In this document: positions 1 through 64,000 of the stretch, one piece after another
How positions within the stretch are numbered: position 1 is the stretch's first letter
Layout of the letters: each line of letters starts with the position of its first letter
From: Anaerobacillus sp. CMMVII
GTDB taxonomy: Bacteria; Bacillota; Bacilli; Bacillales; Anaerobacillaceae
Direction of reading: 5' to 3'
DNA length: 64,000 bases
Assembly (NCBI RefSeq): GCF_025377685.1
Contig: NZ_JACEHK010000010.1
Span: 124,001 to 188,000 of the forward strand
The notes under the pieces: model-generated
What the model saw: only the letters and a program-made list of their open reading frames with translations
What the model was told of the DNA's origin: nothing
Databases searched by the model: none
Position numbers and translations under genes: made by a program

Positions 1-293
1 GGCAAATAAAGAATTGCATTGTTGATGGCCCTCTAGCGTTAGATAATGCCATTTCAATGCAAGCAGCAGAGTTAAAGGGAATTAAAGGGGAAGTTGCGGG
101 GAATGCAGACATCATCATGGTGCCTACCATTGAGGTAGGTAATGCCCTTTACAAGTCGTTAGTTTATTTTGCTAAGGCAAAAGTAGGAGCAGTGATTACC
201 GGAGCAAAGGCGCCAATTGTATTGACATCAAGAGCTGATTCTGCAGAAAGTAAGCTGTATTCATTAGCGTTGGCAGTTCGTTCAGTTAGCTAA
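1..293 (+). CDS. ptb: Phosphate butyryltransferase, C-terminal part (gene begins before the window)
   Basis: Transfers an acyl group (butyryl, isobutyryl, isovaleryl) between CoA and phosphate, acting with Buk in branched-chain keto acid degradation. The reading frame is already open at base 3 and carries the family signature DGPLALDNA before the first internal Met at 57, so only the last ~96 residues are present. The segment with [14 protein letters not shown] and [17 protein letters not shown] is typical of the phosphotransacylase C-terminus. It is the first visible gene of a bkd operon; bcd starts 30 bases after its stop. Any promoter or bkdR-dependent sigma-L control would lie upstream of the window. 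Confidence 0.95.
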
Positions 294-323
294 AAAAAGA
301 GTGGAAATAGGGAGGAAAAAACG

Positions 324-1420
324 ATGGAATTATTTAAGTATATGGAAATGTATGATTACGAGCAAGTGGTTGTTTGTCAGGACAAACAATCAGGTCTTAA
401 AGCAATAATTGCTATTCACGATACAACACTTGGACCTGCATTAGGCGGAACAAGAATGTGGACATACAATTCTGAAGCAGAAGCATTTGAGGACGCTCTT
501 CGTTTAGCTAAAGGAATGACTTATAAGAATGCAGCAGCAGGATTAAACCTCGGTGGGGGAAAACTGTAATTATTGGTGATCCTCGTAAAGATAAAAATGA
601 AGCGATGTTCCGAGCTTTTGGTCGTTACGTTCAAGGTTTAAATGGTCGTTATATTACAGCCGAAGACGTTGGGACTACAGTCGCTGACATGGATTTAATT
701 CATGAAGAAACTGATTATGTAACAGGGATTTCTCCTGCTTTTGGTTCTTCAGGTAACCCTTCACCAGTAACTGCCTATGGCGTATACGTTGGTATGAAAG
801 CGGCTGCAAAAGAAGCTTTTGGTTCTGATTCATTAGAGGGACTTACAGTTGCTGTTCAAGGTGTAGGAAATGTATCTTATACACTTTGTAAGCATCTGCA
901 CGAAGAAGGAGCTAAGCTGATCGTAACTGATATTAATAAAGAGGCTGTTGCAAGAGCGGTTGAAGATTTCGATGCGAAAGCTGTTGATATTAATGATATT
1001 TACAGTGTTGAATGTGATATTTTCTCTCCTTGTGCTCTAGGAGCTATTATTAATGATGAAACAATCCCGCAATTAAAAGCAAAGGTTATCGCTGGTGCTG
1101 CTAACAATCAGCTGAAAGAGACAAGACATGGTGACCAAATTGCTGAATTAGGAATTGTTTATGCACCTGACTATGTAATAAATGCGGGTGGTGTTATTAA
1201 CGTAGCGGATGAATTATACGGATATAACCGTGAACGTGCACTAAAGAGAGTTGAAACAATTTATGATAAAATTGAAACAATTTTTGAAATCTCAAAACGT
1301 GATGGTATCCCTACTTATTTAGCTGCTGATCGTATGGCTGAAGAAAGAATTGCAACGATGCGTCAGTCACGTAAACAATTTTTAGTCAATGAGCACAGCA
1401 TTTTAAGTAGACGTCGTTAG
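324..1420 (+). CDS. bcd: Leucine dehydrogenase (frame broken at 560-563)
   Basis: NAD-dependent oxidative deamination of leucine, valine and isoleucine to branched-chain keto acids, feeding the bkd complex. The start at 324 follows a GGAGG at about 312. The first frame ends after GLNLGGGKL; the second frame resumes with the expected continuation [16 protein letters not shown]. Adding one A to the A4 run at 560-563 restores a 365-residue protein, the usual length. The catalytic-lysine region (GGGK), the GNVS dinucleotide-binding turn and [12 protein letters not shown] are all intact, and there is no other damage. I therefore read it as a functional gene with a probable sequence error rather than a pseudogene. 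Confidence 0.93.
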
Positions 1421-1570
1421 TTCCCAGATGAAATAGATAGAGGTTGACTTTAGAGGAGTTTTGAAAAGATAAGTATATTTAAACAGGACTTATGTTTTTC
1501 TTTTGAGGCTAATAAGTTAGCCTCTATCGCTTTAAATGGGGAGAAATTTAATTAGTTGGAGGTAAGTTTT

Positions 1571-2680
1571 TTGCAACATGAATATCGAATACTCGCTATA
1601 AACCCAGGTTCAACATCAACGAAGATTGGGGTCTACGATAATGAACGTTCTTTAATGGAAAAAACAATCCGTCATGATGCTGAAAAGATTCAGTCTTATG
1701 AAAAAATTATTGATCAATACTCATTTCGTAAAGAGACCATTCTAGCAACTCTTCACGAAGAGGGGATTAACATTTCGAAATTAAGTGCCGTTGTCGGAAG
1801 AGGTGGATTACTCCGCCCTATTGAAGGTGGTACTTACGAGGTTAATGAAAAAATGTTAAAAGATTTACGTATGGGTTTTGCAGGAGAACATGCATCAAAT
1901 TTAGGTGGGATTTTAGCGTACGAAATTGCTACACAGTTAAATATCCCTTCATATATCGTCGATCCAGTCGTTGTGGATGAAATGGAGCCAATTGCAAAAA
2001 TCTCTGGTCTTGTAGATTTCGAAAGGAAAAGTATCTTTCATGCCTTAAATCAAAAAGCAGTTGCTAGAAGAATTGCGAAAGATCTAAATAAAAATTATCA
2101 AGACCTGAACTTGATTGTTACTCATATGGGTGGCGGTATTACTGTGGGTGTTCATAAGAATGGCCGCGTAATCGATGTTAACAATGGTTTACATGGTGAA
2201 GGCCCATTTTCTCCAGAGCGAGCTGGAACAGTCCCTGCAGGGGATTTAGTTTCATTGTGCTTTTCAGGGCAGTATTACGCAGCAGAAATAATGAAGAAAA
2301 TAGTTGGTCAAGGTGGACTTGTTGGGTATTTAGGAACAAATGACGCCATTCAAGTTGAAAAGATGATTGCGACTGGCGATGAGAAGGCGAAATTAGTATA
2401 TGATGCGATGGCTTATCAGGTAGCGAAAGAAATTGGAGCAGCAAGTGCTGTCTTAAACGGAGAAGTGGATGCGATTGTGTTAACAGGAGGTCTCGCTTAT
2501 GGGAAAGAGTTTGTGAGAACCATTACGGATCGAATAAGCTGGATCGCAGATGTTATCGTACATCCTGGTGAGAATGAATTGCAAGCATTAGTAGAAGGCT
2601 CACTTCGAGTTTTACGAGGGGAAGAAATTGCAAAGACTTATCCCAATTTAACAGTGATAAAAGAGAGGCAAAATAAGTAA
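1571..2680 (+). CDS. buk: Butyrate kinase
   Basis: Converts acyl phosphate plus ADP to the free acid plus ATP, conserving energy in the Ptb-Buk branch. It belongs to the acetokinase/ASKHA fold: [10 protein letters not shown] near the N-terminus (phosphate loop), [22 protein letters not shown] in the middle and VLTGGLAYG near the C-terminus. The frame is open from 1556, but that start would sit on the ribosome binding site. A TTG at 1571 lies 7 bases after GGAGGT (1558-1563) and gives [13 protein letters not shown], about 369 residues, close to family length. The 150-base gap after bcd holds a small hairpin (AGGCTAA / TTAGCCT near 1506-1525). Confidence 0.93.
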
Positions 2681-2695
2681 TATGAGGTGGTAAAA

Positions 2696-4116
2696 ATGGC
2701 TCAAGAATATGATCTGGTTATCCTAGGAGCTGGTACTGGAGGCTATGTGGCTGCAATTAAAGCATCGCAGTTAGGGTTGAAAGTCGCCGTTGTAGAAAAA
2801 GGTAAATTAGGTGGAACATGCTTACATCAAGGGTGTATTCCAAGCAAGGCGCTACTTCGAAGTGCAGAAGTATATTCAACGATGAAGAATTCCCTCGAAT
2901 TTGGAGTCAGTGCAAATGACGTAACCTTACACTTTGATAAAGTACAGCAACGAAAGCAACATATTATTGATACTCTTCATAAGGGTGTACAACACCTCAT
3001 GAAAAAAGGGAAAATTGATGTATACGAGGGACTAGGTCGTATTTTAGGACCTTCTATTTTTTCACCTACACCAGGAACAATTTCAGTCGAGATGAATAAT
3101 GGTCAAGAAAATGAAATGCTTATACCGAAGAATGTTCTAATTGCTACTGGTTCAAGACCAAGGTCATTACCAGGTCTTGAAATTGATGGGCAATACGTAC
3201 TTTCTAGTGACGAGGCTTTGCAAATGGAATCCTTACCAGAAACAATTGTAATTGTTGGTGGTGGAGTAATCGGGATAGAGTGGGCTTCAATGCTAGTCGA
3301 CTTTGGGGTAAAGGTAACGGTACTTGAATATGCAGATCGTATATTACCTACCGAAGATCACGAAATTTCCAAAGAGGCACAACGGTCTCTGAAGAAAAAA
3401 GGCGTAAAGATTGTAACAAGTGCCAAAGTTCTTCCAGAAACGCTTGTAAAAGGTGAAGGAGTCTCGATCCAAGCAGAACACAAAGGTGAAACCAAAACGT
3501 TCACTGGACAAAAGTTACTTGTTTCTGTTGGTAGGCAAGCAAATATTGAGGGAATTGGCCTTGAAAACACGGACATCCGAATTGAGAATGGGGTTATTAA
3601 ACGAATGAGTTTTACCAAACAAATGAATCGCATATTTATGCAATTGGTGACGTAATTGGTGGCTTACAATTAGCTCATGTTGCTTCTCATGAAGGTATTA
3701 TTGCAGTAGAACATATGGCGAATCAAAATCCACATCATTTGGATTATTCTTTGATTGCCAAATGTGTATACAGTGCACCTGAAATTGCAAGTGTCGGATA
3801 CACAGAGAACGAAGCGAAAGATAAGGGTTTCAAAGTCAAGACAGGAAAATTCCTATTTAAAGCGATAGGTAAAGCCTTAGTATTTGGTGAAACAGATGGA
3901 TTTGTGAAACTTGTAGTTGATGAAGAAACAGAAGATTTATTAGGAGTTCACATGATTGGGCCTCATGTGACCGATATGATTTCTGAAGCAGCTTTAGCAA
4001 AAGTACTTGATGCAACTCATTGGGAAGTTGCAAATACAATTCATCCACATCCTACGCTATCAGAAGCCATTGGTGAAGCGGCATTGGCAGTAGATGGAAA
4101 AGCAATTCACGGTTAA
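2696..4116 (+). CDS. lpdV: Dihydrolipoyl dehydrogenase, E3 of the branched-chain complex (frame broken at 3599-3601)
   Basis: FAD flavoprotein that reoxidises the lipoamide of the E2 subunit with NAD+. FAD-binding GAGTGGYVAA is at the N-terminus, the redox-active disulfide motif GGTCLHQGCIP follows, then a second Rossmann motif VGGGVIGIEWAS. The C-terminal interface domain has HPHPTLSEA with the catalytic His-Glu. The frame ends prematurely at 3655. Adding one A to AAA at 3599-3601 reads on as TNEFYQTNESHIYAIGDVIGG and restores a 473-residue protein. Start chosen at ATG 2696 after GAGGTGG. It lies between buk and bkdAA, as in Bacillus subtilis. Confidence 0.93.
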
Positions 4117-4269
4117 AAAGTTATGAGTTAAGAGTGTTGAGTTGTAAAAGCAAGTCTTTGAAGCTTTCGATTAATTTCAAAACTCAAAACTACAAACAAT
4201 GAAGTTGTGTTAAATACGATTTGGGCGTCGTTTCACAACTTGATTTACATAATAAAAGGGGGTCTTATA
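4117..4269. other. lpdV-bkdAA spacer with inverted AACTCAAAACT motifs
   Basis: A 153-base gap inside an operon that is otherwise tightly packed. It holds degenerate GAGTT-type repeats (4125-4148) and their inverse TTTCAAAACTCAAAACTAC (about 4177-4195), able to fold back on each other. The same 7-mer (CAAAACT) forms the tandem array before dinB. The strong ribosome binding site AAAGGGGG at about 4255-4262 belongs to bkdAA. No gene seen. Confidence 0.6.
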
Positions 4270-5268
4270 ATGACAGAAAACCGTCATGCAGCAGTAGGTT
4301 TAACTGACAATGATGTGCTTGAAATGTATGAAACAATGTTACTTGCAAGAAAAATAGATGAAAGAATGTGGCTGCTTAATCGTGCTGGGAAAATTCCATT
4401 TGTTATTTCTTGTCAAGGACAAGAAGCGGCACAAGTTGGTGCGGCATTTGCTTTAGACAAAGCAAAAGATTATATTTTACCGTACTATCGTGATATGGGG
4501 GTTGTATTACGCTTTGGAATGACTGCACGTGATTTAATGTTGTCAGCATTTGCAAAGGCAGAGGATCCAAACTCGGGTGGTAGACAAATGCCTGGTCACT
4601 TTGGTCAGAAGAAAAATAGAATTGTAACTGGATCTTCTCCTGTTACTACACAGGTTCCTCATGCGGTTGGAATTGCTTTAGCAGGCAAAATGCAAGGCAA
4701 AGATTTTGTTACTTTTACGACATTTGGAGAAGGTTCTTCAAACCAAGGTGATTTCCATGAAGGCGCAAACTTTGCAGCGGTTCATAAGCTTCCGGTTATC
4801 TTAATGTGTGAAAATAACAAATATGCGATTTCAGTACCGATCCATAAGCAATTAGCTTGTGAGAAAGTATCAGATCGTGCAATTGGCTATGGTATGCCAG
4901 GTGTTACAGTTGATGGAAATGATCCAATTGCTGTTTACGAAGCTGTTAAAGAAGCAGCAGACCGTGGTCGTAGAGGTGAAGGTCCTACTTTAGTTGAAAC
5001 AGTTTCTTATCGTTTAACACCTCACTCGAGTGATGACGATGATCGAGCATACCGTTCTAGAGAAGAAGTTGAAGAAGCAAAGAAAAAGGATTCTATCTTT
5101 ACCTTTAAGGCATATTTACAACAGTTAAATATCCTAACAGAAACTAACGAGCTAGAGATTAATGAGCGTATTGCCAAAGCGGTAAATGATGCAACTGAAT
5201 ATGCAGAAGCAGCACCGTATGCGGATGCAGAATCAGCGTTAAAATATGTTTATGGAGAGGGGGAATAA
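4270..5268 (+). CDS. bkdAA: Branched-chain 2-oxoacid dehydrogenase E1 alpha subunit
   Basis: Thiamine-diphosphate-dependent decarboxylation of the keto acids of Val, Leu and Ile, working as an alpha2beta2 tetramer with BkdAB. The ThDP/Mg motif begins GEGSSNQGDFHEG and ends about 30 residues later at CENNKYAISVP. YRLTPHSSDDDDRAYR matches the phosphorylation-loop region of E1 alpha. The frame is open from 4207, but ATG 4270 follows AAAGGGGG at the right distance and gives 332 residues, the family length. bkdAB starts 4 bases after the stop, indicating translational coupling. Confidence 0.95.
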   Translation: MTENRHAAVGLTDNDVLEMYETMLLARKIDERMWLLNRAGKIPFVISCQGQEAAQVGAAFALDKAKDYILPYYRDMGVVLRFGMTARDLMLSAFAKAEDPNSGGRQMPGHFGQKKNRIVTGSSPVTTQVPHAVGIALAGKMQGKDFVTFTTFGEGSSNQGDFHEGANFAAVHKLPVILMCENNKYAISVPIHKQLACEKVSDRAIGYGMPGVTVDGNDPIAVYEAVKEAADRGRRGEGPTLVETVSYRLTPHSSDDDDRAYRSREEVEEAKKKDSIFTFKAYLQQLNILTETNELEINERIAKAVNDATEYAEAAPYADAESALKYVYGEGE

Positions 5269-5271
5269 GGG

Positions 5272-6255
5272 ATGCCGATTATTTCTTATATTGATGCCGT
5301 TACTTTAGCGATAAAAGAGGAAATGGAACGAGATGATAAAGTATTCGTTCTAGGAGAAGATGTTGGTACTCGCGGTGGTGTGTTTAGAGCAACAAATGGA
5401 TTGCATGACCAGTTTGGTGAAGAACGTGTGATTGATGCACCTCTAGCCGAGTCTGCGATTGCAGGTGTAGGAATTGGTGCAGCCATGTATGGCATGAGAC
5501 CAATTGCTGAAATACAATTTGCTGATTTTATCATGCCAGCAGTAAATCAAATCGTCTCAGAAGCAGCAAGAATTCGCTATCGTTCTAATAATGACTGGAA
5601 TTGTCCAATTGTTATCCGTGCTCCTTATGGCGGTGGTGTTCATGGTGCTCTTTATCATTCCCAATCAGTAGAAGCAATGTTTGCTGGTATCCCTGGATTG
5701 AAAATTGTCATGCCTTCGACTCCATACGACGTAAAAGGGTTACTTAAAGCAGCAATTCGTGATAACGATCCTGTACTTTTCTTTGAGCATAAACGAGCTT
5801 ATCGTTTAATTAAAGGAGAGGTACCTACAGAGGATTACACGATTCCAATTGGAAAAGCAGATGTAAAACGAGAAGGTGATGATATTACGGTCATTACCTA
5901 TGGTTTAGCTGTTCATTTTGCTTTACAAGCAGCGGAACGGTTAGCAAAAGATGGTTTTTCAGCGCATATCCTTGATTTACGTACGGTTTATCCATTAGAT
6001 AAAGAAGCAATTATTGACGCTGCTAAGAAAACTGGAAAAGTACTTCTTGTAACTGAAGATAATAAAGAGGGTAGCATCATGAGTGAAGTTGCAGCAATTA
6101 TTGCTGAACATTGTTTATTTGATCTCGATGCACCAATTCAGCGTTTAGCTGGTCCAGATGTACCAGCAATGCCTTATGCACCAACAATGGAAAAATTCTT
6201 TATGATCAATCCTGATAAAGTCGAAAAAGCGATGCGAGATTTAGCGGAATTTTAA
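5272..6255 (+). CDS. bkdAB: Branched-chain 2-oxoacid dehydrogenase E1 beta subunit
   Basis: Transketolase-like partner of BkdAA that completes the ThDP site and docks on the E2 core. Seen: FVLGEDVGTRGGVFRATNGL, then APLAESAIAGVGIGAA, EIQFADFIMPAVNQI and the conserved HSQSVEA; the C-terminal transketolase domain has DLRTVYPLD and VTEDNKEG. At 327 residues it is full length. The ribosome binding site GGAGAGGGGGAATAAGGG overlaps the end of bkdAA, and bkdB follows 17 bases after the stop. Confidence 0.95.
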   Translation: MPIISYIDAVTLAIKEEMERDDKVFVLGEDVGTRGGVFRATNGLHDQFGEERVIDAPLAESAIAGVGIGAAMYGMRPIAEIQFADFIMPAVNQIVSEAARIRYRSNNDWNCPIVIRAPYGGGVHGALYHSQSVEAMFAGIPGLKIVMPSTPYDVKGLLKAAIRDNDPVLFFEHKRAYRLIKGEVPTEDYTIPIGKADVKREGDDITVITYGLAVHFALQAAERLAKDGFSAHILDLRTVYPLDKEAIIDAAKKTGKVLLVTEDNKEGSIMSEVAAIIAEHCLFDLDAPIQRLAGPDVPAMPYAPTMEKFFMINPDKVEKAMRDLAEF

Positions 6256-6272
6256 GAGAGGGAGGTAAAAGC

Positions 6273-7556
6273 ATGGCAACAGAAATTAAAATGCCTCAAC
6301 TTGGCGAAAGTGTTACAGAAGGTACGATTAGTAAGTGGCTTGTAAAGCCTGGAGATAAAGTAAATAAATACGATCCGATTGCTGAAGTAATGACTGACAA
6401 AGTTAATGCTGAAGTTCCTTCCTCTTTTACTGGAACAGTTAAAGAGCTAATTGCCGGTGAAGATGAAACAATTGAAGTTGGTGGTGTTATTTGTACGATA
6501 ACTGTAGAAGGTGAAGCAGTTGAACCACCACCTTCGTCAGCACCAGAAGTTTCAAAAAAGGCTATTAGTGTTTCTGAGGATACAAGTGAGAAAAAACGTT
6601 TTTCTCCAGCGGTACTTCGATTAGCTGGGGAACACAACATCGATTTAAGTCAAGTTCAAGGGACAGGTCGAGGTGGACGTATAACTAGGAAAGATCTTCA
6701 ATTAATGATTGAAGGTGGAATTATTCCAGAACCGAAAGTTAACGCAGTTATAGAAGAGAAGCCAGTAGCTGTTAAACCTATGGAACAAGCACCAATAGTC
6801 ACTGCAAAAGTGGCAAAAGATCCAGTATCTTCATCAATCCCTGCTTCTGCACCGGGAGATATAGAAATTCCAGTTTCAGGTGTTCGGAAAGCTATTGCTG
6901 CAAACATGGTGAAAAGTAAGCACGAGGCACCACATGCATGGACAATGGTAGAAGTAGACGTAACAAACCTTGTTCATTATCGAAACAGTGTGAAAGAGGG
7001 CTTTAAACAAAAAGAGGGATATAATTTAACATTTTTACCTTTCTTTATTAAGGCTGTTGTTGAGGCGTTAAAAGAGTTTCCACAACTTAATTCAATGTGG
7101 GCTGGTGATAAAATTATTCAGAAAAAGGACATCAACATTTCTCTTGCAGTTGCAACGGAAGATGCCCTGTACGTACCAGTAATTAAACATGCGGATGAAA
7201 AGACGATTAAGGGAATTGCTCGAGAAATCAACGAACTTGCTGGGAAAGTAAGAAACAAAACGATTTCTAGTAGTGATATGCAAGGTGGAACATTTACAGT
7301 TAATAATACAGGATCATTTGGTTCAATTCTTTCAACTCCTATTATTAACCACCCTCAGGCCGCTATTTTGTCAGTTGAATCAATTGTAAAACGTCCAGTG
7401 GTATTAGATAATGATGCAATAGCAATTCGCCATATGGTAAATTTATGCTTATCGTTAGATCATCGTGTCTTAGATGGTTTAGTTTGTGGGAGATTTTTAG
7501 CAAGAGTAAAAGAAAATTTGCAGTCTATTACGAAAGAGAATACACAGCTTTATTAA
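6273..7556 (+). CDS. bkdB: Dihydrolipoyl acyltransferase E2, branched-chain complex core
   Basis: Forms the core of the complex and moves the acyl group from E1 to CoA. Domains in order: a lipoyl domain (residues ~1-78) with the lipoylated lysine in MTDKVNAEV; a Pro/Ser/Glu-rich linker; a peripheral subunit-binding domain (~105-150, FSPAVLRLAGEHNIDLSQVQGTG); a second linker rich in Ala/Pro/Val; and the catalytic domain (~200-427) with the active-site sequence LSLDHRVLDG. Length 427, usual for the family. Last gene of the operon; a strong terminator follows. Confidence 0.95.
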   Translation: MATEIKMPQLGESVTEGTISKWLVKPGDKVNKYDPIAEVMTDKVNAEVPSSFTGTVKELIAGEDETIEVGGVICTITVEGEAVEPPPSSAPEVSKKAISVSEDTSEKKRFSPAVLRLAGEHNIDLSQVQGTGRGGRITRKDLQLMIEGGIIPEPKVNAVIEEKPVAVKPMEQAPIVTAKVAKDPVSSSIPASAPGDIEIPVSGVRKAIAANMVKSKHEAPHAWTMVEVDVTNLVHYRNSVKEGFKQKEGYNLTFLPFFIKAVVEALKEFPQLNSMWAGDKIIQKKDINISLAVATEDALYVPVIKHADEKTIKGIAREINELAGKVRNKTISSSDMQGGTFTVNNTGSFGSILSTPIINHPQAAILSVESIVKRPVVLDNDAIAIRHMVNLCLSLDHRVLDGLVCGRFLARVKENLQSITKENTQLY

Positions 7557-7561
7557 ATAAC

Positions 7562-7608
7562 TTAGGCTTTATTATGTGAGTGTTTCTCACTTAATAAAGC
7601 CTTTTTTG
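7562..7608 (+). terminator. Terminator of the bkd operon
   Basis: AGGCTTTATTA pairs with TAATAAAGCCT around an inner GTGAG/CTCAC stem, followed by T6. It lies immediately after bkdB. Confidence 0.9.
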
Positions 7609-7688
7609 AATTGAATAGTAATACATGGTTTGAACTGAATTGGGAATGCTAGAGACTGTTACATATAATTTAGAAAGGTGGATTTGTA

Positions 7689-8159
7689 ATGGAGAGAATA
7701 AAACAAAGCAAACTACTCTATGTAGTTATCGTTGCTACTCTATTATTAACTAGCATCAATAGCTTAAATGTCTATGCTGAGGATGAAACAGAGGGTGAAG
7801 CTTGTACACATATGGAGCAAGTGAAATATCAGCACAAAGCCATTAAACCACATTTTAATTTTTATTATCAGTTATTAGCCGAAAAGTATGCACCTAAGCA
7901 TGTCAAAGTATTGAAGGATGTCATCACTGAACGAGAGGCCCTATTTAAAAAATATCGTGAACTTGTAAAATCGGGTAAAGACGTCGGAGATTTCTACGAT
8001 GAAGCTTGGTTAAAGAAACATGATGAAATTCAAACACAATTTTTAGATGCTGTAGAAAAAAGGGATGATGCTGCCTTAAAGAAGATTGTCCCACAAGTAA
8101 TTGAGCACCAAAAAGAATTAAATGTACTATTAAAAAAACGACTAAAAGAACTTAAGTAG
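7689..8159 (+). CDS. Small secreted helical protein of unknown function
   Basis: I do not recognise the family. The 156-residue product has a clear Sec signal peptide (residues ~1-30: basic MERIKQSK, hydrophobic VVIVATLLLTSI, probable cleavage after VYA). An acidic stretch is followed by a single Cys-containing CTHMEQVKYQH motif, and the remainder is strongly charged and helical (KKYRELVKSGKD, KKRLKELK). Its own terminator and a good ribosome binding site (AGAAAGGTGG) make it a single-gene unit. It sits just upstream of the zinc-binding lipoprotein, but nothing visible links them functionally. Confidence 0.75.
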   Translation: MERIKQSKLLYVVIVATLLLTSINSLNVYAEDETEGEACTHMEQVKYQHKAIKPHFNFYYQLLAEKYAPKHVKVLKDVITEREALFKKYRELVKSGKDVGDFYDEAWLKKHDEIQTQFLDAVEKRDDAALKKIVPQVIEHQKELNVLLKKRLKELK

Positions 8160-8166
8160 GTGATTT

Positions 8167-8196
8167 GAGGAGACAATAGATATTGTCTCCTTTTGT
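8167..8196 (+). terminator. Terminator after the secreted protein
   Basis: GGAGACAATA and TATTGTCTCC form a perfect stem with a small GA loop, followed by TTTTG. Confidence 0.85.
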
Positions 8197-8227
8197 CTTT
8201 TTCTGGAGAGGTATTTTTGTTTACAAA

Positions 8228-8242
8228 TCGTAATTGTTACGA
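8228..8242 (+). promoter_or_regulatory. Zur operator upstream of the zinc-binding lipoprotein
   Basis: TCGTAATTGTTACGA differs at one position from the Bacillus Zur box TCGTAATNATTACGA and is flanked by A/T as usual. It ends 49 bases before the start codon, in the promoter region. This predicts repression when zinc is plentiful. Confidence 0.85.
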
Positions 8243-8264
8243 TATAATTCTTTTTGTAGATAAA

Positions 8265-8279
8265 ACGTAATCGTTTCGA
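8265..8279 (+). promoter_or_regulatory. Second, weaker Zur-like site
   Basis: ACGTAATCGTTTCGA keeps most of the Zur consensus positions and lies next to the ribosome binding site, 23 bases after the first box. A tandem arrangement would tighten repression; the match is weaker and could be chance. Confidence 0.45.
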
Positions 8280-8291
8280 AAGGGGATTAAA

Positions 8292-9443
8292 ATGAAATTT
8301 CGATCAATAAGTTTTGCAATCATATTAGTACTTACGACATTTTTATCAGCGTGTGGAGCTAAAGAGGAAGAACCCACAGATCATACGTTAGTTGATCCAG
8401 ATGTTGCCGATGAAATGCAAGTTTTACAAGTCTATACTACTATTTTTCCACTGATGGATTTCACGCAAAAAATTGGGGGAGAATATGTTGATGTCAAAAG
8501 TATAATTCCTTTAGGAGCAGACGCTCATACATTTGAACCATCTCCGAAAACAATGGTAGACGTTTCGAATGCTCATTTGTACATATACAATGGAGCAGGA
8601 ATTGAGGGTTTTGCTGATGCTGCAGCTGAAGTTTTAAAATCTGGAAATGTAAAAATTTTAATGGCGTCAGAAAATGTAGATTTATTAAAATTTGACGAAC
8701 ACAACCATGATCATGACGATCACGGTCACGATGATCACGGACATGATCATGACGATCACGGACACGAGGATGACGCACATGATCATGACGATCACGGACA
8801 CGATCATGATGATCACGGTCACGAGGATGACGGACACGATCATGACGATCACGGTCACGATGATCACGGAGATGACCATGACGAAGATCACTCTGATGAT
8901 GATCACAATCATCAACATGGAGAAGAAGATCCTCATATTTGGTTAGATCCAATTCGTTCGATTCAAATTGCAGAGAATATCAAAAATGCACTAGTAGAGT
9001 TATTACCTGAAGCTAGTGAAGATTTCGAAAGTAATTTCCTTTCTTTAAAGGAACAATTAGAAGCCTTAGATGGAGAATTTAAGAAGATGGTTGAAGAGGT
9101 TTCAAAAGATACCATTGTCGTTTCTCACGCCGGTTATGGCTATTGGACTGAGCGCTACGGAATTAAACAAGTAGGTATTTCGGGGATCTCACCTACAAAT
9201 GAACCGTCAATTAGACAAATAACCAAGGTTATTGAATTTGTAGAACATAACGAAATTAACTTTATAATATTTGAGCAAAATATTCCGATGAACATCGCTG
9301 AGACTGTTCGTTCACAAGTTGGTGCTGAAGTTCTATGGTTACACAATCTAGAGGCGCTAACTGAAGAGGACGTAGAAAATGGTGCCGATTATTTCAGTCT
9401 CATGGCTAATAATATTGAAACTTTAAGAACCGCATTAAGATAG
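8292..9443 (+). CDS. Zinc ABC transporter substrate-binding lipoprotein with a very large His/Asp loop
   Basis: Cluster A-I (ZnuA/AdcA-type) metal receptor anchored outside the membrane. Lipobox LSAC at residues ~18-21. The metal ligands of the family are visible: His in DAHTFEPSP (~79), His in DPHIWLDP (~213), His in VVSHAGYGYW (~277) and an acidic ligand region near IIFEQN. Between the first and second ligands, residues ~136-210 are almost only His, Asp, Gly and Glu in repeats of DHDDHGH, far longer than the short loop in typical ZnuA. No permease or ATPase gene is adjacent, so the partner must lie elsewhere. Two Zur-like boxes precede it. Confidence 0.92.
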   Translation: MKFRSISFAIILVLTTFLSACGAKEEEPTDHTLVDPDVADEMQVLQVYTTIFPLMDFTQKIGGEYVDVKSIIPLGADAHTFEPSPKTMVDVSNAHLYIYNGAGIEGFADAAAEVLKSGNVKILMASENVDLLKFDEHNHDHDDHGHDDHGHDHDDHGHEDDAHDHDDHGHDHDDHGHEDDGHDHDDHGHDDHGDDHDEDHSDDDHNHQHGEEDPHIWLDPIRSIQIAENIKNALVELLPEASEDFESNFLSLKEQLEALDGEFKKMVEEVSKDTIVVSHAGYGYWTERYGIKQVGISGISPTNEPSIRQITKVIEFVEHNEINFIIFEQNIPMNIAETVRSQVGAEVLWLHNLEALTEEDVENGADYFSLMANNIETLRTALR

Positions 9444-9451
9444 ATTTGTAT

Positions 9452-9486
9452 AAGAAAAGTTCGTCAATTCATGACGGACTTTTTTC
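9452..9486 (+). terminator. Terminator after the zinc-binding lipoprotein
   Basis: AAAGTTCGTCA pairs with TGACGGACTTT across an ATTCA loop, followed by T6. Confidence 0.85.
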
Positions 9487-9489
9487 TAT

Positions 9490-9643
9490 AGGTTCATTTC
9501 TAAAACATTGTTGCTTTTTTTGTGAAAATTCCTTAGATAAAGATATCCCCAAATAAATTGAGTAAGAAAAGAGCACTACTTACTAAATAAGTAGGGAAAT
9601 CTTAGTATTTACTTAAGCAACAAACTTTGCGAAAACAGCCTTT
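9490..9643. repeat. MITE-like element, copy A
   Basis: About 154 bases. The left end GGTTCATTTC..AACATTGTTGC and right end GCAACAAACTTTGCG.AAAACAGCC are inverted copies of each other. The interior AAGAAAAGAGCACTACTTAC is shared with copies B (inverted) and C. The remaining 9644-9857 is AT-rich and holds the brxB promoter region; no gene seen there. Confidence 0.75.
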
Positions 9644-9857
9644 CTATAATTCTTCCTTGGTATTAGTATTTGTAGAAAAATCTAATAAAGAGAAGAGCTA
9701 TATTTGTTAGTATTGACAGTAAGCTAAGCCACTTTTTTCTATGAAGTGTATTTCAAAACATGAATTTGCTTATATTAATAATACATATTGCTTTGTAAAT
9801 CTAGATCTTACGTGTACAATATAGCTATAGTGTTAATATAAAAAAGAGGTGAACTAC

Positions 9858-10277
9858 ATGGAATTTAGTTTTTACAATGATGTTATTAATGGCGCAAGAA
9901 AAGAAATGGTTGATGCAGGTTATAAAGAATTAACTACTCCAGAAGAAGTGGATGCTGTTTTAGGAAAAGAAGGAACAGCTTTGGTTTACATTAATTCAGT
10001 TTGTGGTTGTGCAGGTGGAATTGCTCGTCCATCAGCTGCATATATGGCTAATTACGAGAAAAAACCAGATCACTTTGTTACTGTTTTTGCAGGGCAAGAT
10101 AAAGACGCAACTGAAAGAGCCAGAACCTACTTTAAAGGCTTTGCCCCATCGTCACCATCGTTTGCAATTATTAAAGATGGTGAAATTAAAGCAATGATCG
10201 AAAGACATGAAATTGAAGGTCACGAGCCTGTTCAAGTTGTTCAAAAACTTGAGAAGTATTTTGACGAATATCTATAA
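9858..10277 (+). CDS. brxB: Bacilliredoxin (BrxA/BrxB family)
   Basis: Removes bacillithiol from S-bacillithiolated protein cysteines. The family CXC active site is present as [12 protein letters not shown] (Cys ~53 and 55), followed by [16 protein letters not shown] and the thioredoxin-like [11 protein letters not shown]. Start ATG 9858 follows AGAGGTGA; length 139, near the usual 144-145. In Bacillus subtilis yqiW lies in the same neighbourhood beside yqiXYZ and the bkd genes, so I assign the YqiW/BrxB branch rather than YphP/BrxA; sequence alone cannot fully separate them. Confidence 0.88.
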
Positions 10278-10283
10278 GTAACA

Positions 10284-10366
10284 AATGGGGCTGTCCAAAG
10301 TTTAGCTCACTACGTTTTAGATTGTAGTGGAGACTAATACTAGCTAAGGGTCAGCCTCATTTTTAT
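10284..10366 (+). terminator. Probable terminator after brxB
   Basis: AATGGGGCTGTCC and GGGTCAGCCTCATT can pair with a few G-T and mismatched positions around a long loop containing TAGCTCACTACG / TAGTGGAGACTA, followed by TTTTATT. Confidence 0.55.
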
Positions 10367-10505
10367 TGATCGAGAATTACCTTGAAGTCAAGTTTTTCTA
10401 GTGCTATAATTTAAACTTGTATATGTGTAGTTTATACAAGCTACCGTCTTTCACTTGGAAAAAGCGCAACAATTTCTAAGTAGTTATTAAAAGGAGAGTG
10501 CAACA

Positions 10506-10865
10506 GTGCAAGAGTTATATGTAAAAATTCATGAATACTTAAATATGGATGAAGAAATCCCTTTTGAAGAATTCGATCAGTATTATAAGACTGTAATTAA
10601 GCATTTTAGTGAGGCTTCTGATGACTTAGCAGAAGAAGATGTTTGGAAGGGTTTATTTATTATTGAAAACTTAATGTCAAACGCTGAAAGCCGTGCGAAA
10701 GAATCAAAGGCTGCCAAGCAGAAGAAATACAAAAAGATAGCAGAACGCTCATCCTTATGGGCACAAAATTTTGCTGCAAGATTATACAGACTTGGCTATA
10801 CTGAAGAACAGTTAAATGAGCGTTTTGAAACTATGTTCCAAGACCATGAAAAGCTAAAGGCCTAA
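10506..10865 (+). CDS. Conserved-looking cytosolic protein of unknown function (119 aa)
   Basis: I do not recognise the family. GTG start at 10506 with AAAGGAGAG at 10490-10498. The product is acidic at the N-terminus (EYLNMDEEIPFEEFDQYY), then strongly charged and helical with a Lys-rich centre (KESKAAKQKKYKKIAERS) and a C-terminal helix LYRLGYTEEQLNERFE. No signal peptide, membrane segment or metal motif. It is a stand-alone unit with its own terminator. Confidence 0.7.
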   Translation: MQELYVKIHEYLNMDEEIPFEEFDQYYKTVIKHFSEASDDLAEEDVWKGLFIIENLMSNAESRAKESKAAKQKKYKKIAERSSLWAQNFAARLYRLGYTEEQLNERFETMFQDHEKLKA

Positions 10866-10867
10866 AT

Positions 10868-10906
10868 AGTGAGCGGAAGTGAATGTATCTCACTCCGCTC
10901 TTTAAA
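10868..10906 (+). terminator. Terminator after the 119-aa protein
   Basis: GAGCGGAAGTGA and TCTCACTCCGCTC pair with one bulge across ATGTA, followed by TTT. Confidence 0.75.
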
Positions 10907-10909
10907 ATT

Positions 10910-11100
10910 GGCTGTTTTCGCAAGAATTGTTGCTTTCGTAAAAATCCCAAAAGTCGGATTTTTACACATACATACTAAAATTTCACTACTTATTTAGTAT
11001 GTATTGCTCTTTTCTTACTAAATTTATTGGGTAATATCTTCATCGAAGGAATTTTTCAATTTATTAGGTTAATATGCAACAATGTTTTAGAAAAGAGCCT
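10910..11100. repeat. MITE-like element, copy B
   Basis: About 191 bases. Starts GGCTGTTTTCGCAAG..TTGTTGC and ends GCAACAATGTTTTAG.AAAAGAGCC, the inverse of the start. The interior is the reverse complement of the interior of copies A and C (ACTACTTATTTAGTA, GCTCTTTTCTTACT). It ends 13 bases before the -35 box of the tRNA promoter. Confidence 0.82.
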
Positions 11101-11113
11101 TAAAATGAAATTG

Positions 11114-11143
11114 TTGACACACAACTATTATATATGGTATATT
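11114..11143 (+). promoter_or_regulatory. SigA-type promoter of the tRNA gene
   Basis: TTGACA at 11114-11119 and TATATT at 11138-11143 with an 18-base spacer, 22 bases before the mature tRNA. Confidence 0.7.
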
Positions 11144-11165
11144 TTTTATTGTCCCTTAATAAATT

Positions 11166-11240
11166 GCGTCTATAGTGAAATGGATATCACACGAGATTTC
11201 GGCTCTCGGATTCTGGGTTCGAATCCTGGTAGGCGCGCCA
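11166..11240 (+). tRNA. tRNA-Arg (anticodon UCG)
   Basis: A 75-nt gene with a full cloverleaf: acceptor GCGTCTA/TAGGCGC, D-stem GTGA/TCAC, anticodon stem CGAGA/TCTCG, T-stem CTGGG/CCTGG with TTCGAAT loop, discriminator G and encoded CCA. The anticodon loop TTTCGGC gives UCG, reading CGA and probably other CGN codons. A20 in the D-loop and C35 are arginine identity elements. It is a lone tRNA gene with its own promoter and terminator. Confidence 0.93.
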
Positions 11241-11252
11241 TACATAACTTAT

Positions 11253-11292
11253 AAAGACTTCAAGGAAAATATTTTCTTGAAGTCTTTTTTGT
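11253..11292 (+). terminator. Terminator of tRNA-Arg
   Basis: AAGACTTCAAG and CTTGAAGTCTT form a perfect 11-bp stem, followed by T6. Confidence 0.92.
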
Positions 11293-11382
11293 TTGTTTAG
11301 AGAACTTTAACTTCAAAACTTTTAGAGAAATTTTTTTAATTTTAAGTTAATTAAATTATATTGTGGTATATTTAAATAAAAT

Positions 11383-11396
11383 TGAAAGCGCTATTA
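11383..11396 (+). promoter_or_regulatory. Candidate cre (CcpA) site before the sensor kinase
   Basis: TGAAAGCGCTATTA matches the cre consensus TGWAANCGNTNNCA at all but one position and lies 34 bases before the start codon. It predicts carbon catabolite control of the dct regulatory genes. Confidence 0.65.
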
Positions 11397-11430
11397 AATT
11401 CAGGTCTAGGTAAAGAATTGGGAGGCAGTA

Positions 11431-13048
11431 ATGTTAGGATTTAAACATTTACCAATACGCTGGAAAATAACTTTTCTATCCTTAGGTGTCGTTATCTTTT
11501 CGTTATTAATTGGTGGTATTATTCTATTAGGTTATATGGCGAAAACAAAGGAAGAAGAGTTATCAAAGAGAACATTAATTACCGCACAATTAGTCTCTCA
11601 ATATAAGCTTATTCAAGATGAAATTAATAGTAAAGATGCTTCTGACATTCTCCAACCAATCGCTGAAAGGTTTAGAGTTATAAATAATGCTGATTATATT
11701 ATTATCTTAAACATGGATCGAGTTAGATTAACTCACCCAATTAAGGAGCGGATAGGTACAAAATTTTTTGGTGGAGATGAAGACCCGCATTTTCTGAACA
11801 CATATATACCTCTATTGCTTCAGGAGATCATGGAATTACAGTTCGATCTTTTGTACCGATTATCAATGAAAAGAGTGAACAAGTTGGTGTTGTTGTTGCT
11901 GGTAATGTTTTGCCTAGTCATAGTCAACTAATTAAGGAAATTGGAAAGTCAATGTCCTACGTTTTTTTATTTGCCGTAATATTTGGGATGTGGGGTGCGT
12001 GGTTACTAGCAAATCATATCAAAAAACAAACCTTCCAGATCGAACCTGACCAATTAGCGAGATTGTTAGTAGAAAGAACAGCGACATTCAACGCAATTCG
12101 GGACGGTGTCATTGCTATTGATCAAAACGAAAGGATTACTGTAATTAATCAAGCAGCAAAAGAAATAGTGAATGTAAATGGAGACGTAGTTGGAGAGAAA
12201 ATTCAGAACGTGATACCCGACACGAGACTCCCGGAAGTATTAAGGCTTGGAAAACCTTTATTACAGCGAGAGTTTTTTATTAATGATCGGGCAATATTGA
12301 GCAATCGAATTCCAATTACTGTTCAAGGGAAAACAATTGGTGCCTTGGCAATTTTTCAAGATAAAACGGAGGTAACAAGACTTGCTCAAGAGCTAACAGG
12401 AGTACAAGCTTTTGTTGATGCTTTAAGAGTTCAAGCGCATGAATATTCTAATAAGCTTCACACAGTAGCAGGATTAATACAACTTGATCAGGGTAAGAAA
12501 GCCTTAGATTATATATTTGAGCTTTCTGAAGAACAAGCTGAACTAACATCGTTAATTACGCATCAAATACATGATGATAGTCTTGCTGGGTTATTGCTAG
12601 GTAAACATAGCAGGTGTAAAGAATTAGGGATAAAACTAAAGTTTAATCATGAAAGCAACTTTATAAATTACCCAGAAGGAACGACCATCCATGACCTTGT
12701 TATCATATGTGGTAACTTAATAGATAATAGTATCGATGAGTTAATAGAAACAAATAAGGAACTAAAACAAATCAGTTTTTCTATCAAAGAGACAGGAGAA
12801 TTCTTAACTATCGAAGTAGGTGATAGTGGAGACGGTATCCTAGAAGACATACAGGAAAAGATGTTTAAAAGAGGATTCTCGACAAAACAAAAAGAAGGCA
12901 GAGGAATAGGCCTCTTCCTTGTTCATGCTATTATTGATCGGGTAGACGGTATTATTGATATTGATAGTAAGCAGGGAAAAGGGACAGTCTTTACGCTACA
13001 TATTCCAATGAAAAGGAAGTGGGGGTTCGATATGAAGCGGCAAAGTAA
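11431..13048 (+). CDS. dctS: DctS/CitA-type membrane sensor histidine kinase (frame broken near 11790-11796)
   Basis: Senses an extracellular organic acid and phosphorylates the downstream regulator. Order: TM1 (residues ~15-35), an extracytoplasmic PAS-like domain with VRLTHP and IGTKFFGGDEDP, TM2 (SYVFLFAVIFGMWGAWLLA), a cytoplasmic PAS domain (ATFNAIRDGVIAID), the DcuS/CitA-type His box HEYSNKLHTVAGLIQL, then ATPase boxes NLIDNSIDEL, GDSGDGI and GRGIGLFLV. The first frame stops at 11931. One missing base in TTTTCT near 11790-11796 restores HIYTSIASGDHGITVRSFVP. Downstream the frame runs without a stop into the response regulator; one extra G in the G5 run at 13021-13025 would end the kinase at TAA 13046-13048. 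Confidence 0.85.
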
Positions 13049-13751
13049 TGAAGAAAAAACAATTCGAATATTGTTAATTGAAGATGATCCTATGGTTCAA
13101 GAAGTTAATCGAATGTTTATTGAAAAAGTAAAAGGATTTAAAGTCATAGGCGTAGCTCTAAATGGCACAGAGGGACGAAAAAAGGTCAAAGAACTAAACC
13201 CAGATTTAGTTTTATTAGATATATTTATGCCTAAAGAAGACGGCTTAAAAACGATTGCTAAATTAAGACATGAACAACTAGATGTTGATATTATTGCTGT
13301 TACAGCAGCAAATGATACAGAAACAGTAAAGAAGTTGTTAAGGCATGGTGTGGTAGACTACATTGTTAAACCATTTACATTTGATCGGTTGAAGCAGGCG
13401 TTACAACAGTATCATGATATGTATCATCAATTAAAACAAAACGAGAAATTTTCTCAGGATAAACTAGATGAAGTGATGCAACAAAAAGAAAATACTAAAC
13501 AAAGTGAATTACCAAAAGGGTTACATGCGATGACTTTAAAACAAATCATCGATTATTTAGAGCAAATTGAGTGTCCAAAATCTGCAGAAGAAATAGGATC
13601 AGAAATAGGGTTAGCAAGAGTTACTGTTCGCAGGTACTTGAATTATTTAGAAAATGCCCAAAAGGTGGAAATGGAATTAACCTATGGAACGATAGGGAGA
13701 CCAATCCAGCTGTATCAACTAATAAAAAAGGTTAAAGAGGGTTCTTCATGA
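13032..13751 (+). CDS. dctR: DctR/CitB-family response regulator
   Basis: Cytosolic transcription regulator paired with DctS. The N-terminal receiver domain has EDD, the phospho-acceptor Asp in LVLLDIFMP and the conserved Lys in VKPF. A Lys/Gln-rich linker leads to a C-terminal HTH of the CitB group (AEEIGSEIGLARVTVRRYLNYL, then GTIGRPIQLYQL). ATG 13032 follows GGAAGTGGGGG at suitable spacing, so it is probably a separate gene of 239 residues overlapping the kinase. As the sequence stands it is in one frame with the kinase. Its stop overlaps the next start (ATGA). Confidence 0.87.
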   Translation: MKRQSNEEKTIRILLIEDDPMVQEVNRMFIEKVKGFKVIGVALNGTEGRKKVKELNPDLVLLDIFMPKEDGLKTIAKLRHEQLDVDIIAVTAANDTETVKKLLRHGVVDYIVKPFTFDRLKQALQQYHDMYHQLKQNEKFSQDKLDEVMQQKENTKQSELPKGLHAMTLKQIIDYLEQIECPKSAEEIGSEIGLARVTVRRYLNYLENAQKVEMELTYGTIGRPIQLYQLIKKVKEGSS

Positions 13752-14806
13752 GGGGATTAGCTACCATTATTACATTTCTTTTCGTAGGAATTCTTACTGC
13801 TTTTTATATTGGATTTGGTCTTCCTGACTCCTCAAGAATTGTAGCCGTAGATGAAGAGTTAGTGGGTCTTAATGAAAAATATACGTTGAAGTTTAGTCAT
13901 GTTGTTGCTAAGAATACCCCTAAGGGACATGCAGCAGCATATTTTGCCGAGTTGGTTAAAGAAAAGACCGATGGCTGGGTAGAGATTCAACTTTTTCCAA
14001 ATGGAGTCCTCTATGATGCTCAAGAGGAGTTTGAAGCGCTCAAAAAAGGTGATGTTCATATTATTGCTCCAGCGTTCTCAGAAGTAACCATTCATGATCG
14101 GAAGTGGACAGCTCTAGATTTACCCTACCTCTTTGATAATGAAATAATGGTTGAACAAGCTTTTGAAGGTAGAATTGGAGAGCTTTTACTTGAGAGTTTT
14201 GCCAAAAAAGGGTTTATGGGAATTGCTTTTTGGGATAACGGATTTAAACAGTTAACAAATAATGTGAAACCGATTATTTATCCAGAGGATATTACTGGGC
14301 TCTCATTTAGAGTAATGCCTAGTGAAGCTCTTTTTAAAACATATCGTATCCTTGGAGCTCGGGCAGTGACATACCCGTTTAATGACGTTTATAATGTCTT
14401 ACGTGATGGGATTGTTGATGGTCAAGAAAATACGCTTTCAAATATCTATTCGAAAGGGTTTTATCAACAGCAAAGATATATGACGATATCCAATCACAAT
14501 TATTTGGGTTATGTTGTCTTAGTAGAGCCAGAATTTTGGAGTACCCTTCCCGAGAGGCACCAATCAAGTATTCAAGAGGCAATGGATGAAGTAACGATGT
14601 GGCTTCGTAAACATGCTATGGAACTAAATAATGATATGTTGCAAAGAATTTCTAGTACCGGGATCACTGAAATCCATGAACAATCAGAAGAGGAAAAGGA
14701 TCAATGGAGAAAAGTATTAAAACCACTCTATGACGAATATGAAACGATCATTGGTAAAGAGCTAATGGATGAATTAAAAAGGTTACAAATTGATAAAGAA
14801 CTATAA
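13748..14806 (+). CDS. TRAP-type DctP/DctB solute-binding protein, membrane-anchored
   Basis: DctP-fold receptor for C4-dicarboxylate-like acids. It has one N-terminal hydrophobic segment (residues ~5-27) without a lipobox, then the family features: YTLKFSHVVAKNTPKGHAA, GWVEIQLFPNGVLYDAQEEFEAL, IAFWDNGFKQLTN, the arginine motif LSFRVMPSEALFKTY for carboxylate binding, and VDGQENTLSNIYSKGFY. It is translationally coupled to dctR and has no DctQ/DctM partner nearby. In Bacillus subtilis DctB of this type is a co-sensor for DctS. I infer the same job here rather than uptake. Confidence 0.85.
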   Translation: MRGLATIITFLFVGILTAFYIGFGLPDSSRIVAVDEELVGLNEKYTLKFSHVVAKNTPKGHAAAYFAELVKEKTDGWVEIQLFPNGVLYDAQEEFEALKKGDVHIIAPAFSEVTIHDRKWTALDLPYLFDNEIMVEQAFEGRIGELLLESFAKKGFMGIAFWDNGFKQLTNNVKPIIYPEDITGLSFRVMPSEALFKTYRILGARAVTYPFNDVYNVLRDGIVDGQENTLSNIYSKGFYQQQRYMTISNHNYLGYVVLVEPEFWSTLPERHQSSIQEAMDEVTMWLRKHAMELNNDMLQRISSTGITEIHEQSEEEKDQWRKVLKPLYDEYETIIGKELMDELKRLQIDKEL

Positions 14807-14892
14807 GACTATCCAACGAATTATTACTATCGCATTTAGGTGAACCTTAAATGAGCAAAAGTGATATTTATTGGAGTAGTCTTATTTTTTTA
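14803..14892 (+). terminator. Terminator after the dct regulatory genes
   Basis: AAGACTATCCAA pairs with TTGGAGTAGTCTT, with an inner CATTTAGGT/ACCTTAAATG hairpin, followed by ATTTTTTT. This separates the regulatory genes from the transporter. Confidence 0.8.
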
Positions 14893-14894
14893 TA

Positions 14895-15000
14895 GTGCTG
14901 TTTTCTCTAAAGTTATTGCTGTTAATATAGCTAGAATGACATCGAATATTTTATTTAATTATTGCCCACAAAGCCACTAAGTTTACGATAAGAGCCTTAT
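14895..15000. repeat. Short MITE-like element, copy J
   Basis: GTGCTGTTTTCTCTAAAGT..TTGCTG at the left and AAGTTTACGATAAGAGCC at the right resemble the ends of the family, with a short interior. The rest of 14807-15127 holds the terminator, a cre-like site and the promoter of the next gene. Confidence 0.6.
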
Positions 15001-15006
15001 ATAAAT

Positions 15007-15020
15007 AGTAAGCGCTTTCA
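15007..15020 (+). promoter_or_regulatory. Candidate cre (CcpA) site before the TAXI receptor
   Basis: AGTAAGCGCTTTCA matches the cre consensus at 13 of 14 positions, including the central GCGC and TTTCA arm. A TATAAT at 15081-15086 is the likely -10 box, so the site lies well upstream of it, a position compatible with either activation or roadblock-free modulation by CcpA. Confidence 0.65.
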
Positions 15021-15127
15021 TGAACAAAAAGAACAAAAAGACCTTTATGTTCAAATTATGACGAATTTATGACTACGTTGTATAATTTTGAATAGTTAGA
15101 AAATAACGAATATAAAGGGGGATAACA

Positions 15128-16117
15128 ATGAAAAAGTTTAAACGTACTTTATTAACTGCATTAGCTGGAATATCATTATTGTTCGTTGCAGCTTGTGGTG
15201 GGGGTGCTGATAAAGCAGCAAGCTATCCAACAACAGTAGTAATTGGTACCGCTTCCCAAGGTGGTTTGTACTACATTTACGGTTCGGGGCTAGGTGAGTT
15301 ACTTAATAAAGAACTTGGAATTACGTCTAATGTAGAAGTAAGTGGGGGACCTGTTCATAACATGCAATTGGTTCAGAACAAGGATTATGATATTGGATTA
15401 GTAACATTAGGTCCAGCGTACGAAGGATATATGGGGGAAGGCGACTGGACAAATGGACAAAAGCTTGATGATGTTCGAATTGCTTTTCCAATGTATACAA
15501 CACCATTCCATTGGTGGTCTGTCGACCTTAACGTGAAATCAATTGATGATATAAAAACTAAGCGTAATGTTGGGGTAGGACCATCTGGTGGTACTTCAGG
15601 AACATATCTCCCAATTATTCATGATGCATTAGGAATTGATGCAAGACCTGTTCAAGCAGGGGCAAGTGATATGGTCAGTCAGCAAATGGACGGTCAATTA
15701 GATGTCATCGGATTTGCAGCAGGTGTTCCTATCCCAGCTGTACAAGAAGTCCTTGCACAAAAAGAAGTTAATTTATTTGGTATCACAGGAACCCAACGCG
15801 ATCAAGTCATTGAAAGACTACCTTATTTCGATAAGTACACAATTCCTGGTGGAACATATGAGCAAGTTTTAGAAGATATTGAAACAATTGCAATGTTTAA
15901 CTTCGGTATTGTTCATAAAGATGCTGACGAGCAATTTGTTTATGATCTTGTAAAGACATACCATGAAAATAATGAGTATATGGTAACAACAGCAAAAGCA
16001 GCTTTAGAAGCCGTTCCTGAAGCGATTCTAAATAATACTGTAGTTCCTCTACATCCTGGAGCAATCCGTTATTATGAGGAAATCGGCATTAAAATTCCGG
16101 ACTCTGTAAAAAAATAA
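15128..16117 (+). CDS. TAXI-family TRAP transporter receptor lipoprotein
   Basis: Extracellular solute receptor for a TRAP transporter driven by an ion gradient. Lipobox VAAC at ~20-23. TAXI family features: VVIGTASQGGLYYIYGSGLGELLN, then VEVSGGPVHNMQLVQ, GVGPSGGTSGTYLPII and IGFAAGVPIPAVQEV. Length 329, typical. The fused permease follows 264 bases later. The substrate cannot be read from sequence; TAXI receptors of known function take glutamate or other dicarboxylate-like acids, and the adjacent DctS-DctR genes fit an organic acid. Confidence 0.92.
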   Translation: MKKFKRTLLTALAGISLLFVAACGGGADKAASYPTTVVIGTASQGGLYYIYGSGLGELLNKELGITSNVEVSGGPVHNMQLVQNKDYDIGLVTLGPAYEGYMGEGDWTNGQKLDDVRIAFPMYTTPFHWWSVDLNVKSIDDIKTKRNVGVGPSGGTSGTYLPIIHDALGIDARPVQAGASDMVSQQMDGQLDVIGFAAGVPIPAVQEVLAQKEVNLFGITGTQRDQVIERLPYFDKYTIPGGTYEQVLEDIETIAMFNFGIVHKDADEQFVYDLVKTYHENNEYMVTTAKAALEAVPEAILNNTVVPLHPGAIRYYEEIGIKIPDSVKK

Positions 16118-16135
16118 TTCTAGTTTAGTAGAACA

Positions 16136-16310
16136 AGGCTTTTCGTCATTTGATTGGTGGAAAGCCAAGTTTACTAATAGCCAATAACTGTTCTTCGTTA
16201 TTTAAAAAAATTGTTGCTTATGACTAAAAATGAGCTTAGTTAATGAGCAATATGAGTTAAGAGAAACTATTAGTCTAATAGTTCGCTCTTTCTTCTGAAA
16301 AGAGCGAATT
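16136..16310. other. Receptor-permease spacer with two hairpins
   Basis: GGCTTTTC/GGAAAGCC (16137-16165) and TTCGCTCTTT/AAAGAGCGAA (16282-16309) are stable stems between the TAXI receptor and its permease. Neither has a convincing U-tract. They may stabilise the receptor mRNA so that receptor is made in excess over permease. Remnants of the MITE family (AAAAATTGTTGCTTATGA) lie between. Confidence 0.5.
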
Positions 16311-16381
16311 AAAAAGTAAGTAACAATTCTTTTAAAGAATATTGGAATAAAGGGAATTGGCTAAAAAAGGAGGCGTTAATT

Positions 16382-18319
16382 GTGACAACTGAAGAGAGAA
16401 AATCGATTTTAACTGAAGAGCAGGCGAAAGAGATCGAAAAGATGGAAGACGTAGGAAATAACTCTAGAGACTTAACGGGAAACATGAAAATGATTTTCAC
16501 AGTGATCGCAGTAGTTGGTGCACTTTTTCATCTATTTGTTTTAAATTTTTATCCACTTGATCCGTGGGTGTTCCGTAGTGTCCATTTAGCTTTTGGTGCG
16601 GTACTAGCGTTAATGTTATTTAAACCTCGTAAAAACGGGTCTAATAAAATTGCGTTGATTGATTGGGTACTTATTCTGGCTATCATTTTTATTACTAGTT
16701 ATATTTATATGAACTTATCAACGCTGCTCTTCCGCTTCGGTGTCATGCCAACGTTTATGGATTCAATTGTAGCATTAATTGGATTGGCCATTGTTTTTGA
16801 GATTACTAGAAGAACGAGTGGTTGGACATTACCGATTTTGGCAAGTATCTTTGTGCTATACGCCTTTCTAGGTCCTTGGTTACCAGGGATTTTAAAGCAC
16901 CGCGGTTATGCTTGGGATCGATTTGTTACGTATATATTTGGTTTAGATGGTGTTTTCGGTGTTACCTTAGATGTCTCTTCAAAATATATTTTATTGTTCA
17001 TTATTTTTGGAGCTTTTCTACAATTGTCAGGGGTAGGCCGTTATTTTATCGATTTTTCATTCTCTTTAGCTGGAGGAATGCGTGGCGGACCAGCAAAGGT
17101 GTCTGTAATCTCTAGTGGATTAATGGGTATGATGAACGGAACATCGGCAGGTAACGCAGTTGCCACGGGTTCATTAACAATCCCATTAATGAAAAAAGTC
17201 GGGTATACAGGTAGGTTTGCTGCTGCGACCGAAGCGACCGCATCTGCTGGTGGCCAAATCATGATCCCAATCATGGGGGCAGGTGCCTTCATTATGGCAG
17301 AATTAACGGGGATTAGGTATTCAGAAATTATCATTGCTGCTACAATACCAGCCTTGCTTTACTTCATATCTGTTTATTTTATGGTCGATTTTCAAGCGAT
17401 AAAGAATGGGATGAAAGGAATACCTAGAAAGGATTTACCTTCTCTAAAAGGAATATTCAAACAGGCATATTTATTCATTCCCATTATTCTACTAATCGGA
17501 AGTCTATTAAGTGGTTATAGTGTTATTCGTTCGGGAACAATATCTATCCTTGCCTGTCTACTTATTAGTTGGATAACACCCAATAATAAAATGGGACCAA
17601 AAGAGGTAATCGAAGCGTTAGTTCTTGGGATGAAAAATACGATCCAGCTATTAGCGGTTTGTGCAACAGCGGGTGTAATTGTTGGTGTAATTGCCCTAAC
17701 TGGTGTCGGCCAAAGGTTTAGTTCAATGTTACTAGGAGTTGCTGATACAAATATCTTACTTGCGTTAATTTTTGCGATGCTAATCTCTATTATTCTTGGT
17801 ATGGGGATGCCGACAACTGCAGCCTATGCAGTAGCAGCATCAGTAGTTGCACCTGGTTTAATTTCAATCGGAATTCCATTATTGACAGCCCATATGTTTG
17901 TATTTTATTTTGCGGTAATGTCAGCTATCACACCTCCAGTAGCCTTAGCAGCCTATGCGGCAGCTGGAGTGGCTGGAACAGACCCTTTTAAAACCGGAAT
18001 TACTGCCTTTAAGCTAGGGATAGCCGCCTTTATTGTACCGTTTATGTTTTATTATTCGCCACAGCTAATGATGGAAGGTAGTGGTGTAAGTATCGGTTGG
18101 TCATTTGTCACCGCTTCCGTAGGAATTTACTTATTAGCTGCATGTGTTCAAGGGTGGTTTGCTAAAAAAGAAACTGGAATTATAGTGAGGATACTACTCA
18201 TTGCAGGCTCTTTATGTCTCATTAATGCTGGTTTAATCATGGATATTGTTGCAGTTGCAATTGTTGTTGTTGCGATTGTTTATCAAAGATTTATCCAAAA
18301 AGACAAACAAATCCATTGA
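16382..18319 (+). CDS. TRAP transporter fused permease (DctQM-type, TAXI partner)
   Basis: A 645-residue membrane protein in which the small 4-TM and large 12-TM TRAP subunits are fused. A hydrophilic N-terminus (~40 residues) is followed by four hydrophobic segments, then the DctM part with GMMNGTSAGNAVATGSLTIPLMKK, ATASAGGQIMIPIMGAGAF and MGMPTTAAYAVAASV, and SAITPPVALAAYAAAG near the end. GTG start at 16382 after AAAGGAGG. Pairs with the upstream TAXI receptor; a strong terminator follows. Confidence 0.93.
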   Translation: MTTEERKSILTEEQAKEIEKMEDVGNNSRDLTGNMKMIFTVIAVVGALFHLFVLNFYPLDPWVFRSVHLAFGAVLALMLFKPRKNGSNKIALIDWVLILAIIFITSYIYMNLSTLLFRFGVMPTFMDSIVALIGLAIVFEITRRTSGWTLPILASIFVLYAFLGPWLPGILKHRGYAWDRFVTYIFGLDGVFGVTLDVSSKYILLFIIFGAFLQLSGVGRYFIDFSFSLAGGMRGGPAKVSVISSGLMGMMNGTSAGNAVATGSLTIPLMKKVGYTGRFAAATEATASAGGQIMIPIMGAGAFIMAELTGIRYSEIIIAATIPALLYFISVYFMVDFQAIKNGMKGIPRKDLPSLKGIFKQAYLFIPIILLIGSLLSGYSVIRSGTISILACLLISWITPNNKMGPKEVIEALVLGMKNTIQLLAVCATAGVIVGVIALTGVGQRFSSMLLGVADTNILLALIFAMLISIILGMGMPTTAAYAVAASVVAPGLISIGIPLLTAHMFVFYFAVMSAITPPVALAAYAAAGVAGTDPFKTGITAFKLGIAAFIVPFMFYYSPQLMMEGSGVSIGWSFVTASVGIYLLAACVQGWFAKKETGIIVRILLIAGSLCLINAGLIMDIVAVAIVVVAIVYQRFIQKDKQIH

Positions 18320-18351
18320 ATAAGGAAAGTATCGCATAAAATTAAAATCCA

Positions 18352-18428
18352 TAAGTGTCAGTTACCAAGTAGTTAGATACGTGTAAACTCTTACATCTAA
18401 CTACTGTGGTACCTGACACTTTTTTTAA
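18352..18428 (+). terminator. Strong terminator after the TRAP permease
   Basis: AGTGTCAGTTACCA..GTAGTTAGAT pairs with ATCTAACTAC..TGGTACCTGACACT, followed by T7; about 24 paired bases. Confidence 0.92.
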
Positions 18429-18600
18429 AGATAAGAATGTATAAAATTTCAACGTAATAACTGTCTAGCTCCACCGCCCAGCCCCTCGAGGTCAAATAAC
18501 CTTCGAGAATAAAAGTGAAAGAGCACACTTTTTTTCTCGAAGAACATTTGCTAGTCGGGGCTTAACAGGGCGCTTGCGCTTTTCTTAGCATATTGATATT
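18428..18600. repeat. Hairpin repeat family R, copy 1
   Basis: Starts AAAGATAAGAATGTATAAAA and ends GGGCGCTTGCGCTTTTCTTA. The central part folds on itself: CGCCCAGCCCC with GGGGCTTAACAGGGCG, TTCGAGAA with TTCTCGAA, and AAAAGTG with CACTTTT. Other copies at 38775, 51450 and 52050. The rest of the 700-base gap 18320-19020 holds a terminator, a MITE-like copy and the promoter of the ABC operon. Confidence 0.85.
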
Positions 18601-18727
18601 TATTATTCTGTAACTAAATCACCATGAATGAGATAAGGAATAGAAATCCAAACAGTAATCGACATTTAACCGAAGTAGTAAGGCAGGAATTCTTTCTTTC
18701 TGGTAATTTAACAAAATTAAATATAAA

Positions 18728-18912
18728 AGGCTGTTTTCATAAACTTTGTTGCATTAGGTCGTCTTTTGAGAAAAAATAAGTTTTTTGGGACAAATTTATT
18801 TGCCCCAATGGCTTATATTTTCTCAAAAGCTTCACGCAAAGTTTGAAGTACCAAGCATTCGCTTGGTTACGACCTAAAAGCAAATAGTAACGATCTTTTA
18901 GAAAAGAACGAT
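18728..18912. repeat. MITE-like element, copy D (double-hairpin subtype)
   Basis: Begins AGGCTGTTTTCATAAACTTT, ends GATCTTTTAGAAAAGAACG. The interior carries TTAGGTCGTCTTTTGAGAAA, a GCTTCACGC..TTTGAAG arm and the perfect hairpin ACCAAGCATTCGCTTGGT, as in copies E and F. Confidence 0.78.
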
Positions 18913-18962
18913 ATAAAAAAACATTATTGACATTTTAATAGAACGTGTTATTATACATAAGT

Positions 18963-18978
18963 ATGAATAATCATTAAT
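18963..18978 (+). promoter_or_regulatory. Candidate ARG box before the ABC importer
   Basis: ATGAATAATCATTAAT resembles the AhrC/ArgR operator (ATGAATAAAAATTCA type). It lies downstream of TTGACA (18930) with a TATTAT-like -10, about 43 bases before the start codon. It supports arginine as the substrate of artPQR and repression by arginine; one site alone is weak evidence. Confidence 0.45.
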
Positions 18979-19020
18979 GAAAACTACTATAATTACTTAG
19001 AAACATAGGAGGTACGAAAG

Positions 19021-19818
19021 ATGAAGATTTTAAAATTTGCATTATCATGTGTATTAACAGTTGGGTTATTGGCGGCGTGTGGAACAGGTGATGAAAACAA
19101 GGAGCAACAGGGAACTGGTGGGGAAGCACCACAGGAAAAGGTAACGTTAGTAATGGGGACATCTGCTGATTATCCTCCATACGAATTCATCGATACTGCA
19201 GTAAGTGATGATATTATTGGTTTTGACGTAGATATTGCAATGTATATTGCTGAACAACTTGGCTTTGAGCTAAAAATACAAGATATGGATTTTAATGGTT
19301 TAATTCCAGCACTTACAAATAACCGAGTTGATTTTGTTTTAGCGGGAATGACGCCAACTGCAGACCGTCTTAAAAACGTAGATTTCTCTGATATTTATTA
19401 TGTAGCTGAACAAATGATTGTAAGTAAGGCTGATAGTGGGCTTACTAGTCTTGAAGATCTTGCTGGGAAAAAACTAGGAGTTCAGTTAGGGTCAATTCAA
19501 GTTGAATTAGCTAATGATATTGCTGATGAAGTTGGAGATGTAGAAGTATTAGAAAGAAATAAGATTACTGATTTAATCCAAGAGCTAAAGTCAAATCGTA
19601 TCCATGCAGCAATTATTGAAGACAAAGTTGCCGAAGGACACTTAAAAGCAAATACTGACTTAGCTGCATTTCTTATTGAAGAAGAAGGCGAAGCAGGTTC
19701 AGCTATTGCTTTCCCTAAAGGTAGTGAATTAAAGGATCAGTTTAATGAAGTACTTCGTGAAATGATAGAAAACGGAGAAATGGAAAAGCTAATTATTAAA
19801 TGGTTCCGACAAGAATAA
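19021..19818 (+). CDS. artP: Amino-acid ABC transporter substrate-binding lipoprotein (ArtP-like)
   Basis: Type 3 solute-binding protein for polar or basic amino acids. Lipobox LAAC at ~18-20, then a Gly/Glu-rich linker. GTSADYPPYEFID and IIGFDVDIAMYIAEQLG form lobe 1; VDFVLAGMTPTADRLKNVDFSD contains the conserved binding Thr and Arg, and LGVQLGSIQVE is in lobe 2. Its position and the order receptor-permease-ATPase match yqiXYZ (artPQR) of Bacillus subtilis, an arginine importer. Confidence 0.88.
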   Translation: MKILKFALSCVLTVGLLAACGTGDENKEQQGTGGEAPQEKVTLVMGTSADYPPYEFIDTAVSDDIIGFDVDIAMYIAEQLGFELKIQDMDFNGLIPALTNNRVDFVLAGMTPTADRLKNVDFSDIYYVAEQMIVSKADSGLTSLEDLAGKKLGVQLGSIQVELANDIADEVGDVEVLERNKITDLIQELKSNRIHAAIIEDKVAEGHLKANTDLAAFLIEEEGEAGSAIAFPKGSELKDQFNEVLREMIENGEMEKLIIKWFRQE

Positions 19819-19847
19819 TTTTATAAATAGAGAGGAATGAGATAGGC

Positions 19848-20507
19848 ATGAATTTGGATTTTTCCCAAATCGTGCCTTCTATCCCTTTTATACTGAAAGG
19901 GATATGGGTCACGTTACAAATAGTTAGTGTTTCACTTATATTTGGATTTATCTTAGGAACTATTTTATCGATACTTAAGATCGGTAAATTTGCTATTCTG
20001 AGATGGATTGCAGATGCTTATACATCTGTTTTTCGAGGAACACCATTGATTTTGCAATTATTTTTAATTTATTTTGCAACACCACAGGTGATTGGATATG
20101 ATATTACTCCTTATCAAGCAGCGGTGTTAACCTTCGGATTAAACTCAGCTGCATATATATCTGAGATCATTCGCGCTGGAATTCAAGCTGTCGATAAAGG
20201 GCAAAAAGAGGCAGCGGAGGCATTAGGTATACCGTATCGACCAATGCTAACAAACATTATCTTACCTCAAGCCATCAAGAATATTTTACCAGCCTTAGTA
20301 AATGAATTTATTACGTTAACAAAAGAATCTGCCATTATTTCTACAATTGGTGTTTTAGATATCATGAGAAGATCCCAAATTGTCTCAGCTGAAAAATATA
20401 TCGCCTTCGAACCGTTGATATTTGCTGCGTTATTATACTATATTCTCGTAATGGTATTGACTCTCTTAGGTAGAGTTCTTGAGAGGAGGCTAAGACGTAG
20501 TGATTAA
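19848..20507 (+). CDS. artQ: Amino-acid ABC transporter permease (ArtQ-like)
   Basis: HisM/GlnP-type inner-membrane component of 219 residues with about five TM segments. It begins with FILKGIWVTLQIVSVSLIFG and has the FRGTPLILQLFLIYF signature. The coupling-helix EAA loop is EAAEALGIPYRPMLTNIILPQA. It overlaps the ATPase start by 8 bases, so the two are translationally coupled. Confidence 0.92.
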   Translation: MNLDFSQIVPSIPFILKGIWVTLQIVSVSLIFGFILGTILSILKIGKFAILRWIADAYTSVFRGTPLILQLFLIYFATPQVIGYDITPYQAAVLTFGLNSAAYISEIIRAGIQAVDKGQKEAAEALGIPYRPMLTNIILPQAIKNILPALVNEFITLTKESAIISTIGVLDIMRRSQIVSAEKYIAFEPLIFAALLYYILVMVLTLLGRVLERRLRRSD

Positions 20508-21220
20508 AGTTAGAAATCTTCATAAATCATTCGGGAAGTTAAACGTACTAAAGATATTAGTACCGACATTGAAAAAGGTGATGTGGTTGCCATTATTGGA
20601 CCGTCTGGGTCAGGTAAATCAACCTTGTTACGTTGCCTAAATTTACTGGAAACACCTACATCAGGTCAAATCTGGATTGGTGACCAAGAGATTACGAACC
20701 CAAAGATAAATATTATGAAAGTGCGTCAAAAAATAGGGATGGTTTTTCAACATTTTCACTTATTCCCTCATATGAATACGATTCGAAATATTACGTATGC
20801 ACCAATGAAAGTAAAAGGTCTTAAGGAAGCAGAAGCAAACGAGAAAGCCCTAGAATTATTAAGACGAGTTGGACTAGAAGAAAAAGCTAACGAGTATCCC
20901 GTAAGACTTCAGGTGGTCAGAAACAACGTGTCGCCATTGCTAGGGCATTAGCAATGGAACCAGAAATTATGCTATTCGATGAACCTACATCTGCCCTTGA
21001 TCCTGAAATGGTAAAAGAAGTATTAGATGTTATGAAGTCTTTAGCTAAAAGTGGGATGACAATGGCGATCGTTACGCATGAGATGGGTTTTGCTCGTGAA
21101 GTTGCCGATCGTGTATTCTTCTTAGAAGAAGGCAGGCTTTTAGAGGATACGCCACCAGAGGAATTTTTTGCTAATCCAAAAACAGATCGTGCAAAGGCGT
21201 TTTTAGATAAAATATTATAA
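20500..21220 (+). CDS. artR: Amino-acid ABC transporter ATPase (ArtR-like; frame broken twice)
   Basis: GlnQ-type ATPase driving ArtPQ. GTG start at 20500 inside the end of artQ. Walker A is [10 protein letters not shown], the Q-loop is [11 protein letters not shown], and Walker B is [14 protein letters not shown] followed by the switch His in VTHEMGFA. The frame breaks at 20550-20552 (AAA for AAAA; restores [14 protein letters not shown]) and at 20908-20909 (TT for TTT; restores the signature [16 protein letters not shown]). With both bases restored the protein has 240 residues, normal length, and no motif is lost. Confidence 0.9.
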
Positions 21221-21227
21221 TTACTCT

Positions 21228-21260
21228 TAAGGGGATGACTTTGTCACCCCTGTTTTTTTG
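21228..21260 (+). terminator. Terminator of the artPQR operon
   Basis: AGGGGATGAC and GTCACCCCT pair across TTT, followed by T7. Just after it, 21268-21312 holds a fragment of repeat family R (GTACTTGATGTCTAGATTCAGG). Confidence 0.85.
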
Positions 21261-21376
21261 TTAGATAACGTTTATAGTACTTGATGTCTAGATTCAGGCG
21301 GCCAGCCTTTTCTTACCAATAAGGAAATTTCACTGTATAATAAGAGCAAACAATTTTGTCTAGAAAGGACACCACC

Positions 21377-22329
21377 ATGTTTAAAATTGGATATCGAACC
21401 TTAAAAACAGCTACTGGGGCATCACTTTCAATTGCTCTCGCACAAGCATTTGGCTTGACCTTTTATGCGTCAGCTGGAATTATTACGATCCTGTGTATTC
21501 AGAAAACGAGGCGTCAATCCTTACAAATATCATGGCAACGTTTTTTAGCCTGTTGCATTGGTATGCTTTATGGGGCTATTTTATTTGAGGTTATTGGTTA
21601 TAACCCCTAGCAGTGGCAATCTTATTAGTGTCCTTTATCCCAAGTGTTGTATATTTGAAGGCTCAAGAAGGTATTGCCACTAGCTCAGTCATTATCTTTC
21701 ATTTATATACTCTTGGGGAAGTAACAATTCCGATTATCATCAATGAATTTGGCCTAATAATTATATGGAGTGGGTATAGCTCTGTTAATGAATGCTTATA
21801 TGCCAAGTGTTGAAAAAAATTTAAAAAAGGTTCAAATGAGAATTGAAAATAATTTTAAAGAAATCTTTTTCAATTTGCGATTTACCTTAAAGAGGGTGAA
21901 AGCAATTGGGATGGGAAAGAAATTACCGAGACAGCACAAATATTAGATGAAGGCAAAGGCATCGCCTTACAAAATATTGAAAATCATTTACTTCGTTATG
22001 AAGATCAATACTACCATTATTTTAAGATGCGTGAAAAGCAATTTGAAATCATTGAACGAGTGATGCCGTTAATTTCATCTTTAGATCAAACTGTTGCCAA
22101 GGGGAAAAAAATTGCCGAATTTCTTGAAGAGTTAAGTAAGGAAGTGAATCCAAAAGTAAGCTCAATTGACTTTTTACAAAAACTAAACGAGCTTCAGAAT
22201 GAGTTGAAAGAAATGGAACTTCCAAAAGACCGGCAGGAGTTTGAGATTCGTTCTGCCTTGTATTCTTTTATCAAAGAAATTGAACAATATTTAATAATTA
22301 AAAGGCAATTTCGTATTGAAAAAGCATAG
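21377..22329 (+). CDS. yqjA: Aromatic acid exporter family protein YqjA (frame broken three times)
   Basis: Membrane protein with an N-terminal ArAE/FUSC-like TM domain (~residues 1-145; TATGASLSIALAQAFGL, KTRRQSLQISWQRF) and a C-terminal cytosolic helical domain (ArAE_1_C) rich in charged residues. It is likely an efflux or stress protein; substrate unknown. ATG 21377 follows AAAGGA. Breaks: C4 at 21604-21607 (one C missing), TTATATGG at 21761-21768 (one extra or two missing bases) and AAA at 21889-21891 (one A missing). Repaired, it gives 317 residues, near YqjA length. Three breaks make true decay more possible here than in the other genes. Confidence 0.8.
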
Positions 22330-22378
22330 CCTAAAGCTATTTAACGTAAAATAAGGAGAAAAACTAGGAGGTTTATCT

Positions 22379-22888
22379 ATGGCTTCCAAACTTTTAGTCA
22401 TACTCTTATTAGTGATTTCGCCGATTTGGCCACTTGGTCAAAATCCTTTGGTTGGAGATCCTTATCTTATTGTTAATAAAAGAACTAACGAAATGGCTTA
22501 TATTGTTGGGGGAGAAGTGGAAAAAGTTTATCAAGTTTCAACAGGTAAAACGGACGAGTTAACCCCAGAAGGCGAATTTTCTGTTGTTGTTAAAGCGGTT
22601 AATCCTTATTACCGAAGGAAGAATATTGAAGGTGGTACGAAAGAAAATCCATTAGGTACCAGGTGGATTGGATTTAATGCAGAAGAAACGGATGGAAGAA
22701 TTTATGGGATCCACGGTAATAATGATCCCAACTCCATTGGTCACTATATTACCGGTGGTTGTGTTCGAATGTTTAATGAAGAAATAGAAGAGCTTTTTCA
22801 AAAAATTCCCTATGGAACAAAAATTTTTATTACAAGTTCAGAAAAGGACTTTGTCAGCCTTGGGCAAGAACAAGGTGCCATTGAGTAA
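22379..22888 (+). CDS. L,D-transpeptidase (YkuD domain)
   Basis: Cell-wall enzyme that forms or remodels 3-3 peptidoglycan cross-links. N-terminal signal peptide (KLLVILLLVISPIWPLG), then the YkuD domain: DPYLIVNKRTNEMAYIV, TPEGEFSV, and the catalytic motif with His in GIHGNN and nucleophilic Cys in GHYITGGCVRM (~Cys 123). Length 169; there is no LysM domain. Its place after yqjA corresponds to yqjB in Bacillus subtilis, but I do not assign that name from sequence. Confidence 0.88.
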   Translation: MASKLLVILLLVISPIWPLGQNPLVGDPYLIVNKRTNEMAYIVGGEVEKVYQVSTGKTDELTPEGEFSVVVKAVNPYYRRKNIEGGTKENPLGTRWIGFNAEETDGRIYGIHGNNDPNSIGHYITGGCVRMFNEEIEELFQKIPYGTKIFITSSEKDFVSLGQEQGAIE

Positions 22889-22924
22889 CAAAAAAAGAGA
22901 TACAATTGTTGTATCTCTTTGACT
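22889..22924 (+). terminator. Terminator after the L,D-transpeptidase
   Basis: AAAGAGATACAA and TTGTATCTCTTT form a perfect 12-bp stem with a TTG loop. It can serve both strands, closing prli42 on the other side. Confidence 0.88.
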
Positions 22925-22939
22925 TTGTCCTAATTCGTG

Positions 22940-23032
22940 TTAGAAAAACATTGCTGCTCCTGTAAAGAGCGTTCCAATAAGCATTGTAGCAATCATAATA
23001 TAAATGATAATTTTACGATATTTTCGGGGCAT
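22940..23032 (-). CDS. prli42: Stressosome-associated miniprotein Prli42
   Basis: A 30-residue single-TM protein that begins MPRKYRKIIIYIMIATML and continues with a hydrophobic helix ending GAAMFF. The basic N-terminus followed by one membrane span matches Prli42, which anchors the stressosome (RsbR/S) to the membrane in Listeria and is widespread in Bacillales. ATG at 23032 is preceded by GGGAGGTAATAAT, an excellent ribosome binding site, which supports translation of so short a frame. Confidence 0.85.
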   Translation of the reverse strand: MPRKYRKIIIYIMIATMLIGTLFTGAAMFF

Positions 23033-23194
23033 TATTATTACCTCCCAAATGAATTTTACAATCATATTTTACTGTGAAATTGAAAATAAAACAAGCCTAT
23101 TATCTAAATAGATTTACCTAATTAGTATAGGAAGCAGGATTTTTATTAAATTCTAGAGAAGTGATAACAAAATCATTTAATGGGGGATGAAACT

Positions 23195-23722
23195 ATGGGA
23201 GATGAAGTTATTGTTAATCAATGGTTAGAAGCAACAAAAGCATTAATTAAGATACATCCAGATTGGAAACAGAAAACATTGGAGGAAATACTCGAAACGG
23301 TTGTCGTTGAACAAGTAAAAGTTCCCAAAAAAATTGACCATATAGGTATCGCTGTGAATTCTATTGATGAGGCACTACCTTTTTATGTGGATCAATTGCA
23401 GCTAAAACTGCTTGGAATTGAAGAAGTTTCCACTCAAAAAGTTCGTGTTGCTTTTTTAAAAATTGGTGAAGCAAAGCTAGAACTGTTAGAACCCTTAAGT
23501 GAAGAAAGCCCCATTGCACAGTTTATTAATAAAAGAGGGGCTGGGATCCATCACGTTGCCTTAGCGGTAGATGATATTGAGGATCGGCTTAACGAATTGA
23601 AGCAAAATGGAGTGCGACTAATAAACGAGAAGCCTGTGCCAGGTGCTGCAAATGCGCAAGTTGCCTTCTTACATCCAAAGTCTGCTCTAGGTGTTTTGTA
23701 TGAATTTTGTGAGAAAAAGTAA
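23195..23722 (+). CDS. mce: Methylmalonyl-CoA epimerase (VOC family)
   Basis: Interconverts (R)- and (S)-methylmalonyl-CoA, the exit route for propionyl-CoA produced from valine and isoleucine. After a ~45-residue N-terminal extension the glyoxalase-fold repeats begin: KKIDHIGIAVNSIDEALPFY (metal His), KLELLEPLSEESPI, AGIHHVALAVDDIEDRL (metal His) and GVLYEFCEKK (Glu). ATG 23195 follows GGGGGA; ATG 23180 is an alternative five codons earlier. It corresponds to yqjC. The carboxyltransferase gene yqjD that follows in Bacillus subtilis is absent here; the peptidase gene comes next. Confidence 0.88.
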   Translation: MGDEVIVNQWLEATKALIKIHPDWKQKTLEEILETVVVEQVKVPKKIDHIGIAVNSIDEALPFYVDQLQLKLLGIEEVSTQKVRVAFLKIGEAKLELLEPLSEESPIAQFINKRGAGIHHVALAVDDIEDRLNELKQNGVRLINEKPVPGAANAQVAFLHPKSALGVLYEFCEKK

Positions 23723-23890
23723 GTAACTCCAATATTTTACGAGAAAAGCATTCAATGATAAAATAAATACAAATAGAAGCAACAGTTTTGAGGATGAGGA
23801 TTGAATGTAATTAATGTTTTGAGACATTATCGAAATGACCTAACCCTCGCCACTCAAAATGACAAAAAGCTTTACTTGGAGGTTCTACAT

Positions 23891-25012
23891 ATGATTAATA
23901 AAGAGCGTTTAGTTAATGAATTTTTAGAGTTAGTGCAAGTTGATTCAGAAACAAAATACGAACGAGAAATTGCTGATGTATTAAAAGCCAAGTTTTCTGA
24001 ACTAGGTGTTGATGTCTTTGAAGACGACACAACCGCAAAATCCGGGCATGGAGCTGGGAATTTAATTTGTACGTTAAAAGAAACAGAAGTGGGAATTGAT
24101 CCAATTTATTTTACTTCTCATATGGATACAGTTGTTCCCGGAAATGGTGTAACCCCAATCATTGAAGATGGTTATATTAAAACGGATGGTACAACAATTC
24201 TAGGAGCTGATGATAAAGCTGGCTTAGCAGCTATGCTCGAAGCAGTCAAAGTTTTAAAAGAAGAAAATATTCAACATGGCTTAATTCAATTCATAATCAC
24301 AGTCGGTGAGGAATCGGGATTAAAGGGCGCAAAAGAACTAGATCCTTCATTAATTCACGCGAAATATGGCTATGCTTTAGATAGTGATGGAAAAGTAGGG
24401 AATATCATTATAGCCGCACCAACCCAAGCAAAGGTGCAAGCAACAGTTTTAGGTAAAACTGCTCACGCTGGCGTTGCTCCGGAGAAAGGGGTATCTGCAA
24501 TTACGATAGCAGCCAAAGCAATTGCTAAAATGCCACTAGGCAGGATTGACTTTGAAACAACCGCGAATATCGGTCGATTTGAAGGTGGCACACAAACGAA
24601 TATCGTTTGTGATCACGTGAGTATCTTAGCCGAAGCTCGTTCTTTAGTTCCTGAAAAAATGGAAGCTCAGGTTCAAAAAATGAAGAATGCTTTCGAGTCT
24701 GTTGCGTTAGAAATGGGTGGTAAAGCAGAAGTCGTAATTGACGTTATGTACCCTGGTTTTAAATATGGCGATGGAGACCATGTTGTAGAAGTAGCCAAGA
24801 GAGCGGTAACCTCAATCAATCGAGTAGCAAAACTCGAAACTAGTGGAGGAGGAAGTGATGCAAACGTCATTGCAGGCTTCGGTATCCCTACTGTTAATTT
24901 AGCTGTAGGCTACGAAGAAATTCATACAACAAATGAGAAGATGCCAATTGAAGAGCTAGAAAAAACTGCTGAACTAGTAGTAGCTATTGTTAAAGAGGTA
25001 GCTAAAAAATAA
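23891..25012 (+). CDS. yqjE: M20/PepT-like zinc aminopeptidase (YqjE)
   Basis: Cytosolic peptidase of the tripeptidase-T family. Zinc-ligand and catalytic features: SHMDTVVPG (His-X-Asp), GADDKAGLAA, GEESGLKGAKEL (catalytic Glu plus ligand), YALDSDGKVG, the dimerisation-domain GKTAHAGVAPEKG, and a C-terminal EIHTTNEKM with the last His ligand. The frame is open from 23801, but ATG 23891 has TTGGAGGT 8 bases before it and yields 373 residues beginning MINKERLVNEFLELVQ, as in the family. Confidence 0.92.
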   Translation: MINKERLVNEFLELVQVDSETKYEREIADVLKAKFSELGVDVFEDDTTAKSGHGAGNLICTLKETEVGIDPIYFTSHMDTVVPGNGVTPIIEDGYIKTDGTTILGADDKAGLAAMLEAVKVLKEENIQHGLIQFIITVGEESGLKGAKELDPSLIHAKYGYALDSDGKVGNIIIAAPTQAKVQATVLGKTAHAGVAPEKGVSAITIAAKAIAKMPLGRIDFETTANIGRFEGGTQTNIVCDHVSILAEARSLVPEKMEAQVQKMKNAFESVALEMGGKAEVVIDVMYPGFKYGDGDHVVEVAKRAVTSINRVAKLETSGGGSDANVIAGFGIPTVNLAVGYEEIHTTNEKMPIEELEKTAELVVAIVKEVAKK

Positions 25013-25019
25013 CATCATA

Positions 25020-25100
25020 TCACAGTTACTTAGGCTGACTTTAAGCTGGTTATTTTTCCCTTTTTTGAAAATGGGAAAACAACGGCTTTAGGTCAGCCTA
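25020..25100 (+). terminator. Probable terminator after yqjE
   Basis: TTAGGCTGACTTTAAGC and GGCTTTAGGTCAGCCTA pair around an inner TTTTCCC/GGGAAAA stem, followed by TTTATAT. The U-tract is poor. Confidence 0.6.
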
Positions 25101-25109
25101 TTTATATAA

Positions 25110-25300
25110 GGCTGTTTTCCAAAAGAGTGTTGTTTTAAACAACAAGATATATCAAGGTCTCAGGGTCTTCTTTTCTAAAAGATTGTTGCTATTAGCTGTT
25201 AGTTCGTAACCATGCGAATGCTTGGTTCTTCACGTTTTGCGTGAAGCTTATTTATTCTCAAAAGACGACCTAAAAGCAACAAAGTTTACGAAAAGAGCCA
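25110..25300. repeat. MITE-like element, copy E (double-hairpin subtype)
   Basis: GGCTGTTTTCCAAAAG at the left and CAACAAAGTTTACGAAAAGAGCC at the right (19 and fewer bases match inversely). The interior has ACAAGATATATCAAGGTCTC, AAAAGATTGTTGCTATTAG, the CATGCGAATGCTTGG arm and a perfect TTCACG..CGTGAA hairpin shared with copies D and F. The remainder of 25013-25424 is AT-rich with the MarR-gene promoter. Confidence 0.82.
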
Positions 25301-25424
25301 TTCTATAAAAATCAAAACTTATGAACTACTAAATAACACTTAAATTATACTATTCCAATTATCGTTTTTTATGGTAAAATATTGAATAAACAGCATTATA
25401 TTAGAATAGAGAAAGAGGAATTCT

Positions 25425-25919
25425 ATGGAAAATTTGACGAACCTACACACAATGCTTAATCATTTTAGGGGAGCTACTAAAGTAATTGAAATTGATTGGC
25501 AAAAAGCCGCAAAGTCAGTTGGACTGACTCAAGCTGAGCTACATACGCTATGGATGATTTATTTTGAAGGACGAGCTTCAATTACAACGATTGCAACTAA
25601 TGGCTTATGGGACCGCTCGACAGTTATGCAAGTCGTAAAAAGACTTAAGGAGAAAGGTTTAGTTACCGTAGAAAAAGATGATCATGATTTACGAGTTTCA
25701 TATGTAATTCTTACAGAAGAAGGAAAGAAACGACAATCGTCAACTGCCACTGCTGAATTTCAATTTTTAAACTATATAAACCAAATTCGCCAGGAAGATG
25801 AAGAGGGGTTTAATAAGTTAATGAGTATTATCATTGATTTTAATAGAAACTATCATGGTGAAGAATATGTTCAGTGGGTGGAAAAGACAACTAAGATTTA
25901 TCAGGAGAAATTCTTGTAG
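25425..25919 (+). CDS. MarR-family transcriptional regulator
   Basis: Winged-helix regulator of 164 residues. The HTH is TTIATNGLWDRSTVMQVVKRLKEKG, followed by the wing VEKDDHDLRVSYVILTEEGKKR, flanked by helices for dimerisation. The N-terminal WQKAAKSVGLTQAELHTLWMIYFEGRASI resembles the ScoC/Hpr subgroup, but I would not assign that name. It precedes the flavoprotein gene by about 200 bases with no obvious operon link. Confidence 0.85.
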   Translation: MENLTNLHTMLNHFRGATKVIEIDWQKAAKSVGLTQAELHTLWMIYFEGRASITTIATNGLWDRSTVMQVVKRLKEKGLVTVEKDDHDLRVSYVILTEEGKKRQSSTATAEFQFLNYINQIRQEDEEGFNKLMSIIIDFNRNYHGEEYVQWVEKTTKIYQEKFL

Positions 25920-26117
25920 CGTTCGTATATAATATAAAAAAGTATATAAATTATTATTGATAATATAGAGGTAAGAGAAAAACACGAACTATAATGCGTA
26001 TGTCGTTATAATATATTCGTCTTTCTCTTGCTTTTTTTTATTTTGTTTTGTAAGATAGTAAAGGTTAAAAGTTTTCAGAAAAAGACTGATAGGTTTATAG
26101 CACAAGGGGGACATATG

Positions 26118-27578
26118 ATGAAGAAATATGACGTAGTAGTTGTTGGGGCGGGTCCGGCCGGAATTTTTACTGTATATGAATTGTTAGAGCAGAAAGCCGA
26201 TTTAAATGTACTTTTTATTGATAAAGGGCACTCTATTTACAATCGTCGATGTCCTATAAATGAAAAAAAAATAGATAAATGCCCGCCACCAAAAGGGAGA
26301 AAGGACTTTGCTGGATGTCTGCCAGCATGTTCGATCACCGCTGGCTTTGGTGGGGCAGGTGCTTATTCTGATGGAAAATTTAATATTACTACTGCTTTTG
26401 GTGGTTGGATGCAAGAATATTTAGCACCATCAGAAGTTCTTGAATTAATAAAATATGTTGATGCTATCAACTTAAAACATGGAGCACCAGAGGAAAGTAC
26501 TGATCCTACAACATTAGCAGTTCGGGAAATTGAACGTAAGGCAATGGGGGCAGGGCTAAAACTTCTGCGTGCGATCGTTAGGCATTTAGGTACTGAGAAG
26601 AATCTAGAAATCTTAACTAGTATTTATGAATTTTTAAAGGACAAAGTAGAGATGCGCTTTAGAACTGAAGTCGAGGATATTATGACAGAAAAGGTGAATG
26701 ATAGTTTTAAAGTGACAGGTATTGTGCTGAAAAATGGTGAAGAAATTGCAGCAGACCAAGTTGTCATCGTACCAGGGCGAGACGGTTCAGAATGGTTAGG
26801 TAACCTGTTGAAAAAGCGTGATTATAGAATGATTAACAATCAAGTAGATATTGGGGTGCGCGTCGAAACTTCAGATGTCATCATGGAAGAAATTAATCAT
26901 CATTTATATGAAGCGAAATTTGTTTATAATACGTCAGTTGGAACTACTGTAAGAACATTTTGTTCAAACCCATCTGGTCATGTAGTTGTCGAAAATCATA
27001 GTGGAATCATGACAGCTAACGGTCATGCATATAAGGACCCTAAGCTAGGAAGTGAAAATACAAACTTTGCTTTACTTGTATCTCACACATTTACAGAACC
27101 TTTCGATGAACCAATTTCGTTTGCAAAGGAAGTATCTAAACGAGCGAATGATTTATCTGATGGTTCTGTTATCGTCCAGAAATATGGGGATATTCTAAAA
27201 GGCAGACGTTCAACAGAAAAAAGGATCCAAGAAGGCTTTTTAGAGCCAACATTAAAAGAAGCTGTCCCAGGAGACTTAGGTCTAGTTCTTCCATATAATA
27301 CGATGAAAAGTTTGATTGAAATGATGGAAGCACTTGATCATGTTACTCCGGGAATTGCATCAGAGCATACTTTATTTTACGGAGTGGAAGCTAAGTTTTA
27401 CTCAGCTAGACCGATTTTAACAAACGACTTCGAAACACAAATTTCAGGCCTTTATGCAGGAGGCGATGGTGGTGGAGTAACACGTGGTTTAGCGCAAGCA
27501 GGGGCCAATGGTGTCCATATTGCCCGAGCAATAATAAAAAAACGCGCTGAACAACTACAACCTCAGTTAAAAGTGTAA
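26118..27578 (+). CDS. FAD-dependent dehydrogenase (COG2509-type)
   Basis: Large flavoprotein of unknown substrate. The N-terminal Rossmann motif VVVGAGPAGIFTVYEL binds FAD. A Cys cluster (RRCPINEKKIDKCPPPKG and FAGCLPACS) follows, then GFGGAGAYSDGKFN, and at the end SGLYAGGDGGGVTRGLAQAGANG closes the FAD site. The frame is open from 26028; ATG 26118 (or 26115) follows AAGGGGG. Length about 486, as in this family. A strong terminator follows, so it is transcribed alone. Confidence 0.85.
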   Translation: MKKYDVVVVGAGPAGIFTVYELLEQKADLNVLFIDKGHSIYNRRCPINEKKIDKCPPPKGRKDFAGCLPACSITAGFGGAGAYSDGKFNITTAFGGWMQEYLAPSEVLELIKYVDAINLKHGAPEESTDPTTLAVREIERKAMGAGLKLLRAIVRHLGTEKNLEILTSIYEFLKDKVEMRFRTEVEDIMTEKVNDSFKVTGIVLKNGEEIAADQVVIVPGRDGSEWLGNLLKKRDYRMINNQVDIGVRVETSDVIMEEINHHLYEAKFVYNTSVGTTVRTFCSNPSGHVVVENHSGIMTANGHAYKDPKLGSENTNFALLVSHTFTEPFDEPISFAKEVSKRANDLSDGSVIVQKYGDILKGRRSTEKRIQEGFLEPTLKEAVPGDLGLVLPYNTMKSLIEMMEALDHVTPGIASEHTLFYGVEAKFYSARPILTNDFETQISGLYAGGDGGGVTRGLAQAGANGVHIARAIIKKRAEQLQPQLKV

Positions 27579-27607
27579 GTTTGCTTCTCTTACATACAGA
27601 ATTAACA

Positions 27608-27642
27608 CTAATCCCGCACATCTTGTGCGGGTCCTTTTTTAT
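27608..27642 (+). terminator. Terminator after the flavoprotein
   Basis: CCCGCACA and TGTGCGGG pair across TCT, followed by CCTTTTTTA. Confidence 0.9.
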
Positions 27643-27700
27643 GTATAAACTAAAAGTAAACAATAATTGTGAGTAGATTCAATTCAATGAATTTCATCAT

Positions 27701-27818
27701 TCATTTTTTTCGCTACTAATTTCTAAATGCAATTGCGTAGAACCCATTTGCAACTATATTTAGAATGATATAGTTCGATTAAGTTAATATGAAATTCACT
27801 CAATTGTAGAAAGATTTA
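27701..27818. repeat. Repeat family S, copy 1
   Basis: About 115 bases shared with 55237-55351: TTCATT..TTTTCGGCTACTAA, an inverted pair AAATGCAATTGCGTAG / GCAACTATATTT, GATATAG and GAAATTCACT. The inverted pair can form a stem around CCCATTT. Confidence 0.7.
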
Positions 27819-27849
27819 TTACTTATGAAACATCATTGAGTTTCCCCAA

Positions 27850-27926
27850 AAAACTCAAAACTCAAAACTCAAAACTCAAAACTATAAACTCAAAACTCAA
27901 AACTCAAAACTCAAAACTATAAACTA
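27850..27926 (+). repeat. Tandem CAAAACT repeats before dinB
   Basis: Two near-identical 35-base units, each four copies of CAAAACT followed by ATAAACT, ending 5 bases before the dinB ribosome binding site. The array has no spacer diversity and is not a CRISPR. Confidence 0.9.
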
Positions 27927-27938
27927 AAAAAGGTGTTT

Positions 27939-29225
27939 ATGATGAAAAAGTTCTACCCAAAAGATGGACGTGTTATTTTTCATGTTGATATGAATAGTTT
28001 TTATGCGTCAGTGGAAATGGCTTTTGACCCCTCGCTAAAAGGGAAGCCTGTGGCTATAGCTGGAAATGCAAAAGAACGGCGTGGCATTATCGTAACAAGT
28101 AGTTACGAAGCCAGGGCGAAAGGGGTTAAGACAACAATGCCTATTTGGGAAGCCAAAAAGCATTGTCCAGAATTAATCGTAATGACACCAAACTTTGACC
28201 GATATCGAAAGGCATCATTGCAAATTTTTCAGTTATTAAAAGAATATACACCTTTAGTAGAACCGGTGTCTATTGATGAAGGCTATATGGACATTTCTGC
28301 ATGTCATCACTTAGGATCACCATTATTCATAGCTCAAGCGATCCAACAACGACTATTAACGGAGTTGAATTTACCTAGTAGCATCGGAATTGCCCCTAAT
28401 AAATTTTTGGCTAAGATGGCTAGTGATATGAAAAAACCTTTAGGAATAACGGTATTACGAAAACGGGAAGTGGAAAAGGTACTATGGCCTTTGAAGGTGG
28501 GGGAAATGCATGGTATCGGCAATAAGACGGCTGAAAAGTTAAACAAAATTGGAATTTTCACCATTGGTGACTTGGCAAAAAGTGATGTCAATAAGTTAAA
28601 ACATAGTTTGGGGATCAATGGTGAAAAAATTCATGCTCGTGCAAATGGAATTGACAACCGCCTTGTAGATCCAGATGCTGTGTATGACTTTAAAAGTATC
28701 GGTAATTCAACAACACTTCCAAGGGATACCACAAATTTAGATAAAATAAAGCTAATTTTAACTAATTTAGCAGATTCAGTCGCAAGAAGAATGGCTAGAA
28801 AAGAGGTTTGCGCAGAAACGATCCAAATAACGATTCGCTATTTTGATCGAAAAACAGTGACTAGAAGCCAAACAGTTGTAAATCCTCTTGATAATCACGA
28901 AGATATTTATAAGGTAGCATTGTTACTTTTTACAAAACATTGGAATGGTGAACCGATCCGCCTTTTAGGAATTACGGCCCAGCAACTAGTAGAAAAAAAG
29001 CACGCTTTTAAACAATTAGATTTATTTAACTATGAAAAAGATGTAAAAAAATATGAACTGACAAAAATTGTTGATAAGCTTAGAGATCGCTTTGGTGAAG
29101 AAGCATTACTTAAAGGTTCTCAATTAAGAGTAACGAAAGAAGACCGGTTAACGGATAAAAGCAAGCGGGGGACGAGTCTAGAAAAAGATTTTTTCTTTGA
29201 GAACCGAGATGATGATAGTCAATAA
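27939..29225 (+). CDS. dinB: DNA polymerase IV (PolY1, DinB)
   Basis: Y-family translesion polymerase. Catalytic acidic residues: VDMNSFYASVE near the N-terminus and SIDEGYMDIS (~residues 110-118). Finger-domain residues AGNAKERRGIIVTSSYEAR bind the nucleotide; the thumb has two HhH motifs (MHGIGNKTAEKLNKIGI) and the little finger is RDTTNLDKIK onward. The C-terminal QLDLF-type sequence FKQLDLFNYE is a beta-clamp-binding motif. ATG 27939 or 27942 follows AAAAAAGG. Corresponds to yqjH. No LexA box seen upstream. Confidence 0.93.
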   Translation: MMKKFYPKDGRVIFHVDMNSFYASVEMAFDPSLKGKPVAIAGNAKERRGIIVTSSYEARAKGVKTTMPIWEAKKHCPELIVMTPNFDRYRKASLQIFQLLKEYTPLVEPVSIDEGYMDISACHHLGSPLFIAQAIQQRLLTELNLPSSIGIAPNKFLAKMASDMKKPLGITVLRKREVEKVLWPLKVGEMHGIGNKTAEKLNKIGIFTIGDLAKSDVNKLKHSLGINGEKIHARANGIDNRLVDPDAVYDFKSIGNSTTLPRDTTNLDKIKLILTNLADSVARRMARKEVCAETIQITIRYFDRKTVTRSQTVVNPLDNHEDIYKVALLLFTKHWNGEPIRLLGITAQQLVEKKHAFKQLDLFNYEKDVKKYELTKIVDKLRDRFGEEALLKGSQLRVTKEDRLTDKSKRGTSLEKDFFFENRDDDSQ

Positions 29226-29254
29226 ACGGATGAGCTGAGAAGTTCTTCCGTTTA

Positions 29255-29400
29255 TTTTTTCGTTTTTAGTACGTGATCTCTAGCTCTTGCCGTCCAGCTC
29301 CTCGAGGAAAAGCTGTATGTAGTAACTCAAGATATAACACATGTTGTCAACGAGGTCAGTAGCTTTTGTTTGGGCTAAGTAGGGAAAAGCGCAACTTTTT
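29255..29400. repeat. Degenerate copy of hairpin repeat family R
   Basis: GTCCAGCTCCTCGAGG, a long insertion, then AGTAGGGAAAAGCGCAAC resemble parts of the family, but the two arms no longer pair well. It fills the gap between dinB and the flagellar islet. Confidence 0.5.
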
Positions 29401-29425
29401 CCTAGGGAAAAGCAAACTCTTGTAC

Positions 29426-29453
29426 TAAACAATGTATGCCATTGAACCGATAA
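29426..29453 (+). promoter_or_regulatory. Sigma-D-type promoter of the flagellar islet
   Basis: TAAA, 16 bases, ACCGATAA; the Bacillus sigma-D consensus is TAAA-N15-GCCGATAT. It lies 36 bases before the chosen start codon at 29489. Confidence 0.7.
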
Positions 29454-29488
29454 AATTGTTAGAAGCAATAACGTGGGAGAGTGTAAAA

Positions 29489-31627
29489 ATGCAAATTACC
29501 AATCAGGCTAGCAGCAACCCCGTCATAGCCCATGAAAAAAACCTTGAATTTAAGCAAGGTGAAATATATAGAGCAACCATTAAAGAAAGAGGTCCAGAAA
29601 ACGAAGCGATATTACAAATACGTGGACGAGAAATTCAGGTCAAATTTGAAGGACATCGCCCTATGCACGATAGAGTGACAGTTCAAATAAACGGGCAATT
29701 AGATCAATATATTCAGGTGAAAGCTATTGTCACAGCACCCGCTGCGAGCCAACATGCAGAGGGATCGAACATAAATCAAGTTTTACGCAACCTTGGTGTT
29801 GCCAACCCTTCGGCTGAATTGAGGCAGGCAACTCAAATGATTCTAGATAAAGATATGCCATTAAATCGAGAGTCTGTTCACAATCTAAGGGAATTTGTAG
29901 ATAAAGAAAAAGGAACTAGTGAACAACGATTAAGCACTGTTCAAGCAGTTGTAAATAAACGCTTAGAGATAACGACGAGTCATTTACGTTCTGTTCATGA
30001 AGCCCTTAATGGTCGCCCGTTACATGAGGTTTTAACAAATATTGCAAAGGTTCATGATCAAAATTTTCAAATTAACAAAGAACAAAAGGAAATTGTTACA
30101 GTGCCAGGAAGAACAATTAGTGAACAGGTGCTTGAAGTACGAGAGCAGATCAGTGCTAATCTTCAAGAGCAAGAGAGAAACAAACCGTCTGAGTTATTAA
30201 AACAAATGCAAGTGACTGTGCAAAGAGAAGCTAATTTCCTAAATGCTGTAAGTCTCCTTCAAAATCAAATTGTGCAAGATGTGTTTGCACGTCCGATCAA
30301 CGAAAAGTTAAACGAAGCGATAGAAGCTGCGATGAAACTAAAAGAAGAAGGGCGAGAACTTGCAGCAAGGGAACTAATGATGCAAGCTTTTACAGCTGTT
30401 GAACATTCGGTGTCTAAATTAGATCAAGCCGCTCCAAAACCAGAAGTACAACAGTACATGTTAAATGAAGCTTTTCAAACTCAGCAGGTAAGTAGTAAAG
30501 ATTTTATCGTTCAAACGATTACTGAAAAGTTAGCAAGAGCTCGAGGGGAATTCAAATCACTGCAAAGAGAAATGATGAGAAATCTAGATAATATACAACG
30601 TTTGAGCGAAAGCTTCAAAAGTCAAGCAGTCCCTCAAGTTAAGCCTTTGCTTGAAACTACGATTAAGAAGCTAGATCATGCCATTTTAAAAAGTGAAATG
30701 ATGCTTTTAACGGATATGAAAACAGAAAAAAGCTTAATGCAGGCAAGTAGTCAGTTGGCTGAAGCTAAAAAACTATTAAATAAAGGAAACTTTCAGGAAG
30801 CAAATAAAATCGTCCAAGAAGTAAAAAGTATGATTGAAAGACTAGAGTTTAAACCTTCTGAAGTAAAGGTTAAACACTTTATCTCTAAGGAAGAGCAAAA
30901 CCTTATAGTTCGTACGGGATCACAGCAAATAGTCAAACAAATAGATGAATTAACTCAAAGAGCAACAATGCAAGAGGCATCAGCTAGACAAACCTTTGAA
31001 CTTATCCGTGGACTTGGGTTAAACAGGGATACTGAGGTAGCACAACTGTTGGCTAGTGGAAAACATGGTGATGGCGATCTAAATCAAAATATGAAACAAG
31101 CTCTCATGCAGTTAATGAAACAAGAAGCAGAGCAAGGTCGTGTTTCTCAGCAAACTAGTCAAGCACTTTTAAACATCACAGGTCAACAACTCCTTAGCAA
31201 GTCAGATACTAGTAATCTTCAAAGTATGTTTTTTAACTTGCCTCTTTTATTACAAGACGAGGTGAAGAATTTACAAGTATTCGTCAATTCAAGAAATGAA
31301 GGTCAGCAAGTTGATTGGGAAAATTGTAGCCTATATTTTTTAATTGAAACTAAGAAGTTAGGGGAAGTCGGTATTTTAGTTACAGCTATAGAACGGAACC
31401 TTTCCTTAACAATAAAAAATGATCAGCCTTCATTCAAGGAGAGGATCGAGCCATTAGCAGAAGCTTGTAAAGAAAAATTAAAGTACGTCGGGTTTAACAT
31501 TGCAAACCTTACCTTTACGAAATTACATGCCTTAGAAAATAAACAACAAGAGTCAAAGCTGGATAAAGAGATTACGGAAAGAACTACAGCAACTTTTACT
31601 GAGAAGGGATTTGATTACAAAATATGA
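29489..31627 (+). CDS. Large coiled-coil protein linked to flagella (YlqG-like)
   Basis: A 712-residue, Gln/Lys/Glu-rich, mostly helical protein without membrane segments. An N-terminal beta-rich stretch (QGEIYRATIKERGPENEAILQIRGREIQVKF) resembles the start of FliK/YlqG-type proteins and the C-terminus (YFLIETKKLGEVGILVTAIERNLSLTI) resembles the FliK C-terminal domain; long coiled coils lie between. The start upstream at 29432 would fall in the promoter; ATG 29489 follows GGGAGAG. It overlaps the FlhB-C-like gene by 4 bases, as ylqG-ylqH pair in Bacillus subtilis. Role in hook or export control is inferred. Confidence 0.75.
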   Translation: MQITNQASSNPVIAHEKNLEFKQGEIYRATIKERGPENEAILQIRGREIQVKFEGHRPMHDRVTVQINGQLDQYIQVKAIVTAPAASQHAEGSNINQVLRNLGVANPSAELRQATQMILDKDMPLNRESVHNLREFVDKEKGTSEQRLSTVQAVVNKRLEITTSHLRSVHEALNGRPLHEVLTNIAKVHDQNFQINKEQKEIVTVPGRTISEQVLEVREQISANLQEQERNKPSELLKQMQVTVQREANFLNAVSLLQNQIVQDVFARPINEKLNEAIEAAMKLKEEGRELAARELMMQAFTAVEHSVSKLDQAAPKPEVQQYMLNEAFQTQQVSSKDFIVQTITEKLARARGEFKSLQREMMRNLDNIQRLSESFKSQAVPQVKPLLETTIKKLDHAILKSEMMLLTDMKTEKSLMQASSQLAEAKKLLNKGNFQEANKIVQEVKSMIERLEFKPSEVKVKHFISKEEQNLIVRTGSQQIVKQIDELTQRATMQEASARQTFELIRGLGLNRDTEVAQLLASGKHGDGDLNQNMKQALMQLMKQEAEQGRVSQQTSQALLNITGQQLLSKSDTSNLQSMFFNLPLLLQDEVKNLQVFVNSRNEGQQVDWENCSLYFLIETKKLGEVGILVTAIERNLSLTIKNDQPSFKERIEPLAEACKEKLKYVGFNIANLTFTKLHALENKQQESKLDKEITERTTATFTEKGFDYKI

Positions 31628-31920
31628 TGGTTTCAAAACACTTTAATAATAAACAAAGAAAAATGGTGAATGGTCGAAGTGCAGCGGTCATTCGCTATGA
31701 TGAGAATTCTTTTGGCCCCCAAGTAGTTGCACATGGGAAAGGTTATGTTGCAAATCAAATAATTGAACTTGCTAATAAAAATAATATTTATTTGCAAGAA
31801 GATGCAATGCTTGTTGAAAATCTCCTAGACATGGATTTAGGGGATAATATTCCGCCTCAACTATACGCAGTTATGGCAGAAATCTTATTATTAATTGAAG
31901 AAATGGAGAATAACTATTAA
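31624..31920 (+). CDS. FlhB C-terminal-like export switch protein (YlqH/FhlB type)
   Basis: A 98-residue soluble homologue of the cytoplasmic domain of FlhB. GRSAAVIRYDENSFGPQVVAHGKGYVANQIIELANKNNI, read in two parts, aligns with the region after the autocleavage site of FlhB, and GDNIPPQLYAVMAEIL with its C-terminus. The NPTH cleavage motif itself is missing: it begins after that point. The start overlaps the stop of the preceding gene (ATGATG). It probably acts in flagellar export substrate selection. Confidence 0.85.
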   Translation: MMVSKHFNNKQRKMVNGRSAAVIRYDENSFGPQVVAHGKGYVANQIIELANKNNIYLQEDAMLVENLLDMDLGDNIPPQLYAVMAEILLLIEEMENNY

Positions 31921-31944
31921 ACTTCGACATTTTTCTACCGATAC
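31918..31944 (+). promoter_or_regulatory. Sigma-D promoter of fliS-hag
   Basis: TAAA-N15-ACCGATAC, six of eight -10 positions and exact spacing relative to TAAA-N15-GCCGATAT. It overlaps the stop codon of the preceding gene and lies about 30 bases before fliS. Confidence 0.82.
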
Positions 31945-31974
31945 AATAAGTAGACAGGTTTTGGAGGGGAACAA

Positions 31975-32397
31975 ATGACACTCATAACAAAAGAGGCGCT
32001 TCATAAGAAATCACCACAAGAGATTACTGCACTTCTATACGAGGCTTGTATGAAAAATCTAGAAGACGCAAAAAGCGCTATTGCTCAAAAGAATTATAAT
32101 TCAGCAAATGAAAAACTTCAAAAAGCCAACGATATATTGGAACGTTTGGGTGCTGGACTCAACTATGAAGCTGGTATAGTTGCAGATCAATTAGATGCAG
32201 TATATAACTACATGGCAGATCGCCTAATAAAAGCCAATCTTAACAAGGATATAATCATCATTGATGAACTATTAATCCTCTTAAAAGAGCTTTCATCCGC
32301 TTGGAATAAGGCACTGGTTGTTAATAAAGATACTCAAGTTAAAACTAGCAAACAAAAAACGAGTGCATATGAACAACATTCACTCTACGATAATTAA
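31975..32397 (+). CDS. fliS: Flagellin export chaperone FliS
   Basis: Small helical chaperone that keeps flagellin monomeric and delivers it to the export gate. The 140 residues start TLITKEALHKKSPQEITALLYEACMKNLEDA, matching the FliS helix with LLYEACL-type core; the second half contains VADQLDAVYNYMADRLIKAN, also typical. The ribosome binding site GGAGGGGAAC is strong. It sits directly before flagellin, 20 bases apart, and shares the sigma-D promoter. Confidence 0.87.
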   Translation: MTLITKEALHKKSPQEITALLYEACMKNLEDAKSAIAQKNYNSANEKLQKANDILERLGAGLNYEAGIVADQLDAVYNYMADRLIKANLNKDIIIIDELLILLKELSSAWNKALVVNKDTQVKTSKQKTSAYEQHSLYDN

Positions 32398-32417
32398 GTT
32401 AAAGGGAGTTATGTAAA

Positions 32418-33248
32418 ATGAAAATTAATAATAATATTCAAGCGTTGAACGCATATCGGAATTTGTCGGGAAACCAATTTAAAACATCAAAAAACCTTGA
32501 GAAGCTATCATCAGGTCTACGTATTAACCGTGCTGCGGATGATGCAGCAGGTCTTGCAATTTCCGAAAAAATGCGTTCCCAAATCCGCGGACTTAAACAA
32601 GCTGAAAGAAATGCATTAGACGGAATTTCATTAATTCAAACTGCAGAGGGTGCGATGCAAGAAATCCATGCGATGCTTCAGAGGATGCGTGAATTAACAG
32701 TACAAGCAGCTAACGATACAAATGAAGCAGTAGACAGACAAGCGATAAAAGGTGAGATTGATCAATTGGTTGATGAAATCGAGGCAATTTCACAGAGAAC
32801 AGAATTTAACCAAAAGAAATTATTAAATGGAACGTTTGCGACGGCAGGGTTAGACTTCCAAATTGGTGCAAACGCCAATCAAAAGGTTACTCTTACTATT
32901 GCAAAAATGACTTCTGACAATACTGGGTTAAATGTTTCTAAGGCAGCAATTCTTGTGAATTCGCATGCAGCAGCTAATACGTCTATAACTAGTATCGATG
33001 CGGCAATTACGAAAGTTTCTGAAAGTCGTTCGAAACTAGGTGCGATTCAAAATCGACTAGAGCACACAATTAACAATTTACAAGTGACTCATGAAAATTT
33101 AACTGCATCTGAATCGCGAATTCGTGACGCTGATATGGCGCTTGAAATGACTGAGTTTACACGTAACAATATTATTAATCAAGCCGCAACTGCAATGCTT
33201 GCTCAAGCAAACCAATTACCACAAGGTGTGCTTCAATTATTGCAATAA
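32418..33248 (+). CDS. hag: Flagellin
   Basis: Filament subunit exported by the flagellar type III system. D0/D1 N-terminal segment INNNIQALNAYRNLSGNQ, with SSGLRINRAADDAAGLAISE and AEGAMQEIHAMLQRMRELTVQ; C-terminal segment LGAIQNRLEHTINNL, ESRIRDADMALEMTEFT and a hydrophobic end LPQGVLQLLQ. At 276 residues it lacks an outer hypervariable domain beyond a short central part (~145-190). The preceding FliS and promoter make this a self-contained flagellin unit. Confidence 0.95.
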   Translation: MKINNNIQALNAYRNLSGNQFKTSKNLEKLSSGLRINRAADDAAGLAISEKMRSQIRGLKQAERNALDGISLIQTAEGAMQEIHAMLQRMRELTVQAANDTNEAVDRQAIKGEIDQLVDEIEAISQRTEFNQKKLLNGTFATAGLDFQIGANANQKVTLTIAKMTSDNTGLNVSKAAILVNSHAAANTSITSIDAAITKVSESRSKLGAIQNRLEHTINNLQVTHENLTASESRIRDADMALEMTEFTRNNIINQAATAMLAQANQLPQGVLQLLQ

Positions 33249-33298
33249 TCATCAGTTTACTAGGAAGTAAGGTCTTTAATGATCTTGCTTCTTTTTAC

Positions 33299-33485
33299 TA
33301 AAGGCCAATTCTTACATTGTGGCTTTCTAAAACATATTCCTTGCGCAAAGTAAAAATCAAGTTGTAAGTTAGAAAAGGAAATGCTTATTTATTCTCAAAA
33401 GCTTCACGCTTTGCGTGAAGAACCAAGCATTCGCTTGGTTACGACCTAAAAGCTAATAGCAACAATCTTTTAGAAAAGAGCGATT
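33299..33485. repeat. MITE-like element, copy F (double-hairpin subtype)
   Basis: AAGGCCAATTCTTACATTGTGGC at the left is degenerate; GCAACAATCTTTTAG.AAAAGAGCG at the right is well kept. Perfect hairpins CTTCACGC-TTT-GCGTGAAG and AACCAAGC-ATTC-GCTTGGTT stand side by side inside. A second small remnant (ACAACAATCTATACG.ATTAGAGC) follows to 33515. The rest of 33249-33591 is hag leader-out sequence and a TATAAT at 33553-33558 for yaaR. Confidence 0.78.
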
Positions 33486-33591
33486 AAAAAACAACAATCT
33501 ATACGATTAGAGCTTCTAAAAAAAAATGAAATGTTATTTTGTTTACGTATGCTATAATCATTTATATCTTAACGCTAAAGTGGTGAAAAAA

Positions 33592-34029
33592 ATGGACGTA
33601 CAAAGAGTCGGACGGACAGGTATAAATAAACCCGAAGCAAAAAAAGCGGCTCCACAAGCAAGTACTTCATTTACAGAAGTCATGCAAAGAGGTCGAGACG
33701 AACAAGCCTATGCAAAGCTTGATAAATTAATGAGAGATATTGATGATCAAGGAAAAGTCTTGGCGGATTTTCGCTCGGTTGACGAACTCCGCAAATATAA
33801 AGCTCTTGTAAAAGAATTTATGGAGGATGCAGTAAAACTTGGCTTAAGCCTTGAGGAACGTCGAGGGTTTAATCGTCGTGGTCGAACGAAAGTCTACAAA
33901 ATCGTCAAAGAAGTAGATCGGAAACTACTAGAATTAACTGATGCTGTTCTAAAAAAGGAGAAAAGTGGTTTAGAAATACTTGATATGGTTGGTGAAATTA
34001 AAGGGTTAATTGTTAATGTCTACGCATAG
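33592..34029 (+). CDS. yaaR: YaaR-family protein (DUF327)
   Basis: A 145-residue charged helical protein. Features of the family: MDVQRVGRTG start, TSFTEVMQRGRDE, LADFRSVDELRKYKALVKEFMEDAVK, RRGFNRRGRTKVYKIVKEVDRKLLELTD. Function is not established. The frame is open from 33526, but ATG 33592 matches the family start and follows GTGGTG. In this window it sits next to the flagellar islet; whether it belongs to it is unknown. It has its own -10 box. Confidence 0.87.
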   Translation: MDVQRVGRTGINKPEAKKAAPQASTSFTEVMQRGRDEQAYAKLDKLMRDIDDQGKVLADFRSVDELRKYKALVKEFMEDAVKLGLSLEERRGFNRRGRTKVYKIVKEVDRKLLELTDAVLKKEKSGLEILDMVGEIKGLIVNVYA

Positions 34030-34097
34030 GAGTGTAGAGTTGATTGTGGAAAGTTTCTAAAATCAGAGACAATGGGTTTGGGACTAAAACGATACTA

Positions 34098-34132
34098 AAT
34101 CAAAAAAGGGATATTGATCCCTTTTTTGATTC
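34098..34132. terminator. Shared terminator between yaaR and the DUF4236 gene
   Basis: CAAAAAAGGGAT and ATCCCTTTTTTG pair across ATTG with A and T tracts on both sides, so it can serve both converging genes. Confidence 0.88.
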
Positions 34133-35364
34133 TAAACCGGTTCATATGGTGTAATTTCTCTAAAAATAAACGTTTTTGTTGTATTCATAATTGGTTGGAA
34201 GTTTTCAAAAGCAGATATTGGATGCACTTCGCTAATATTTAGGGAATAAAAGACAGATTTATCAACTTTTAAACTATAAAGATAATAGTCATCTAAATGG
34301 CCAGTAGTCTTGTTTTTGACTTGAGTATAGCCTGATATGATAATGGTTTCACAAGTAGGTAAAAGTGAAAAGACATAGGAACATAAGTAAAGGGCGGTGC
34401 CACCAACCATGATCGCGTAGTGTTCACGCAGTTCGCGTTGTGATTTTTTTTGTATCTTTACTTTTCCAGACTTTAGTATTTCTGCTTTTGTTAATGGGAT
34501 TTCTTCCATTTGTGGTAAATCTACATCCAGGTAGACAGTATTGGGCGTAATGATTTCAAAAGAAACATTTGTGTCTAATGGAAAATCTAGCATAGCTAGG
34601 AAGCTTTCTAGCCAAAGTTCCATCCCACCAATATCACCGCTAATAACCCTCTCTACTTTTGCTGATCGTTTGAGTTTTGCTTCTTCGTATTCTTCTTTTG
34701 CTTGCTCATATAATTTTAATTCATGCTCGTATTGTTGGTTAGCTTCACTTTTCACCTTTTCTATAAAAAGGTTTCGCTTTTTAGGGAGCAGTAAACTGAG
34801 CCTCTCAAGGAAACTTAAATTTTCCTCAAATTCAACTTTTAATTCTTCATAGATTTCCTTGTTATTTGGCTTTTGTACATCAAGAGTCACTGTTTTCCGT
34901 GCTAATTCTCTAAGTTCGTCTGGTGATCTTTCATGTAAAATTTCTTTGTGGAGATTAAGCAGCTGTTTTGTATGTGAATTTATCTCTTCTTCTTTTTGGT
35001 CATATATTCTTTGAATATCATCTTGAAAATCGCGTTTGATTTCTCTTTCAATTGCTGGTGGTACTCTTTGGCCTTCTTCATCAACAAAAACGAGGGATTG
35101 AGATTCTTTATCGAAATTTAATGTGACTGCTCCAGAAATATCCTGTTTTCCGTTTTTTTGGCTTGAAGAGTGTCCAATTGCTTTATCTAATTTTGTTCGA
35201 TAAGAGAGGCCACTGCCTGGGATACCGATGTTGCCATAAAGTCCGCTACGTCCCAATGTAATACTACTGCCACGTCTTCCAACCGAGGTACTAACTCCAC
35301 GCTTACTTATATTTAATCGTAGACCTGGTGCTATCTTCACTCGTTTTTGAAATCGAAAGCTCAT
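34132..35364 (-). CDS. DUF4236 domain-containing protein
   Basis: A 410-residue protein with the DUF4236 N-terminal domain (residues ~1-55): FRFQKRVKIAPGLRLNIS, then KRGVSTSVGRRGSSIT and GLYGNIGIPGSGLSYR. A long charged central region with coiled-coil potential (EHELKLYEQAKEEYEEAKL) is followed by a globular C-terminal part of unknown fold. No signal peptide. Function unknown; DUF4236 proteins are often linked to mobile or defence-like regions, but nothing nearby supports that here. Confidence 0.85.
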   Translation of the reverse strand: MSFRFQKRVKIAPGLRLNISKRGVSTSVGRRGSSITLGRSGLYGNIGIPGSGLSYRTKLDKAIGHSSSQKNGKQDISGAVTLNFDKESQSLVFVDEEGQRVPPAIEREIKRDFQDDIQRIYDQKEEEINSHTKQLLNLHKEILHERSPDELRELARKTVTLDVQKPNNKEIYEELKVEFEENLSFLERLSLLLPKKRNLFIEKVKSEANQQYEHELKLYEQAKEEYEEAKLKRSAKVERVISGDIGGMELWLESFLAMLDFPLDTNVSFEIITPNTVYLDVDLPQMEEIPLTKAEILKSGKVKIQKKSQRELREHYAIMVGGTALYLCSYVFSLLPTCETIIISGYTQVKNKTTGHLDDYYLYSLKVDKSVFYSLNISEVHPISAFENFQPIMNTTKTFIFREITPYEPV

Positions 35365-35483
35365 GATAAAACACTCCTAAATTTGATGTCAGTTATATCG
35401 TACTAAACTTTTACATAATTATAAAGCAATATTTCACAATTTGTTCAAAAAATGCGCTATGATAAGCAAAAGGTGGGACTAAA

Positions 35484-35906
35484 TTGGCTAAAGGAGAATT
35501 TGTTTTTAAGACGAAATTGCCTATAGATAAAAACATAGCATGGAATTTTTTTAATGATATTAATAATTTAGTTCGGATCATTGCTTTCCCGAAAATTACG
35601 ATTATCCTTTATGAGGGAGTGAAGAAGGGTAGCAAAACTGAACTTGACTTAAACTTTTATCTCTTCAAAACAAAATGGCTGTTAACCTATGTTGAGGTTG
35701 ATAAAGGTCATTATTTCATCGATAAAAGTACGTCTTTACCATTCCCTTTTAAAAGTTGGGAGCATACTCATTCCTTTGAAGAAGAAGATGGGAAAGTAAC
35801 GATAATGACCGATAAGGTTAGGTTTGAATCATATCTTCCAGGATTTATTACAAAGATTGGTCTTTATTTAGGCTCTTTTCGTAAACATTGTGGCTTTTTA
35901 ACGTAA
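35484..35906 (+). CDS. SRPBCC/START-like protein whose C-terminus is encoded by a repeat element
   Basis: TTG start at 35484 after AAGGTGGG. The 140 residues follow the helix-grip pattern: KLPIDKNIAWNFFNDINNLVRI, a run of beta strands (TIILYEGVKKGSKTELDLNF, HYFIDKSTSLPFPFKSWEHTHSF) and a long C-terminal helix starting FITKIGLYLG. It resembles CoxG-type SRPBCC proteins; the ligand is unknown. From about 35870 the coding sequence runs into the terminal repeat of a MITE-like element, so the last ~11 residues and the stop codon come from it. The final helix is therefore shortened. Confidence 0.75.
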   Translation: MAKGEFVFKTKLPIDKNIAWNFFNDINNLVRIIAFPKITIILYEGVKKGSKTELDLNFYLFKTKWLLTYVEVDKGHYFIDKSTSLPFPFKSWEHTHSFEEEDGKVTIMTDKVRFESYLPGFITKIGLYLGSFRKHCGFLT

Positions 35907-36062
35907 AATAATTGGAAAAATTTCATAGATGAAGATATCACTCAATAAATTGAGTAAGAAAAGAGCACTACTTACTAAATAAGTTGTGAATTTTTAGTGT
36001 TATTGTGTAAAAATCCGGCTTTTGGGATTTTTACGAAAGCAACAAACTTTGGAAAACAGCCT
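35870..36062. repeat. MITE-like element, copy C
   Basis: About 193 bases. GGCTCTTTTCGTAAAC.ATTGTGGC at the left, GCAACAAACTTTGG.AAAACAGCC at the right. The interior matches copy A and the inverse of copy B (GAGTAAGAAAAGAGCACTAC, and the AAATCC..GGATTTTTACG arm). It overlaps the end of the SRPBCC gene. Confidence 0.82.
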
Positions 36063-36097
36063 TATTTTATGTTTAGAGGTCGGCAACGCTCAATAAG

Positions 36098-36133
36098 AAA
36101 ACACCTTCTAAAATAAGAGAAGGTGTTTTCTGC
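36098..36133. terminator. Terminator at the end of namA
   Basis: AAAACACCTTCT and AGAAGGTGTTTT pair across AAAATAAG; usable on either strand. Confidence 0.85.
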
Positions 36134-36149
36134 AAATAATGATATTTAA

Positions 36150-37166
36150 CTACCAGCCACGTTCATACGATTTAGGTACTTCAATAGAAGTATTAAGTTC
36201 TTTAGCAAATGTTCTTGGTAAGTAGGGGTCTCGTAAAAATGGTCGAGCGATGAAAATAAGGTCAGCTCTTTCATTTCGTAAAATTTCTTCTGCTTGATTT
36301 CCTGTTGTTATCAGGCCTACTGCGCCAGTAGGAATAGTAGCTTGGTGACGAATGGTTTCTGCATAGCGAACTTGATAGCCAGGGTAAGCATCAATTGCTG
36401 CGGGAACAACGGCTCCCGAGCTACAATCAATTAGGTCTATGCCTTGTGCTTTCATTTTTTTGCCATATTCAACAAAGACATCTAAGCTATTTCCTTCCTT
36501 TGCATATTCATTTGCGGAAATGCGAACGAAAAGTGGACCTTCCCAGACTGTTTTTATATTGTTAATTACATGTTTTAATATCTCATAACGTCTCTCGGGA
36601 GTGCCTCCAAAGGCATCATCACGGTGATTAGTTAATGGAGATAAGAATTCATTGAGTAAATACCCGTGTGCAGCATGGATCTCAATTACATCGAAACCAG
36701 CTTGCTTAGCTCGTTCTGCCCCTTTTTTAAAGGCCTCGACCGTCTCAAAAATTTGCTCTTCCGTCATTTCTTCAGGGGTTTGCATCGTTTCGTTAAATGG
36801 AATGGGAGATGGAGCAAAAATTGGACCTTTTACCATTGCTTTTCTACCGGCATGCGCTAACTGAATACCAATCTTCCCACCTAGTTCGTGTACATGATCC
36901 ACCAAGCGCTTCAAACCTTCAATGTGGGCATCATCCCAAATACCCAGGTCTTGATCTGAAATTCTTCCTTGCGGTGTTACCGCTGTTGCTTCAATAATAA
37001 TTAAACCTACTTGTCCTATTGCACGACTTCCATAGTGAGTAACATGCCAATCTGTAACGAATCCCTTCTTATTATCAGCCATATACATACACATAGGAGC
37101 CATTACTAGGCGATTTTTTAAAGTGATGTTTTTAAGTTCATAAGGTGAAAAAAGCAGTGAAGACAC
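36150..37166 (-). CDS. namA: NADPH dehydrogenase NamA (Old Yellow Enzyme, YqjM)
   Basis: FMN-dependent ene-reductase that reduces alpha,beta-unsaturated carbonyls and nitro compounds, linked to oxidative stress. OYE barrel: [14 protein letters not shown] (redox-tuning Cys ~26), [27 protein letters not shown] with the substrate His pair, and [20 protein letters not shown] start at 37166 after AAGGAGGG. Length 338, equal to YqjM. Same relative position as yqjM in Bacillus subtilis. Confidence 0.95.
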
Positions 37167-37285
37167 GGATGAACCCTCCTTTTATTCGTTTACTTAAATG
37201 TTATCACAAATCTTCCCAACTCACTAATGAAAATAGGTACTTTAATCCATACTAAAAAAAAGCTAGAGTAAAAAGGAGAAGGTTT

Positions 37286-37654
37286 ATGAATCACATCAAA
37301 CCGATCATTATCAAATTTATCATTTATTGTATTCTTATCACAATGGTGTTACTATTTTATGGATTTTCTTTTCTATCATTAGTTACATTGTCAGCAATAT
37401 TAGCTGTTGTTACCTACGTTCTTGGTGATATGTTTACTTTACCATTGAAAGGCAATTGGGTTGCTACACTTACTGATGGAGCAACGGTTTTTCTGGGTGT
37501 ATTGATTTGGATTGTACCTACTTATGGTTTTTATTTTTCCACTATTGGAGGTGCATTATTTGTTGCATTTCTTGTGGCGGTTTGCGAGTGGTTTCTACAC
37601 ATTTACGTAATTGGCAGGCTAGATAGAGAGGACCGTGAACCAATTTATGATTAG
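37286..37654 (+). CDS. DUF2512 membrane protein (YndM-like)
   Basis: A 122-residue protein of four hydrophobic spans: IIKFIIYCILITMVLLFYGF, SFLSLVTLSAILAVVTYVLG, TDGATVFLGVLIWIVPTYGF and GALFVAFLVAVCEWFLHIYV, with an acidic C-terminal tail. The pattern matches DUF2512/YndM. Function unknown. Ribosome binding site AAAAAGGAGAAGG. It is transcribed alone. Confidence 0.82.
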   Translation: MNHIKPIIIKFIIYCILITMVLLFYGFSFLSLVTLSAILAVVTYVLGDMFTLPLKGNWVATLTDGATVFLGVLIWIVPTYGFYFSTIGGALFVAFLVAVCEWFLHIYVIGRLDREDREPIYD

Positions 37655-37671
37655 GGTGTCATAGGACGACT

Positions 37672-37880
37672 GAAAAGCAACAAAGTTTACAAAGAGAGTC
37701 TTTGTTAAAGAAAGGTCAAAAATTGTTGCTTTTAAAATAACTAATAACGATTAGCTATATTAAGGTCTCGGGTATCTCTTCTAACATTGAACTTGTTTTA
37801 ATCGCAGAAATATGGTTCATTGATTATAATAATTTGAGCAACAATCTTTTAGGAAAGAGCGTTACGAAAAGAGCATTAAA
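37672..37880. repeat. MITE-like element, copy G (probably two joined parts)
   Basis: AAAAGCAACAAAGTTTACAAAGAGAG and AAATTGTTGCTTTTAA at the left, AGCAACAATCTTTTAGGAAAGAGCG at the right, and the ATTAAGGTCTCGGG interior block shared with copy E and with 46540. Ends are less clear than in other copies. Confidence 0.65.
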
Positions 37881-37901
37881 AATAGAAGGCCACTTGGCCT
37901 T

Positions 37902-38348
37902 CTATTTCTTCTGAAACATTTCTTGATTTAGATATATTAGTATTGAGCTTCGTGTCAGTATTCCTTTAAGCGCTCCGTCAGCGTCTGTCATGCAAATAAA
38001 TGGGTTATTAATCGAAAGTGCTAAAGCTTTAGCAAAAGTGTCACTCATTTTCATGGTAGCAAGTTTTGAGCTCATTACATCTGAAACTTTAAAGTTGTGG
38101 AGGCGATCAAGCTCAATTCGTTCGAGTCCAAGGATTGAATCTAGAATTAACGCTTTACTAATAATACCGTTTAATTTTGATTCTTTGTCTAATACAGGAA
38201 TGGCGGTGTAACCAGATTTAACTAGAACTAATAAGGCGTGCTCAAGACTGTTGTTTTGTTGAACATGTGCTACTTTCTCGATAGGGATGATTAAGCTCTT
38301 AATATTTTCTTCCAAAAACGTACAATTTTTTAAGGTTTCTTGAATCAT
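37902..38348 (-). CDS. darB: c-di-AMP-binding CBS protein (CbpB/DarB, YkuL)
   Basis: Two CBS domains in 148 residues. IPIEKVAHVQQNNSLEHALLVLV and SGYTAIPVLDKESKLNGIIS form CBS1; FKVSDVMSSKL and NPFICMTDADGALKGILTRSSIL form CBS2, with LGLERIELDRL between. This matches DarB/CbpB, which in Bacillus subtilis and Listeria binds c-di-AMP and, when free, activates the stringent-response enzyme Rel and pyruvate carboxylase. The frame is open to 38393; Met at 38348 fits the known length better, but neither start has a strong ribosome binding site. Confidence 0.85.
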   Translation of the reverse strand: MIQETLKNCTFLEENIKSLIIPIEKVAHVQQNNSLEHALLVLVKSGYTAIPVLDKESKLNGIISKALILDSILGLERIELDRLHNFKVSDVMSSKLATMKMSDTFAKALALSINNPFICMTDADGALKGILTRSSILIYLNQEMFQKK

Positions 38349-38509
38349 TTTTATCACGTTCTTTTCATCTAGAGTTGTAAAAGTAATAAACATTCCACTC
38401 TCTAATACTAGGAGTCATTGATTTTTTTGTCAACTGGAAGCTCCTTCATATAAAAGAGAATAAATCTAGACTATTTGGACAGAATTCATAAAACGTTAGA
38501 GGTGAAGAA

Positions 38510-38746
38510 ATGCATTCGAAGCAAACGGTTAAGTATACCTGTGATAAATATCCTTCTGGTAATTGTTATTACTATAAGCAGGAAATTATTACACATGATA
38601 GTTGGGAGAATCTCGATTCTTTAGCATGGTCAGCGCCTCGACCTATTACTAAAGAAACATTTTTAAAGCAAAAACAATTAGGATTTAAAACAGAAATTAA
38701 TTACATCAACAAACAACCGGCAAAAATTATTCAATTTCAAACGTGA
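38510..38746 (+). CDS. Small unknown protein (78 aa)
   Basis: I do not recognise the family. ATG 38510 follows AGAGGTGAAG. The product starts MHSKQTVKYTCDKYPSGNCYYY, with two Cys and many aromatic residues, and ends basic and beta-like (YINKQPAKIIQFQT). It has its own terminator, which supports a real gene. Confidence 0.65.
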   Translation: MHSKQTVKYTCDKYPSGNCYYYKQEIITHDSWENLDSLAWSAPRPITKETFLKQKQLGFKTEINYINKQPAKIIQFQT

Positions 38747-38775
38747 AAAAACCCTTAGAATTGAGGGTTTTTTTC
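38744..38775 (+). terminator. Terminator after the 78-aa protein
   Basis: AAAACCCTTAG and TTGAGGGTTTTTTT pair with a small AAT loop and a T tract. Confidence 0.85.
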
Positions 38776-38942
38776 AAAAGATAAGAATGTATATGCGTTT
38801 TTAGTACTTGGTGTCTAGCTTCAGGCGCCATCGGCTCGAGGTCAAATAACCTGCCAGATATAAAAGTGAAAAGCGCACTTTTAATCTGACAGAACATTTG
38901 CTTGTCGCCGATAGGCGGGCGCCTTGCGCTTTTCTTACGTTT
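38775..38942. repeat. Hairpin repeat family R, copy 2
   Basis: Same AAAAGATAAGAATGTAT opening and GCGCTTTTCTTACG end as copy 1, but the stem arms read GGCGCCATCGGC and GCCGATAGGCGGGCGCC instead of the copy 1 CCCAGCCCC/GGGGCT arms: paired changes on both sides. A truncated MITE-type block (CCCCGAGACCTTGATATATC) follows to 39003. Confidence 0.85.
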
Positions 38943-39006
38943 TATAGGCTATTAGTTTAATCTTGCTTTTGTGTTTGCCCCGAGACCTTGATATATCTTG
39001 TCATTA

Positions 39007-39837
39007 CTAGCTATTTTTTAAGCAAGAATCTATGAGAAGATAGCCATGCCAAAAATTTTCAGGGCTTTTATCAATCTTACTTTGTAAAAGATGTGACGCA
39101 GGTACAATTTTAACATTTTTTTGTTTAAGGCTTTTTACAGCCTCAGTGACACCCTTTACCGTTGCATCCCCTTTTACACCTACATGACCAATACCAATCG
39201 CATGGCCTTTGCGCTCAGCTACTTTTACAAGTTTATTCATTTGCTTATAAACATGACTACTTGACGAATGAGTATCATCTAAAAAAATATCACGCATTCC
39301 CCAAGGAACACCAAGTTCTTCAGCTAATCTAGGTATGACTGAATTAGGGGCTGTGCCACTGTCAATAAAGTATAAGTTGTATTCCTTAGCCGTTTCTAGT
39401 ATTACCCTCATAATTGCTTCATCCTCGACAATAAGTGATCCCATATGATTGTTCATACCTTTTGCATGTGGGACACTCTCGATCGCTTGAACCACTCGCT
39501 TTTTTACCTCAGTTAAAGATAAATCCTTTGTAATAGGGTTTGGACCTAACCAAGAAGACTTTCCTTTTTTAGGTTGTAGTGGTAAGTGAATCATGACCTC
39601 TAATCCTAAACTATGGGCGAGTTCAGCCTGTTTTTTAGATTGTTCTAAAAAGGGCATTACGGCTACTGTTATTGGGATTTTTGTTTGAAAAAAGTCATGA
39701 ACACCTTTGACATCACCACCAAAATCATCAATAATAATCGCAACCTTTACATCTTCTAAACTTTCAGCATTAATTGTTGGTGGAATAACCATCGTAAACA
39801 GACAAAGTAACAATAAAATCATATGTGTTGGTTTCAT
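39007..39837 (-). CDS. Divergent polysaccharide deacetylase family protein (YibQ/DUF610)
   Basis: Exported protein with a signal peptide (KPTHMILLLLCLFTMVIPPTINA) and the divergent deacetylase NodB-like barrel: VAIIIDDFGG near the start, VAVMPFLEQSKKQAELAHSLG, VMIHLPLQP, GMNNHMGS (metal-ligand region), YFIDSGTAPNSV, FLDDTHSS and AIGIGHV. Length 276. The frame is open to 39879; ATG 39837 follows ATGGAGGAAAG. Likely a cell-envelope function; substrate unknown. Confidence 0.87.
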   Translation of the reverse strand: MKPTHMILLLLCLFTMVIPPTINAESLEDVKVAIIIDDFGGDVKGVHDFFQTKIPITVAVMPFLEQSKKQAELAHSLGLEVMIHLPLQPKKGKSSWLGPNPITKDLSLTEVKKRVVQAIESVPHAKGMNNHMGSLIVEDEAIMRVILETAKEYNLYFIDSGTAPNSVIPRLAEELGVPWGMRDIFLDDTHSSSSHVYKQMNKLVKVAERKGHAIGIGHVGVKGDATVKGVTEAVKSLKQKNVKIVPASHLLQSKIDKSPENFWHGYLLIDSCLKNS

Positions 39838-39909
39838 TTTTCTTTCCTCCATTACTGATTTCTTACATAATTTGTCCATCTCATAACAGTTTTAGCCTAT
39901 TAACGATGC

Positions 39910-39943
39910 AAAAAAAAAGGAGATCTAAAGAAAGATCCCTCAT
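39910..39943 (-). terminator. Terminator of tnrA
   Basis: On the minus strand GGGATCTTT and AGATCTCC pair across CTTTA, followed by T9. Confidence 0.88.
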
Positions 39944-39945
39944 AA

Positions 39946-40251
39946 TTATTTTCTCATATTAAAAGCTGCATTTAATTGACCGCGGAGCATGCGCTCTCTA
40001 AGTTCATTTTCACGTAGTTTCTTTTGCTCCATTTTTCTAATTTCAAATGTTTGCATACCATCCTCCATTTTATTGGCAATGTCAACTAAGCGCTCTACAT
40101 CGGAAAAAGAGAATTTTCTGGTTCCACCTTTTGATCGATCAGGAAAAATAAGCTTGCGTTCTTCGTAATAACGAATTTGTCTCTCTGATAAACCTGTTAA
40201 CTCGCTCACGACGCCAATTGTAATAACTTTTTTATTTTTATAGGAAGACAA
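39946..40251 (-). CDS. tnrA: Nitrogen regulator TnrA
   Basis: MerR-family global regulator active during nitrogen limitation and held inactive by feedback-inhibited glutamine synthetase. The HTH is [29 protein letters not shown], then [24 protein letters not shown]. The C-terminal [17 protein letters not shown] is the TnrA-specific glutamine-synthetase-binding tail, which separates it from GlnR. TTG 40251 lies 9 bases after AGGAG; the longer frame at 40260 has no spacing. About 101 residues. A TnrA-type box lies upstream. Confidence 0.92.
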
Positions 40252-40386
40252 GTTTATCAACTCCTGTCTATAAAATATTTCATTTAGGCTAAATTCGGAT
40301 GTTTAACAAACCAATTGCTTTTCCTTAATTAAAACTTACAGATCTTTACTGAAGTACGTTTACGAAAGATCCTTTTATAATAATAA

Positions 40387-40437
40387 CACTATACCACTTT
40401 TTAGAAATCGGTAAGGGAATTTGTAAGAAAATCTATC
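40387..40437 (-). promoter_or_regulatory. TnrA box and promoter upstream of tnrA
   Basis: TGTAAGAAAATCTATCA (40421-40437) matches the TnrA/GlnR box TGTNANAWWWTMTNACA with one mismatch. On the minus strand a TATAGT -10 box lies at 40392-40387, putting the box centre near -49, the position from which TnrA activates. This predicts positive autoregulation. Confidence 0.65.
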
Positions 40438-40507
40438 AAGGAACGTTCTTTCTGTTTTAAGGTTAAGACTAAAAACAAGTATTTTTAAAAAATGGAAATA
40501 ATAAAGG

Positions 40508-40557
40508 ATAGGCGTCTCTTCTAGAGTATATGGGAAGTGGGCGCTTTTTTTGCAAGA
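40508..40557 (+). terminator. Terminator-like hairpin in the aspartokinase leader
   Basis: GCGTCTCTTC and GGAAGTGGGCGC pair, followed by T7. No plus-strand gene lies before it, so it may be a leader attenuator of the aspartokinase gene, about 115 bases downstream. The lysine-riboswitch core motifs are not seen. Confidence 0.45.
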
Positions 40558-40671
40558 ATCTCGCTGCTTGCTACCAAAAGACTATAGTGATAAAATTTTA
40601 AATTATTAATCAATTCAACAAACAATTTACTGGTACTGAAAAAACTACAATTATGAGGTGACTATGAAATT

Positions 40672-42045
40672 ATGAAGGTTTGTAAGTTTGGTGGAACATC
40701 GTTAGCAAGCGCTGAACAGATGAAAAAAGTAGCGAATATCGTTATGGCAGATACCGAAAGAAAAATTGTCGTTGTTTCAGCACCAGGAAAGAGATTTAAG
40801 GAAGATACGAAAGTAACTGATTTATTAATTTCTTTAGCAGATGAGGCATTAACTAATGGTGATGTCGACGAGGCTTTACGTTTAGTTGTCAGTCGTTATG
40901 AGCAAATTGCGTTGGCATTAAACTTATCAGAGGATATTGTTAGGATCATTACAGATGATTTAGAGTCACGATTAGCTGCAAAAGATGAAGGTGATCAGGA
41001 GTTTACCGACCTAATGAAAGCTAGTGGTGAAGATAATTGTGCAAAACTATTTTCTTTTTATCTACAATCATTAGGGGTGAATGCTCATTATGTAGATCCA
41101 AAGGAAGTAGGTTTGTTAGTAAGTAAAGAGTATGGAAATGCTCAAGTTCTTCCTGAAGCTTATGAGAATTTATACGCTAGAATGAGAAACAAAGAGGGTG
41201 TATTAATTTTCCCTGGATTTTTTGGCTACACAGAAGAGGGGACGCTTGTAACTTTTCCCCGTGGTGGCTCAGATATTACTGGTTCGATTGTGGCTGCTGC
41301 CGTGGAAGCAGAGCTATACGAAAATTTCACTGATGTAGATTCCGTTTTTGCTGCTAACCCAAATGTCGTACAAAACCCAGTGGAAATTAAAGAATTAACC
41401 TATCGCGAAATGCGAGAACTTTCTTACGCAGGTTTTTCAGTGTTTCATGATGAAGCGCTAATACCAGCTTTTAAAAAAGGAGTTCCTGTTTGTATTAAAA
41501 ACACAAATAACCCAGCTGCTAGAGGAACGATGGTCGTAAACGAGCGGAATTTTATGATCAACCCAATTGTCGGGATAGCAAGCGATACTGGGTTTAGCAC
41601 CATCTATGTAAGGAAATACTTAATGAACAGAGAAATTGGCTTTGGACGAAAGCTTTTAGAGATTTTAGAGGATCAGGGTCTCTCCTACGAGCATATGCCA
41701 TCAGGTATTGATGATACATCGATCATCCTTAGAGATTCTCAGTTATCACCAGAGATAGAAGCGAGAATTGTTTCTCGCATTGAGAATGAACTTGACGTCG
41801 ATGATGTTCACGTTGAGCACGACTTTGCAATGGTGATGATTGTCGGTGAAGGTATGAAAAAAATGGTTGGAATTACAGCTAAAGCGACAACGGGATTAGC
41901 CAGAGCAGGAGTAAATCTCCATATGATTAATCAAGGCTCATCTGAGGTCAGTATGGTATTTGGAGTTAAGTCTGTAGATGCTGACAAGGCTGTCAGAGAA
42001 TTATATAACGATTTCTTCGTAGAAACAAAAAGCCCAGTTCTTTAA
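40672..42045 (+). CDS. thrD: Aspartokinase III (YclM/ThrD type)
   Basis: Phosphorylates aspartate, the first step toward lysine, threonine and methionine. The single-chain 457-residue monofunctional form has KFGGTSLASAEQMKKVANIV, catalytic-domain FPGFFGYTEEGTLVTFPRGGSD, YENFTDVDSVFAANP, and two C-terminal ACT domains (GIASDTGFSTIYVRKYLM; MVMIVGEGMKKMVGITAKA). It has no internal start for a beta subunit, unlike the LysC type. YclM of Bacillus subtilis is the closest named form. It stands alone, with a terminator overlapping its last codons. Confidence 0.9.
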   Translation: MKVCKFGGTSLASAEQMKKVANIVMADTERKIVVVSAPGKRFKEDTKVTDLLISLADEALTNGDVDEALRLVVSRYEQIALALNLSEDIVRIITDDLESRLAAKDEGDQEFTDLMKASGEDNCAKLFSFYLQSLGVNAHYVDPKEVGLLVSKEYGNAQVLPEAYENLYARMRNKEGVLIFPGFFGYTEEGTLVTFPRGGSDITGSIVAAAVEAELYENFTDVDSVFAANPNVVQNPVEIKELTYREMRELSYAGFSVFHDEALIPAFKKGVPVCIKNTNNPAARGTMVVNERNFMINPIVGIASDTGFSTIYVRKYLMNREIGFGRKLLEILEDQGLSYEHMPSGIDDTSIILRDSQLSPEIEARIVSRIENELDVDDVHVEHDFAMVMIVGEGMKKMVGITAKATTGLARAGVNLHMINQGSSEVSMVFGVKSVDADKAVRELYNDFFVETKSPVL

Positions 42046-42060
42046 GAACTGGGTTTTTCT
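42028..42060 (+). terminator. Terminator of aspartokinase
   Basis: AGCCCAGTTCTT and AGAACTGGGTTTTT pair across TA; the left arm lies in the last codons of the gene. Confidence 0.88.
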
Positions 42061-42112
42061 TCATCCTTTAAGACCTCGAAGCTTAGCTAAACAACTCTAG
42101 ATTTTACACTTT

Positions 42113-42934
42113 CTACTTATCTCGTGACATATTAATAATTAACTGTTTTAATTCCTTTACTTCGTTTCTTAACTCAGCTAATTGGTCAGGTTCTTCTAAT
42201 TTATCCGCCGCATCTGCTTTCTCGACATTACTTACAATAACCCCGATAAACAAGTTAAATATGACAAACGTCCCTACAAGGACAAACAAAACAAAGTAAA
42301 TCCATGCCCATGGCAATTCGTGAAAAATTGGCCACATGACGCCACTAGCCCAAGATTCTAATGTAACGACTTGGAATAATGTCAATAAAGACAACTGGAG
42401 CGAGCCAAAATACTCTGGTGCGACTTCAGCAAAGAGCATGGTTCCAGTCACAGCAAAAATATAGAAAATAATGCTCATTAGAAGCATTATGTTTCCTAGA
42501 GCAGGTATCGTTAACAATAATGCATCGACTAGCTTACGTAAAGAAGGCAAAATGGAAATGGCCCTGAATACACGAAGTACACGTAAAATCCGTAATACCG
42601 TAACAAAGTGTGCGCCAACAAAAATGTGGCCAGCAGCAACGATTAAAAAGTCAAACCAATTCCAACTATTTTTGAAAAAATGGATGAATTTTTTTTCAGC
42701 AATCATTCGTAAGACGATCTCAACGGTGAAAATCCAGATAAGAGCTCTATCCATTAGGTAAAATAATTCTTTGTAAGATTCGTAAATTGATGGGTATGTT
42801 TCGAGGCCAACAATTATTGCATTAAACATAATGAGGCCAAGAATTGTTCCGGTAAAATACTTATGATTGACGAGCTGATGTATCTGACGTCGCAAATTAG
42901 GCATTTTTGTTTCTGTGTTGGGCATTTCAGACAT
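42113..42934 (-). CDS. Bacterial voltage-gated sodium channel (NaChBac/NavBP family)
   Basis: Homotetrameric six-TM channel. Segments S1-S6 are recognisable: S1 ILGLIMFNAIIVGLETYPS, S2-S3 acidic residues in IWIFTVEIVLRM and NWFDFLIV, S4 voltage sensor RILRVLRVFRAISILPSLRKL (Arg/Lys every third residue), pore helix and selectivity filter TLESWAS, and S6 ending VIFNLFIGVIV. A C-terminal coiled coil (AELRNEVKELKQLIINMS) drives tetramer assembly. The filter is identical to that of NaChBac. In alkaliphilic Bacillus this channel admits Na+ for pH homeostasis and motility. Confidence 0.95.
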   Translation of the reverse strand: MSEMPNTETKMPNLRRQIHQLVNHKYFTGTILGLIMFNAIIVGLETYPSIYESYKELFYLMDRALIWIFTVEIVLRMIAEKKFIHFFKNSWNWFDFLIVAAGHIFVGAHFVTVLRILRVLRVFRAISILPSLRKLVDALLLTIPALGNIMLLMSIIFYIFAVTGTMLFAEVAPEYFGSLQLSLLTLFQVVTLESWASGVMWPIFHELPWAWIYFVLFVLVGTFVIFNLFIGVIVSNVEKADAADKLEEPDQLAELRNEVKELKQLIINMSRDK

Positions 42935-43093
42935 AATGTTCCTCCGATAATAAAATCTTCTTTTAGCACTAACTTTTATTCTACTAAATATTTGAGCTCG
43001 ATGAAACAGTTTAATTGCATTTTAGAAATAAGTTCAAGGTTGTAGCGGTCAGAATACTAGAATTACTCATACAAATACTCCTGGGAAAATAAA

Positions 43094-43126
43094 AATAGCC
43101 TAGCTAAGAACTAGGCCGTTACATAC
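43094..43126 (-). terminator. Terminator of the proBAC operon
   Basis: On the minus strand GGCCTAGTTC and TAGCTAGGCTA pair, followed by TTTTTATTTT. Confidence 0.82.
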
Positions 43127-43157
43127 AGAAAGAAATGTTGATATCTACTATTTACTG

Positions 43158-43991
43158 CTACTTCACGACGGAATATTGTTTGCCGAGTTCCGTAGAGCGC
43201 TGGGCAGCTCTTTTAATGCATTCCACCATTGCTTCTTGGTATTGAAAGCTTTCAAGAACTTTAAAGCCAGCCTCAGTAGTCCCACCTGGACTCATTACTT
43301 GTTTATATAATGTTTTGGAAGAAAGAGTTGTAGACTTTATTCTTTCAGCTGCGCCGATAAGCACTTGTGCGATTAATTGTTTTGCTAGCTCCTCATCTAA
43401 TCCGATTTCTTTTGCACCTATTTCCATGGCCTCGATTAAATAGTAAATATACGCAGGGCCGGACCCTGATAAACCAGTTATTGCATCCAATTTTTGTTCT
43501 TCGACAGTCACGACTTCGCCTATCGCTTTAAATAATGTTTCCGCTAGCATAGTATGTTCTTCTTTTGCAGAACTGCCACCTGAAATGGCGGTAATTGATT
43601 GGCCGACAGCAGCCGAAGTATTAGGCATTGTTCTAATAATCGGTGCCTCATGACAAAGTAATTGGGAGATACATGATGTCGATACACCTGCAAGTATCGA
43701 GATGAATATTTGCTTGTTTGTTGTGAACTCTTTAATTTTACCGATCGTCTCAGCGATATCCTTCGGTTTGATTGCAAAAATAATAATATCCATCTTTGGG
43801 AGTACTTCTTGATAGTTATAAAAAGTATTTACATGGTATTGTTCCTGTAAAAGGAGAAGTTTTTCTTTGTTACTTCGGTTTGTCACATTAATTTGCTGTG
43901 GCAGTAATATTTTTTTTGTTAAAATACCAGAGATCATTGCCTCAGCCATACTTCCAGCACCGATAAAAGCAACCTTTTTATTCGCTAACAT
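43158..43991 (-). CDS. proC: Pyrroline-5-carboxylate reductase
   Basis: Last step of proline synthesis, P5C to proline with NAD(P)H. Rossmann motif VAFIGAGSMAEAMISGI at the start, then IFAIKPKD, IIRTMPNTSAAVGQS and the family signature GLSGSGPAYIYYLIEAM with MSPGGTTEAG near the end. The frame is open to 44009, but ATG 43991 follows AAGGAGAGG. Length 277. Corresponds to yqjO (proI). It is the third gene of a T-box-controlled operon proB-proA-proC, 80 bases after proA. Confidence 0.93.
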   Translation of the reverse strand: MLANKKVAFIGAGSMAEAMISGILTKKILLPQQINVTNRSNKEKLLLLQEQYHVNTFYNYQEVLPKMDIIIFAIKPKDIAETIGKIKEFTTNKQIFISILAGVSTSCISQLLCHEAPIIRTMPNTSAAVGQSITAISGGSSAKEEHTMLAETLFKAIGEVVTVEEQKLDAITGLSGSGPAYIYYLIEAMEIGAKEIGLDEELAKQLIAQVLIGAAERIKSTTLSSKTLYKQVMSPGGTTEAGFKVLESFQYQEAMVECIKRAAQRSTELGKQYSVVK

Positions 43992-44071
43992 ATGGGTCCT
44001 CTCCTTCACTTTGTTTATTTACAGTGCTACTTAATTAAAGTCTTTATTGGTCATTGATTACACATTCCCCA

Positions 44072-45318
44072 TTACGAACGAATTTGTCCGTTTCCTAAAA
44101 TGAGATATTTTGAAGAGGTTAAGGCTTCTAACCCCATTGGTCCTCTAGCATGTAGCTTTTGGGTACTAATACCAATTTCTGCACCAAAGCCAAATTCATA
44201 GCCATCAGTAAAACGAGTCGAAGCATTATGATAAAGTGCAGCTGCATCTACATAAGTGAAGAATTGTTCAACATGTTTGTTAGTTTCGGTGATGATCGCT
44301 TCCGAATGTTTTGAACCATAAGTGGCAATATGTTTTATGGCTTCATCGACGGATGAAACAACCTTAACAGCTAACGTTAAATTTAAAAATTCGGTCTTCC
44401 AATCATCGTCTGATGCGCAGTTCACGCGTTTGTCTAATTGCTTTGCTAATTCATCCCCTCGTAGTTCAACACCTTTATTGATAAGAGCATCTACTAAGTC
44501 TGTAAAGTGTAGCTTCGCCCAATCTTTATGAACAAGTACGGTTTCACAAGCATTACAAACAGAAGGTCGTTGTGCTTTTGCATTTACCACAATATCTACT
44601 GCCATTTGATTTTGTGCCGTTTCGTCGATAAAAATATGACAGTTACCCACACCAGTTTCTAAAACAGGAACAGAAGCCTTTTCAACAACGGAACGGATAA
44701 GGGAGGCACCACCCCGTGGAATAAGAACATCTAAATATTCATTTAACTTAAACATTTTTTCTGCTGTTTCTCGTGATGTGTCTTCAATAAGCTGGACGGC
44801 TTCAACTGGTAGTGAACTTTGCTCAAGTCCGTGACGAATGGCTAGAACTAATGCTTTATTTGAATGAATGGCAGTAGAACTTCCACGTAAGATTACTGCA
44901 TTCCCAGTTTTTAAACAAAGGCTAGCGGCGTCAACCGTTACATTCGGTCTTGCTTCATAAATCATTCCGACGACACCTAAAGGAACGCGGACTTTTTTAA
45001 TTGCAGGCCATTGGGGCGGATGGCTTCAAACGTAACGTTCCCAACAGGATCTTCGAGTTCAAGTAATTGGTTGATGGCTGTGGCGATGTCTTTTAGTCTT
45101 TCTTCCGTTAATCTTAACCGATCTAGTAATCCCTCAGAAAGGCCAGCGTCTTTTCCAACTCCGATATCTTTTTCATTTTCTTGCAAAATAAAATTCATTT
45201 TATCGAGTAGTGCCCGACTGATATATGTTAATGCTTCATTTTTTTGCGCTGTGGAAGCCGCCGCCAATGCTCCGGTTACTTCTTTTGCTTTTTTTGCCTT
45301 TTGAATTAACTCATTCAT
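44072..45318 (-). CDS. proA: Gamma-glutamyl phosphate reductase (frame broken at 44993-44998)
   Basis: Second step of proline synthesis, making glutamate semialdehyde from gamma-glutamyl phosphate. Aldehyde dehydrogenase fold: [38 protein letters not shown], the catalytic Cys in [13 protein letters not shown] and [19 protein letters not shown]. The first frame ends just after RPNGLQLKK; adding one base to the T6 run (A6 on the coding strand) at 44993-44998 restores [13 protein letters not shown] and a 415-residue protein. Starts 12 bases after the stop of proB. Confidence 0.92.
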
Positions 45319-45330
45319 TTTATCCCTCCG

Positions 45331-46437
45331 CTATGAAAATGTGATCCAATAATCGCGATGAATTGCTTCAGCATCTTGAGAGTTTGTTGTTTTTTTAACC
45401 TCAGAGCTTCCTTTTCCTTTAATTGTTAGTAACTCTTGGGAAGAGTAGTTAACTTGGCCTTTACCAATTACTTTTCCACGACTACTGATGACCTCTACGA
45501 CATCACCTTTTTGAAAGGTTCCAGATACTTCTTGAATGCCGACTGGTAGTAAGCTTTTTCCTTTTGTCATGATTGCCTGAGCCGCACCATCATCAATGAC
45601 AAGTTTACCAGTTGCTGTTGAGTGAAAAGCGATCCACTGTTTTTTGTTTTTGACTGATTTTTTCGTAGTGGAACCAATATATGTGCCGTCCCCTTTGCCA
45701 AGGAGGATATCCACTAATTTTTCAGTTCCTTGGCCAGTTCCAATAAAGACGTTTACACCGAGAGAATTTGCCGTTTTGGCAGCTAATATTTTTGATTTCA
45801 TTCCTCCTGTACCTACTTTTGAGCCAGTTGATTTAGCTTGATCTAGTAGTTCGTCTCCTATGGAAGGGAGGTAATGATATTTTTTTGCCTCCGGATTTTT
45901 ACGAGGGTCCTCATCGTACAGGCCGTTTATATCTGTTAAAACAGCTAAAAAATCTGCATGAACAAGGCCACTTACTAATGCAGAAAGCATGTCATTGTCA
46001 CCGAATGTAAGTTCTGCTACAGAGGTAGAATCGTTCTCGTTGATAATCGGTACGACACCACGCACGAGTAGCTCTGTTAGAACAGCGTAGGCATTGTTAT
46101 ATTGTTCTTGGCTAACAAAGTCATTTCTTGTTAATAGAAGTTGGGCAACAACTATATCATGGTGTCCGAATACTTCTTCATAGCCTTGCATGAGTAGACC
46201 TTGCCCAACTGCTGCTGCTGCTTGTTTCCCTGCAATTGTCACTGGTCTTGTTGGATACCCAAGCTTAGTAAAGCCAGCGGCAACTGCTCCTGATGAAATT
46301 AAGATCACTTCATGTCCTAGTTTTTTTAGACTTGCCAAAGCGTTGGCGTGTTCAGTAAGCTTTTCAATTGAAAGACCACCATTACTGCATGTTAATGAAC
46401 TACTGCCAATTTTTACGACAATGCGTTGCTTCCTCAT
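45331..46437 (-). CDS. proB: Glutamate 5-kinase
   Basis: First, feedback-controlled step of proline synthesis. Amino-acid kinase domain: [46 protein letters not shown] (substrate binding) and [12 protein letters not shown]. The C-terminal PUA domain (~residues 275-350) has [28 protein letters not shown] 46437 follows AGAGGGG; the frame open to 46461 adds eight codons with no signal. 368 residues. Regulated by the upstream T-box. Confidence 0.93.
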
Positions 46438-46490
46438 CCTAGACCCCTCTTTTAAGAACAATATATTTTCTTTTGGATATTTTTTCTATG

Positions 46491-46600
46491 GCTCTTTCGT
46501 TTAGGTTGTGTTTTATCAAAAATTGTTGCTTTAAAAATAGAGACAAGATATATCACGGTCTCGGGGCTTTCCCATGAGAGCTTGATATTTCGGGTTAAAT
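46491..46600. repeat. Fragment of the MITE-like family between the T-box and proB
   Basis: TGGCTCTTTCGTTTAGGTTGTG, AAAATTGTTGCTTTAA and ACAAGATATATCACGGTCTC match the ends and interior of copies E and G. It fills the leader between the T-box terminator and proB. Confidence 0.65.
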
Positions 46601-46612
46601 TTATTTCACTGC

Positions 46613-46862
46613 AAATAAAAAACTCCACCATCCTTATAAAAATAAGGACGGAAGAGTTTTTCATCCGCGGTACCACCTTAATTGACATCAGTTCGTGATG
46701 TCCTCTTAATTCCATTAACGCTGGTCACGGTTAGATTTTCCCTAACACTCGAGGGTAGGTTCAATAAACTTTGTACGATGGGATCTTTCAGCCGCTGAAC
46801 CCCAATCTCTTTCGCCAAAGCATTTATTTACTAGTCCCTTTCAACACTTTACATTTTAAGTT
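46613..46862 (-). promoter_or_regulatory. T-box riboswitch (tRNA-Pro) controlling proBAC
   Basis: On the minus strand the T-box sequence AATTAAGGTGGTACCGCGG (46683-46665) is followed by the terminator pair ACTCTTCCGTCCTTAT / ATAAGGATGGTGGAGT and T6. Upstream Stem I contains GAACCTACCC; the codon after GAA is CCT (46759-46757), a proline specifier, fitting the operon. Uncharged tRNA-Pro should favour the antiterminator and readthrough. Confidence 0.93.
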
Positions 46863-46868
46863 TTTCTA

Positions 46869-46897
46869 ATTATCTGACATTTATTTATTGCTGTCAA
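46869..46897 (-). promoter_or_regulatory. SigA promoter of the proline operon
   Basis: On the minus strand TTGACA (46897-46892), 17 bases, GATAAT (46874-46869). Confidence 0.85.
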
Positions 46898-47024
46898 TAG
46901 TTTTTTCTGTGTGAATTAAACCAATATCATTTATTAGAACAATGAAATTTACTTGGATATGAATTATAATAAATTTTACTATGGATGTAAAGTAGGGAAA
47001 AATAATGATCTAGAGGTGGAGCAA

Positions 47025-47819
47025 TTGAAACATACGTTACATAATAAAATCATTGTTATTACTGGGGCCTCAAGTGGAATTGGTTTGAGATTAGCGATTG
47101 ATGTGGCACAAAAGGGTGGAATACCAGTGCTTCTGGCACGTTCTACGGAAAAATTACAATCGGCAAGTGCAGAAATTCTAAAAACAACAGGCATCAGAGC
47201 CCCATACTTCACACTTGATGTTAGCAATCATGCTATGGTCTCTCAAACTTTTCATGATATCCTCAAAAACCATCAAAAGATTGATGTTTTAATAAATAAT
47301 GCTGGTTTTGCTATCTTTGATACGTTTTTAGATTCAAAAGTAGCTGACATTGAAGAGATGTTTGCAGTAAATGTTTTCGGAGTAATTACATGTACGAAAG
47401 CAGTACTTCCGGCGATGCTGAAGGAAAACCAAGGTCATATTATCAATATTGCCTCACAGGCTGGAAAGCTTGCGACGCCTAAATCTAGTGTCTACTCAGC
47501 GACTAAACACGCGGTTTTAGCAATCACAAACAGCCTTCGGATGGAATTAATTAATACAAACATCTTTGTAAGTGCAGTCAATCCAGGGCCAATTAAAACT
47601 CCATTTTTTGATAGGGCTGATAGCAGCGGAAACTATGCCAAAAATGTTGAGAAATTTATGCTAGAGCCTAGCTATGTTTCAGAAAAAATTCTTCAATTAA
47701 TTGATAAGCCTAAGCGAGAAATAAATTTGCCAGGTTGGATGGGATTAGGTACTACCATTTATCAACTATTTCCAAGCTTAGTTGAAAAAATTGCAGGGAA
47801 AAAATTGAACCAAAAATAA
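47025..47819 (+). CDS. yqjQ: Short-chain dehydrogenase (YqjQ-like)
   Basis: NAD(P)-dependent SDR oxidoreductase. Cofactor motif VITGASSGIGLRLA, then NNAG in DVLINNAGFAIF, catalytic Ser in INIASQAG and the YxxxK pair YSATK. The C-terminus WMGLGTTIYQLFPSLVEKIAGKKL fits the YqjQ/DltE-like group. TTG 47025 lies 6 bases after AGAGGTGGAG; the longer frame from 46953 has no ribosome binding site. 264 residues. Substrate unknown. Confidence 0.85.
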   Translation: MKHTLHNKIIVITGASSGIGLRLAIDVAQKGGIPVLLARSTEKLQSASAEILKTTGIRAPYFTLDVSNHAMVSQTFHDILKNHQKIDVLINNAGFAIFDTFLDSKVADIEEMFAVNVFGVITCTKAVLPAMLKENQGHIINIASQAGKLATPKSSVYSATKHAVLAITNSLRMELINTNIFVSAVNPGPIKTPFFDRADSSGNYAKNVEKFMLEPSYVSEKILQLIDKPKREINLPGWMGLGTTIYQLFPSLVEKIAGKKLNQK

Positions 47820-47949
47820 ACTGAAAAACTTTTCAGCTAGATCTTTAAAAATTGAATGAATTCTACAATACGGTGAAGCACATCTTTTGTTATTGCGAGA
47901 AACGATGTTATATAATGAAACCAAAATCGTTTGAAAAAGGAGAGCGCTA

Positions 47950-48519
47950 ATGGCTAGAAGAAAGGTTGAAAAAACAACGCTTTTTTCAGCTACTGAATCA
48001 TTGCTAATTGAACAAGGTTACCGGGGATTTCACTTTAAGTCTTTATCTGAGCGGCTGAAAATTGGCAGAAGCACCTTATATGAATATTACACAAGTAAAG
48101 AAGAATTAATTACTGATTACCTAGTGCACATGTTGGATGGGATTATTGAGGAATGTAGCGAAATTTCGAAAACGGATGCTGTAGGTCAACTAAAAGAGAT
48201 TTTAAAAATCCTTTTAAAGTATTCACAATTACATCAAATTGTCCTAGTCATTCCTTTTATTGATCCACATCATTCATCACAAGTCGAGATGGCACTTGCC
48301 AACTTAAAGCGAGATCATGACCTTTTATATGACAAAATTAGCAGTCTTATAGAAGTAGGTAAGAGTGAAAAGACGATTCGTAGTGATATTGAAACAGCGG
48401 TTATTGCTAGTATGATTTTTAATGCCATCCAAGTTCCCAATTCGCTAAAGATAAATGAGGAAAAATGGAGTGAAAAGGTTCTAGAAATTTTATTTACTGG
48501 AATTGGGTCGAATAAGTGA
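47950..48519 (+). CDS. TetR-family transcriptional regulator
   Basis: The N-terminal HTH (~residues 10-55): ATESLLIEQGYRGFHFKSLSERLKIGRSTLYEYYTSKEELI, read in parts, is classic TetR. The C-terminal ligand domain is helical and not recognisable. 189 residues, ribosome binding site AAAGGAGAG. It stands between yqjQ and yqjW and may control yqjQ or itself; no operator was identified. Confidence 0.87.
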   Translation: MARRKVEKTTLFSATESLLIEQGYRGFHFKSLSERLKIGRSTLYEYYTSKEELITDYLVHMLDGIIEECSEISKTDAVGQLKEILKILLKYSQLHQIVLVIPFIDPHHSSQVEMALANLKRDHDLLYDKISSLIEVGKSEKTIRSDIETAVIASMIFNAIQVPNSLKINEEKWSEKVLEILFTGIGSNK

Positions 48520-48520
48520 G

Positions 48521-48554
48521 TAAATGGTTGCTACCTAGGAGCAACCATTTTTTC
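48521..48554 (+). terminator. Terminator after the TetR gene
   Basis: AAATGGTTGCT and AGCAACCATTTTTT pair across ACCTAGG. Confidence 0.9.
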
Positions 48555-48557
48555 ACA

Positions 48558-48613
48558 TTGAAAACAGAACGTATATTCGTTTATAATGAATAGTATAATA
48601 AGAATGTATGTTC
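48558..48613 (+). promoter_or_regulatory. LexA (SOS)-controlled promoter of yqjW
   Basis: TTGAAA (48558-48563), 18 bases, TATAAT (48582-48587). GAACGTATATTC (48567-48578) lies between the -35 and -10 boxes, and GAATGTATGTTC (48602-48613) lies just downstream. Each differs by one base from the Bacillus LexA box GAAC-N4-GTTC. This predicts induction by DNA damage. Confidence 0.85.
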
Positions 48614-48649
48614 TGTTTTGTAGTTAGTTTTATAGAAAGGAGCGGAAAT

Positions 48650-49910
48650 ATGAACATCGACTATCACTCATTGCCAATGCGAACAATATTTTGTGTTGAT
48701 ATGAAAAGCTTTTATGCAAGCTGCTCGGCTATTGTTCTAGGTCTTGATCCACTGACATGCTATTTAGCTGTGGTAGGTGATACCCAGAGGGATGGAAGTA
48801 TCGTTTTAGCGGCAACTCCACGTTTAAAAGCTGATTTTGGAATTAAAACTGGGAATCGTCTTTTTGAAATTCCAAATGATCCAAGAATTAAAATTGTTAA
48901 TGCACAAATGTCAACCTATCTTCAGGTTTCTACCAAGTTGACGAAATTTTTTAATCGATATGTCCCTTTAGAAGCCATTCACACGTATAGCGTTGATGAA
49001 AGCTTTCTTGACGTTAAGGGAACGACGCGACTTTGGGGATCTGAGTGGACTCTTGCCGAACGGATTAAAAAAGAAATGTTAGCGGAGTTTGGGTTAAGTT
49101 GTTCAATTGGGATCGGCCCAAACATGCTCCTTGCAAAAGTTTGCCTTGATTTAGAAGCAAAAAAGGTAGGGATTGCCAAGTGGACATATGCTGATGTGAA
49201 AAGAAAGCTTTGGAATGTTGCGCCTTTACGTGAGATGTGGGGAATTGGTTCAAAAATCGAGAAGCGATTAAATAGATTAGGGATTTTCTCTATTGGGCAA
49301 TTAGCCAATGCTCCACTAGCACTCCTTGAAAAAAACTTTGGAATTATGGGAAACCAGCTATATTATCATGCCAACGGTGTTGATCTTTCCGATTTAGGAG
49401 CACCAATTATGGAAGGGCAAATCAGCTTTGGAAAAAGTCAAATTTTACTCCGCGATTATTGTGATCGAGAAGAAGTTAGACATGTCATTTTAGAAATGTG
49501 TGAAGAAGTTGCAAGAAGAGCGAGAACAGCGAGAAAAGCAGGGAGGACAGTTACTTTAGGTATTGGCTATAGTAAAGATGAAGGAGGGGGGGCTTTCACA
49601 GATCAATTACACTACAAGGAGCGACAAATATTACATTAGAAATATATAAAGCGTGCCTACTGCTTTTTGATAAGCACTATCATAATGAAACTGTGCGAAG
49701 TATTTCTATCGCGCTTTCTAATGTAATGAACGATAACGAAATTCAATTGAATTTGTTCGAGCCTAACAAGCCTCGTCAAAGAGAACTTGGTTATGTAATG
49801 GATTCAATAGAGAAAAGTATGGCTCAGATAAACTACTGCGAGCAGTTTCCTATACAAAAGCAGGCACTACTAAGCATCGTAGTAAGCTTGTTGGTGGCCA
49901 TAAAGCTTAA
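48650..49910 (+). CDS. yqjW: Y-family DNA polymerase, UvrX/YqjW type (frame broken twice)
   Basis: SOS-induced translesion polymerase (PolY2). Catalytic residues: FCVDMKSFYASCSA and SVDESFLDV; the finger contains GSIVLAATPRLK; thumb MWGIGSKIEKRLNRLGI. Breaks: the G7 run at 49586-49592 (one G short of G8) and TCAATAGAG near 49806-49810 (one A missing). Repaired, it reads on as GFHRSITLQGATNITLEIYKA and SIREKYGSDKLLRAVSYTKAG to TAA 49908, 420 residues. ATG 48650 follows AAAGGAG. The YolD partner follows; two LexA boxes precede. Confidence 0.9.
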
Positions 49911-49927
49911 AAACAGGTAAAGAAGAG

Positions 49928-50263
49928 GTGAGGAAAATAATTAGAGATCGGGGTAATATAAAGTGGACAGCAATGATGCTCCCTGAGCACGTAGCGATGC
50001 TTCGAGATTTAAAGACGAGTGAAAATAATAAAACAAAACCTTTCATAGATGAACAACGATTAGAAGAAATGAATGAAACCATTTGTTTTGCTATGGAAGA
50101 GAAAAATAAGGTGACGGTCACATACTATAAAGCCTATGATTACATAGATGTTGTAGGAATGATTGAATATTTTGACGCTACGTCACGTTGCATTCGAATT
50201 GCTACGAAAGATGAAAGAATTACAATTTATCTTGAAGCTATAATTGACATTAAAGTTAGTTGA
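49928..50263 (+). CDS. yqjX: YolD-like protein (YqjX), partner of YqjW
   Basis: YolD-like proteins accompany UvrX/YqjW polymerases and are thought to be UmuD-like accessory factors. IRDRGNIKWTAMMLPEHVAMLRDLK at the start (read in two parts) and VVGMIEYFDATSRCIRIAT near the end are typical. The only canonical start is GTG 49928, which touches the AGAGG of its own ribosome binding site. By homology translation should begin at the ATA (49937-49939), 6 bases after GAGGTGAGG. So either a rare ATA start is used or a base is wrong here. Confidence 0.88.
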   Translation: MRKIIRDRGNIKWTAMMLPEHVAMLRDLKTSENNKTKPFIDEQRLEEMNETICFAMEEKNKVTVTYYKAYDYIDVVGMIEYFDATSRCIRIATKDERITIYLEAIIDIKVS

Positions 50264-50395
50264 ATAATCATTCATTTCCGTTCAAGAATTTGTAATATAT
50301 CTTTCACAATTTGGTTACTTCTATTCGCACGAAAAGGTGGTATAGTAATAGTGCCAAAAGGTTAATTTTAAAAAATAAGAATGGGAAGTGAAGGC

Positions 50396-50683
50396 GTGAT
50401 CGTTCAAGATTTAATCGAAACAACAGAGTATTTCACTGAGGAAACAAAAGACGACTTTTTTGTTATTTATGAAAAATTCGCAAACAGTGATTGTAACTGC
50501 GAAGGAAACATGTTAGAAGAAATAGAATGTGATGATGAGGAAATTATTCAAATTCTTCAAGGAAATCCTGAGTGCAGCTGTTCATTACGAAACATTAAGA
50601 GCTATCGCGTCGGGCAAGAATATAAGAATGTAGAGGCTATTCTTGCGACGATTAAAAAAGAGCATAAAGAAATCTTCAAGTAA
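50396..50683 (+). CDS. Acidic, Cys-rich small protein of unknown function
   Basis: I do not recognise the family. GTG 50396 follows GGAAGTGAAGG; the frame is open from an ATG at 50381. The ~95-residue product is acidic and has a Cys group (NSDCNCEGN, IECDDEE, ECSCSLR) that could bind a metal. The C-terminus is helical and basic. No signal or membrane segment. Confidence 0.6.
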   Translation: MIVQDLIETTEYFTEETKDDFFVIYEKFANSDCNCEGNMLEEIECDDEEIIQILQGNPECSCSLRNIKSYRVGQEYKNVEAILATIKKEHKEIFK

Positions 50684-50780
50684 AAAAAGGTACGTAGCAA
50701 TTGATCATCCAATAATTAACTTATTATATATACTACGTTTTTCACACATCCTCCCACTCTGCTGGGGGGATTTCCTTTTG
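50684..50780 (+). terminator. Hairpins after the acidic small protein
   Basis: GGTACGTAG (50688-50696) can pair with CTACGTTTTT (50732-50741), and TCCTCCCA with TGGGGGGA (about 50749-50770). The first is the more likely terminator. The remainder to 50949 is AT-rich, with a TATAAT (50898) for the phosphatase gene. Confidence 0.55.
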
Positions 50781-50949
50781 GGTTAAAAGACAGAAAAATC
50801 ACAAAGTTGAAAATTTATAAAATACACAATATATAATTAACATGTAACGAAGCAAAACACTTACACTCTACTGTTATTGCAGAAAAATAGGGAAAAGCTA
50901 TAATAAAAGAAAAGGCTTTATGCGAAAAAAATAATAAAGGGGCAAAAAA

Positions 50950-51450
50950 ATGATAAAAGTGTTATTTGTTTGCTTAGGGAATATATGTCGTTCGCCAATG
51001 GCGGAAGCGATTTTTAGACAAAAGGTAATAAGGGCCGGACTTGAGGAGAAATTTCTAATAGATTCAGCAGGAACAGGTAGTTGGCATATTGGTAAACGTC
51101 CACATGAAGGTACGTTGGAAATCTTAACAACGTATAATATCGATAGTTCCGAAATTACTGCTAGGCAATTGCAGCAAGATGACTTAAAAATATTTGATTA
51201 TATCCTTGCAATGGATGCAGAAAATTTAGGTAACCTCCATCGCTTAAAAGGAAGAGAGGAATCTGGAGAAATTTGCAGATTACTTGATTTCATTCCCGAA
51301 ATAGAGGTCTCTGATGTACCGGATCCCTATTTTACAGGGAATTTTGAAGAAGTGTATGATTTGCTAGAACAGGCATGCACCGAACTACTTACATATATAA
51401 GAAAAGAGAAAAGATTTAATAAAAAAGCTGACTCAGGTCAGCTTTTTTAA
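50950..51450 (+). CDS. Low-molecular-weight protein tyrosine phosphatase (YfkJ-like)
   Basis: Class II PTPase: the P-loop VCLGNICRSPMAEA (C-X5-R-S) at residues ~8-21, SAGTGSWHIGKRPHEGT, and the general-acid Asp in DVPDPYFTGNFEEVYDLLEQA. Length 166. It resembles Bacillus YfkJ, which dephosphorylates tyrosine and, in some strains, arginine-phosphorylated proteins (the latter is the YwlE branch). The last codons (KKADSGQLF) are encoded by the terminator hairpin, so the C-terminal tail is probably not functional. Confidence 0.92.
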   Translation: MIKVLFVCLGNICRSPMAEAIFRQKVIRAGLEEKFLIDSAGTGSWHIGKRPHEGTLEILTTYNIDSSEITARQLQQDDLKIFDYILAMDAENLGNLHRLKGREESGEICRLLDFIPEIEVSDVPDPYFTGNFEEVYDLLEQACTELLTYIRKEKRFNKKADSGQLF

Positions 51451-51452
51451 AA
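51420..51452 (+). terminator. Terminator overlapping the end of the phosphatase gene
   Basis: AAAAAAGCTGAC and GTCAGCTTTTTT pair across TCAG. Confidence 0.92.
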
Positions 51453-51610
51453 GATAAGAATGTATAAAATTTCAAAGTAATAACTGTCTAGCTCCACCGT
51501 CCAGCCCCTCGAGGTCAAATAACCTTCGAGAATAAAAGTGAAAGAGCACACTTTTTCTCGAAGAACATTTGCTTGTCGGGGCTCCCAGGACGCTTGCGCT
51601 TTTCTTACGT
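51450..51610. repeat. Hairpin repeat family R, copy 3
   Basis: Nearly identical to copy 1 over its whole length, but the outer stem reads CGTCC / GGACG instead of CGCCC / GGGCG, a compensated change. Inner stems TTCGAGAA/TTCTCGAA and AAAAGTG/CACTTTTT are kept. Confidence 0.9.
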
Positions 51611-51615
51611 AGGTA

Positions 51616-51795
51616 TTATAGTTCTTGAAGCTCTTGTACACTTACTGTCATTTCATTCTCAGGATTTTTTCGTGGGTATACACGAGCGGTACCGTCTTCA
51701 TTATTAACATTTTGAATCCAGATAGAAGTGCCGTTGTACTGTACTTCAATTTCTTTTGCAGAATCTAAAATTTGTTTGGCGCGATTTACATTCAT
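51616..51795 (-). CDS. sspH: Small acid-soluble spore protein, H type
   Basis: A 59-residue spore protein beginning MNVNRAKQILDSAKEIEVQY and ending NEMTVSVQELQEL, with VWI-type core (TSIWIQNVNNEDGTARVYPRK). It matches the SspH family, made in the forespore under sigma-G and degraded at germination. ATG 51795 is preceded by AAGGAGGAT, a near-perfect ribosome binding site. This shows the organism is a spore former. Confidence 0.92.
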   Translation of the reverse strand: MNVNRAKQILDSAKEIEVQYNGTSIWIQNVNNEDGTARVYPRKNPENEMTVSVQELQEL

Positions 51796-52049
51796 AGATA
51801 AATCCTCCTTTTTTTTAGCATGTAACTAAATCTCACCTCAAAAGTTCACAAATCTAAATAAAACTCCAGTCAAATTACCATCATGTTGGTGAAGCGAACT
51901 TTCATTGTGTCTATCCATAATATCTCAATAAAAGAAAAAACTATTCGTAAGAAAAATTATGTAAGAATACATGCCAATCGTATAATCGAAAGAACGATTA
52001 ACCCTATCTGTGAATATGTTGATGTATGGGCAGGTTCAGTCCATTTGAA

Positions 52050-52235
52050 TGTCTAGCTCCGAGCGCCAACTGCTCCTGCGGTTACTCGTCGCAAAGGTGC
52101 AAAGGTGTAACTCATTGAAGTCCTTGGCTCGAGTCAAATAACCTGCCAAATAAAAAAGTGAAAAACCCACTTTTTTACTGTCAGAACATTTGCTTGTCGC
52201 CGTCAGGCGGGCGCTCTGTGCTTTTCTAATAAACA
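52050..52235. repeat. Hairpin repeat family R, copy 4 (with insertion)
   Basis: GTCTAGCTCCGAGCGCCAAC at the left, GCCGTCAGGCGGGCGC at the right, and AAAAAAGTG/CACTTTTTT inside. About 55 bases (TGCTCCTGCGGTTACTCGTC and on) are inserted in the left arm. The stretch 51796-52049 otherwise holds AT-rich DNA and the sspH promoter region; no gene seen. Confidence 0.8.
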
Positions 52236-52261
52236 ACATTCCCTAGGAGGGGTTGATATAG

Positions 52262-54108
52262 ATGTGCGGTATTACAGGTTGGATAGATTGGAATAAGGAT
52301 TTAACAAAGGAAGTAAAGACGGTAGAACAAATGGCCGCAACGTTAAGCAGACGAGGGCCAGATGATTATCGGGTTTGGAGTACACTTCATGCTGCTTTAG
52401 GCCATACAAGATTAGTTGTGGTTGATCCTGAAGGCGGGAAACAGCCGATGACAAAGTCAGCAGAAAACAGAGTGTTCACAATAGCCTATAACGGCGAATT
52501 ATACAATACAGAGGATCTACGCAAAGAATTATTACAAAGGGGACACAAGTTTAAGTCACATTCGGATACAGAGGTTTTGCTAACTTCATTTATCGAGTGG
52601 GGACCAGAGTGTGTTGATCGCTTGAATGGTATTTTTGCATTTGCAATTTGGGACGCACAAAAAGAAGAATTGTTCATTGCTAGGGACCGACTAGGTGTGA
52701 AACCACTATTTTATCAGGAAATAAACGGTTCTTTTTTATTCGGTTCGGAGTTAAAAGCTATATTGGCTCATCCGGATGTAAAGCCAGAGGTAACACGTGA
52801 AGGCTTAGCTGAAGTTTTTGGATTAGGTCCTTCACGAACTCCTGGTCACGGTGTTTTTCATAATATGAAGGAATTACGCCCAGGGCACGCGTTAAAGTAT
52901 GGTAGAGGTGGATTAAGAGTTTATCGTTATTGGAGTTTGAAAAGTGAGCGGCATGAAGGCACTGTCGAACAAACTGCTGAGAAAATTCAATGGTTATTAC
53001 AAGATACTGTAGAAAGACAACTTGTAGCAGATGTTCCAGTCAGCACATTTCTCTCGGGTGGTGTCGATTCAAGTGCTTTAACAGCTTTTGCTGCAAAATA
53101 TTTCGAAAAAGAAGGTAGAGGTCCACTTCACACGTATTCCGTAGATTATATTGACAATGATAAATACTTCAAAGCTAATGATTTTCAACCAAATGCAGAT
53201 GGGCCTTGGATTAAAAGAGTGTCTGAATATCTAGGGACAAAACATCATTCATGCGTCATTACAAATGAAGATTTAGCAGGGTATTTAAAAGAGGCCGTCC
53301 TTGTCCGAGATTTACCGGGTATGGCTGATATTGATTCATCCTTATTATGGTTTTGTAAACAAATAAAAAAGATGTAACTGTTGGTTTGTCAGGTGAGTGT
53401 GCGGATGAAATTTTTGGTGGATATCCGTGGTTTCATCGTGAAGATTTGATGAACCGTGATGGGTTTCCGTGGATGCACTCGACATTAGAGCGTGAAGCGC
53501 TCCTTAAAAATGAGTGGCGGGAGAAACTTCAACTACAAGACTATGTTAATAATCGTTACTCGGATACAATAGCTGAAACACCACGCCTTGAAGGGGAAAG
53601 CCCTGCGGATGCCCGTCGTAGAGAATTATTTTATTTAAACATGGTCTGGTTTATGACGACGTTGTTAGATCGCAAAGATCGTATGAGTATGGGGGCAAGC
53701 CTTGAAGTAAGAGTTCCGTTTGCAGATCATCGTCTTGTTGAGTACGTCTGGAATATCCCTTGGGAGATGAAAAACCTAGAAGGGCGAGAAAAGGGTATTT
53801 TACGAAAAGCACTAGAGGGTTTCTTGCCACACGATGTTCTTTATCGTAAGAAGAGTCCGTATCCCAAAACTCATAATCCACACTATACAAAGGCTGTAAA
53901 AAACTGGTTGAAAGATATCGTCGATGATACTTCTTCGCCTCTATTACAATTTGTTGACGAAAAGAAAGTTAGAGATATTATTGATACAGACGGTGCAGCC
54001 TTTAAGAAGCCGTGGTTCGGGCAACTTATGACTGGTCCACAGCTAATGGCCCATTTAGCGCAGATTGACACGTGGTTGAAAGAATATAAAGTAGAAATAA
54101 AAGAATAG
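52262..54108 (+). CDS. asnB: Asparagine synthase, glutamine-hydrolysing (frame broken at 53365-53370)
   Basis: Makes asparagine from aspartate, glutamine and ATP. N-terminal glutaminase domain with nucleophile Cys2 (MCGITGW), RRGPDD and FTIAYNGELYN; synthetase domain with the PP-loop FLSGGVDSSAL and LSGECADEIFGGYPWF, then DRMSMGASLEVRVPF. The first frame ends after FCKQIKK; adding one A to the A6 run at 53365-53370 restores DVTVGLSGECADE. The repaired product has 615 residues, close to AsnO/YisO (614) of Bacillus subtilis, although I keep the general name asnB. ATG follows GGAGGGGTTG. Confidence 0.92.
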
Positions 54109-54114
54109 AAAGTA

Positions 54115-54156
54115 TGAAGCAAGCGGCTGATGATTTGATAGCCGCTTGCTTCATTT
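54115..54156. terminator. Shared terminator between asnB and the DUF3231 gene
   Basis: AAGCAAGCGGCT and AGCCGCTTGCTT pair across a GATGATTTGAT loop with T-rich flank. Confidence 0.88.
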
Positions 54157-54185
54157 TCTGTTTAGGATCTAGAAAGAAAGGGAGA

Positions 54186-55196
54186 TTATTTTTTTGCCAA
54201 ATCCTTTCGGTCAGCGGCTAATGGTGGTTGTTCAAGCCATCCTTTACTGATTAATAGTTTAGCTCCATCCTCTGCATAAAGCCCAATCTCTGTAATAAGT
54301 TTTGTGTATGCCACTGCTAAGTCACGTCGTTGAGAGATGGCTAACCCAGCTCCATAAAACCCTACTGCTGCAGAACATAATGAGACGACGTGATTGAGCA
54401 TTAGTTTATCTGAAAAGGGCGAAATCGTTGAATTTGTAATTTCAGATACCCATGAAGTAGGGGAAGTTAAATCCTCAGTGGATAACATTGCACTCAAAGT
54501 ATCAAATTGTTTTTTACAAATGTTTTTTCCTTTTTCAAAATACTTTTTAACTTCATCAGACTTGCAAACTTGAGCAAACCCAATTTCTAAGACCACTTTC
54601 ACAACCGTTTTTTGCATGTTATAACTGATCCCACTAATTTCCATCGCGTTTAAGGGGCGTTTTTTACCAAACCAGCCTGTTAAGTAGCTTTGATCGTTTA
54701 CAAAGTCAAGTTGACTAGGTGGGTTAATATGTGGAGCTCTACTGTAAATCCCTTTATTTAACATTAACTGAACAACCCGTTCATATAATTCCATTGCTTC
54801 TTTATTGCATTGAACGAAATAAGCTATTTGGTCGGAACGGACGGATGAGCCGACAGCACCAGCATAGCCTGTCATTCCGTGTAAGGTCATCACATGCATA
54901 TAAACTAGTAGGAAAGTATCAGTAAATAACAGTGGAGCGTTATTGTTAACATCATCCTCTATTGAAAATCCCTTTGGTATAGGGACTTTTTCTTGAGTTA
55001 GAAATTCTTTGACTTTACTAATATGACTTTCAGCTATGCTTCTAGCAGAAGTAAGAATGTTCCTAATGGCTTCATCTTCTACTTTTTCAATTGAATGGGT
55101 AAAAAAACAAATAGCTAAGGAGTCATTCATATACTGTGACCAAAGGTTTGCTAATTCTGCCGAAGTAAGTCCTACGTTATGCTTTTTGTTTTCCAT
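54186..55196 (-). CDS. DUF3231 family protein
   Basis: A 336-residue helical protein made of two related halves, each with a ferritin-like four-helix pattern. Half 1 begins LTSAELANLWSQYMNDSLAICFFTH; half 2 begins NAMEISGISYNMQKTVVKV after the PPSQLDF..SYLTGWFG linker. The family is common in spore-forming Bacillales, often near spore coat genes, and a spore-related role is plausible but not shown here. Ribosome binding site AAGGAGGGT. Transcribed alone. Confidence 0.87.
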   Translation of the reverse strand: MENKKHNVGLTSAELANLWSQYMNDSLAICFFTHSIEKVEDEAIRNILTSARSIAESHISKVKEFLTQEKVPIPKGFSIEDDVNNNAPLLFTDTFLLVYMHVMTLHGMTGYAGAVGSSVRSDQIAYFVQCNKEAMELYERVVQLMLNKGIYSRAPHINPPSQLDFVNDQSYLTGWFGKKRPLNAMEISGISYNMQKTVVKVVLEIGFAQVCKSDEVKKYFEKGKNICKKQFDTLSAMLSTEDLTSPTSWVSEITNSTISPFSDKLMLNHVVSLCSAAVGFYGAGLAISQRRDLAVAYTKLITEIGLYAEDGAKLLISKGWLEQPPLAADRKDLAKK

Positions 55197-55236
55197 GAAA
55201 ATACCCTCCTTTAGAAACGTATGTTAAATTTCTTAA

Positions 55237-55351
55237 TTCATTATTTTCGGCTACTAAGTTCAAATGTAGTGCGTAGAAATCATTTGCAACTACATTTTAG
55301 ATTGATATAGCTCGGGTAAGGTGATTATGAAATTCACTTATGTAGTAAAAC
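55237..55351. repeat. Repeat family S, copy 2
   Basis: Shares TTCATTATTTTCGGCTACTA, the inverted pair AAATGTAGTGCGTAG / GCAACTACATTT, TGATATAGCTCG and GAAATTCACTTA with the copy at 27701. The stem is better conserved here than in copy 1. Confidence 0.72.
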
Positions 55352-55412
55352 TTTTATGTTCCCATTTTAGCTTATTGTTCAAAATCAAGTATGTGATTAT
55401 ACTAAGATAATA

Positions 55413-55829
55413 AAAGGCTGTTTTCGAGAACTTTGTTGGTAATAAAAAGGAGAGTGCTTAATGCTTAGAATAAGCCTACAAAAAAGAGGGCATAGTGCTG
55501 AGCCTGCTTTTACTCTAACTACAATGAAAAAGAAAATGACCATCTCAAGATATAGAGAAACACTCGATGGACATGTTTCATGAACCATGTAGTAAGTCAT
55601 GGAAATTCATTCCTCGAAACCTTATGCATTGAAGTGAGATTGGGTGTTGTACATCAACTATATTATTACCTAATATTTTTAGTAATTATCCCAAGCATCA
55701 CTTTAAATTATTGAAAAAGCCAAAGTACTTTTGTACTTTTGTATAGCAAACCTTAGTCTAGTTAACAGCAAAATCATTTTGTATCAAAAATGTTTTTTAC
55801 ATATAATCTAAGGGAGGTGAAGTTTTGAG
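55413..55829. other. Gap before the RocR-like gene, with one repeat end
   Basis: AAAAGGCTGTTTTCGAGAAC at 55413 is one end of the MITE-like family; the other end is not seen. The rest is AT-rich with AAAGGAGAGTGCTTAATGCT at about 55446, a decent ribosome binding site, followed by a frame of about 40 codons (ATG 55461) that ends at 55580 and resembles nothing I know. The leader of the next gene ends with GGGAGGTGAAG. Confidence 0.5.
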
Positions 55830-57242
55830 ATGAACGGTAAAGAAGATTTATCCCACTTGAAAAACTTGGTTTATATATATGAAAATGTCCTTAATGAGAT
55901 CAACGTAGGGGTCCAAGTTATCAATAATGAAGGAAATACGATTATTTATAATCAGAAAAAAATGCAGTTAGAATCGATGCAATTAGAGGATGTTTTAAAT
56001 AAAAATTTGTTAGAAATTTTTTCGTTTAAAAATCGCAAAGACAGTCGTTTACTGCAAGCTTTAGAGCATGGAACTGTTACTCAAAATGCAAAGCAAACAT
56101 ATTTTACGAATAAAGGAAAAGAAATTACAACAATTAACAATACATATCCAATTGTAAAAAATGGTAAGACCATTGCGGCTGTTGAAATAGCTAGTGATAT
56201 TACCAAATTTGAACGCTTAAAACAAAATGTACTCAAAGGTGGAAACACAAGATATACCTTTGAAAGTATTATTGGAGAAAGTAAAGCAATAAAAGAAGTC
56301 ATTGAAAACAGTAAAAGGGCGACGAGGACTTCTTCTTCGGTATTGATTATCGGAGAAACTGGAACAGGGAAAGAGTTGTTTTCTCAAAGTATCCATCATG
56401 GAAGTGACCGTTCTAATAAGCCTTTCATTTCACAAAACTGTGCAGCTTTGCCAGATAACCTGATAGAAAGTTTGTTATTTGGTACAAAAAAGGGAGCTTT
56501 TACCGGAGCAATAGATCACCCTGGTTTGCTCGAACAGGCTGAGGGGGGAACAATTCTTCTTGATGAAATAAATTCTCTTAACCCTGCGTTACAGGCGAAG
56601 TTACTAAGAGCCATTCAAGAAAAGTCGATAAGAAGAGTTGGTGATACAAAAGACAAAGACATTGATGTAAGAATTATTGCTACCATTAATGAAGATCCGA
56701 TTGAAGCGATCGCCAACAATAGGCTCCGTAAAGATTTGTATTATCGCTTAAGCGTCGTCTCCTTAGTCATTCCACCGCTCAGGGAGCGTGTAGAGGATAT
56801 TCCTTTATTGACCCAAAAATTCATCGAAAAATATAATTATTTGTTTCAATTAGATGTCCGGAAGGTTAGTGATACTGTTTATCAATTATTTTTAGAATAC
56901 GATTGGCCTGGAAATATTCGTGAACTTGAGCATGCTATAGAGGGTGCAATGAATCTCATTACGAATGAAACCGAAATTAGTTACCGTCATTTGTCCTATC
57001 ATTTTTTAAACAAAACCAGACAGGGACATAGTTCAATACAGAGTACTTCTGAAAGTTCTATAAAACCAGAAGATTTAACCGTAAAATTAAAAGATCAAAT
57101 GGAGCAAGCAGAGGCGGAATATATTAAAAATGTTCTTGAAAATAACCGCAATAATATTACGCATACTGCTAACATACTCGGAATAAGCCGACAAAGCTTA
57201 CAATACCGATTACGTAAATATAATATAAAAGAAAGTCTATAA
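55830..57242 (+). CDS. Sigma-54-dependent activator, RocR-like
   Basis: A 470-residue enhancer-binding protein. The N-terminal PAS domain (~residues 15-130; INVGVQVINNEGNTIIYNQ) is the likely sensor. The AAA+ domain (~145-370) has Walker A IGETGTGKELFSQ, the sigma-54-contacting loop GAFTGA (in FGTKKGAFTGAID), Walker B GGTILLDEINSL and the R-finger region LRKDLYYRLSV. A C-terminal Fis HTH is NITHTANILGISRQSLQYRLRKY. The PAS-AAA-Fis order and GTKKGAFTGA resemble RocR, the arginine and ornithine catabolism activator. No -24/-12 promoter or arginine-degradation gene is visible nearby. Confidence 0.87.
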   Translation: MNGKEDLSHLKNLVYIYENVLNEINVGVQVINNEGNTIIYNQKKMQLESMQLEDVLNKNLLEIFSFKNRKDSRLLQALEHGTVTQNAKQTYFTNKGKEITTINNTYPIVKNGKTIAAVEIASDITKFERLKQNVLKGGNTRYTFESIIGESKAIKEVIENSKRATRTSSSVLIIGETGTGKELFSQSIHHGSDRSNKPFISQNCAALPDNLIESLLFGTKKGAFTGAIDHPGLLEQAEGGTILLDEINSLNPALQAKLLRAIQEKSIRRVGDTKDKDIDVRIIATINEDPIEAIANNRLRKDLYYRLSVVSLVIPPLRERVEDIPLLTQKFIEKYNYLFQLDVRKVSDTVYQLFLEYDWPGNIRELEHAIEGAMNLITNETEISYRHLSYHFLNKTRQGHSSIQSTSESSIKPEDLTVKLKDQMEQAEAEYIKNVLENNRNNITHTANILGISRQSLQYRLRKYNIKESL

Positions 57243-57247
57243 TTTAA

Positions 57248-57285
57248 AAACAAAACGCAACTGTTTTATAGTTGCGTTTTTGTCT
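57248..57285. terminator. Terminator between the RocR-like gene and the lipoprotein gene
   Basis: AAAACGCAACT and AGTTGCGTTTTTG pair across GTTTTAT. Confidence 0.88.
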
Positions 57286-57803
57286 TAGTTAACGGTAAAG
57301 AAAATTGATTTTTTATAATCTTCATCTTGATCGACTAACCAAACTTCTAAAGTGTATGTTCCTTTTTCAAGTCCGTGGAAATTGATTTCGGTTTGTAGTG
57401 ACTCTCCTTGAATCATAAATACAGAGCGTTTTTCCTTGAGGGAATTTTGATCTTCAGAATAATGTGAGATTATATCACTAGTAGCGTTTAATAATTGGTA
57501 ATCGAACATTAATTCACTAGTGAAAGAGAAGGATACTTCATTTCCGGTTTGATTTATTAATGAATACAAAAATGATAAGGTGTTATCATTCGTGTTAGAA
57601 GTCTTTGCTTCCGTAAGAGTAGACTCAATCGCTCCTGCAATAATCCCCTTTGGAAAATTTTCCTCGTTCTTTTGCGGGAAATCAAACTCGCCTGGTAAAT
57701 TCGTTTTATTCATAGCCTCCCCAGACAAAGAACAACCATTTAAGGCAAAAGTGACAAGACTACATACAAACAGGATTACTAATACATTTATAACTTTTTT
57801 CAC
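57285..57803 (-). CDS. Lipoprotein with a BsuPI (proteinase inhibitor-like) domain
   Basis: Lipobox LNGC at ~22-25 after a hydrophobic signal peptide, then an Asn/Glu-rich linker. The C-terminal ~90 residues match the BsuPI beta-sandwich: FLYSLINQTGNEVSFSFTS, MFDYQLLNATSDIISHYSED and GLEKGTYTLEVWLVDQ. BsuPI-domain proteins include the intracellular proteinase inhibitor of Bacillus subtilis; this one is external, so its target is unknown. 172 residues. Confidence 0.8.
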   Translation of the reverse strand: MKKVINVLVILFVCSLVTFALNGCSLSGEAMNKTNLPGEFDFPQKNEENFPKGIIAGAIESTLTEAKTSNTNDNTLSFLYSLINQTGNEVSFSFTSELMFDYQLLNATSDIISHYSEDQNSLKEKRSVFMIQGESLQTEINFHGLEKGTYTLEVWLVDQDEDYKKSIFFTVN

Positions 57804-57949
57804 TGTTTATCACTCCTCAATTTCTTTCTATCTATTTGACGTTTAGTTAGCGGCATTCGTTTCATAAAAATTAATTATTAATATTGCATGGATTTTATAA
57901 CTACAACAAAAGCTACAGGAAAATTAGAAGAAATATGGGAGGGAATAGT

Positions 57950-59275
57950 TTGGAAAAGCATAGAGAAGTTGGTATAGCTGAGATGCCAAAATGGAATAAA
58001 TGGATCATTTTAAGCATTCAACATCTGTTTGCGATGTTTGGGGCAACAATCCTTGTTCCTTATTTAACGGGTTTAAGTCCAGCTGTAGCCTTAGTTTCAA
58101 GTGGCTTAGGGACACTGACCTATATAGTAATTACTAAAGGGAATGTTCCGGCTTACTTAGGGTCTTCGTTCGCCTTTATTGCACCTATTATTGCTGCAAC
58201 TGCTATCGGTGGAGTCGAAGGTGTTATGATTGGCTCATTCATGGCTGGTGTTGTTTATGGAGTAGTAGCTTTAGTTATTAAAAGTACGGGTATCAACTGG
58301 CTAATGAAATTACTACCACCAATTGTTGTTGGTCCTGTCATTATGGTAATTGGACTTGGGTTAGCGAGTGTAGCGATCAATATGGCAATGAATTACGATT
58401 ACGGGGTAGGAGCTTTTGTAGACCCAATGTTACATTTCACTGTTGCACTCGCGACATTGTCTATTACTATTTTTAGTTCTATCTTTTTTAGAGGCTTTTT
58501 TAGCTTGGTCCCTATCCTATTTGGGATTGTCGGAGGGTATGTATTAGCCTACTTTTTTGGAATGGTCGATTTTAGTGCAGTGCAGGAAGCGGCGTGGTTT
58601 CGCGTTCCTAATTTTATTGTTCCTTTTGTTACTTATACGCCAAAATTTTCTTGGACAATTATTGCGTTAATGGTTCCTATTTCAATTGTAACAATTTCTG
58701 AACATATTGGAGATCAGATGGTACTAAGTAAAGTAGTCGGTGAAAATTTTATAAAAAAACCTGGACTTCACCGTTCTATTCTAGGTGATGGGGTTGCAAC
58801 GATAATTGCTTCATTTCTTGGGGGCCCACCCAATACGACTTATGGAGAGAATATTGGGGTATTAGCGATTACGAGGGTATTCAGTGTATTTGTTATTGCA
58901 GGAGCAGCAGTAATGGCGATTTTATTTGGATTTATGGGTAAAGTTGAGGCGTTAATAGCAACAATTCCTACAGCGGTGATGGGGGGAGTATCAATTTTAC
59001 TTTTCGGTATCATTGCTTCTTCTGGATTAAGGATGCTAATTGACAACCAGGTAGATTTAGGGCAAAAGCGAAATCTGATTATTTCTTCAGTGATTTTAGT
59101 AGTGGGCATAGGTGGAGCTTTTATTGAGTTAACCGAAAACGTTCAGATTGCTGGAATGGCATTGGCAACTATTATTGGTATTGCCCTACACCTATTGTTG
59201 TCAGGCAAGGAGCAAAGTTACGGTAATTATGCTTTGTTTGCAGGTTTGGAAGAAACTGAAAGAGAGAGAGATTAA
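57950..59275 (+). CDS. Uracil/xanthine permease family (NCS2), probable uracil permease
   Basis: Proton-coupled nucleobase importer with ~14 TM segments. NCS2 signatures: QHLFAMFGATILVPYLTGLSP near the start, LGSSFAFIAPI in TM3, ISEHIGDQMVLSK in TM8 and GGPPNTTYGENIGVLAITRV in TM10. Closest to the UraA/PyrP uracil branch. The frame is open from 57884; TTG 57950 lies 6 bases after GGGAGGG and gives MEKHREVGIAEMPKW, 441 residues. It stands alone, away from a pyr operon. Confidence 0.87.
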   Translation: MEKHREVGIAEMPKWNKWIILSIQHLFAMFGATILVPYLTGLSPAVALVSSGLGTLTYIVITKGNVPAYLGSSFAFIAPIIAATAIGGVEGVMIGSFMAGVVYGVVALVIKSTGINWLMKLLPPIVVGPVIMVIGLGLASVAINMAMNYDYGVGAFVDPMLHFTVALATLSITIFSSIFFRGFFSLVPILFGIVGGYVLAYFFGMVDFSAVQEAAWFRVPNFIVPFVTYTPKFSWTIIALMVPISIVTISEHIGDQMVLSKVVGENFIKKPGLHRSILGDGVATIIASFLGGPPNTTYGENIGVLAITRVFSVFVIAGAAVMAILFGFMGKVEALIATIPTAVMGGVSILLFGIIASSGLRMLIDNQVDLGQKRNLIISSVILVVGIGGAFIELTENVQIAGMALATIIGIALHLLLSGKEQSYGNYALFAGLEETERERD

Positions 59276-59277
59276 AA

Positions 59278-59314
59278 AGAAAGTAGTCGTAACATTTTAC
59301 GACTACTTTTTGAT
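59278..59314 (+). terminator. Terminator after the nucleobase permease
   Basis: AAGTAGTCGTAA and TTACGACTACTTTTT pair across CATT. Confidence 0.9.
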
Positions 59315-59403
59315 GTTTTCTTCTAGTGCCCTAAATAGAGTTTAGACAAATCTGCTTTTTTTCGGTAAAATTGTTCCATAGTATATAATAAAGGAGAAGA
59401 AAT

Positions 59404-60336
59404 ATGGAAAAAGTACTTATTTTTGGTCATAAAAACCCTGACACAGATACAATTTGTTCAGCAATTGCATATGCTGACTTAAAAACTAAATTAGGAATGG
59501 ATGTTGAACCTATACGTTTAGGTGAAGTTAGCGGAGAAACTCAATTTGCCTTAGATTATTTCCAAGTAGAAACACCGCGTTTGGTTCAAACAGTTTCGAA
59601 TGAGGTTAATAGTGTAATTTTAGTAGACCATAATGAGCGCCAACAAAGCGCTGATGATATTGAATCAGTTCGTGTTTTGGAAGTGATTGACCACCATCGT
59701 ATCGCTAACTTTCAAACGAGCGATCCTTTATATTACCGCTGTGAGCCGGTAGGGTGTACAGCTACAATTCTAAATAAAATGTATAAAGAAAATGGAGTTA
59801 AGATAGAAAAGCAAATTGCTGGATTAATGGTATCGGCTATTATCTCTGATTCGTTATTATTTAAATCGCCAACATGTACAGATGAAGATGTAAGAGCAGC
59901 TCGTGAATTAGCGATACTAGCAGAGGTTGATGCTGAGGCTTACGGTTTAGAAATGTTGAAGGCGGGTGCTAATTTAGGGGATAAAACAATCGAACAGTTG
60001 ATTTCATTAGATGCGAAAGAATTTCAAATGGGTAATTATAAAGTAGAGATCGCCCAAGTAAATGCGATTGATACAAATGATGTTCTTGTTCGTCAACAGG
60101 AGCTAGAAGAGGTTCTTACAAATGTAATTAAAGAGAAAGAACTAGATTTATTTTTATTAGTTGTCACTGATATTTTAAACAGCAATTCCGTTGCGCTGGC
60201 ATTAGGAAATGAAACTAAGGCTGTAGAGCAAGCGTATGATGTGACATTAGCCAATAATACTGCGCTACTAAAAGGTGTAGTTTCTCGCAAAAAGCAAATT
60301 GTTCCGGTATTAACTGATATTTTTGCTAAAATGTAA
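59404..60336 (+). CDS. ppaC: Manganese-dependent inorganic pyrophosphatase
   Basis: Family II pyrophosphatase, cytosolic. DHH motifs: [18 protein letters not shown] (His/Asp ligands), [15 protein letters not shown] and [14 protein letters not shown]; the C-terminal DHHA2 domain ends [16 protein letters not shown] with the substrate-binding RKKQ. Length 310, equal to the family. ATG follows AAAGGAGAAG. The stop is 4 bases before one arm of a 43-bp inverted repeat. Confidence 0.95.
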
Positions 60337-60339
60337 TGT

Positions 60340-60383
60340 TAAAACCAGCTATTTATAGTAACGGGTTCAGTTTTGGGAGGGAA
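60340..60383 (+). repeat. Left arm of a 43-bp inverted repeat
   Basis: AAAACCAGCTATTTATAGTA continues into ACGGGTTCAGTTTTGGGAGG. The reverse complement of 63193-63236 is the same apart from about four positions. The two arms lie directly after the stop codons of ppaC and of the sulfite-oxidase-family gene. Confidence 0.88.
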
Positions 60384-60459
60384 TACGTTAATTCACAGGT
60401 TAAATAGCATTAGATTTAACATTCGAATTTCAAAGGAATTTACACTACAATTAGCAAAC

Positions 60460-60493
60460 GAAAACGCACAGATATTCATCTGTGCGTTTTTAC
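60460..60493 (+). terminator. Terminator of ppaC
   Basis: AAAACGCACAGAT and ATCTGTGCGTTTTT pair across ATTC. Confidence 0.9.
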
Positions 60494-60505
60494 TCATATT
60501 TTTTC

Positions 60506-60534
60506 CCTTGTTGAACGCATTCGTTAGTACCAAA
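60506..60534 (-). repeat. CTAACG-type spacer repeat X1
   Basis: Minus strand: GGTACTAACGAATGCG then TTCAACAAGG, beginning right after the stop of the small membrane protein gene. Related to X2 (60963-61026), X3 (62002-62036) and X4 (62901-62931). Confidence 0.65.
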
Positions 60535-60930
60535 TTAATTCTCTTTATCAAATGAACGGATAAATAATATTCCTGCAAGAACGTTCAAAATAACTTGAAT
60601 TTCAATTCTGAAGATAAAACTAAAGAAAAAATTGTTAGGAAGAAGTGTTAACCAATATGGAGCAGGAATGAAAAACAATAAAAATAAAATAACTACAAAA
60701 CTAAGTAGTAAACAATTAACTCTTACTCTCTCAGCAAACACCTTAATTAACCTTTTAGTCTCAATTAAAATACCAAATAATAAATACAAAACACTTAATA
60801 AAAATGAATAAATTAAAACCCACCTGATATTGAAAAAAACAACCGTTTGCTCATATTTTGGAAGAATTAGTGCTATTAGCGTTAAAATTACAATGCCAAT
60901 TATACTTGAAAAGACTGTTGTTTTTTTCAT
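60535..60930 (-). CDS. Small four-TM membrane protein of unknown function
   Basis: About 131 residues with four hydrophobic spans (VFSSIIGIVILTLIALILP; WVLIYSFLLSVLYLLFGILI; NCLLLSFVVILFLLFFIPA; FIFRIEIQVILNVLAGILF) and charged loops. ATG 60930 follows AGAAAGG. The frame is open to 60978, but those codons run into repeat X2. First unit of the cassette-like group. No family recognised. Confidence 0.7.
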   Translation of the reverse strand: MKKTTVFSSIIGIVILTLIALILPKYEQTVVFFNIRWVLIYSFLLSVLYLLFGILIETKRLIKVFAERVRVNCLLLSFVVILFLLFFIPAPYWLTLLPNNFFFSFIFRIEIQVILNVLAGILFIRSFDKEN

Positions 60931-60962
60931 CTTATCAAACCTTTCTCTTATTAAAGTATTCT

Positions 60963-61026
60963 GCTTCGTTAGCACCATAACGGCAGCAACAGCTTGTTAA
61001 ACTAATGCTCCCGTTAATTGAATAAA
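60963..61026 (-). repeat. CTAACG-type spacer repeat X2
   Basis: Minus strand: TTTATTCAATTAACGGGAGC, ATTAGTTTAACAAGC, TGTTGCTGCCGTTA, then TGGTGCTAACGAAGC. Contains two copies of the CTAACG-type core and a TAACGG/CCGTTA inverted pair. Lies between the CPBP gene and the small membrane protein gene. Confidence 0.68.
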
Positions 61027-61055
61027 TTACATATTATTTTTTATACCTTAGGACC

Positions 61056-61922
61056 TTACATAGCTTTGTTATTTTGATAAGGCGTTACACTTGGTGTACC
61101 TTTAATGTAACGGTATAAAACATAAGAAACAATTGGAGTTAGAATGATGAACAAAATGGTTCCTATACTAATTACTATTTGTATCTCTTTTATTGACTGG
61201 GATATATCTTCATAAATTAAGGGAAGCCCTGTATCGGGAATAAATTGTATACTCCCAGCTACAAAATTATTAAATGCATGTAGAATAATAGGTACGAGTA
61301 AGCTTTTTGTTTTTATATAAGCAAAACTATAAAAAATCGCACTAACGAAATGGGCAATAAATCCAGTGTCGAGATGGAGGAGTCCAAATAAAAAAGAACT
61401 GAATATCACCGCCTTTGTGACACCTATGCTTTCCCCCCATTTATTCAACAAATAGCCTCTAAATAACAGTTCTTCCATAATCGGAACTAATGTAATACCT
61501 AATAAAAATAAAACAATAATTCGGTTTAACCCAACAATTCCAAGGTTTTCTTCAATGTCTTCAATTAGCATCTCTTTAAAAAAGTTAGAATCAACTAGTC
61601 CTATTATGAAAAAAATTGCGACCACAGACAAAAGGGAAAAGATAATTAATAATACTTTAATACTGATTAATTGCAACCAAGGTTGACTATTTATACTTAA
61701 ATTTCCTAAGACTTGTTTAATAGATATATTGTGCTTCTTTAATGAATGGATGAACAGAATGATAAGAAGTATATGTATCGTAATATTGAACAAGTTGTTC
61801 ATATCAGTCCCAGTTGCTAACTGAATAATAGCAAATACAATAAATGTAACAATAAACAAAACAAAGGTTTTAAGTACTAAAACCCATGTTTTTATTCCAC
61901 GAAAATTATTATATTGTCCCAA
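61056..61922 (-). CDS. CPBP-family intramembrane protease
   Basis: Abi/CAAX-protease-like membrane protein of 288 residues with about eight TM segments. Conserved motifs: EELLFRGYLLNKW (the EExxxR motif, ~residue 150), FGLLHLDTG (motif 2 His) and LHAFNNFVAG (motif 3). Members process peptides, including bacteriocin-related ones, or confer immunity. TTG start at 61922 after GGTAGGAG. No bacteriocin gene is visible. Second unit of the cassette-like group. Confidence 0.88.
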   Translation of the reverse strand: MGQYNNFRGIKTWVLVLKTFVLFIVTFIVFAIIQLATGTDMNNLFNITIHILLIILFIHSLKKHNISIKQVLGNLSINSQPWLQLISIKVLLIIFSLLSVVAIFFIIGLVDSNFFKEMLIEDIEENLGIVGLNRIIVLFLLGITLVPIMEELLFRGYLLNKWGESIGVTKAVIFSSFLFGLLHLDTGFIAHFVSAIFYSFAYIKTKSLLVPIILHAFNNFVAGSIQFIPDTGLPLIYEDISQSIKEIQIVISIGTILFIILTPIVSYVLYRYIKGTPSVTPYQNNKAM

Positions 61923-62001
61923 AATATCTCCTACCTTTAAATTTAAGTAATTTTCCTAAACTGCTCATTTGTAAATAAATTCCACATAAAGAACGTTAAT
62001 C

Positions 62002-62036
62002 CCTTCTTGAATTATCGCATCCGTTAGCACAATAAA
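62002..62036 (-). repeat. CTAACG-type spacer repeat X3
   Basis: Minus strand: TTTATTGTGCTAACGGATGC then GATAATTCAAGAAGGG, between the lipoprotein gene and the CPBP gene. Confidence 0.65.
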
Positions 62037-62065
62037 GATTGTCTAATTTAAAATGATTAAGGACA

Positions 62066-62846
62066 TTATTCAACAGTTAAGGTACTCGCCATAAATAATA
62101 GCAACTCTCTTAGTTCATCGGTTTCAATGTTACGAGGATAATTAATCCTCACATGATACCTAACATTTCCTATAAAAGCATTGAGTGAATGACCAATATA
62201 TTCTCTGCCGATAAGCCTCTCATTTTCAAATCCATCTTCCCCATGAGTTCCTACACTCTTCAAGTAATAATCAAACGTTTTCGCAAGTTCAGGATAGTCA
62301 GTCAAATCAACGTCTGTTACGATATAAGGCTTATCGGGTGCTGTGTTGCCACTTTGCATAGCAAGTAGTTGTGTTTCTTTAAAATCTTCTGCTGGATTCG
62401 GATAAATGTCTTCTTCTACAATCAACTTATTAATCCAAAACTCTACTTCTCCAAATCTATGATTTGTCATTTGTTCGTAACAAGAGTCTGAAATAGGTTC
62501 AGCATAGTTTGCGTTAATATCAAGTTTAGTTGGTAAATATAATTGTTTATTTTGTCCTTCAGGGCAATTGGAAAATGCTTCGGTTGAAATTAAGCGCCCT
62601 GCATTATAACCAATCTCCGAATACTCTGTTTGATAATCCTCTATCATAATACCTTGATTATTTATTAAGTCTATCGAGGCTCCCATTTTTAAATCGTAAG
62701 TTTTAGTTGCATAAGTTGCTCTCTTTTTCTCATTTGTCGAGCTTTCATTTTCTTTTTTTTCAACCACGTCTTCGTTATTATCTAAATTAGTTGCACAACC
62801 GAAAAGAACGGTCATACTTAACACTAAAAGAATAACAGTTTTCTCA
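62066..62846 (-). CDS. Lipoprotein of unknown function (frame broken at 62826-62829)
   Basis: ATG 62846 after AGGGAGGG starts MRKLLFF, then a stop appears. Adding one base to the run at 62826-62829 (T4 on the coding strand) joins it to LVLSMTVLFGCATN, giving a normal signal peptide and lipobox LFGC. The mature part (~240 residues) has a Glu/Lys/Asn-rich linker, a Cys pair region (FSNCPEGQ, ISDSCYEQ) and a beta-rich C-terminus (YHVRINYPRNIE). No family recognised. Third unit of the cassette-like group. Confidence 0.75.
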
Positions 62847-63237
62847 TAACACCCTCCCTAAGATAAAACCATTTCACCTTTAATCTCAAAATTTGTGTTG
62901 CCTATTCAACTATCCTGCTCGTTGAATAAAGAATTTCCTTATTCTTATTTTAACATTTAATCCCATAATTCCTACAAAAATTAATGTGTTCTTAAATTAA
63001 CAAAGTAATCAGCACAGCTTTTAGCATATAAAATAGAAGGGGAACATAAGTTTATGGGCTCTTACCAAAAGGTATGCTAAAACAACCGCTAATTTAGGTG
63101 TTAATTCTAACAAAACGTTGATGTTTCAATAAAAAATAAGCGTACAAAGTCATTGCTAATTTGTACGCTATTTCTAATGTTATTTGTCATTTTCTCTCCC
63201 AAAACTGAACCCGTTATATTTATAGCTGGTTTTTCAT
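62847..63237. other. Gap between the lipoprotein gene and the sulfite-oxidase-family gene
   Basis: Holds repeat X4 at 62901-62931 (minus strand CTTTATTCAACGAGCAGGAT then AGTTGAATAGG), an AT-rich stretch without a convincing gene, a two-way hairpin AGCGTACAAA / TTTGTACGCT (63147-63174) and the right arm of the 43-bp inverted repeat. Confidence 0.7.
63193..63236 (-). repeat. Right arm of the 43-bp inverted repeat
   Basis: Reverse-complement partner of 60340-60383, ending one base before the stop codon of the sulfite-oxidase-family gene. Confidence 0.88.
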
Positions 63238-64000
63238 TTATTTCACTTTTACGCGAGCTTTTGAGATTGCGTTATAGCCATAGCCTTTTTTATTCCACAT
63301 GGGTTCTGTTGGTTGGCTTCGACCTTTAGAGTCAGTGGCTCTGCACAAAATCGTATGCTCGCCTTCTGTTGCGTTCCAATGAAAATGCCACTGACTCCAT
63401 GTGTAATTTTCTTCATGTCTTTTTGTTAAGAGGGTATCTACCCAATTTTGACCATCAAAACTAATTTCGACTTTTGTGATGATACCTTCTCCACTCCAAG
63501 CGAGACCTTCAATTGTATGGTTACCAGTAGTAAGGATTGCAAGGTCTAAAGGGTTTTGAATGATAGAATTAACATTTACTGTTGTTACTGGGAAGGAGGG
63601 GCTATTGTCTTTTGGATAGTAAACATAATCATTTGCCTGAAAAGGACCTTTGAAATGGTAGTCAATAACCGTAATTTTTTTAAGCCACTTAACCGAAGCC
63701 ATTCCGTACCAACCCGGAACAAATAATCGTAATGGAAACCCGTGCTTATAAGTAAGTGGTCTTCCATTATATTCATAAGCGATAATAGTGTCTAGATGAA
63801 GTGCTTTCTCAATAGGGAGGCTCCTTGCATATCTTACATTTTTCTCTGTTCCTTCGTGTGTTCCGTAATCGTAACCTTCAAATAAAACCTCCTTGGCGGT
63901 ATCTAAAAGTCCAGTTATTGCAAGTAAGTCACGCAATGCGACACCTCTCCATTGCCCTTGACTAATAGCACCTTCCTCCCACTGTTCTCCGAATACTTTT
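63238..64000 (-). CDS. Sulfite-oxidase-family molybdopterin oxidoreductase (gene begins beyond the window)
   Basis: Only the C-terminal ~253 residues are present; the frame stays open to base 64000 (GEQWEEGAISQGQWRGVALRDLL). Cofactor-domain features: GRPLTYKHGFPLRLFVPGWYGMASVKWL, a Moco-binding Arg and typical SUOX pattern, then the C-terminal dimerisation (Ig-like) domain with HTIEGLAWSGEGIITKVEISFDG and WNKKGYGYNAI. It probably oxidises sulfite or a related compound outside the cytoplasm; export signal not visible. Confidence 0.9.
   Translation of the reverse strand, partial: KVFGEQWEEGAISQGQWRGVALRDLLAITGLLDTAKEVLFEGYDYGTHEGTEKNVRYARSLPIEKALHLDTIIAYEYNGRPLTYKHGFPLRLFVPGWYGMASVKWLKKITVIDYHFKGPFQANDYVYYPKDNSPSFPVTTVNVNSIIQNPLDLAILTTGNHTIEGLAWSGEGIITKVEISFDGQNWVDTLLTKRHEENYTWSQWHFHWNATEGEHTILCRATDSKGRSQPTEPMWNKKGYGYNAISKARVKVK

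Follow-up and report, generated by a model that had tools for sequence, protein, structure and literature searches.

A MITE with IS1595-type ends inserted in an SRPBCC gene of Anaerobacillus supplies a new C-terminus, removes a conserved motif and probably impairs the protein

The window analysed here is a 64,000-nucleotide stretch of the draft genome of Anaerobacillus sp. CMMVII, and the locus of interest lies near its middle. In the ORF list of the window, a frame of 140 amino acids starts with TTG at 35484 and ends with TAA at 35906 on the forward strand. A ribosome-binding-site-like AGGTGG was seen by eye upstream of the start. The first 129 codons from the TTG (35484-35870) are the native part of an SRPBCC (Bet v1-like) gene, and the alignment with homologues likewise extends to about residue 129. 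The last native codon falls within a target-site duplication. At 35871, exactly on a codon boundary, the frame enters the left terminal repeat of a miniature inverted-repeat transposable element (MITE), named copy C, and reads GGC TCT TTT CGT AAA CAT TGT GGC TTT TTA ACG TAA. This stretch (35871-35906) adds 11 residues, GSFRKHCGFLT, and the stop codon at 35904-35906. The original prediction, made from the letters of this DNA, had the frame running into the repeat at about 35870 and taking its last 11 or so residues and its stop from the element, and both points held.

Copy C spans 35871-36061 on the forward strand. It is 191 bp long, has IS1595-type ends and carries no transposase gene, as expected of a MITE. 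The repeat proposed originally is thus real, with its right edge at 36061 and not 36062. Terminal inverted repeats are present at both ends (GGCTCTTTTCG on the left and GGCTGTTTTCC, on the reverse strand, on the right), and the whole element folds with its ends paired (-43.2 kcal/mol, z -3.27). All three frames entered from the left edge are closed by the element after 3 to 11 codons, and those entered from the right edge after 9 to 28 codons. Copy C would thus act as a stop cassette at most landing sites within genes.

The target duplication flanking copy C is nearly perfect. The right flank reads TTATTTTA (36062-36069), and the left flank, read by analogy with the other copies, is TTATTTA (35864-35870), one T short of 8 bp. 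Aligned as TTATTT-A against TTATTTTA, the two agree at 7 of 8 positions with one gap, or at 6 of 8 ungapped. These flanks fit an 8-bp target duplication from which one T has since been lost. Less likely, the duplication is an exact 5 bp, TATTT, and the element extends one base further on both sides. Across the family, an 8/8 AT-rich duplication was found in 21 of 39 copies when a shift of one base was allowed at the right edge.

Directly 3' of the element lies FMFRGRQRSIRKHLLK, and the orthologue ends from three relatives of the same genus (G001, G002 and G003) align to it. This stranded native 3' end (36066-36116, forward strand) includes a native Met codon at 36069 and the native stop at 36114-36116, and lies outside the present protein. 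The suggestion that the original 3' end might be found after 36062 was therefore borne out. A convergent gene on the reverse strand (36150-37166), which we take to encode a NamA-like flavin oxidoreductase, follows, and its DNA aligned at the same place in all three relatives.

Between the two genes, a hairpin with a 14-bp stem (36096-36131) extends over both the native stop and the last part of the native coding sequence. It occurs at the same place in the orthologues of G003 (L002) and G001 (L004), and G002 has only a weak one. The hairpin is probably a terminator common to the SRPBCC gene and the convergent gene. Because a consensus terminator scan of 35300-36200 reported none there, we treat this role as an inference. 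Its stem coincides with the codons of the native RKHL (KKHL in relatives), and coding and probable terminator constraints thus coincide at the native 3' end. As one arm of this strong hairpin is made up of those last codons, little weight can be given to how well the stranded tail has been preserved.

Comparison with homologues lacking the element was the check proposed at the outset, and G001, G002 and G003 provided it. In each of them the gene occupies the corresponding position, lacks the element and continues to a native-type end. The interval between the aligned flanks is 205 bases in the window versus 7 in G003, and 308 versus 93 in G001. In G002 the interval, taken between alignment block ends, is about 264 bases versus 287 in the window and holds no element match; the lengths are similar because G002 has a longer or diverged tail and spacer. 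Gene order around the locus is widely conserved. Colinearity with the window is extensive, though not complete, in all three: it covers about 57 kb in G001, interrupted at about 11-19 kb, the stretch of about 17 to 54 kb in G003 and that of about 25 to 45 kb in G002. The three orthologues are 57-67% identical to the window protein. A close strain was sought and none was found, these being the nearest orthologues. The homologue search in six genus relatives found none in G004-G006, two of which are less than 85% complete.

A protein search of the genome's contigs returned no relatives of the window protein, and homologues were taken from a wider genome search. Matches at E <= 1e-10 were found in 51 of 397 genomes of the order, the window's own included, and the ends of the homologues were read in 30 of the other 50. 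All 30 carry the motif MFxxR near their end, and the chimera lacks it. No repeat-free homologue ended in the same residues as the window protein (0 of 30). The motif count excludes two remote homologues, L011 and L012; L012 is not comparable, and the end of L011 reads IFSYRKK, that is I-F-x-x-R with I replacing M. An alignment of 29 homologues (L260 left out) has 16 invariant columns, of which the chimera retains 13; the three it lacks are those of MFxxR. The insertion has severed this motif from the protein.

The window protein had no match in Pfam or NCBIfam, and the G003 homologue likewise had none in Pfam. The family assignment comes from the 27 homologues that were aligned once L249, L258 and L260 had been set aside. 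At E <= 0.1, PF03364 was matched in 15 and PF10604 in 13, both polyketide-cyclase/lipid-transport profiles of the SRPBCC superfamily. A profile built from the 27 homologues, searched against PDB sequences, matched 3oh8 (E 4.5e-6) and 3ijt (E 0.3). AlphaFold2 predicted a helix-grip fold for the intact G003 homologue, with a long C-terminal helix at 119-140 and a mean pLDDT of 93.5. The best 40 PDB matches of this model by E-value were plant PR-10/Bet v1-type proteins and PYL receptors, with a query TM of up to 0.83, with PYL2. By the homologues for its family and by the model of the G003 homologue for its fold, we assign the gene to the SRPBCC superfamily, as one of the Bet v1-fold, ligand-binding type.

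For the chimera, AlphaFold2 gave a mean pLDDT of 89.9 and a last helix at 120-138, so that the helix passes through the new residues. The mean pLDDT of residues 131-140 is 52, versus 90 in the G003 homologue. The final helix had been predicted to be cut short. With a helix of 120-138 against 119-140 that continues into a low-confidence tail, its second half is replaced rather than simply truncated. The chimeric tail may thus still form a helix. The model describes the fold of the chimera, not its activity.

The element belongs to a large family in this genome. The end pattern, at up to 3 mismatches, occurs at 137 + 131 = 268 places, and a reversed-pattern control occurs at none. Within the window, a shorter end pattern was found at 11 places versus a mean of 1.83 in shuffles. 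Searched against the genome, the 191 bp gave at least 47 matches at E <= 0.001, with 40 of 260 first-look candidates scored, and the best other copy among the matches listed is 95% identical to copy C. Three copies were found in the window by similarity: a partial one at 9491-9640, one at 10910-11099 and copy C.

The survey of flanking reading frames covered 39 loci of the at least 47 matches, excluding L237 and seven matches that were partial or end-only, and registered frames that have a start codon and at least 50 amino acids beyond the element. Copy C is the only one of the 39 that terminates a recognisable gene. At L231 a 52-amino-acid frame, with no sign so far of being a gene, also ends in a copy.

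Some copies carry further structure. The MITE copy at L040 (1501-1692) has apparently landed in a further member of its own family: both its 8/8 duplication, TTAACCTA, and the bases flanking it belong to element sequence. A nearly identical insert, CTCCTGCGGTTACTCGTCGCACA, lies inside the left terminal repeat of 11 of the 39 surveyed copies (L024, L027, L028, L031, L032, L033, L037, L038, L230, L231 and L235). It sits just before base 1500 in the element orientation and, by eye, is better conserved than its surroundings. As a 23-mer with up to 2 mismatches it occurs in all 7 genus genomes, at 103 places in G000 and 201 in G004, in places spaced 34 bases apart. Its sole match in the window is at 52073, just before one copy of a dispersed repeat of the form GTCAAATAACC...GGGCGC...GCTTTTCT, found at 18420-18587, 38770-38937, 51443-51610 and 52133-52227. 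Elsewhere in the window, repeats of 15 and 21 bases alternate over 8678-8914 (GATCACGGACACGATCATGAC...); translated, they would give a stretch rich in His and Asp of the kind found in metal-binding proteins. At gathering thresholds, Rfam matched a T-box leader (RF00230, 46641-46853, reverse strand, 106.5 bits) and one tRNA only in the whole window.

The distribution of copies bears on the time of insertion. G001 has 268 element ends, the same count as the window's genome, G002 and G003 have none, and G004-G006 have 6, 13 and 7. At the orthologous places in G001 there is no space for any of the three window copies, and the two nearly full G001 copies within the stretch compared are both missing from the window, a short partial match in L225 being set aside. 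As copies are unshared between the window and G001, these insertions postdate the split of the two lineages. In the alignment of copies, for which 21 of 30 loci were long enough, copy C falls in a star-like group of eight that are 3.2% substitutions and 0.46% indels per site from their consensus. Copy C itself differs from this subfamily consensus by 6 substitutions and 1 indel.

To find what moved the element, 222 loci were scanned for paired ends. Two pairs of inverted ends, with up to 4 mismatches each, were flanked by 8/8 duplications and enclosed an open frame of 344 amino acids. They were L192 of Metabacillus mangrovi (959-2431, 1473 bp) and L156 of Perspicuibacillus lycopersici (3539-5458, 1920 bp, with a further ORF). 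The two transposases scored 210.2 and 203.4 bits against NF033547 (cut-off 75; E 3.3e-62 and 3.9e-60) and 62 and 58.7 bits against PF12762 (cut-off 27). The zinc ribbon PF12760 scored 24.8 and 22.3 bits, just below its cut-off of 25.4. By these profile matches both transposases belong to the IS1595 family. A DDE_Tnp_IS1595 transposase, with a zinc-ribbon match below the cut-off, is encoded in the elements sharing these ends, whereas copy C, which has no transposase gene, shares with them the ends and the duplication length alone. The IS1595 family is usually flanked by 8-bp duplications (PMC8101967), and ISEc69 of this family duplicates an AT-rich 8-bp target (PMC7835479), both features being like those of copy C.

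The ISL3 family was also considered as the parent family, since we took GGCT ends with 8-bp duplications to point there at first. It was rejected, as PF01610 had no match in the genome (the control matched 4 of 14 genomes) and the intact elements with these ends proved to be IS1595.

PF12762 had no match in the window's genome, a 21-contig draft, the same profile having matched 1 of 14 control genomes. The L192 transposase had no match in the 7 genus genomes in a search run without a positive control. In a draft of 21 contigs an IS copy could be missing from the assembly. With no IS1595 transposase found in the draft, the MITE family is probably immobile there now, and would be stranded in this genome.

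Together, these results suggest the following course. A 191-bp non-autonomous MITE with IS1595-type ends landed in the 3' portion of a chromosomal SRPBCC gene, duplicating an AT-rich 8-bp target. An IS1595-family transposase, acting in trans, is the candidate for having moved it, judged by the ends and duplication length shared with elements of other genera, and its gene would since have gone from the genome. Translation now reads 11 codons of the left terminal repeat and then stops, and the last native codons with MFxxR stay in the DNA behind the element, no longer read as part of the gene.

The insertion, the derived state of the locus, the chimeric end and the loss of the motif were established. 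The consequence for the protein is most likely impaired or lost function. We assign a probability of about 0.8 to the overall reading that a MITE with IS1595-type ends, moved in trans by an IS1595-family transposase, inserted in an SRPBCC gene, gave it a new C-terminus, removed its motif and left the protein impaired or lost. The original prediction had left the choice between capture of coding sequence and inactivation. Its first part stands, as the MITE supplies the C-terminus and the stop in a gene whose relatives lack the element, with a stranded tail behind it and a near-perfect duplication. On the choice itself, loss of a motif that 30 of 30 homologues keep favours impairment, while 129 codons remain open with no excess loss of conserved residues.

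This last observation counts against impairment, because an open body without excess decay would be expected of a still useful protein. At the 85% level the body loses 1 of 27 conserved positions, against 0 in G003, 1 in G002 and 1 in G001. A neutral-survival simulation was run 5000 times per setting, with 90% of indels taken as frameshifts and with a clock that assumes the eight most similar copies to have been initially identical. An unconstrained body stayed open with a probability of about 0.11 at full subfamily age, 0.31 at 2% substitutions and half the indel rate, and 0.56 at 1% and a quarter. These figures lean slightly to retained constraint without deciding the matter.

It is accordingly conceivable, but unlikely, that the insertion was tolerated and the protein still folds, with the 11 element-derived residues ending its last helix. 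The open body with its conserved positions, the start codon and RBS-like site, the predicted helix through the new residues and the value of 0.11, should the insertion be as old as the subfamily divergence, speak for such a retained protein. Against it stand the loss of a motif common to all homologues read, the low confidence of the predicted tail and the higher neutral survival of a younger insertion (0.31 and 0.56), which would explain the open frame without selection. A working chimera, in which the MITE terminal repeat forms the new end of the gripping helix instead of the motif that all inspected relatives retain, the ligand or partner has changed and the native tail is kept solely as a terminator, we consider a speculative and rather improbable outcome.

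The remaining readings concern the insertion itself and have next to no weight. It is extremely improbable that 35906 is the gene's natural end and the repeat merely its 3' region: the frame is open and ends cleanly within the repeat, but three relatives without the element continue to a native-type end, which is still legible behind the element here next to a near-perfect duplication. An assembly artefact joining two unrelated places via the repeat, conceivable in a draft genome with 268 element ends, is just as hard to credit, since both flanks belong to one gene, the neighbours stand in the same order as in three relatives and the target duplication is present.

MITE-derived C-termini have precedents. 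In Coxiella burnetii, QMITE1 and QMITE2 overlap 3' gene ends and change C-terminal residues, as described by Wachter et al. 2018 (PMC5896051), and in one strain the last 33 residues of enhC are presumably element-derived, with a stop directly downstream. QMITE2 has a full size of about 190 bp, close to the 191 bp found here, but is a different element. The QMITE authors report no significant change in protein mass, whereas here a family-conserved motif is lost (in 1 of 39 copies). In Enterobacteriaceae, the MITE-like repeat RU-1 gives C-terminal residues to the amidase ECA3499 and the PapB-like YPO3245 (Delihas 2007, PMC2759123). RU-1 duplicates TA, in contrast to the 8 bp of copy C, and its addition lies beyond the conserved domain in both proteins, whereas copy C lies inside the last helix. 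The Rickettsia palindromic elements, according to a review (PMC10969869), are mobile repeats translated in frame within host proteins as part of them, whereas copy C ends translation.

Our search of the open-access literature found no paper on a MITE family with IS1595 ends in Bacillaceae. As MITE-derived C-termini are already published, the present case adds an instance and not a principle. As a snapshot it is unusually complete: relatives free of the insertion, a native tail that can still be read, the duplicated target, a probable family for the transposase and an approximate clock are all available. Because the insertion severs a motif common to the inspected relatives, the chimera is a useful case for asking whether such a capture is tolerated or the gene disabled.
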